In this document: positions 1 through 28,585 of the stretch, one piece after another
Layout of the letters: the number at the start of each line of letters is the position of its first letter
Position numbering within the stretch: the stretch's first letter is position 1
Assembly: GCA_030619685.1 (NCBI GenBank)
Contig: JAUXAX010000025.1
Span: 1-28,585 of the forward strand
DNA from: Dehalococcoidia bacterium
GTDB lineage: Bacteria; Chloroflexota; Dehalococcoidia; SZUA-161
DNA length: 28,585 nt
Direction: 5' to 3'
The notes under the pieces: generated by a model
What the model was told of the DNA's origin: nothing
The model's database searches: none
Seen by the model: only the letters and a program-made list of their open reading frames with translations
Position numbers and translations under genes: made by a program

Positions 1-2
1 AG

Positions 3-335
3 GAGTTGGTCTTCCTCGGTAGGATGATAGATGAGCAGAAGGACTACGGCGATAAGGTTGCTGATGATATTGATGAGGAGATCAAGGGACTGATCGACAA
101 TGCCTACGGTAAGGCCAAGGATATCCTGACCAAGAACAAGGGCAAGCTGCTCCAGATCGCGGAGCACTTGATCACCGAGGAGACGCTCGAGGGCGAGGCG
201 TTGGAGGCGGTGTTTAACGAGCCAGTGCCTTCGTCTGAACCGGTTGCCAAGGCCGCCAGTGCCAAGAAGCCAGAGCTAAAGTCAGACACGGTGGAGGGCG
301 ATTCGAAGGGCGAGACTGCCGTTAGTCAAGGTTAG
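3..335 (+). CDS. ftsH: FtsH ATP-dependent zinc metalloprotease, C-terminal fragment
   Basis: This is the last ~110 codons of a gene cut by the left window edge; the frame is open from base 3 (GAG TTG GTC...). The peptide VFLGRMIDEQKDYGD followed by an ADDIDEEIKGLIDNAY stretch and EETLEGEAL matches the helical C-terminal end of the FtsH peptidase domain (family pattern: FLGR, SEEVA..IDEEV, LLEKETLEGEEL). The AAA+ module and the HExxH zinc site lie outside the window. FtsH is a membrane-anchored hexameric protease that degrades misfolded membrane and regulatory proteins. After the helical part, about 40 residues rich in Ala, Pro, Glu and Lys form the usual disordered tail. A TTG at base 6 is not the true start. 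A strong terminator follows 32 nt after the stop. Confidence 0.88.
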   Translation, partial: ELVFLGRMIDEQKDYGDKVADDIDEEIKGLIDNAYGKAKDILTKNKGKLLQIAEHLITEETLEGEALEAVFNEPVPSSEPVAKAASAKKPELKSDTVEGDSKGETAVSQG

Positions 336-367
336 TGAGAGAAGCTTCGACTTAGCAGAAACGTAAA

Positions 368-398
368 GGGGGCTGGCCTAAAGGCCAGCCCCCTTTTT
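368..398 (+). terminator. Rho-independent terminator of ftsH
   Basis: An 11-bp perfect stem, GGGGGCTGGCC / GGCCAGCCCCC, with a 4-nt loop is followed by five T on the + strand. It sits between the ftsH stop and the convergent PAC2 gene. On the minus strand the stem is followed by only TTTA, so it may also stop transcription from the other side less efficiently. Confidence 0.9.
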
Positions 399-415
399 GC
401 TCATTTGGTGATGCC

Positions 416-1198
416 TCACCCGTTTTCCTCGTGCTGCTCTCGTTCCCAAATCGGCTTGGTGAAGTTCTGCAAGAACTCCCTTTTCATTTCGTTGCCTATT
501 TGCCTGATTTGCTTCTCTGTGCTTTCAGCAAATTCCTCAAGCTCGGCCATCTCGATCTCCACTCCAAGAAACTTGGTCAAAACCCTGAGCACCGACTGAG
601 AAGCCCTCGGGTTAGCCATCCTGGCTGCATATTTTACCGTCTCCCCCAGCAAGCAAATAGCTTCGATATTCCTTTCCTTGGCAACCCCGAGCAATAGGCC
701 GTTCAGTCCAGCTATGTAGAAGTCTCCTGCCAGCACTACCTCGAGTTTCTTCAACTCCTCGAGCAACTCAGGAGAACTGGCTGCTCCCAGCACTCTTGGT
801 TGGTCGGGATGGTATTCGGTAAGGGCAGCAGCGAGGGTGTACACCCTTTTCACCCCGAATTTCTGCGCCACATCTAACACTATACCAGCGTATTCATATG
901 ATTCAGCAGCGGGCTGCGCCTCCGCCAGGAAGATAACCAGGTCTTTTCCTTCGCCCGCGCTGTCCCAGTAGTAGAACTTGCCCTCGGGGAATGCCGGCGT
1001 CTCTGCTAGATTGTCTTTGATGAAGACGCCGCCCAGGTCGAAGAAGCCGGAGGGATTGATCTCAGCGAGTTCCTCCGCTTCTAGCTTGTCCTTTAGATAT
1101 GTGGCTGCGATCAATGCTACATTGCCCACGCCAGGCCATGCGGTAACCAGACAAGGACTAACTAACTCAGGCTCCCGGTAGAACTTGACAGATTTCAT
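416..1198 (-). CDS. PAC2 (proteasome assembly chaperone) family protein
   Basis: The 260-residue protein has the PAC2 layout: an N-terminal LVTAWPGVGNVALIAATYL segment (the conserved G-x-GN motif near residues 24-28), a FDLGG stretch, a central alpha/beta core with YTLAAALTEYH, and a GLNGLLLGVAKE segment near residue 165 that matches the family's G-x2-G-L motif. A charged helical tail of ~45 residues follows. PAC2 proteins in archaea and some bacteria relate to eukaryotic proteasome-assembly chaperones, but many bacterial carriers lack a proteasome and the role is unknown. The gene begins 42 nt after the mnmE stop on the same strand, with AAGGGGGAC as ribosome site, so it is probably co-transcribed with mnmE. 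The ATP-grasp-like annotation sometimes given to this family is not supported here. Confidence 0.8.
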   Translation of the reverse strand: MKSVKFYREPELVSPCLVTAWPGVGNVALIAATYLKDKLEAEELAEINPSGFFDLGGVFIKDNLAETPAFPEGKFYYWDSAGEGKDLVIFLAEAQPAAESYEYAGIVLDVAQKFGVKRVYTLAAALTEYHPDQPRVLGAASSPELLEELKKLEVVLAGDFYIAGLNGLLLGVAKERNIEAICLLGETVKYAARMANPRASQSVLRVLTKFLGVEIEMAELEEFAESTEKQIRQIGNEMKREFLQNFTKPIWEREQHEENG

Positions 1199-1240
1199 GC
1201 GTCCCCCTTATTGGTCTAATCCATAACCCTGAGTCGTAAG

Positions 1241-2578
1241 CTACTTCCCGATGCAGAACCGGCTGAAGATAGTCTCCAGAAGCTCCTCGGTGACTGTCTC
1301 CCCTGTTATCTCTCCCAAGGCGTTTAAGGCTGCGGTGAGGTCAATGGTGACGAAGTCGTCAGCGAGGCCTTCTGCGATAGCGGTCTGGGCTTGGTCTAGA
1401 TACCCCTTTGCTCTCAGCAGCGCCTCTTTGTGGCGAGGGTTGGTTACCAGCGGGGCATCTGAGGTAATCACCCTGCCCCCTAAGACGGAGTTCACCATTC
1501 CGTTCTCCAGATCGGTGAGCCCCTCCCCGGTGAGCGCCGAGGTGGAGGCTATTAGCCAGGGCAGCCCATCGATCTCTACCTGAGGCGGCAGATCGCACTT
1601 GTTGGCTGCCACCAGCACTGTTTTCTCCATGAGAAGCTCGATTAGCTGCCTGTCTGAGTCGGTTAGCGGCTCGCTGGAATCGATCACAAACAACACGAAG
1701 TCGGCTTGCTCGATCTTCTTCTTACTTCGTTCCACCGCCAGGGTTTCCACCTCATCCCTGCTGTCAATGATACCAGCGGTGTCGATGAGAAGAAAAGGCA
1801 CACCATTGATATTCACCACTTCCTCCACAGTATCGCGGGTGGTGCCGGGGACAGGGGTGACAATCGCCCGACTCTGGCGTAGCAGCCGATTCAAGAGGCT
1901 TGATTTTCCTACATTGGGTCGTCCCACGATAGCAGTCCTCACCCCTTGTCTGTAGACCATGCCGGCATCGGCTTGGATGATGAGGTCTTGTAGAGTCAAT
2001 TGCGCACTCTCCAGAGGCTTGGTGATGTCTCGTTCCTCAACCTCGTCCTCGGGGAAGTCGATCCTGGCGGTGAGATAGGCAAGTACCTCCATTAAGCCGC
2101 TGCGCACCTCCTTGATCGGCTCCGAGAGTTTGCCCCCCAGACCCTGCACAGCCAAGCGGAGGCTGGCCTGGGTCTTGGCTTGAACTACGTCCAAAACCGA
2201 CTCCGCCTGCGCCAGGTCTATCCTGCCGTTCAGGAATGCCCTCAGAGTGAACTCGCCGGGGTTAGCCAGCCTGGCGCCGCAGCGCAAGGCTAGCTCAAGG
2301 ATACGCTGCAGTGCCAGAGGCCCGCCATGGCAGTCGATCTCGACAAGGTCCTCTCTGGTATAGGTGTGGGGTGCCTCCATGTAGGCCACGAGTACCTCAT
2401 CGACAACCTCTCCATTTTCTGGGTCGGTTATGTGCCCATAGACTAGACGTCGGTTCGCTAGTGGCTTGGGGAACAGCCTCTGGGCAATAGGCCGGGCCTC
2501 CCTCCCACTCAACCTCACGATTCCGATCCCGCCCTCGCCTATGGGGGTGGATATTGCAGCAATGGTATCTTGATACAC
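1241..2578 (-). CDS. mnmE: tRNA modification GTPase MnmE
   Basis: MnmE works with MnmG to install the 5-carboxymethylaminomethyl (or taurinomethyl-type) group on the wobble uridine of certain tRNAs. The 445-residue length and order are canonical: an N-terminal tetrahydrofolate-binding domain beginning DTIAAISTPIGEGGIGIVR, a helical domain, an inserted G domain, and the C-terminal FCIGK with the essential Cys. G-domain motifs are visible: G1 GRPNVGKS at 219-226, the GTTRDT switch near 245-250, G3 DTAG at 266-269, G4 NKCD at 326-329. The start is GTG at 2578, fixed by the conserved N-terminus. There is no Shine-Dalgarno site, and a promoter lies only 11 nt upstream, suggesting a nearly leaderless mRNA. 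The PAC2 gene follows on the same strand. Confidence 0.96.
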   Translation of the reverse strand: MYQDTIAAISTPIGEGGIGIVRLSGREARPIAQRLFPKPLANRRLVYGHITDPENGEVVDEVLVAYMEAPHTYTREDLVEIDCHGGPLALQRILELALRCGARLANPGEFTLRAFLNGRIDLAQAESVLDVVQAKTQASLRLAVQGLGGKLSEPIKEVRSGLMEVLAYLTARIDFPEDEVEERDITKPLESAQLTLQDLIIQADAGMVYRQGVRTAIVGRPNVGKSSLLNRLLRQSRAIVTPVPGTTRDTVEEVVNINGVPFLLIDTAGIIDSRDEVETLAVERSKKKIEQADFVLFVIDSSEPLTDSDRQLIELLMEKTVLVAANKCDLPPQVEIDGLPWLIASTSALTGEGLTDLENGMVNSVLGGRVITSDAPLVTNPRHKEALLRAKGYLDQAQTAIAEGLADDFVTIDLTAALNALGEITGETVTEELLETIFSRFCIGK

Positions 2579-2589
2579 GGCTTGTTAGT

Positions 2590-2618
2590 ATAATACATCT
2601 TTCGCTCACACTCATCAA
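2590..2618 (-). promoter_or_regulatory. sigma70-type promoter of mnmE
   Basis: On the minus strand, TTGATG (2618-2613), a 17-nt spacer and TATTAT (2595-2590) lie just before the GTG start at 2578. The -10 ends 11 nt before the start codon, so the 5' untranslated region would be only about 4-6 nt. This fits the absence of a ribosome-binding site. Confidence 0.6.
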
Positions 2619-2653
2619 GAAAAGGGCGAGATCCCTAAACCTGACCGTAGTAT

Positions 2654-2712
2654 GTAGCGTTGCCACTCATGTGGCAACAAGTTCTTCGTCGTGCCAGGAG
2701 TCACAACGCTAC
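2654..2712. repeat. Nested inverted repeats between mnmE and padR
   Basis: Outer arms GTAGCGTTG (2654-2662) and CAACGCTAC (2704-2712) are exact complements. Overlapping the left arm is a second perfect hairpin, GTTGCCAC (2659-2666) / GTGGCAAC (2671-2678), with a 4-nt loop. The two folds share bases 2659-2662 and are mutually exclusive. The element lies upstream of the padR promoter and ~75 nt upstream of the mnmE start. Function is unknown; a regulator-binding site or a structured RNA are possible. Confidence 0.5.
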
Positions 2713-2718
2713 CTCATC

Positions 2719-2747
2719 TTGACAGACAAGGCGAATAATGATATCGT
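2719..2747 (+). promoter_or_regulatory. sigma70-type promoter of padR-MFS operon
   Basis: TTGACA (2719-2724), a 17-nt spacer and TATCGT (2742-2747) precede the padR start by about 40 nt. The -10 lies inside the palindromic operator, which predicts repression by steric block. Confidence 0.65.
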
Positions 2748-2758
2748 ATAACGATATC
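2740..2758. promoter_or_regulatory. Palindromic operator, probable PadR autoregulatory site
   Basis: GATATCGT (2740-2747), spacer ATA, and ACGATATC (2751-2758) form a perfect 8-bp inverted repeat that covers the -10 box and the likely transcription start. A third half-site-like CCGATAT occurs at 2764-2770. PadR-family repressors usually bind such palindromes at their own promoters; assignment to this PadR rests on position. Confidence 0.65.
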
Positions 2759-2785
2759 GCCTACCGATATTAAGAGGAGGTTGCT

Positions 2786-3088
2786 GTGCTTCAGGACTTC
2801 TTTCTGGGCTTCGTGAAAATCCACGTTCTCTATCACGCTTCAAGGGAGCCGATATACGGAGTTGAGCTCTTAGAGGAACTGGGTCGGCATGGCTATCGGC
2901 TGAGCCCTGGAACTCTCTATCCCACCCTTCATCGGCTTGAGAGAGAGGGCTATCTCTCTGTGCGGAAGAGAGTGGTCGATGGGAAGGTGCGCAAGTACTA
3001 CACCATAACGGAGCAGGGGATGGTGGTTCTCAACGAGGCGAGGAAGAAAATCGCTGAACTGGTAGACGAGGTGCTCTTGGATAGGTAA
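2786..3088 (+). CDS. PadR-family transcriptional regulator
   Basis: This 100-residue winged-helix protein shows the PadR signature: ILYHASREPIYGVELLEEL, then RLSPGTLYPTLHRLEREGYL and a wing of RKYYTITEQG. It is the short subfamily-2 type, with only a brief C-terminal helix for dimerisation. The start is GTG at 2786, chosen because AGGAGG lies 5 nt upstream and the promoter/operator ends just before it. PadR repressors typically sense small hydrophobic or phenolic compounds and control drug exporters. Here the gene ends 3 nt before an MFS transporter, so it probably represses its own operon and responds to that transporter's substrate. The ligand cannot be inferred. Confidence 0.9.
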   Translation: MLQDFFLGFVKIHVLYHASREPIYGVELLEELGRHGYRLSPGTLYPTLHRLEREGYLSVRKRVVDGKVRKYYTITEQGMVVLNEARKKIAELVDEVLLDR

Positions 3089-3091
3089 ATC

Positions 3092-4321
3092 ATGGAACAG
3101 GACGATAGAAGAAGGTTCTTTGGGTTCAGTCGCAATGTCTTTTTTCTGGGCGTGGTGAGCTTCCTCACCGATGTCTCCACCGAGATGATATTCACCCTGG
3201 TGCCCCTGTTCCTGTTAAATGTGCTTAGAGTGGGGATGCCGGTCATTGGCCTCATCGAAGGGATTGCGGAAGGCACCGCGAGCCTGCTCAAGGTGCTTAG
3301 TGGCTGGCTCAGCGACCGTTTGGGGCGCCGGAAAGGCCTGGCTGTCTTTGGATACAGCGTCTCCACCCTAGCCAAGCCCTTCCTGTACTTCGCCACCATC
3401 TGGGGTGTGGTGGCGGCAGTGCGCTTTGTCGACCGGGTGGGGAAGGGAATTAGAACTTCGCCACGCGATGCCTTGGTGGCCGATTCCACTCCTCCTGAGG
3501 AGATGGGCAAGAGCTTTGGCCTCCATCGGGGCATGGACACCGCAGGCGCTGTAATCGGCCTCTCGGTGGCTGCTATGGTTGTCTACCTTGTGCAGAGGGG
3601 CGGGCTTGAGCTCACCAGGGACGCCTTTCAGACCATCGTGCTCGTTGGGATAGTCCCCGCGGTGCTTGCTGTGCTCGTCCTCCTGTTCTTCGTCCGGGAG
3701 CGGGGGAAGGGGGCTGATTCCCGAGGGGTTAGCTGTCCGGCTAACGGGCAGCCTTCGGGCGCTGCTCAGACCAACAAGGGGTTCGATTTCCGCTTCAAGC
3801 TCTTTCTAGCGGTAACGGTCGTCTTTACCCTGGGCAACTCCAGCGATGCCTTCCTCATCCTGCGCGCCCACAGCCTGGACTTCTCGGTTCCTCAGATTCT
3901 CCTCCTGTTCGTGGCCTTTAACCTGGTTTATGCTTTAGTTGCTTTGCCCGCGGGGCTGGTTTCGGACAGGCTGGGGAGGAAGGGCGTTATCGTCGTTGGC
4001 TGGTCAATCTATGCCCTTGCCTATCTGGGGCTTGCTGTGGCATCGGAGGCGTGGCATGTGTGGCTGCTGTTTGCGCTCTACGGGCTCTACTATGGCGTGG
4101 CTGAGGGGGTGTCCCGGGCTTTTGTCTGTGACCTGGTGCCGGCGGAGAGGAGGGGCACCGCCTACGGGCTCTATCATACGGCTGTGGGGCTCTCCCTGCT
4201 GCCGGCGAGCCTGATCGCAGGCTGGCTGTGGCATCTGGTCGGCCCGGAGGCGCCCTTCTTCTTCGGGGCGGCGATGGCGGGGGCGGCGATGCTGGGGTTT
4301 GTTCTGCTGATCAGGGAGTAG
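3092..4321 (+). CDS. Major facilitator superfamily transporter
   Basis: A 409-residue polytopic membrane protein with two bundles of about six hydrophobic segments separated by a hydrophilic loop around residues 205-235. Both halves carry the MFS loop 2-3 signature: GWLSDRLGRRKG in the N-terminal half and GLVSDRLGRKGV in the C-terminal half. The acidic VSFLTDVSTEMI in the first membrane segment and RVGKGIRTSPRDALVADS resemble a bacterial MFS group often annotated as drug or quinolone exporter. It starts 3 nt after padR and shares its promoter, which suggests inducible efflux of a toxic compound. The substrate is unknown. The coding region is clearly more GC-rich than the block that follows. 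Confidence 0.88.
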   Translation: MEQDDRRRFFGFSRNVFFLGVVSFLTDVSTEMIFTLVPLFLLNVLRVGMPVIGLIEGIAEGTASLLKVLSGWLSDRLGRRKGLAVFGYSVSTLAKPFLYFATIWGVVAAVRFVDRVGKGIRTSPRDALVADSTPPEEMGKSFGLHRGMDTAGAVIGLSVAAMVVYLVQRGGLELTRDAFQTIVLVGIVPAVLAVLVLLFFVRERGKGADSRGVSCPANGQPSGAAQTNKGFDFRFKLFLAVTVVFTLGNSSDAFLILRAHSLDFSVPQILLLFVAFNLVYALVALPAGLVSDRLGRKGVIVVGWSIYALAYLGLAVASEAWHVWLLFALYGLYYGVAEGVSRAFVCDLVPAERRGTAYGLYHTAVGLSLLPASLIAGWLWHLVGPEAPFFFGAAMAGAAMLGFVLLIRE

Positions 4322-4541
4322 GGCCTTCGCGCCAGCCGACCTGCACACCACTTTCTCGTGCCATAGGGAACAGCGCTCCAAAAGGACTTGATTTCGCACA
4401 TTGAGCATCCCTAAAACAAAGCCTAGACTAGGTTGATTTTACGACGATGGTGAAGCTGATGCTCGCCTAATGCAATAGAAAAGGGCTATAATAGCGCCAT
4501 ATTTGAGGCTTCACTCTGGCTGCAAAACAAGGTGATCAGTT
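4322..4541 (+). promoter_or_regulatory. Intergenic region with TATAAT box ahead of the SDR gene
   Basis: This 220-nt gap marks a shift from GC-rich to AT-rich sequence. TATAAT at 4487-4492 is a good -10 about 50 nt before the SDR start, but no convincing -35 stands 16-18 nt upstream. The left copy of a direct repeat lies at 4373-4400. I see no terminator after the MFS gene. Confidence 0.4.
4373..4400 (+). repeat. Left copy of imperfect direct repeat bracketing the SDR/FadH-like cassette
   Basis: The segment starting GCGCTCCAAAAGGACT matches 8374-8397 at 22 of 24 positions in the same orientation, and both copies run on to CACA, the right one after a 2-nt insertion. Both copies sit just outside the AT-rich two-gene block. 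It may be a remnant recombination site or a small dispersed repeat. Confidence 0.5.
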
Positions 4542-6125
4542 GTGAATAAAAAAAAGGTTTCTCTTTTTGGTGCATCAGGTACTATGGGACATGAGGCTTT
4601 TAAAGAGCTGTGGAAAAGAAGGGAAAAATACGACATAGTAGTCTTGTTGCGTCCTTCTGAGAAAAACAAGAGCCTCCTTGCAAGGTATGAGAAAGAGGCC
4701 GGAATCGAACCAATTCCAGGAAAGGGTGTGGCGGAATGCAGTGGATTCAAGATAATTTGGGGGGATGCAGCAAACTATGCAGACGTAGAAGAAGCGATCA
4801 AGGGGGTTGACTGGGTACTTGATGCGATGGCTTCTATTTCACCTCAGGCTGATTACTATCCCGAAACGGCTAAGGCAGTTAACACCGGCGGCATAAGGAA
4901 CATTGTTAAGGCAATTGAGGCACAACCCAGTGGTGCTGAGCATATCAAGTTAGTCTACACAGGGACTGTTGCAGCTACCGGCGACCGCTTGCAGAGCATA
5001 CACTGGGGAAGAGTAGGAGACCCCCTCAAGCCATCCATTTTCGATTTCTATGCCGTAACCAAAATCGCAGGGGAAAGGGCCGTTTTAGAATCCAATATTG
5101 AACACTGGGCGTCGTTGCGGATGACTTACATTATGCCTATGGATTACCAAGAGTTCGTCAGCCTGCGGGATCCAATTATGTTCCATCAACCAATTGATTC
5201 GTTTATGGAGAACATTACAAGCAGAGATGCCGGATATGGTCTTGTCCGTTGTCTCGATATTCCCGATGACTCCCACTTCTGGCGAAGAGTATACAACATG
5301 GGTGGTGGTCCTCGTATGAGATGCGTTGCCTATGATTATATGAGTAAGACCTTTCAGCTCAACGGCATGTCAGGCGTTGAAGCTTGCACAGAGAGAAAAT
5401 GGTTCGCTCTGAGGAACTTCCACATGCAGTACTTTGAAGACAGCCACATACTCAACGATTATTTGCACCACTGGAGAGACTCACTAGATGTCTATTGGAA
5501 AGAGCTGTCTGAAAGTATGCCATTGAATATGAAGCAGCTGGCTTCTGAATGTAAGAGTAATCCAGCTTCGCGAAATAAAGTTGAGGAGACCACATATGGG
5601 GTTTTGGAAGACCTGGTTGAAAATCATAGGAACGGAACGATCTATTGGTATAAGAACAAATGTGATATGCGGATTACAGCCTTCTACAAGAACTATGAGA
5701 CCTTTGAATCGATTCCCGATTGGGGTGTAGCTATGCCACAGATGGATCCTGAACCCGAATGGCACAGACTTGACCACGGATATGATGAGTCCAAAGGAAG
5801 GCTCGACTTGAAAGATCTGCAAGGCGCGGCGGAATTCAGAGGCGGTGAGTGCTTGTCAAAGAAGTGGGATGGCGATATGTATCAGACTCTCCAGTGGAGA
5901 TGTGCTTTTGGCCATGAGTTTATAGGTAAACCGTTTACTATACTTAAAGCAGGTCACTGGTGTCCTGAGTGTGTTCCTTCCCCGTGGAACTATGACGAAG
6001 AGGCGAGGAGAAATCCGTTCTTCGCTCAGGTATGGTATCCGAATCATGATAAGAATGAGAACAACTTCTACCCGGAAGATTGTATACAGGATATTGCCTG
6101 CGCAGATATGGATAGGCTGAAATAG
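4542..6125 (+). CDS. Extended SDR (NAD-dependent epimerase/reductase-like) with C-terminal zinc ribbon
   Basis: The 527-residue protein opens with a Rossmann dinucleotide motif, GASGTMG at 10-16, preceded by a basic MNKKKVSLF strand. An atypical extended short-chain dehydrogenase core follows, with a Thr in VYTGTVAATG and the catalytic YxxxK at Tyr170-Lys174 (FYAVTKIAGE). Residues beyond ~300 are not a standard SDR tail: a helical region leads to a Cys/His cluster, C454-x3-H458-x15-C474-x2-C477 in the pattern W-x-C-x2-GH...G-x-WCPEC, which resembles zinc-ribbon (DUF4379-like) domains. The start is GTG at 4542, with an AAGGTGAT ribosome site. It is read in the same direction as the FadH-like gene 192 nt downstream, so it may reduce or epimerise a related substrate. 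Base composition is AT-rich relative to flanking genes, a possible sign of transfer. The substrate is unknown. Confidence 0.75.
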   Translation: MNKKKVSLFGASGTMGHEAFKELWKRREKYDIVVLLRPSEKNKSLLARYEKEAGIEPIPGKGVAECSGFKIIWGDAANYADVEEAIKGVDWVLDAMASISPQADYYPETAKAVNTGGIRNIVKAIEAQPSGAEHIKLVYTGTVAATGDRLQSIHWGRVGDPLKPSIFDFYAVTKIAGERAVLESNIEHWASLRMTYIMPMDYQEFVSLRDPIMFHQPIDSFMENITSRDAGYGLVRCLDIPDDSHFWRRVYNMGGGPRMRCVAYDYMSKTFQLNGMSGVEACTERKWFALRNFHMQYFEDSHILNDYLHHWRDSLDVYWKELSESMPLNMKQLASECKSNPASRNKVEETTYGVLEDLVENHRNGTIYWYKNKCDMRITAFYKNYETFESIPDWGVAMPQMDPEPEWHRLDHGYDESKGRLDLKDLQGAAEFRGGECLSKKWDGDMYQTLQWRCAFGHEFIGKPFTILKAGHWCPECVPSPWNYDEEARRNPFFAQVWYPNHDKNENNFYPEDCIQDIACADMDRLK

Positions 6126-6317
6126 AGTATTCAGGTCTGCTATTGGTGTCTACCCGTCAGCATCGGCGCTACAACAGCAAGCTGCCAGTGCCTCATACCT
6201 GATCTGGCAACTCCGACTATGGCGGCAGTGTCTGTTCCTACAAAGTGCAAAGTGGTTGCTCCTCCCCGATCAATGTGGTAAATTGGGTCAAACGTACCGC
6301 GTCAGGTCAGCCAGATC

Positions 6318-8330
6318 ATGAGCCCTAATTGCAGATTTCGTAAGCTGTTTGAACCCGGGCACATAGCTGAATTGGAACTCAGAAACCGCATTGTTATGGC
6401 CCCGATGGGAACTAATTATGCGACTGAAGATGGCTACATAACTGATCGCATTAAGAATTACTATGAAGAACGTGCGAAGGGCGGAGTTGGTCTTATCATC
6501 GTTGAAGTTGGTTCTATAGATCATCCAAGAGGTAGTATTATCCCGCGTCAAATAGGGATTTCAAATGACAAATTTATTCCTGGCCTACGTAGCTTGGTCC
6601 AGGTAGTTCATAAACATGGCGCAAAGATAGCCATACAGTTGAATCACGGCGGTAAACTCAGCCGGCAGGATCTCACGCAAGGACATGCCCCAGTGACCCC
6701 GTCACCCGCTTCAACACTAATGACTGAGATGGTGGAGGGATTAACAAAACAAGAGATTACCCGCCTTGCGATTCAGTTCGCAAATATGCCTGCTGATAAA
6801 ATGACCAAAGAACTTACGGTAGAGGAGATAAAAAGCCTAGTGCAAAAATATGCTGAAGCTGCAGAGAGAGCTAAGCGGGCCGGCTTTGATAGTGTTGAAA
6901 TCCATGCTGGGCATGGATACCTAATAGCGGAGTTCCTCTCGCGTTGTTCCAACAGGCGCCAGGATTCCTACGGTGGAGAACTGAAGAACAGGGCGCGCCT
7001 GTTGTTGGAGATCGTGGATGCAGTCAGAGCCAAAGTGGGAAACAGCTATCCCGTCTGGTGTCGCATAGATGGCAAGGAGTTCAACGTCGAGGATGGTATT
7101 ACCACCGATGAAGCACAGCGGCTAGCCTGCATGCTCGAAGAAGCTGGCCTCGATGCCTTGCACGTTAGTGGCTACGGAGGTGCCGGTCTCGGTGGTTTCT
7201 ATGATGCCCCCCTCGCTTATCCCCCAGGCAACCTCATCCATCTGGCCGAAGGGATTAAGAATCAAGTCGCCTTGCCAATCATCGCCGTTGGGAGGATAGG
7301 CCCAGAGCTTGCAGAAGAAGTGCTTCGTGATGGCAAGGGTGACTTCATTGCCATGGGCAGACCGCTCCTTGCTGACCCTCGACTCCCTGACAAACTGGCA
7401 TCAGGACGAGAGGAAAATATAAGGCCGTGCGTCATGTGCTACTGCTGCGTTAGCCAGATCTTCTGGGGCGAGAGTGTGTACTGCACAGTCAATCCCGCCA
7501 CTGGAAACGAGAGTCAATTTACCTACTGCCCCGCACAAATCCCCCAGAAGGTCTTCGTAGTGGGTGGTGGTCCCGCAGGCATTATGGCCGCGATTACCGC
7601 TGCGAAGCGGGGTCATGATGTTACTCTCTTTGAAAAAGAGAATTGCATTGGAGGACAATTTTATATTGCAGGTATACCCCCATTTAAGGAACAAATCCAT
7701 CCTTATCTTAATTTTCTCAAGCGTGAAGTTCATGCATCTGGGGTGAATTTGATACTCGGTAAAGAAGCCACCTCCGCTGAGTTAATCCATGCAAAACCAG
7801 ATGTCGTTGTGATTGCAACCGGTGGACGTCCCCTGATACCAGAAATCCCTGGTGTTTGCGGCGATAACGTGGTGACCGCTCACGATGTCATCTCAGGCAA
7901 GGCCGCAACGGGCAACCGGGTCCTCATTGCCGGAGGTGGACTCGTTGGCTGCGAAACGGCAGACCTCCTAGCGTCAAGCGGCAGGAAGGTCACTGTCGTG
8001 GAGATGTTGCCCTATGTAGCCAGCGACATGGTCATTTGGCTAAGGCTGTTGCTACTTCAGCGGTTGAAGCAATCCCAGGTCACGATTCTGACATCCACCA
8101 CTATCGTCGAGTTTGCTCACGACGGCGCAGTCATTGAACGGGAAGGGCAGCGGGAAATGATAACTGGCATGGATACCATTGTCCTGGCTTTTGGCGTAGA
8201 ACCAGCCGATGATCTAAGCGATACCTTGAGAGATGAAGTTCCAGAGATATTCGTAATCGGAGATGCCAGAAGTCCTGGTAAGGCTCGTGATGCTATTACT
8301 GCTGGTGCTGAATTAGGTAGGCAGATCTGA
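6318..8330 (+). CDS. FadH-like / Old Yellow Enzyme-type Fe-S flavoprotein oxidoreductase
   Basis: The 670-residue protein has the 2,4-dienoyl-CoA reductase / enoate reductase layout. An FMN-binding TIM barrel (about 1-365) starts with LFEPGHIAELELRNRIVMAPMGT and includes EIHAGHGYLIAEFLS with the likely proton donor Tyr201. A [4Fe-4S] cluster motif follows: Cys371, Cys374, Cys377 and Cys389. Then come FAD-binding (VVGGGPAGIMAA, ~residue 412) and NAD(P)H-binding (IAGGGLVGCETA) Rossmann folds. Such enzymes reduce conjugated C=C bonds of enoates, dienoyl-CoAs, bile-acid intermediates or cyclic enones, passing electrons NAD(P)H-FAD-FeS-FMN. Relative to FadH there is an extra segment near 125-165 (VEGLTKQEITRL...). 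The ATG at 6318 gives the family N-terminus, though its ribosome site is weak. GC content looks patchy along the gene. The 192 nt upstream hold no clear promoter, so the SDR gene may be co-transcribed. The substrate is unknown. Confidence 0.85.
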   Translation: MSPNCRFRKLFEPGHIAELELRNRIVMAPMGTNYATEDGYITDRIKNYYEERAKGGVGLIIVEVGSIDHPRGSIIPRQIGISNDKFIPGLRSLVQVVHKHGAKIAIQLNHGGKLSRQDLTQGHAPVTPSPASTLMTEMVEGLTKQEITRLAIQFANMPADKMTKELTVEEIKSLVQKYAEAAERAKRAGFDSVEIHAGHGYLIAEFLSRCSNRRQDSYGGELKNRARLLLEIVDAVRAKVGNSYPVWCRIDGKEFNVEDGITTDEAQRLACMLEEAGLDALHVSGYGGAGLGGFYDAPLAYPPGNLIHLAEGIKNQVALPIIAVGRIGPELAEEVLRDGKGDFIAMGRPLLADPRLPDKLASGREENIRPCVMCYCCVSQIFWGESVYCTVNPATGNESQFTYCPAQIPQKVFVVGGGPAGIMAAITAAKRGHDVTLFEKENCIGGQFYIAGIPPFKEQIHPYLNFLKREVHASGVNLILGKEATSAELIHAKPDVVVIATGGRPLIPEIPGVCGDNVVTAHDVISGKAATGNRVLIAGGGLVGCETADLLASSGRKVTVVEMLPYVASDMVIWLRLLLLQRLKQSQVTILTSTTIVEFAHDGAVIEREGQREMITGMDTIVLAFGVEPADDLSDTLRDEVPEIFVIGDARSPGKARDAITAGAELGRQI

Positions 8331-8373
8331 GGCATTGATTCTATCGGATAGCCAGTCCCTTTCTGGCGGCGCT

Positions 8374-8404
8374 GCGCTCCGAAAGGACTCGATTTCGAGC
8401 ACAC
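8374..8404 (+). repeat. Right copy of imperfect direct repeat; hairpin-forming
   Basis: GCGCTCC, then GAAAGGACT and CGATTTCG match the copy at 4373-4396 (22 of 24). This copy is also half of a hairpin: AGTCCCTTTC (8354-8363) can pair with GAAAGGACT (8381-8389) with one bulged base, and CTCGATTTCGAG (8389-8400) is a small palindrome. Confidence 0.5.
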
Positions 8405-8521
8405 AAAAGCGAGGAATATTCAGCAGTCGGTGTCCGCTCCACGCACCAGCTTGATTTATAGAGGGCTAATAGAGCAACGAAGGAGCGAATATAGCTATTA
8501 CACGGCTACTCCGTTAAAACT

Positions 8522-8555
8522 AAGGTCCACGCGTGAAAAAGTGCGGACCTTTTTC
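8522..8555 (+). terminator. Terminator-like hairpin in the 8331-8682 gap
   Basis: AAGGTCC (8522-8528) and GGACCTT (8545-8551) form a 7-bp stem followed by TTTCT on the + strand. It lies ~190 nt after the FadH-like stop. The rest of this 352-nt gap holds the right direct-repeat copy and AT-rich sequence with no credible gene; an 82-codon open frame starting at 8430 has no recognisable features. Confidence 0.5.
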
Positions 8556-8682
8556 TATGTGAAGCTAAGAGGTGCTAGAGGATTAAATCTAGAAAAGGAA
8601 CCTTTGTCTATGCAGAATGCAACCACAGAACTGGAATTGAGAGTGAGGTTGGTGAGGGGAAAGATAAGTCTTAGTTAGACCT

Positions 8683-9651
8683 TTATAGAGTAATTACTAC
8701 ATTTCCCTTTTTGTGTCCTGTTTCGACATACCTGTGAGCCTCGACCATTTGTTCCAGCGGATAGCGTCTATCTATGACCGATTTTATCTTTCCCGCCTCA
8801 ATAAGCTCTTTGAGGTAAATTAAATCTTCCGTTCTATAGCTTGCCAACCCAGTTATTACTTTCTTGCTGCTTGTCATTGAAGTCCACAGCCCTCGAATCA
8901 TCAGTGACAGCGCAGGGTTGGCTAAAAGATAGCGTCCTTTTTGCTTTAGCGATTTTACACTACGTGAAAACGAACTCTTACCTACCACGTCAAAAATAAC
9001 ATCAAAGGTCTCACCGCTTTTAGTGAAATCTTCTTGAGTGTAATCAATGATATGGTCTGCACCAATGGAGCGCAGCATGTCCAATTTCCTCGTGCTATCC
9101 ACGCCCGTCACTTCAGCCCCAAATGATTTGGCAAGCTGTACCGCATAAGTACCTATACTTCCACCCGCACCATTGATCAAAACCTTTTGTCCGCGCTGGA
9201 TATTTCCTTTTCTAAGAAAATGCAATGCATTAAGTCCTCCAGTAGGAACGGTAGCGGCTTCCTCATAGGTCATGTTGGCCGGTTTTATGGCCATCACATA
9301 TGTGCTCGGCAGACATACGTACTCCGCATAAGCACCTAAACTCATCTCGGTAGCTGCAAAAACCTGGTCACCTTTCTTGAATTGTGTTACCTCTTTGCCT
9401 ACTGATTCAATTTCCCCGGCTAGCTCTTGCCCTAGTATTTTTTTTCTTGGTCTTCTAAGACCAAACATTATTCGCACGAAGAGCCAGAACAAGATAGAGA
9501 TGTCGAATCTTCGCAGTTCACAGTCCCCTGCTGTTACTGTTGCCGCATATATTCTTATCAGTACTTCATTGTCCTTGGGAGTAGGTTTTTCTACCTCTTT
9601 AAGCTGAAGAACATCCGGTGGTCCGTATTTTGTCCATACAATCGCTTTCAT
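8683..9651 (-). CDS. Medium-chain dehydrogenase/reductase (quinone oxidoreductase-like)
   Basis: This 322-residue protein is an MDR-superfamily oxidoreductase. The N-terminal GroES-like domain reads [23 protein letters not shown], followed by [25 protein letters not shown]. The NAD(P)-binding domain carries [26 protein letters not shown]. It lacks the four-Cys structural zinc loop and the Cys/His/Cys catalytic zinc set of true alcohol dehydrogenases, placing it with zinc-independent NADPH:quinone or enone reductases. A hydrophobic [15 protein letters not shown] insert near residues 51-65 is unusual and might form a membrane-binding hairpin. The ATG is preceded by AGAGGGAC. It is AT-rich like the two neighbouring genes but on the opposite strand. 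Its substrate cannot be determined. Confidence 0.85.
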
Positions 9652-9718
9652 AGAGTCCCTCTTTTCGGCCCGGGGATCCCCTAGGGGGCAGCAGTACTAG
9701 CCGATCTCGCCTAGCACC

Positions 9719-10009
9719 CTAACAGACGAACCTAGAGTCTGTCAAATCCTCCCCACAGACCTCAGTCTTGCCCAGCAAACCCCACACCGCTTGCGATATT
9801 CTACTGCGGTGGGTATAGTAGCACAAGAAGTCCCCGTTGTCTCGGCAGTAGCACCCTGCGCCATGATTGCCACTAGGGATGTAGTCTCCACCGATTTCGA
9901 TATCCACCTTCCTGTCCATAGTTGTGGGCCTTTTCACTCCCTTTGGCAGCCCGGTGCTATCTATATAGACAAGTCCAAGGTCGGCAGTCTCGAAGGCATT
10001 CAGGAGGTA
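9719..10009 (-). pseudogene. Degraded coding remnant of unknown identity
   Basis: On the minus strand an open frame of ~96 codons runs from just inside a TAG (10012-10010) to the stop at 9719. It encodes ADLGLVYIDSTGLPKG, then YCRDNGDFLCYYTHRSR and a Cys-containing tail. It has no convincing start; the first plausible one is GTG at 9937, with no ribosome site. The YIDSTG motif is vaguely reminiscent of the first acidic block in DDE transposases, but I cannot assign a family. It may be the 3' remnant of an inactivated mobile-element gene. The surrounding 9652-10162 stretch otherwise contains overlapping palindromes at 9672-9687 and a GCGC-rich segment near 10030-10060, and no other gene that I can support. 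Confidence 0.3.
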
Positions 10010-10162
10010 CTAGATCAGGGGAAATGGACAGCGCGCGCGGGCCTACGCGCTTCGCGCTTTCCCTGAGCACCCCGACTAGTCGCTTGAGGGGTCCTTTCAA
10101 TTCGATGTAATGTGTATACAACCGCGCCCGTCGTGGGCTGGAGGCATCCGGCTTGCAACGAC

Positions 10163-10192
10163 TTGACGGGTTGGTGAGAACTGCCGTATCAT
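10163..10192 (+). promoter_or_regulatory. sigma70-type promoter of the NYN-domain gene
   Basis: TTGACG (10163-10168), an 18-nt spacer and TATCAT (10187-10192) place transcription start near 10199. This leaves a ~26-nt leader and excludes a start codon at 10153. Confidence 0.7.
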
Positions 10193-10224
10193 TCGTTTTA
10201 GAGCATTTTTTGAAGGAGGGATTC

Positions 10225-10809
10225 ATGGGAGATAGGGTGGCGATATTCATAGACGGGAGCAACCTATACCACGCTCTGCGTGCTAACTTTAGTCGCTATG
10301 ACCTCGAGTTTGCTGAGTTTATCAGTAAGCTCTGTGGATCGCGGCGCTTGTCTCGAGCCTACTATTACAATGTCCTGCAAGACTCGAGCCAGCGGCCTGA
10401 CGCCTACCGAGAGCAGCAGGAGTTTCTCAACAATCTTCGTGAAACGCCGTATTTGGAGGCACGCCTGGGGGGCACCAAGCTGGCGCAGGGTATTCCTGTG
10501 GAAAGGGGCATCGATGTTATGCTTGTCACAGACCTGCTGCATTTCGCCTGGAATGACCTCTATGACGTGGCGGTTCTGGTAAGCGGGGATTCGGACTTTG
10601 CCTATGCTCTGCAAGCGGTGAAGAACATGGGCAAACACGTTGAGGTGGCCTACTTTGAAACCAATGTGTCCCGGGACCTCCTGGATGTAGCGGATAATAA
10701 GCACCTGCTGAACCGAGAGTTCCTCAAGGGGTTATGGACACGTAGGCGACCTCCCAGGCGCAAGGCGAAACGGCCGAGTCTGGGGGCAGGCAAGGGTGGT
10801 GGCACTTAG
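10225..10809 (+). CDS. NYN-domain (LabA/DUF88-like) putative ribonuclease
   Basis: The 194-residue protein has a PIN-like NYN fold: AIFIDGSNLYHAL with Asp10 and Asn13 at the N-terminus, GIDVMLVTDLL with Asp97 and Asp103, and VSGDSDFAYAL with Asp122 and Asp124. These acidic residues form the metal site expected of NYN nucleases, so it is probably a Mg2+-dependent RNase; the target is unknown. The last ~25 residues are strongly basic (RRRPPRRKAKR...), a plausible RNA-binding tail. The ATG at 10225 is chosen because AAGGAGG lies 6 nt upstream and the promoter at 10163-10192 lies inside any longer frame. The gene is monocistronic and converges with feoB, with a 40-nt gap. Confidence 0.88.
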   Translation: MGDRVAIFIDGSNLYHALRANFSRYDLEFAEFISKLCGSRRLSRAYYYNVLQDSSQRPDAYREQQEFLNNLRETPYLEARLGGTKLAQGIPVERGIDVMLVTDLLHFAWNDLYDVAVLVSGDSDFAYALQAVKNMGKHVEVAYFETNVSRDLLDVADNKHLLNREFLKGLWTRRRPPRRKAKRPSLGAGKGGGT

Positions 10810-10849
10810 GGCTACGGATGCGTCTCGGCCCATGCTCACAGCCGTGCTG

Positions 10850-12589
10850 CTACAGGATCAGGTTCAACAACCCTCCAACAACTACCGTGGCGGCGAGCAT
10901 TATTGCGATTGCCATGAGCAAGCCCCTAAAGCCCAGCTCCCTGGCGAGGACTACAAAGGCAGCAATGCAGGGGAAGAACATCGTCAGAACCACGGATCCT
11001 ACCACCAGTTGGCCGGCGCTCAGCGAGAGCGGGGCCAGCAGCCCGATAGCCACGTCCTTGCGCAGGAAACCAACCACGATGGCAACCACCGCCTCTTTGG
11101 GCAGCCCGAAAAGCCCGCTTACCACCGGCGCAGTAAGGTTGGCGATGAAATCGAACACCCCCAATGCATAGAGAATACCAACGACAAAGATAGCCGCTAA
11201 CATTATGGGCAGGGCCCCCCTGATAAAGCCATAGACCCTCATCCAGAGCTTTGTCAGCAAGGGTCGCAAGTAGGGAAGACGATAAGGGGGGATCTCCATG
11301 AGGAGCTCGGGGCTGAATCCCCTAACCGCTCGGTTGAGGATGAGCCCCAAGACGAGCCAAACTGCAAACAGGGTGCCATAAACCATCGCTAGATACTGCC
11401 ATCCCTGCGCCCCCACTAGGCCAATGATCACCGCCTGGGAGGCAGCACAGGGGATGGCAATGGAGATCAGGGTGGAGGCGATAAACCTCTCCCGTCTGCT
11501 CTCCAGGGTGCGGGTAGCCATGATTGCCGGCACAGCGCAGCCCAGTCCGAGCATGGTGGGAATGATGGCGTAGCCGTGCAGGCCCATTCGGTGCATGAGG
11601 TTGTCGAGGAGCACTGCCAGCCGGGGTAGATAGCCCACAGCCTCGAGGACTCCCAATACAAGGTAAAAGGAAAGGACATAGGGCAATACGGCGCCAAGCG
11701 CGATATAAAGGCCGGTGGTCAGGACCCCCATGGACTCAAAGAAGTTTATCTCTCCATCGAACAACTTGCCGATAACTATATCGTGCCCGAGACTACCCGG
11801 GCCCAAAAGCGCGCTCACTTTGAGCATTAGCGGGGCCCATAGGTTTTCGAAGAGGGGATCCATAACATAGCCGATCAGGCCCTCGCCGATAAAGCGAATC
11901 ACCAAGAAGGAGATAGCGAGCACTAAAGCGGCGATGGGAAGGCCGGTCAGGGGCTTGATGGAGGCATCCTCCAAGCGCTCGCGCCAGGTATGGTGGCGGT
12001 GGGTTACAGTTTGAACCTCGTTGATTATGTTGCCGATGGTGACCCACCGCTCATCGCGGGTGCGCTCGGGCATCTGGGGGGAGATAGCTTCGGGGATACG
12101 ATCTACCAGCTCCTTTATCCCCTGCCCGGTTACCGCAACCGTGGGGATGACCGGCACCCCCAAGAGTTCCTCCAGTTTGGCGACATCGATGCTTATCCCA
12201 CGGTGTTTGGTATCATCCCATATATTTAACGCCACGATAACGGGGGTTTGTCTCTCCAGCAGCTCCTGGGTCAGATAGAGATTGCGCTCTAGATTGGTGG
12301 CATCGACGATGTTGATCACCAGGTCGCCGCCCTCCAGCATCGCCACAGCCACTTCCTCTGCCTTGGAGGTGGGCTCCAGGGTGTAGGTGCCGGGGACATC
12401 GATGACCTCAGCCTCCTCCTCACCCAGCTTCATGGAGCCCTTGGTAAACCCCACAGTGGTGCCCGGGTAGTTGGAGGCGATCACCTTTACCCCGGTGATT
12501 CGAGAGAAGAAGACGCTCTTGCCCACATTGGGATCCCCCATGAGCAGGATTCTCTTTAGTCCCGTAGGGCGAATTTCTTCCCCTCCCAT
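10850..12589 (-). CDS. feoB: Ferrous iron transporter FeoB
   Basis: FeoB is an inner-membrane Fe2+ transporter with a cytosolic N-terminal G domain. Visible motifs are G1 GDPNVGKS at 18-25, the SNYPGTTVGF switch at 39-48, G3 DVPG at 64-67 and G4 NIWD at 122-125. The membrane part contains the two inverted gate motifs, GLGCAVPAIMATRTL and a later MFFPCIAAFVVLARELG, plus IPCAASQAVI. At 579 residues it is shorter than typical 650-770-residue FeoB proteins; the spacer between the G domain and the first membrane helix and the C-terminus are compact, and no feoC-like gene follows. It starts 17 nt after feoA on the same strand and is probably co-transcribed from the operator-bearing promoter near 13050. 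Confidence 0.95.
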   Translation of the reverse strand: MGGEEIRPTGLKRILLMGDPNVGKSVFFSRITGVKVIASNYPGTTVGFTKGSMKLGEEEAEVIDVPGTYTLEPTSKAEEVAVAMLEGGDLVINIVDATNLERNLYLTQELLERQTPVIVALNIWDDTKHRGISIDVAKLEELLGVPVIPTVAVTGQGIKELVDRIPEAISPQMPERTRDERWVTIGNIINEVQTVTHRHHTWRERLEDASIKPLTGLPIAALVLAISFLVIRFIGEGLIGYVMDPLFENLWAPLMLKVSALLGPGSLGHDIVIGKLFDGEINFFESMGVLTTGLYIALGAVLPYVLSFYLVLGVLEAVGYLPRLAVLLDNLMHRMGLHGYAIIPTMLGLGCAVPAIMATRTLESRRERFIASTLISIAIPCAASQAVIIGLVGAQGWQYLAMVYGTLFAVWLVLGLILNRAVRGFSPELLMEIPPYRLPYLRPLLTKLWMRVYGFIRGALPIMLAAIFVVGILYALGVFDFIANLTAPVVSGLFGLPKEAVVAIVVGFLRKDVAIGLLAPLSLSAGQLVVGSVVLTMFFPCIAAFVVLARELGFRGLLMAIAIMLAATVVVGGLLNLIL

Positions 12590-12606
12590 ATCATGACAAG
12601 ACGAAC

Positions 12607-12861
12607 TCAGGGCTCTTCTCCCTCCACCTCAACTATGATCTTGCCCGCCATGCCAAAGCCGATGGCAAGACGGGCTTGATCTATCTGGAGGGTCACCGGG
12701 CCACGCATGAACATCGCGCTCACCTTAGTTATCCGCTTACCCCGTCGGATGCCCAAGGAATTGAGGCGATTGACCAGGCCCTGTCCCCCCATTATCTCAA
12801 CCACCCTTCCCGACTGCCCTGCCTGCATCTGGTTCACTGTTACCTGACTCTTTCCGTCCAC
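12607..12861 (-). CDS. feoA: FeoA-domain protein
   Basis: This 84-residue SH3-like protein has the FeoA pattern: LVNRLNSLGIRRGKRITKV in the middle and GPVTLQIDQARLAIGFGMAGKIIVEV at the end (family hallmark: R-L-x-x-L-G-I-x-x-G and A-x-x-I-x-V). FeoA is a small cytosolic partner needed for FeoB-mediated Fe2+ uptake. The start is GTG at 12861, with GAAAGGGG upstream. It is separated from feoB by only 17 nt and preceded by a ~215-nt leader carrying a hairpin and a possible short ORF. Confidence 0.92.
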   Translation of the reverse strand: MDGKSQVTVNQMQAGQSGRVVEIMGGQGLVNRLNSLGIRRGKRITKVSAMFMRGPVTLQIDQARLAIGFGMAGKIIVEVEGEEP

Positions 12862-12887
12862 ACGACCCCTTTCTCAGAGTGAGTACC

Positions 12888-12901
12888 GGAGCTGATGCTC
12901 C
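12888..12901 (-). other. Short stable hairpin in the feoA leader
   Basis: GGAGC-ATCA-GCTCC (minus strand) forms a 5-bp GC-rich hairpin about 27 nt upstream of the feoA start. It has no T-run, so it is unlikely to be a terminator. It may influence feoA translation or stabilise the mRNA. Confidence 0.35.
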
Positions 12902-12911
12902 TTTTCAGCCC

Positions 12912-13019
12912 TTACCTTTTCTTGATCAGGGGGGACTGAAACGCGACTACCTTGTCGCATCCCAGGCCCCGTCTGGTGATGATGCTTCTTGCTTTCGACC
13001 TTTGCAATTGCTCAATCAA
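12912..13019 (-). CDS. Possible 35-residue leader ORF upstream of feoA
   Basis: In the long feoA leader, a TTG at 13019 immediately follows AAAGGAG and opens a 35-codon frame that includes MIEQLQRSKARSIITRRG, then GCDKVVAFQ and a KKR terminus. The peptide is basic with one Cys. A second in-frame TTG at codon 5 has a better-spaced ribosome site (12 nt after AAAGGAG, still long). I do not recognise it. It lies 23 nt after the operator at 13042-13057, so it would be the first ORF of the iron-regulated transcript. It could be a genuine small protein, a leader peptide, or a chance frame. Confidence 0.25.
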   Translation of the reverse strand: MIEQLQRSKARSIITRRGLGCDKVVAFQSPLIKKR

Positions 13020-13041
13020 CTCCTTTCAGCACCGTGCTAGT

Positions 13042-13057
13042 GTTAGTGCAAACTAAC
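13042..13057. promoter_or_regulatory. DtxR-type operator upstream of feoAB
   Basis: GTTAG-TGCAAA-CTAAC (with GTTAGT/ACTAAC as perfect 6-bp arms) lies between the regulator gene and feoA. It has the same arms and 6-nt spacing as the site at 13580-13595 and resembles the core of iron-repressor boxes of the DtxR/IdeR family (TTAGG..A.CCTAA type). A TTGAAC that could be a -35 (minus strand, 13069-13064) overlaps the upstream side, so binding would block feoAB transcription. Confidence 0.65.
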
Positions 13058-13076
13058 TTTCTGGGTTCAAAAAAAC

Positions 13077-13562
13077 TCATTGGCTCTCTTCTCCGAGGCG
13101 TCTTGCCATCAGCTCTTGATCTCGCTCACCGTGCTCAGAGTAGTACTTGAATCCCCTATACCACACAGGTTGTCCTTTCGGGCATGTCAAAACAAACTCT
13201 ACGAACTTCGCCAGCCTATCCAGGCTGGTCGGGCTCAGCAAGTGCTCCACCCTGCAGGCATCCTCCTGAGCTATTTCACCATCGATATCCAGTACTTCGG
13301 AGAGGAAGCGGAAAAGCACCTCGTGGCGGCGCATGACCTCCTCTGCTATCCTTCGGCCCTCGGGAGTAAGCTCGACAACTCCATATCTTCTATGCTTGAC
13401 AAGGCCATCTTCCGAAAGCTTGTGCAGAGCAGCAGTGACGCTGGGTTTCTTCACCCCCAGCCTCTTGCTGATCTGGGTTACCCTCACACTGGGTTCCTCT
13501 TCACGAAGCTTGGCTATCGCCTCCAGATAGTCTTCCCTGCTGGCAGTCTGTTCGCTTATCAT
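13077..13562 (-). CDS. DtxR-family metal-dependent transcriptional repressor
   Basis: This 161-residue protein has an N-terminal winged helix (REDYLEAIAKL, TQISKRLGVKKPSVTAALHKL, RRYGVVELTPEGRRIAEEV) and a metal-binding/dimerisation domain. Ligand candidates are His80, Glu81, Cys103, Glu106 and His107. The C-x2-E-H arrangement, with Cys where MntR has Glu, favours an Fe2+-sensing DtxR/IdeR-like protein over a Mn2+ sensor. It lacks the C-terminal SH3-like domain of DtxR, and the FeoA-like function is separate downstream. Its promoter contains a matching operator, so it is probably autoregulated, and it likely controls the adjacent feoAB. The start ATG at 13562 has GGGGGCGCG upstream. Confidence 0.9.
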   Translation of the reverse strand: MISEQTASREDYLEAIAKLREEEPSVRVTQISKRLGVKKPSVTAALHKLSEDGLVKHRRYGVVELTPEGRRIAEEVMRRHEVLFRFLSEVLDIDGEIAQEDACRVEHLLSPTSLDRLAKFVEFVLTCPKGQPVWYRGFKYYSEHGERDQELMARRLGEESQ

Positions 13563-13579
13563 TTCGCGCCCCCTAAACT

Positions 13580-13595
13580 GTTAGACTAGGCTAAC
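13580..13595. promoter_or_regulatory. DtxR-type operator at the regulator's own promoter
   Basis: GTTAGACTAGGCTAAC is a near-perfect 16-bp palindrome (one mismatched pair) close to the IdeR/DtxR core. It starts 7 nt after the -10 box and lies 18-33 nt upstream of the regulator's ATG, so it covers the transcription start. Confidence 0.75.
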
Positions 13596-13602
13596 TATTG
13601 TA

Positions 13603-13632
13603 ATCATAAAAGGCATTTCCCCTTCTTGTCAA
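13603..13632 (-). promoter_or_regulatory. sigma70-type promoter of the DtxR-family gene
   Basis: On the minus strand, TTGACA (13632-13627), an 18-nt spacer and TATGAT (13608-13603) make a strong promoter directly upstream of the operator at 13580-13595. Confidence 0.75.
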
Positions 13633-13853
13633 GCCCCAAAGGTCTTACAGAACTGTTTACTGCCCAATTGATAATATGGAATGATATTTGTAGGTAATAA
13701 TAAGAATTATTAAGTGCATTGGGGAAAAATGGGAGGAAAGGATAAGATAGGTAAACCTATTACAACACTACAACAAAGTTGCGCGAAGCTGCAAACAGCT
13801 GTGACCGCGTTCAAATTAGTTAGACTTCTTTTCAAAATAGTGATAAGATAGGG

Positions 13854-13956
13854 TTGACAGAGGTACTAAAAGGTGATAAAAGGTATCAGTCTATTAGACA
13901 GATTAGAAAAGGAGATGGCAAAAATTATGAGTATCAGAAGGTGGTTTCCCAAGTAA
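13854..13956 (+). promoter_or_regulatory. Orphan promoter, ribosome site and 9-codon ORF in the 13563-13977 gap
   Basis: TTGACA (13854-13859), a 17-nt spacer and TAAAAG (13877-13882) are followed by AAAAGGAG and an ATG at 13927 that opens only MSIRRWFPK before TAA (13954-13956). No gene follows on this strand before 14841. The gap is AT-rich. Besides the regulator promoter it contains no other feature I can support. This may be the 5' end of a lost gene, or chance. Confidence 0.25.
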
Positions 13957-13977
13957 CACATACCCTACGGATAAAAT

Positions 13978-14463
13978 CTATCTGGAGCGGCGAGGTCGTG
14001 CATCTGAGCGCTTCGCCGCTTCTGCTTTAAATGCCTCGTGAAGTTGCTTGAAATATTTGATACTCTCAGTATAGTGAGGGGTTTCGATTATTGGCCTATA
14101 AAGTTCGTAGTAGTGTTCCTCAGCTCGGCCAAACAGTGTATACCCCATCGGGCAATCTATAAATCCCTCCATAACTAACAAGCCCAAGGTATCGAAAAAA
14201 TTTGCCACTTTGGCTAATTCCTGAAAGTCTTGAGAGCTATCAGCATCTGCTCTTTCCATTTCAGCCCTAAGATTGTTCCCGCTTTTAGACACTCTGGCTC
14301 GACTTATTATCATATCTGGACTATCCCAGCGTTCTGTAATTGACAGAATTATTGCAGCCATTCGTGCGTTTCGAGAAGCTACCCATTGTCTATAAGCGAA
14401 GAAAAACCCCACACCAATAATGATGGGAGTTAGTATCAGCCCCACATCAGCCACTGTGCTCAT
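13978..14463 (-). CDS. Small single-pass membrane protein, DUF4760-like
   Basis: The 161-residue protein begins with one hydrophobic segment (VADVGLILTPIIIGVGFFFAYRQW, residues ~4-27), followed by SRNARMAAIILSITERWDSPDM and a helical domain with KVANFFDTLGLLVMEGFID and YYELYRPIIE. This order resembles DUF4760 membrane proteins, which have no established function. A basic tail (KRSDARPRRSR) ends the protein. The ribosome site GGTGATGG before the ATG is modest. It stands alone in AT-rich sequence between the iron module and the crotonase operon and is AT-richer than both, so it could be acquired DNA. Confidence 0.6.
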   Translation of the reverse strand: MSTVADVGLILTPIIIGVGFFFAYRQWVASRNARMAAIILSITERWDSPDMIISRARVSKSGNNLRAEMERADADSSQDFQELAKVANFFDTLGLLVMEGFIDCPMGYTLFGRAEEHYYELYRPIIETPHYTESIKYFKQLHEAFKAEAAKRSDARPRRSR

Positions 14464-14753
14464 TCTACCATCACCTACATTATTATCTATTACTCCAGAT
14501 GGTCACACACTACGATTTACAAGTTTAGCCCCTTGTATGTACAAAGTCAAGAACACAAATAGAATAAAGCAGAGTAAGGGCTGAGATTAGGCACCATGCT
14601 ACATTATCAACCGCAACCAAGAAGAACTCTATCGACTGCTATCAACTAAAACCTAACAGTATCAGGTCTTACAAGCAGATTTCAATGACCGGGCCAAAAA
14701 AGGGTGGCTGAGTGAGAGCAAATACGCTGTTAAACAAACTAGCCCCTTCGAAA

Positions 14754-14782
14754 TTGACAAAGGATTGGCTTCGGGGTATTAT
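14754..14782 (+). promoter_or_regulatory. Strong sigma70-type promoter of the crotonase operon
   Basis: TTGACA (14754-14759), a 17-nt spacer and TATTAT (14777-14782) are near consensus and put the transcript start near 14789, about 52 nt before the GTG start at 14841. This rules out the longer open frame that begins at 14712. The remainder of the 14464-14840 gap shows no gene. Confidence 0.8.
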
Positions 14783-14840
14783 GCCGTCAAGAATTCGAGA
14801 GCACCCTAAGCTGCGCCGGGAAGCAAATAGGAGGTGGAAA

Positions 14841-15653
14841 GTGCCCTATAAGAATGTCATTCTGGAGAAGGAGGAGACATTAGCCATTATAACCCTGAAC
14901 CGTCCTGAGGTGAACAATGCCTTCGACCTCCCTATGATGGTTGAGATCGATGATGCGATCAATGACGTGAGTCAGGATGCAAACGTCAGGGTGGTGATAA
15001 TAACTGGAGCAGGCAAGGCTTTCTGTGCTGGTGGTGATGTCAGTTACCTGGGGACCCTCATCGAGGACAGGGCAGCCTTTTCCAGGACGACTATCGGTGA
15101 TGCAGTTCGAAGAACGGGCACTATGCCCACAGCGGTGCTTAAGATCCGGAGCATGATGAAGCCAGTTATCGCTGCGGTTAACGGTATAGCTGCCGGTGGA
15201 GGAATGGGGCTGGCCCTGGCATGCGATATGAGAATTGCCTCGGATAAGTCTCGCTTTAGCACGATCTTCATCAAGAGAGGTGTTATACCCGATTGCGCCG
15301 CCACCTATAATCTGCCTCGTCTTGTCGGAATGGCCAAGGCCTGTGAGCTGGTGCTTACCGGGAGCGTCATCAATGCCCAGGAGGCTGAGCGGATCGGCTT
15401 AGTGAATAAGGTTGTGCCCCACGATGACCTGATGAAGGCGACCAAGGAGTTTGCAGGGGAGATAGCCCTGAATCCACCGCTGGCTGTGGGACTGGCCAAG
15501 GCCGCGCTCTACAGGGGTATGCTTGCGGACGATATCGGGGCTCACATGGATTACGAGAACTACACCCAGAATGCGCTCATGGGCACCGAGGACTTTCAGG
15601 AGGGGATCAACTCCTTTATGGAGAAGCGCGAGCCGGTGTTCAGAGGAAAGTAG
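14841..15653 (+). CDS. Crotonase-superfamily acyl-CoA enzyme 1 (isomerase-type active site)
   Basis: The 270-residue protein has a full crotonase fold. The first oxyanion-hole motif is GAGKAFCAGGDVSYL (57-70), the second is AAGGGMGLALACD (117-129), and the end is DFQEGINSFMEKREPVFRG. In rat mitochondrial hydratase the catalytic Glu144 and Glu164 sit in GGGCE and FGQPE; here the matching positions are Gly123 and Phe143. Asp151 in RGVIPDCAATYNLPR occupies the place of the catalytic acid of PaaG and enoyl-CoA isomerases. An isomerase, or a C-C or thioester-processing crotonase, is therefore likelier than a plain hydratase. The GTG start at 14841 has AGGAGGT 5 nt upstream and follows the promoter. 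It is first of three paralogues and 62 nt ahead of the second. Confidence 0.88.
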   Translation: MPYKNVILEKEETLAIITLNRPEVNNAFDLPMMVEIDDAINDVSQDANVRVVIITGAGKAFCAGGDVSYLGTLIEDRAAFSRTTIGDAVRRTGTMPTAVLKIRSMMKPVIAAVNGIAAGGGMGLALACDMRIASDKSRFSTIFIKRGVIPDCAATYNLPRLVGMAKACELVLTGSVINAQEAERIGLVNKVVPHDDLMKATKEFAGEIALNPPLAVGLAKAALYRGMLADDIGAHMDYENYTQNALMGTEDFQEGINSFMEKREPVFRGK

Positions 15654-15715
15654 CGGCGCGTGAGCCGCCTTCTAAAGAAGAGGAAAACATAAATCCAGCG
15701 TAAAGGGGGTATTAA

Positions 15716-16525
15716 TTGGCTTACGAGACGGTTATCTATGAGAAAGAGGGTGGGGTGGCGATCATGACTCTGAACCGGCCCGAGGTCAAGAATGCCTTTG
15801 ACGCCAGAATGCAGGCGGAGATGGACGCTGTTCTCACTGAGGTGGCTAAAGACCGGGATGCCCGGGTGCTCATTATCACAGGTGCTGGCAAGGCATTCTG
15901 TAGCGGGGCCGATGTCGCATATCTGATGTCATTGGGTAAGCAGCATGCTCTCCACCAGACGACTATGGAGGAGTTGATACGGGGGGACGGCAATGTGCTG
16001 ACCACTGTACTGAAGATAAGGAACCTGCCCAAGCCGGTTATCGCTGCAGTGAACGGCATAGCTGCTGGCGGCGGCCTCGCTCTTTCCCTCGCCTGTGATA
16101 TAAGGCTGGCTTCTGAGGCGGCCCGCTTCAATATGATCTTTACTAAGAGAGGGGTTATACCCGAGTCGGGCTCTACCTACACTCTACCCCGTCTGATAGG
16201 GACTGCCCGCGCCCTGGAGCTGATATTTACCGCGGAGACTGTTGATGCTGCTGAGGCGGATCGAATAGGGCTGGTGAACAGGGTTGTTCCTGCCGACCAG
16301 TTGATGACGGCAGCGAAGGAACTGGCGGCAAAGATCGCCCAGAACTCTCCTCTGGCGCTGGGGTTCGCCAAGGCGGCTATTTACAAAGGTATTGCCGAGA
16401 CTGACATCGCCGCACAGATGGATTATGAAGCCTACATTGAGAACGTTCTGATGGGGACTGAGGACTTCCAGGAGGGCATCAAGTCGTTCATGGAAGGAAG
16501 GCCTCCGGAGTTTAAGGGCAGGTAG
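15716..16525 (+). CDS. Crotonase-superfamily acyl-CoA enzyme 2 (isomerase-type active site)
   Basis: This 269-residue paralogue of the preceding gene is collinear with it: GAGKAFCSGADVAYL (57-70), AAGGGLALSLACD (116-128), KRGVIPESGSTYTLPRL, and the same C-terminal DFQEGIKSFMEGR. The positions of the hydratase glutamates are Ala122 and Phe142, so the water-activating pair is missing. Glu150 stands where the first paralogue has Asp151 and where yeast delta3,delta2-enoyl-CoA isomerase has its catalytic Glu. The start is TTG at 15716, preceded by AAAGGGGG. The similarity along the full length points to tandem duplication and divergence. Probably part of an anaerobic acyl-CoA pathway; the substrate is unknown. 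Confidence 0.88.
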   Translation: MAYETVIYEKEGGVAIMTLNRPEVKNAFDARMQAEMDAVLTEVAKDRDARVLIITGAGKAFCSGADVAYLMSLGKQHALHQTTMEELIRGDGNVLTTVLKIRNLPKPVIAAVNGIAAGGGLALSLACDIRLASEAARFNMIFTKRGVIPESGSTYTLPRLIGTARALELIFTAETVDAAEADRIGLVNRVVPADQLMTAAKELAAKIAQNSPLALGFAKAAIYKGIAETDIAAQMDYEAYIENVLMGTEDFQEGIKSFMEGRPPEFKGR

Positions 16526-16549
16526 CCAGTTATCAGCAGGAGGTAGTTG

Positions 16550-17335
16550 ATGGCCGTTGAAGGTCTGATCTTCACCAAGGAAGAAGGGATTGCCACCATC
16601 ACTTTCAACCGGCCCGAGAAGCTCAACGCGGTTACTGAGGCGATGAGGACGGAGGTGCACCGAATCGCTACCGAGCTTCGCGGGGACGAGGAGGTGAAGG
16701 TGCTGATCATTACCGGTGCTGGCGAGGCATTCAGCACCGGAGCAGATGCCAGTGAGTTAACTGCGGACTATAGTGGGCCGATTCCACCATATGTTCTTAA
16801 GAGGCCCTTGGGCTGGTGGACACTGCCGGTGCGCTATTTCCCTAAACCTACGATTGCTGCCATACCGGGGATCGTAGCCGGGGTAACCTTTTCCCTGGCA
16901 TTGGCCTGTGACTTCAGAATAGCTTCGGAGAAGGCCAGGTTCAGCATGCTATTTGTCAAGAGAGGGCTCGTCCCTGACGGCGGCGCAACCTACTATCTGC
17001 CCCGAATCGTTGGCACCTCTAAGGCCCTTGAGCTTATGTTCAGCGGCGACGTCATTGACGCCAAAGAAGCAGAGCGGCTGGGGCTGGTGAACAGGGTTGT
17101 GCCACACGACGAGTTGATGAATGCAACCAGGGAGCTGGCAACCAAGATCGCTAAGGGACCATCCGTTGCCATCGATCTCATCAAGCGAGGTGTCTACAAA
17201 GGCGTGGTGAACGATTTGGAGTCGCAGTTAGACTTCGAGACCCTGGCCCAACGTATCTGCTTCCAGACAGAGGATTTCAAGGAAGGTATTACGTCGTTTC
17301 TGGAGAAGAGGGAACCGAAGTTTAAGGGGAGATAG
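16550..17335 (+). CDS. Crotonase-superfamily acyl-CoA enzyme 3 (altered oxyanion hole)
   Basis: The 261-residue third paralogue keeps GAGEAFSTGADASEL and KRGLVPDGGATYYLPRIVG with Asp143 at the isomerase-type acid position. It differs where the second oxyanion-hole glycine should be: the usual AAGGG is AGVTF (110-114), putting Val112 and Thr113 in place of two glycines, and the NGIAAG loop begins PGIVAG. The hydratase glutamates are also absent (Ser115 and Phe135). Activity may be changed or lost, or this may be a non-catalytic partner of the other two. ATG at 16550 is preferred over TTG at 16547 because AGGAGG then lies 6 nt upstream. It begins 24 nt after gene 2, in one operon. Confidence 0.85.
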   Translation: MAVEGLIFTKEEGIATITFNRPEKLNAVTEAMRTEVHRIATELRGDEEVKVLIITGAGEAFSTGADASELTADYSGPIPPYVLKRPLGWWTLPVRYFPKPTIAAIPGIVAGVTFSLALACDFRIASEKARFSMLFVKRGLVPDGGATYYLPRIVGTSKALELMFSGDVIDAKEAERLGLVNRVVPHDELMNATRELATKIAKGPSVAIDLIKRGVYKGVVNDLESQLDFETLAQRICFQTEDFKEGITSFLEKREPKFKGR

Positions 17336-17526
17336 CCGAAGAGATTGTTCAGCGTCACAGAGTGACTTGTATGCTTTTTAAAGCCAGGGGAAACCGCTTT
17401 TCGAGAGTGGCACCATAAACCGCTCGGACGCCTCTCCCCGCAAACTATAGCGAAATCGAGCCCAAAACAAATCGACTCGAAAACAAAGCCCTGGTCTCCT
17501 CCCCCTACGTGAGCTTTCGATAGCTA

Positions 17527-17535
17527 TGGTATAAT
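17527..17535 (+). promoter_or_regulatory. Extended -10 promoter of the CaCA exchanger gene
   Basis: TGGTATAAT is a consensus -10 with the TGn extension, ~42 nt before the GTG start; no -35 is evident, as expected for extended -10 promoters. The 17336-17576 gap otherwise contains only a weak GTCAC/GTGAC hairpin near 17356-17368, downstream of the third crotonase gene. Confidence 0.65.
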
Positions 17536-17576
17536 GGCTCCCAGGTCATCTCTGCTGTCGCCCTGAAGGAAAGCAC

Positions 17577-18593
17577 GTGTTTTTGGTCTGGCTAGAATTT
17601 TTTATTTGCGCTGCGCTTGTTATCTTCTTTGGGGCGAAGCTATCCCGTTACGGGGATATCATTGCCCACAAGACGCGGCTGGGCGGCCTCTGGGTGGGGC
17701 TCTTGCTCCTGGCCGCTGTAACTTCCCTTCCTGAGCTGGTCACTGGGATAGGAGCGGTGACTGTGGTGGGGTCTCCCGACCTGGCCATGGGAACCGCCTT
17801 TGGCAGCAACCTGTTCAACCTCGTTATCATCGCAATTCTGGACATCGCATATCGCCACCAAGGGCCGTTGCTTGCCTGGGCAGGGGCGGGACACAGGCTT
17901 TCAGCAGGCGTAGGCATAGTGCTCATAGGCTTCGCGGCTGGCAGCATCCTGCTGGGCAGGGAATGGGGCGGGGCGCTGGGTTGGGTAGGTATATATAGCC
18001 TGGTGCTCGTCCTTTTGTATCTCTTGGGGGCGAGCAGGATATTTCGGTTTGAACGGAAGCAGGGGGGGGGCCAGCAGGCGAGGGTGCTTCGCTACGAGAA
18101 TATCTCGGCAAGGCGAACCTATGTAGGTTTCGCCGTAGCCGCGTTGGCCATTATCGGGTTGGGAACGTGGCTTGCCATCATCGGCGGTGACCTGGCTGAG
18201 CGCACCGGGTGGGGCGATTCCTTCGTTGGGAGCCTCTTCCTTGCGGCCACCACGTCCCTCCCCGAGCTGGTAGTTGCCATTGTGGCTCTGCGACTGGGTG
18301 CCATAGATATGGCCATCGCCAACATGCTGGGCAGCAATATGTTCAACATGGGGATCGTTATCGCCGGTGACGACCTTTTCTATCGCCAGGCCTCCATCTT
18401 TTCCGCGTCATCTACAAGCCACGTTTTCGCTGCCTCCATGGCAATCCTGATGACGCTCATCGTTATCGGGGGGCTCACCTTCAGAACAAAGAGAAAACTG
18501 CCCATCGGGCTGAGCTGGTATTCGGTGGCCCTGATTGTTGCCTATCTTGTGGGGGCCTATATCCTTTTCACCACAGGCGTGCCCGCTGAGTAG
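17577..18593 (+). CDS. CaCA-family Na+/Ca2+ (cation/H+) exchanger
   Basis: The 338-residue inner-membrane protein has the two inverted alpha-repeats of the Ca2+/cation antiporter family: TSLPELVTGI (49-58) with GTAFGSNLFN (72-81), and TSLPELVVAI (226-235) with NMLGSNMFN (249-257). Acidic residues in TSLPE of both repeats are the cation-binding glutamates. About ten hydrophobic segments are visible, with a hydrophilic loop of ~25 residues around 155-180 separating the halves. It probably extrudes Ca2+ using a Na+ or H+ gradient, similar in plan to YrbG. GTG at 17577 has GAAGGA upstream. It converges on radA. The gene stands alone with its own extended -10 promoter. Confidence 0.88.
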   Translation: MFLVWLEFFICAALVIFFGAKLSRYGDIIAHKTRLGGLWVGLLLLAAVTSLPELVTGIGAVTVVGSPDLAMGTAFGSNLFNLVIIAILDIAYRHQGPLLAWAGAGHRLSAGVGIVLIGFAAGSILLGREWGGALGWVGIYSLVLVLLYLLGASRIFRFERKQGGGQQARVLRYENISARRTYVGFAVAALAIIGLGTWLAIIGGDLAERTGWGDSFVGSLFLAATTSLPELVVAIVALRLGAIDMAIANMLGSNMFNMGIVIAGDDLFYRQASIFSASSTSHVFAASMAILMTLIVIGGLTFRTKRKLPIGLSWYSVALIVAYLVGAYILFTTGVPAE

Positions 18594-18680
18594 AGAGCGG
18601 CCCTCCCTTGAAGGGAGAGGTTGGAGGAGGGTGAATTGCAATGAGTTTTGCAGCTAGCTACGCTTGTCGACGACAACGAG

Positions 18681-20027
18681 CTATCCTTGCAGTCCTAGTT
18701 TTAGTGCTTGGGACAACGAGCTTACAGCGATAGGTTCGATCCCAGGAGGCGGTTTTTGTCCACCCTGGAGTGGTGGGAGCAGGCAGGACTTGAAGCCGAG
18801 CTTGGCCGCTTCAGCCAGCCGCTTCTCAAGTTGAGATACAGCCCTCAGTTCTCCACTGAGCCCGACTTCCCCGATGGCTACCAGGTCGGGATTAACCCTG
18901 GCGTTGCGAGCGCTTGAGGCGATGGCCAGGGCAAGGCCCAGGTCTGCTGCCGGCTCGTTTACCCTTATCCCCCCGACAACATTGGCAATAATGTCCTGGT
19001 TGCCGAGGGCTAGCCTGACCCGCTTGGTGAGGACGGCGGTGATCATGAGCAGACGGTTGTAGTCAACGCCGTTTGCGTTGCGGCGGGGAAGTCCGAAGCT
19101 GGTAGGGCTGGTGAGTGCCTGTATCTCCACCAGCAGCGGTCTGGTGCCCTCAAGGGTGGGAACGATCACCGAGCCTATCGCCCCCTGAGAGCGCTGGGCG
19201 AGGAAGACCTGGGATGGATTAGGCACCTCAACCATTCCCCGATCCCTCATCTCGAAAACGCCTACCTCATTGGTTGAGCCGAAGCGGTTCTTGACACCGC
19301 GCAGCAGCCTATAGGCGCTGAAGCGTTCGCCTTCGAGGTAGAGGACGACGTCGACGATGTGTTCCAGGGCGTGGGGTCCTGCAATCGACCCATCCTTGGT
19401 GACATGGCCCACTATGAAGATAGGAGTATTGTCGGACTTGGCCCACTGCATAAGTCTCAGGGTGCACTCTCGCACCTGGGCAACGCTGCCCGCCGCTGAG
19501 CTCAGGCCGCTTAGGTAGACCGCCTGAATGGAATCGATAACCACCAGCCGCGGCGATATCTCCCTTCCCCGCTCTATTATGTTTTCCAGGTCGGTCTCGG
19601 GCAGCAGGAAAAGCCCCTCCCCTCGTATCCCTAACCTGTCTGCTCTCAGCTTTATCTGATGTACCGATTCCTCGCCGGAAACGTAGAGTACCTTCCCCTC
19701 GCGTTCAGCAGTCATCCCCGCTACCTCGAGCAGGAGCGTCGATTTGCCGATGCCAGGGTCTCCAGCGACGAGCACCATGGAGCCAGGGACTATGCCACCG
19801 CCCAGCACTCGGTTGAACTCCGTTAGGGGCAGCGCGAGGCAGGGTGCGGAATTAGTGGGGAGCTGGGAAAGCTCCTGTACTGGAGTGGACGGGGTCGCAG
19901 CAGGCGTGTGTTTAACTACTGTCTCGACATAGGTATTCCACTGATCGCAGTCGAGGCAGTGTCCCAGCCACTTGGGGCTTTCATTGCCACACTGCTGGCA
20001 GACGAAAACGCTTTTGGGACGGGGCAT
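18681..20027 (-). CDS. radA: DNA repair protein RadA (Sms)
   Basis: RadA is a DnaB-like/RecA-family ATPase that aids branch migration in recombinational repair. The 448 residues contain every hallmark: an N-terminal C4 zinc finger with Cys10, Cys13, Cys24 and Cys27, Walker A GDPGIGKST at 89-97, Walker B LVVIDSIQ at 161-168, the RadA-specific KNRFGSTNE at 246-254, and a C-terminal Lon-like domain (NVVGGIRVNEPAADLGLALAIASS, GEVGLSGELRAV). The ATG at 20027 follows AGAGGGGG and a good promoter. Its 3' end faces the exchanger gene with an 87-nt gap, in which CTCCC-TTGAA-GGGAG (18603-18617) forms a short hairpin. Confidence 0.96.
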   Translation of the reverse strand: MPRPKSVFVCQQCGNESPKWLGHCLDCDQWNTYVETVVKHTPAATPSTPVQELSQLPTNSAPCLALPLTEFNRVLGGGIVPGSMVLVAGDPGIGKSTLLLEVAGMTAEREGKVLYVSGEESVHQIKLRADRLGIRGEGLFLLPETDLENIIERGREISPRLVVIDSIQAVYLSGLSSAAGSVAQVRECTLRLMQWAKSDNTPIFIVGHVTKDGSIAGPHALEHIVDVVLYLEGERFSAYRLLRGVKNRFGSTNEVGVFEMRDRGMVEVPNPSQVFLAQRSQGAIGSVIVPTLEGTRPLLVEIQALTSPTSFGLPRRNANGVDYNRLLMITAVLTKRVRLALGNQDIIANVVGGIRVNEPAADLGLALAIASSARNARVNPDLVAIGEVGLSGELRAVSQLEKRLAEAAKLGFKSCLLPPLQGGQKPPPGIEPIAVSSLSQALKLGLQG

Positions 20028-20064
20028 TGGCCAACCCCCTCTTACCTGTGCTGAATCAGTACAT

Positions 20065-20094
20065 ATTATACGAGGGTGTCCCAGGATTTGGCAA
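20065..20094 (-). promoter_or_regulatory. sigma70-type promoter of radA
   Basis: On the minus strand, TTGCCA (20094-20089), an 18-nt spacer and TATAAT (20070-20065) lie ~38 nt before the radA start. Confidence 0.75.
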
Positions 20095-20140
20095 AACAGG
20101 GTAGCTTCCAGACTGCCTTATACCTGAGTATTCTATGGGC

Positions 20141-20188
20141 AAAAGGGGAGCCCCGCCGGATGGTGTTGAACAAGATGCCGGGCTCCCC
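20141..20188 (-). terminator. Rho-independent terminator after the VOC gene
   Basis: Reading the minus strand, GGGGAGCCCGG pairs with CCGGCGGGGCTCCCC around a ~20-nt loop and is followed by TTTT. It lies 37 nt after the stop of the VOC gene and isolates that operon from the radA promoter. Confidence 0.75.
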
Positions 20189-20224
20189 CTCTCGGTCTTG
20201 CCAAACGAAGCGTCAAAGCGAGCA

Positions 20225-20710
20225 CTACTGCTCAGCCAGCTTCGCCATGATCCGCTCCCGCACGTTTTCCTGAACAAGCTCGATCATGACGCCATTGGTC
20301 TTTGCGCTGTCAAAGTAGGCGAAGGCCATGATTCCCACCATCTTGAGGAAGCAGATCAACTCAAGCCCCTGCGCCTCGGCATTGGCCACTTCTTTCTCCA
20401 GGTCGGCTACTTCAAAGCCCAGATGCATTATGCCCTCACCATGCTCCTTGAGGAACTCGGTGTGGAGGCTCTCACCTTCAACGATCTGCACCAGTTCCAG
20501 CCTTAGCGGCCCCATCGGGGCGAAGGTCACCTTCATGGTGAAAGGGGTGGGCTTGCCCCTGGTTATTACATCGGGCGGCAGTTGGTGCTCTGCGATCTCA
20601 TCAAAGTTCAAGCCGAATGCCTTCGTGTAGAAGTCCACCGCCTTTTCAATATCCTTGACCACGACACCGATGTGGTCGAGCTTGTGATCGTTCAGTTTTA
20701 GCTGCGCCAT
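20225..20710 (-). CDS. VOC-superfamily protein, methylmalonyl-CoA epimerase-like
   Basis: This 161-residue protein has two betaalphabetabetabeta modules of the vicinal-oxygen-chelate fold. Metal-ligand candidates are His13 (KLDHIGVVVKD), Glu72 (LRLELVQI), His96 (GIMHLGFEVADL) and Glu144 (VMIELVQE). The H-x-H-E pattern and length match methylmalonyl-CoA epimerases and glyoxalase-like relatives; MCE uses Gln at the second site where this has Glu, so the assignment to MCE is tentative. The gene follows the FadH-like gene on the same strand after ~104 nt with AGGAGG before its ATG, and ends at a terminator. It may act on the product or substrate of the neighbouring flavoenzyme. Confidence 0.75.
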   Translation of the reverse strand: MAQLKLNDHKLDHIGVVVKDIEKAVDFYTKAFGLNFDEIAEHQLPPDVITRGKPTPFTMKVTFAPMGPLRLELVQIVEGESLHTEFLKEHGEGIMHLGFEVADLEKEVANAEAQGLELICFLKMVGIMAFAYFDSAKTNGVMIELVQENVRERIMAKLAEQ

Positions 20711-20786
20711 CTTGGGTGCCTCCTCGTATGATTGTTTTAAAGATTCTTAGGAATCCACAAGGATCAAGAGTTATAATCCCCCTGTT

Positions 20787-20805
20787 CCCCCTTTACCAAA
20801 GGGGG
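20787..20805. repeat. CCCCCTTT/AAAGGGGG palindrome
   Basis: CCCCCTTT-ACC-AAAGGGGG is a perfect 8-bp hairpin in the gap between the FadH-like gene and the VOC gene. Similar palindromes are dispersed in many environmental bacterial genomes; it could attenuate transcription between the genes, but it lacks a T-tract. Confidence 0.6.
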
Positions 20806-20814
20806 ATTGCCTCC

Positions 20815-22791
20815 TTATATTTCGAGTGCTACCTTCCAGCCCTCGCGCATGGCTTCCAGTATGCGCCTGGGCTCGACGCAGTCACCGATGCTGTGCACCT
20901 TGGGGCCCTTGCCCTCAAGTGCCTCCGCAAGGTCAGTGTTGGGCGTTGACCCCGCAGCGAGCACAATGGTGTCGGCGACGACACTCTTCATGGCGTCGGC
21001 TCCGATCTCCGCCATCGCCGTCACGCCTCCCCGCACGTGGATCAACAAACCGGTGTCGGTTGCCTTCATGTACTGGACATTGGTGAGCATACGAACACCC
21101 TTCTGCCTCAGCCTGTCGACGAGGAGCATTCGCATGTCGGGGTTCATGCTGTTTGCGATATACTGGCTTCTCCTGGCGACGGTTACGTCCTTACCCTTGT
21201 CTGCGAGCAGCTCGGCCACCTCGGCACCGACCTGGTCGCCGCCGATGATGAGCACCCTCTCGCCTACCTTCGCCTTGCCCATGAGGACATCCTCGGCCAT
21301 GACCACGTTGGAAAGCGTGTCAAGCCCCGGAATCTCCTCTTTGGGGATCACCGGCTTAACCCCGGTGGCAACGATCACCGCGTCCGGCTTAAGTTTGGAA
21401 ACCTCACCTGCAGTGAGCTCCTTGCCTAGCTCCACCTTGACCTTAAGCTTCTTCAACTGCCTTGCTTGATAGTCGATGAACCCATTAATCTCCGATTTGT
21501 GAGGCGGTATTGCAGCCAGAATCATCTGCCCGCCCAGCCTCTTCGCCTTCTCGTAGAGCGTTACCTGGTGGCCTCTAAGCGCCGCTACCCGCGCTGCCTC
21601 CATTCCTGCCGGCCCTCCGCCAGCGATAACCACCTTCTTGGGCTTGGCTGCTTTCTTGATCTCGAATTCCTGTTCTCGTCCCACGGCAGGGTTTACCGAG
21701 CAGACCACGCCCTCTGCCCATGCCAGGGTCTCCATGCAGTTGTTGCAGTGGATGCAGGGCCGTATCTCGTCTTCCTTGCCTGCAGCCAGTTTGTTGGGAA
21801 GCTCGGGATCGGCCTGTATTGCCCTTCCCATATCGACGAAATCCAGCTTCCCGGCTCTAAGAGCTTTCTCCGCAATCTCTGGGGTGATCCGTCCAGGTCC
21901 GAACACCGGGACCTTGACCACATTCTTCACTGCCGCGATCATGTCCAGGTAGGGAGCTGGCCCCTGAGCCTCTACCGGGCACATTGTAAAGTACTGCCAG
22001 GTGTAATCGTAGAATCCGCCGATTCCGAGGTGGATAGCATCGACGCCGGCGTCTACGAACATGGGTGCATGTATCAGGGTGTCCTGCAAGGTGACTCCAT
22101 ACTGGGCTATTTCACCACCACCGACGTAGTATGCCTCGGTCATACTGAGCCGACACCACAGGGGGAAGTCCTTCCCCACTTCCTTTCTGACGGCCTTTAT
22201 TGTCTCGATCAGGAACCTCGCTCTATTCTCCACGCTGCCGCCCCACTTATCCTTTCGCTTGTTCCACACCGCCGAGCGGAACTGGGTTTGTGCGTTGATA
22301 TTGGAGCCGTGGATCTCGATGGCATCGAACCCTGCCGCTTTGGCTCGCCTCGCCGCCTCAGCATGGCGCTGGATGGCCAGTTTGATATCATCTATGCTGA
22401 ATTCCCGTGGCAGTTCTGCTCCAAACACTTCCCTTCCCTCAGGCTTCACCCAGAGGGTGCCGTGGTAGATTTGCACGGCAGCCTTGGCTCCGTTCTTCTT
22501 GATAGCGTCGGCTAGTTTGGTTAGTCCCGGGATGAACCTGTCGTCATCGATGTTCACCCCGAACGGTAGCCGCGCTCCACTCGCCTTGGTATCGACACCA
22601 ACATTCTCGACGATGTCCAGCCCGACACCACCCTTGGCCCGCGCTGCGTGATATGCTATCAATCGCTCAGTGACCTCTCCTTCGAAAGTGCCTACGTTGG
22701 TCCCCATCGGCGGGTAAACGATGCGGTTCTTCAGCTGCATTGTCCCGATTCGCCCCGGGGAGAATAACCTTTCGTATTTCGATTTGGCCAT
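20815..22791 (-). CDS. FadH-like Fe-S flavoprotein lacking the usual catalytic Tyr
   Basis: The 658-residue protein repeats the FadH architecture: a TIM barrel from LFSPGRIGTMQLKNRIVYPPMGT, [4Fe-4S] ligands Cys346, Cys349, Cys352 and Cys364 (CIHCNNC... C), FAD motif IAGGGPAGMEAARV (GGGPAG at 391-396) and an NAD(P)H motif, IIGGDQVGAEVAELL. In E. coli FadH the proton donor Tyr166 lies in GSEGYLINEFL; the collinear segment here is HGSNINAQTQFRS, with Asn166 at the Tyr position. The enzyme may use another acid, a different reaction direction, or a bulkier substrate. ATG at 22791 is chosen over GTG at 22809 because AAGGAGG stands 5 nt before it. A VOC gene follows. It is GC-rich, unlike the paralogue at 6318-8330. 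Confidence 0.88.
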   Translation of the reverse strand: MAKSKYERLFSPGRIGTMQLKNRIVYPPMGTNVGTFEGEVTERLIAYHAARAKGGVGLDIVENVGVDTKASGARLPFGVNIDDDRFIPGLTKLADAIKKNGAKAAVQIYHGTLWVKPEGREVFGAELPREFSIDDIKLAIQRHAEAARRAKAAGFDAIEIHGSNINAQTQFRSAVWNKRKDKWGGSVENRARFLIETIKAVRKEVGKDFPLWCRLSMTEAYYVGGGEIAQYGVTLQDTLIHAPMFVDAGVDAIHLGIGGFYDYTWQYFTMCPVEAQGPAPYLDMIAAVKNVVKVPVFGPGRITPEIAEKALRAGKLDFVDMGRAIQADPELPNKLAAGKEDEIRPCIHCNNCMETLAWAEGVVCSVNPAVGREQEFEIKKAAKPKKVVIAGGGPAGMEAARVAALRGHQVTLYEKAKRLGGQMILAAIPPHKSEINGFIDYQARQLKKLKVKVELGKELTAGEVSKLKPDAVIVATGVKPVIPKEEIPGLDTLSNVVMAEDVLMGKAKVGERVLIIGGDQVGAEVAELLADKGKDVTVARRSQYIANSMNPDMRMLLVDRLRQKGVRMLTNVQYMKATDTGLLIHVRGGVTAMAEIGADAMKSVVADTIVLAAGSTPNTDLAEALEGKGPKVHSIGDCVEPRRILEAMREGWKVALEI

Positions 22792-22814
22792 TTGCTCCTC
22801 CTTTGTCACATTTC

Positions 22815-22856
22815 TTAGAACTGCTTTAGATTATATTAGAACTGCTTTAGATTATA
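22815..22856. repeat. Perfect 21-bp tandem duplication upstream of the FadH-like gene
   Basis: Two identical 21-bp units (22815-22835 and 22836-22856) begin TTAGAACTGC and end TTATA. On the minus strand each contains a TATAAT hexamer 24-46 nt upstream of the start codon, so the duplication copies a likely -10 element. The rest of the 22792-23182 gap contains the palindrome at 23049-23076 and no gene. Confidence 0.7.
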
Positions 22857-23048
22857 GAAGAAAGGGTTAGGGATGCTTTTGAACTCTTCAACGTTTATGG
22901 CTTTATGGCGGACTTTTATTGGTTGATAACGAGTGTAGGAACCTTCATGAGAGGCGTTTACGAGCATGGCGGAAGCATACTAGCTCATATCATCCTCCTT
23001 GTCAATGGGTAATTTCAGGAGGCTTTTTTGCTGGCGTTGCCAAACAAG

Positions 23049-23076
23049 GTAGGGGCGACCCGCGGGTCGCCCCTAC
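23049..23076. repeat. GC-rich perfect palindrome (dispersed-repeat type)
   Basis: GTAGGGGCGACCC (23049-23061) and GGGTCGCCCCTAC (23064-23076) are perfect complements around CG. Elements of this GTAGGGGCGACCC type are widespread dispersed repeats in environmental genomes. It lies ~107 nt after the clpC stop and is followed by TGCTTTT on the + strand, so it might also act as a terminator. Confidence 0.65.
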
Positions 23077-23182
23077 TGCTTTTCACAGAAGTCTGATTTA
23101 AGGGTGAGAAAGGCAGGCAGAAGCAAATGCCCTTCAGAGCGGGGTTGACGACGTTAGCAGAGGTTCGAGATTGGCAGGCTGC

Positions 23183-25639
<2,457 letters not shown>

Positions 25640-25698
25640 GACCGTCCCCGACTGCGCAACTGCAACCCGACCTCACCCCCAGTACTAACCGCGCCGTT

Positions 25699-25707
25699 AT
25701 TGTAACA
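25699..25707 (-). promoter_or_regulatory. Extended -10 promoter of clpC
   Basis: TGTTACAAT on the minus strand is an extended -10, about 60 nt before the clpC start. No strong -35 is seen, and no CtsR-like tandem repeat (GGTCAAA type) is visible. Confidence 0.5.
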
Positions 25708-25723
25708 CATTTGGATCAATAAG

Positions 25724-25767
25724 AAAATAGCCCAAATTTACTAATCCCCCCAAATTTGGGCTATTTT
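25724..25767. terminator. Bidirectional terminator between 5S rRNA and clpC
   Basis: AAAATAGCCCAAATTT (25724-25739) and AAATTTGGGCTATTTT (25752-25767) are exact 16-bp arms around a 12-nt loop, with a T-run on both strands. It starts 3 nt beyond the 3' end of the 5S rRNA gene. Confidence 0.9.
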
Positions 25768-25770
25768 TTT

Positions 25771-25895
25771 GCTCCCTGGCAATGGCATATTTTCCACACC
25801 CCGTTGCCGGGGCAGTATCGTCTGCGCTGGGGAGTTTCACTTCCGTGTTCGGGATGGGAACGGGTGGGTCCACCCCGCTCTAATCACCAGGAAGC
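25771..25895 (-). rRNA. rrf: 5S ribosomal RNA (unlinked copy)
   Basis: The minus strand carries the conserved 5S core CCCATCCCGAACACGGAAG (loop B/C region) and CAGCGCAGACGATACTGC. The ends GCTTCCTGG (25895-25887) and CCAGGGAGC (25779-25771) pair as a 9-bp helix I, which sets the limits; the mature ends may be a few bases inside. No 16S, 23S or tRNA gene adjoins it. It starts 31 nt after the stop of the large oxidoreductase gene on the same strand, with no obvious promoter of its own, and is followed at once by a strong terminator. Read-through from the upstream gene's promoter may contribute to its expression. Confidence 0.93.
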
Positions 25896-25925
25896 AATTT
25901 CGCTACCTGAAACTTTATCCGATTT

Positions 25926-28436
25926 TTAAAAGAGCTCCTCGTTGCCTTGGGGAAGCCTGCCGTGTTCCTGCAGGAACTGCTGCATAAGCTCGCTCTCTCG
26001 CATAGTATACATCAAAGTCTCCTCATAATGCAAGTAACGCGCTTTTTCTACCCATTCCTCCGCTGAATCCAGTAGCTCCTGCAGACCCTCGCGGATATTG
26101 GGGCCACTTCCGATGTATATGACCTCCTTTTGTTCATCAAACAACCGATACACCCCATCGGCTTCAGGAGCGGCGCCTACATTCTCTGGGGTAAACTCCA
26201 GCCACTCGTCTGGCGGCAGCATCACCGGTGAGATCTGGAATCTCAGATCACATCTTAGACATCGCTCCGCTTCCTCAACAGCCATCCGCTCATCGAAGCC
26301 GAGCCCCACCTCGGAGAAGTTGCCTATCCGCCGTTCTACCGGCAGGCAGGGCAACGGGACGCGGTGGCTATCCCAAAATCCCTCGTCGCGACCCAGCCAA
26401 GGGCTGGCTTTTGCGGTTTCGGTCAGCACCTCCTCGATATCCCCGCTGCCTCCCAGATACTTGTCTATGGAAGCTGCCGCTCTTCTTCCGGCGGTGATCG
26501 CTTCGATGACCGAGGCTGGCCCGGTGACGACATCCCCGCCAGCGTAAACGCCCTTTACGCTGGCGGCTAGGGTTTCGGGGGCAACCTTCACTCTATCGCC
26601 AGCCACGACATCCATCTCAAATCTGTCTGGGATCTCTGGCATTTGACCGATGGCAGCTATCACCGTGTCGAACTCCATGTCGAATTCGCTACCCTTGATT
26701 GGCACAGGACGCCTTCTGCCGCTGGCATCAGGTTCCCCCAGCTCCATGCGCAGGCATCCCATCACCAGCTTGCCATCGTTTCCCGATATCTTGTTCGGCG
26801 CGGCAAGGAACAGTATCTTGACCCCTTCCTCAAGTGCTCCCTCTATCTCCTCCGGGCTGGCGGGCATCTCTTCCCGGGAGCGCCGATAGACGATGGTCAC
26901 CTCTTTGGCACCGAGGCGCAACGCTGTGCGCGCGCCATCTATGGCAGCATTGCCACCACCGACCACCGCCACCTTATCTCCTAGCTTGACTACTTTGCCC
27001 TGATTTGCATCCCTGAGGAATGATATGCACTCTATCACCCCGCGGTTGTCCTCTCCCTCAACCCCCATCTTAGCTCCCCGGTGAGCCCCGATCGCCAGAA
27101 AGATAGCGTCATACCCTTGTTCCCAGAGACTGTCAGGGGACTCAACCTTGCTATTGGTCTCTATCTCTATGCCAACGCTTCTTATTCCTTCGATTTCGCT
27201 ATCGAGCACTTCTTTGGGCAGGCGATATCTTGGTATGCCAAATCGCATCATGCCGCCCGGCTCGGGTAGAACCTCAAATATGGTGACCGAGTGACCAAGT
27301 TTGGCCAAGTAATAGCCCGCAGTAAGTCCCGCCGGGCCTGAGCCTACGATGGCCACTTTCTTACCTGTAGGATTTGCCTTGCCAGTCTCTTTTCGCTGCG
27401 CTCCAGCATCTTCTTCCGCTGCAAAGCGCTTGAGCGCACAAATGGCTATCGGCTCGTTCAGTTGGCCCCGCCTGCACACTCCCTCGCAAGGATGAAAGCA
27501 GACGCGGCCAAGCACTTGGGGGAAGGGTACCTTCTCCCGAACCACAGCCAGTGCTTCGGCGAATTTCCCTTCGGCGATAAGACGTACATAGCGGGGAACA
27601 TCGATTCCAGCGGGGCAGGCGTGGGCACAGGGAACAAGAGCAGCTTCACGTTCCGCCCGCTTGACATCGATGTCGAGCAAAGCGCCGGTGGGACAAACCT
27701 CAACGCAGGCGCCGCAGAACTTGCATCCGGCCTCCTTCAACGAAGGGGCAATGGGTCCTGCGATGATCTCACCGCCTCGATTAATAAAGCCCAGGGCGCC
27801 TATGCCGCGCACATCCCGGCAAACCCTGACGCATCGAGTACAGCCGATGCATAGGTTGTAGTCTTGAGTGAAGAGAGGCTCGTCCTTCTCGACCGGGAGG
27901 TCTCTAAACTTGTAGCGAGGTATGTCCTCCCTGATTCCTATATATTCAGCAATCAGTTGCAGTTCGCAGTAGCCCAGCTTGGAGCAGCAGCGTTCCAGGA
28001 TTGGTATGCTATTCGGGCATGATTCAAACGGGCTGCAGCCCTCCCTCTGACTGCATGTCAAGCAGGCGTGAGGATGCTTGGCTAAGATAGTTCTCAGATT
28101 CTCGCGTCGAAGCTCTTGGACACGGGGCGTGTTGCTGTGAACTATCATTCCCTCAGTGGCGGGGAGGTTGCAGGAGGTGGGGAGTTCATCCATCCCCTCG
28201 ACGTCGACGATACAAAGGCGGCATCCCTGGTACTCTCCATTAGAATCCGAGCTTTGGTAGGGTTGGCCGCCGAGGTAAATAACGCCGTCAGCCCTTAAAC
28301 CCGGTGCCAGGGGTAGGTCGGGGTGTGCACAGAGGCCGGGAATATATATGCCTGCGCTCTGTGCTGCCTCCAGAACTGTCTTGCCTTCCTCAACCTCGAC
28401 CTCTACATTATCAATAGTCAGCTTTATTGTAGCCAT
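25926..28436 (-). CDS. Multi-cluster Fe-S flavoprotein (NuoG-like + GltD-like) with C-terminal GIY-YIG-like domain
   Basis: The 836-residue protein starts with a [2Fe-2S] ferredoxin domain (Cys36, Cys72, Cys75, Cys89; an extra ~24-residue loop separates the first two). A NuoG-type HC3 [4Fe-4S] motif follows (His121/His123, Cys125, Cys128, Cys134), then two [4Fe-4S] motifs (Cys196-199-202-206 and Cys238-241-244-248). A GltD-like body comes next: Cys270/Cys274 and GRVCFHPCEGVC, FAD motif GSGPAG at 365-370, NADPH motif GGGNAA at 493-498, and GGDVVTGPASVIEAI. This resembles electron-transfer or bifurcation subunits that exchange electrons between NAD(P)H and ferredoxin. Uniquely, residues ~758-836 read GVY (761-763), IYIG (773-776), NIREGL with Arg782, and a closing helix, as in GIY-YIG nucleases; Gln820 stands where the metal-binding Glu is expected. 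It has its own promoter; partners such as NuoE/F would lie outside the window. Confidence 0.9.
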   Translation of the reverse strand: MATIKLTIDNVEVEVEEGKTVLEAAQSAGIYIPGLCAHPDLPLAPGLRADGVIYLGGQPYQSSDSNGEYQGCRLCIVDVEGMDELPTSCNLPATEGMIVHSNTPRVQELRRENLRTILAKHPHACLTCSQREGCSPFESCPNSIPILERCCSKLGYCELQLIAEYIGIREDIPRYKFRDLPVEKDEPLFTQDYNLCIGCTRCVRVCRDVRGIGALGFINRGGEIIAGPIAPSLKEAGCKFCGACVEVCPTGALLDIDVKRAEREAALVPCAHACPAGIDVPRYVRLIAEGKFAEALAVVREKVPFPQVLGRVCFHPCEGVCRRGQLNEPIAICALKRFAAEEDAGAQRKETGKANPTGKKVAIVGSGPAGLTAGYYLAKLGHSVTIFEVLPEPGGMMRFGIPRYRLPKEVLDSEIEGIRSVGIEIETNSKVESPDSLWEQGYDAIFLAIGAHRGAKMGVEGEDNRGVIECISFLRDANQGKVVKLGDKVAVVGGGNAAIDGARTALRLGAKEVTIVYRRSREEMPASPEEIEGALEEGVKILFLAAPNKISGNDGKLVMGCLRMELGEPDASGRRRPVPIKGSEFDMEFDTVIAAIGQMPEIPDRFEMDVVAGDRVKVAPETLAASVKGVYAGGDVVTGPASVIEAITAGRRAAASIDKYLGGSGDIEEVLTETAKASPWLGRDEGFWDSHRVPLPCLPVERRIGNFSEVGLGFDERMAVEEAERCLRCDLRFQISPVMLPPDEWLEFTPENVGAAPEADGVYRLFDEQKEVIYIGSGPNIREGLQELLDSAEEWVEKARYLHYEETLMYTMRESELMQQFLQEHGRLPQGNEELF

Positions 28437-28455
28437 TTCTACTTCATCAATATAG

Positions 28456-28485
28456 ATTATAATTACGGCTTAGATTGGGAGTCAA
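28456..28485 (-). promoter_or_regulatory. sigma70-type promoter of the Fe-S flavoprotein gene
   Basis: On the minus strand, TTGACT (28485-28480), an 18-nt spacer and TATAAT (28461-28456) lie about 20 nt before the ATG. The gene is therefore the first of its transcript, with only a weak ribosome site (GAAG). Confidence 0.75.
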
Positions 28486-28502
28486 TAAGGAGACTATCAA
28501 GC

Positions 28503-28585
28503 GGGGGTGGTGGGGGGGGCCCCCCCCGGGGCGCCCCCCCCCCCCCCAAAAAAACGGGGAACACCCATTTGAAAAAACCCCCCCC
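28503..28585. other. Homopolymer-rich contig end, probably low-quality sequence
   Basis: The last ~83 bases consist almost only of runs of G, C and A (for example G8C8 and C14 blocks). Nothing else in the window looks like this. It is best read as a sequencing or assembly artefact and should not be interpreted biologically. Confidence 0.8.

Follow-up and report, generated by a model that had tools for sequence, protein, structure and literature searches.

Gene layout and domain organisation

The window, by which we mean the whole stretch of 28,585 nucleotides analysed from a Dehalococcoidia genome (contig JAUXAX010000025.1), carries near one end the gene for an 836-residue protein in which a BzdV/StnC-like Fe-S flavoenzyme is extended by a C-terminal tail (Table 1). 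The NuoG-like module at its N-terminus matches the Pfam families Fer2_4, NADH-G_4Fe-4S_3 and Fer4_Nqo3, and its cysteines are invariant in an alignment of 60 proteins. The conserved patch of the tail comprises E805, M809, Y810, T811, R813, E814, S815, E816, L817 and Q819.

Table 1. Features of the locus, in window coordinates.
Feature	Position	Strand	Basis
836-aa ORF: BzdV/StnC-like Fe-S flavoenzyme with a predicted nuclease-dead GIY-YIG-fold (DUF7508) C-terminal tail	25926..28436	-	
Stop codon of the 836-aa ORF	25926-25928	-	
NuoG-like N-terminal module, [2Fe-2S] and [4Fe-4S] ligand sets, residues 1-258	27663..28436	-	Pfam
GltD/NfnB-like module ([4Fe-4S], FAD, NAD(P)H), residues 259-735	26232..27662	-	
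GIY-YIG-fold tail, DUF7508 family, residues 741-836	25929..26216	-	PF24348, fold searches
Gly784, position of the UvrC catalytic Arg, lost	26085..26087	-	R/K in 0/176 listed
Gln820, position of the UvrC catalytic Glu, lost	25977..25979	-	E in 0/176 listed
Arg782, two residues ahead of the catalytic Arg position	26091..26093	-	opposite Lys of 1yd6
New conserved patch, residues 805-826	25959..26024	-	R813, E814, E816 in 176/176 listed
clpC-like gene, immediately downstream of the 836-aa ORF	23183..25639	-	

The contig ends in a G/C low-complexity run (28500-28585) that lies less than 150 bases upstream of the gene and is probably an assembly artefact. Elsewhere in the window, three tandem enoyl-CoA-hydratase-like genes are recognised by eye on the plus strand (14712-17335), as are two genes for old-yellow-enzyme-like NADH:flavin oxidoreductases, one on each strand (6318-8330 and 20815-22809).

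Fold and family of the tail

The GIY-YIG-type fold that the earlier note had claimed for the tail is supported by a predicted model, by fold searches that give a significant fold match, and by a match to the Pfam family DUF7508 (PF24348) at 30.1 bits, above the cut-off of 26. Many tail-bearing proteins already carry Pfam's listing of the domain. The two half-motifs of the window protein are GVY at residues 761-763 and YIG at 774-776. Profile comparison with stand-alone DUF7508 proteins gives a probability of 99.5%; these belong to the same domain family and share an E, Y, R/K..E pattern with the tail, but unlike the fused tail they are small separate proteins. The N-terminal GIY-YIG domain of glutaredoxin GRXS16 (2lwf) is the second-best fold family and, among PDB sequences, gives the best but still weak match (E 0.012). 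A glutaredoxin-like architecture was rejected for the full protein, no glutaredoxin family being present among the 25 listed of its 34 Pfam matches.

Fate of the nuclease active site

GIY-YIG domains are known as nucleases. Catalytic positions were placed in the tail by alignment with UvrC and by a control set of 18 UvrC sequences, in all of which an Arg lies eight residues past the YIG Gly and a Glu twelve residues ahead of the Asn; we take these two residues to be the catalytic pair. A published description of the superfamily, which lists GIY, YIG, an Arg and a Glu, agrees with this assignment (PMC1564403). Conservation was counted over 176 fused proteins, made up of 56 from one tail search and the 120 best of 346 from another, with the query itself included (P0057); both searches used exact tail words, so that the counts lean towards conserved members.

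Neither catalytic residue is present in the fused tails. At position 784, which is Gly in the window protein, Arg or Lys is found in none of the 176 listed proteins, and at position 820 none has Glu and 163 have Gln. The loss of the catalytic Glu at Gln820, as proposed in the earlier note, is thus borne out. The same note took Arg782 to be the retained catalytic Arg, and here it was mistaken: position 782 is indeed basic in most listed proteins (Arg in 133, Lys in 34), but its equivalent is basic in 17 of the 18 UvrC sequences as well, and it is a flanking basic residue, not a catalytic one. Other hallmarks are eroded in the 120 more distant listed proteins, in which the YIG Tyr is replaced by Ala or Ser in 99, the YIG Gly by Lys in 107, and the C-terminal Asn by Gly in 118.

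A different set of residues is held fixed. R813, E814, E816 and P829 are kept in all 176 listed proteins, and the C-terminal residue is Phe in 174 and Tyr in the other two. Since the catalytic Arg and Glu have both been lost, the sequences lead us to reject a nuclease function for the tail. The idea of an exapted GIY-YIG fold accords well with these results, the active site being gone and R813, E814 and E816 invariant in its place.

Distribution, origin and selection of the fusion

A tail-directed protein search identified 56 proteins with the tail among 237 candidates, and a second, with a Planctomycetes member as query, found 346 among 831. Scanning of genomes gave 44 tail-bearing loci, labelled as Chloroflexota, Thermodesulfobacteriota, Myxococcota, Zixibacteria, Bacillota, Acidobacteriota, Planctomycetota, Fibrobacterota, Delongbacteria and one archaeal MAG. 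A single protein cluster encodes 42 of the 44. The other two are L094, a 34-residue tail fragment in genome G253, and L074 (9158-10300), which encodes a 381-residue protein with the NuoG-like Fe-S N-terminus joined straight to the tail, without a GltD module, and adjoins bzdP and bzdQ homologues. In a plasmid search with an 826-residue query, bearing on the C-terminus of the Azoarcus/Aromatoleum BzdV, the ten listed of 414 records match no further than residue 764.

The fusion is therefore real, as the 56 proteins, the intact reading frames in relatives and the single cluster of 42 loci attest. An assembly join or a chance resemblance might be entertained given the low-complexity run at the contig end, less than 150 bases from the gene, yet the relatives with the same tail refute a join and, with their intact frames and the significant fold match, leave either explanation a negligible probability.

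In a domain tree of 44 sequences (20 fused tails, 13 stand-alone DUF7508 proteins, 5 small stand-alone sister proteins, of which only two come from genomes in this analysis, and 6 UvrC), the four groups separate from one another, and the 20 sampled fused tails form one clade (97/91). This is the pattern expected of a single fusion, and the tail was apparently fused once, from a stand-alone DUF7508-type protein. A tree of the enzyme core (37 tail-bearing and 8 tail-less sequences, 45 in all) needs two changes of tail label. Eight homologues have no tail (in one of them, L007, the contig end truncates the gene), so the core chemistry can proceed without it. One BzdV homologue (L008, at about 3314; L139) ends at the Pro-Pro linker that lies just ahead of the tail, and five of the eight still have, at their end, the Pro-Pro found ahead of the tail in fused proteins. 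Both observations favour tail loss, and L008 appears from its sequence to be such a case.

The tail is under purifying selection, with dN/dS of 0.04-0.15 in seven of the nine gene pairs with computable dS, similar to the values for the enzyme modules. This bears on the suggestion that the tail is a mere stabilising C-terminal cap without a partner, with which the tail-less homologues and their frequent Pro-Pro ends are compatible. Purifying selection similar to that on the enzyme, a motif invariant across many phyla, and stand-alone copies of the domain in two genomes with BzdO-like genes all argue instead for a specific role, and we regard a simple cap as quite improbable.

Genomic neighbourhood and co-occurrence with BzdO

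The enzyme belongs to a family whose genes often adjoin those for benzoate degradation. Homologues of one or more of bzdN, bzdO, bzdP, bzdQ and bzdM are found in 29 of the 44 tail-bearing loci, and all five in 14. The reference genes were taken from L071, itself one of the 44, and a match had to show 40% identity or more across at least a quarter of the gene's length; bzdN, bzdO and bzdQ of L071 score above the curated cut-offs, and one locus, L070, has bzdM alone. In nine loci, all from Chloroflexota and belonging to the branch of the window, clpC is present without bzd genes, together with fhs in five of the nine. Six loci have neither context. Upstream of the L052 gene are a folD-like gene and one for formate-THF ligase, and in Acididesulfobacillus acetoxydans a 946-residue HdrA2-like protein is encoded upstream of the tail-bearing BzdV (L066:3571-6411). 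The tail-less L008 has a bzdM-like gene upstream and no other bzd gene in its locus; the loci of the other seven tail-less homologues, of 6-20 kb, contain no bzd genes.

In the window itself, the contig ends upstream of the gene. The nearest genome, G001, has an orthologue 98% identical over residues 1-724, where it is cut by the end of its contig (L001, 3133 bases in all), and fhs lies directly upstream. An fhs-gene-clpC array is thus the most likely arrangement around the window gene.

Across the class Dehalococcoidia, the tail model scores above 80 bits in 12 of 294 genomes, a threshold chosen once scores were seen to drop from 83 to 40 bits. The BzdO matches of the L053 genome fall at the same places as those of G179, a member of this class. 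All 12 tail-bearing genomes encode a BzdO-like protein scoring 185 bits or more, compared with 8 of the other 282; this threshold, too, was chosen after viewing the list and takes in one partial match (G091), and at 250 bits 11 of the 12 remain. The association has p of about 2e-16 by genome and 6e-5 by family (85 families, from the highest family label), neither corrected for descent, and the genome counts are not independent because the tail-bearing genomes fall in only four families. G253, with its fragment, and G001, with its truncated copy, were counted as tail-less. The curated BzdO cut-off is passed by 7 of the 294 class genomes and 22 of the 44 scan genomes, and the matches in the window-branch genomes (the nine clpC loci) fall below it. 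No BzdO match is present in G001 (66% complete, family f1), and the tail does not exceed 80 bits in any genome of f1, the G001 copy being cut short; the gene may therefore be a recent arrival in this family, and horizontal arrival or mis-binning is possible for the G001 orthologue.

In two of the 12 tail-bearing genomes (G072 and G116) the domain is encoded as a separate gene. Small stand-alone tail-like proteins that form a sister clade to the fused tails lie on the minus strand at L115:8051-8392 and L116:3993-4286, and each of the two genomes has several bzdO-like genes.

Stand-alone DUF7508 proteins

Of the 29 stand-alone DUF7508 loci in the class, 27 (L021-L044, L046, L048 and L049) have the gene upstream of a same-strand acyl-CoA dehydrogenase gene, the gap ranging from -16 to 54 bases for 25 of them and being 276 in L027 and 707 in L025. 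The two unpaired loci are those of the tail-like proteins of G072 and G116. The dehydrogenases of the other 26 loci are 61-84% identical to that of L021, and the NCBIfam matches of this enzyme lie below the cut-offs, the best being acryloyl-CoA reductase. Among 251 genomes drawn phylum-wide, some of them from the same class, DUF7508 matches occur mostly in frames of UvrC length.

Of the 29 stand-alone sequences, 17 have an Arg at the catalytic position. This could be taken, together with the nuclease fold of the tail and the precedent of GRXS16, in which a redox protein carries an active GIY-YIG domain (PMC5890173), to mean that the fused tail is a non-cutting DNA- or RNA-binding module that couples redox state to nucleic-acid binding or regulation, as the earlier note had envisaged. 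Beyond the fold there is little to sustain that proposal for the fused proteins: the catalytic Arg and Glu are lost in all 176 listed tails, almost all of the 120 more distant tails have also lost the YIG Tyr and the C-terminal Asn, and the recurrent neighbours are metabolic genes, concerned with benzoyl-CoA and acyl-CoA. We consider it very unlikely.

Proposed role of the tail

We favour, with a probability of about 0.55, a BzdV-type oxidoreductase in which the dead GIY-YIG tail serves as a non-catalytic docking or assembly module. By analogy with the Stn and Nfn enzymes, NAD(P)H would reduce FAD in the GltD-like module, and the Fe-S chain would carry the electrons on to the NuoG-like module, which would hand them to a ferredoxin. 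The tail would hold the oxidoreductase in a complex with itself, with ferredoxin or with a CoA-thioester enzyme, the contacts being made by its invariant MYTxRESEL helix and its C-terminal LF. Where the ferredoxin BzdM, named as the electron donor of benzoyl-CoA reductase (PMC5658619), is encoded alongside, it is the most likely acceptor; in the Dehalococcoidia branch with fhs and clpC neighbours, the acceptor may come from the Wood-Ljungdahl pathway instead.

In favour of docking we count the purifying selection on the tail and its invariant patch, the L074 protein, in which the Fe-S module carries the tail without the GltD part, the stand-alone sister proteins of G072 and G116, the association with bzd operons and genomes, and the DUF7508-dehydrogenase pairing. 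Against it stand the window branch, without bzd genes (0 of 9) and with BzdO matches below the curated cut-off, the lack of a BzdO match in G001, the six loci with neither context, and the eight tail-less homologues. The CoA-thioester enzyme setting of both homes of the domain, with the invariant charged patch formed by R813, E814 and E816, could also suit a sensor or gate for a small molecule, such as a CoA thioester or a nucleotide, that tunes electron flow to a CoA-thioester enzyme. No ligand-binding motif was recognised in the tail, however, and no bzd gene adjoins in the fhs/clpC setting, and such a sensor seems unlikely.

Building on the docking role, we tentatively suggest, at somewhat less than even odds, that the GIY-YIG fold has in DUF7508 a non-nuclease branch that partners CoA-thioester flavoenzymes, acting with an acyl-CoA dehydrogenase when stand-alone and, after a single fusion to BzdV, organising the electron-transfer complex of benzoyl-CoA reductase in many phyla.

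A widespread exaptation of a nuclease fold is thus seen in a known kind of electron-transfer enzyme: the GIY-YIG active site has been erased and a new invariant motif established, in an anaerobic enzyme linked by context to benzoyl-CoA reductase. DUF7508 gains a testable role, and R813, E814, E816 and the C-terminal LF offer a handle on how BzdV may meet its partner. A literature search, whose coverage mostly excluded subscription papers, found no paper on GIY-YIG domains with benzoyl-CoA or on DUF7508.

Comparison with known systems

The window protein has the fold and the GVY and YIG half-motifs in common with the N-terminal GIY-YIG nuclease of UvrC, whose catalytic Arg and Glu are absent from its tail. 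Arabidopsis GRXS16 is likewise a redox protein that bears a GIY-YIG domain, one with reported endonuclease activity (PMC5890173), but there the redox partner is a glutaredoxin and the GIY-YIG domain is N-terminal.

Within the bzd cluster, that of benzoyl-CoA reductase, BzdV is described as a putative NADPH:ferredoxin oxidoreductase (PMC5658619), with a ferredoxin-regenerating role (PMC5736913). The name is carried at NCBI by a close relative of the window protein (P0008), and bzd homologues are present in 29 of the 44 tail-bearing loci and 0 of the 9 in the window's own branch; the window gene precedes clpC and, judging by G001, has fhs and not bzd upstream.

The electron-bifurcating transhydrogenases StnABC and NfnABC (Stn, Nfn-Bfu) provide a close architectural parallel, as StnC/NfnA has NuoG-like and GltD-like modules in one chain, like the window protein. 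A Stn-type complex with NuoF/NuoE-like subunits was considered but gained no support: a glycine-rich NuoF motif, used without a positive control, was found neither near any of the 44 loci nor in the window. The C-terminal extensions also differ, being an FdhF-like domain of ∼490 residues in StnC/NfnA and only ∼100 residues past 735, of GIY-YIG fold, in the window protein. In StnC, electrons from NADPH are described as leaving the GltD site by way of the NuoG domain, and the dead FdhF-like domain with its clusters as needed for the tetramer, whose formation is blocked by removal of cluster ligands (PMC10482914). By analogy with this second dead C-terminal domain, the GIY-YIG tail has probably been reused as a docking or assembly part.
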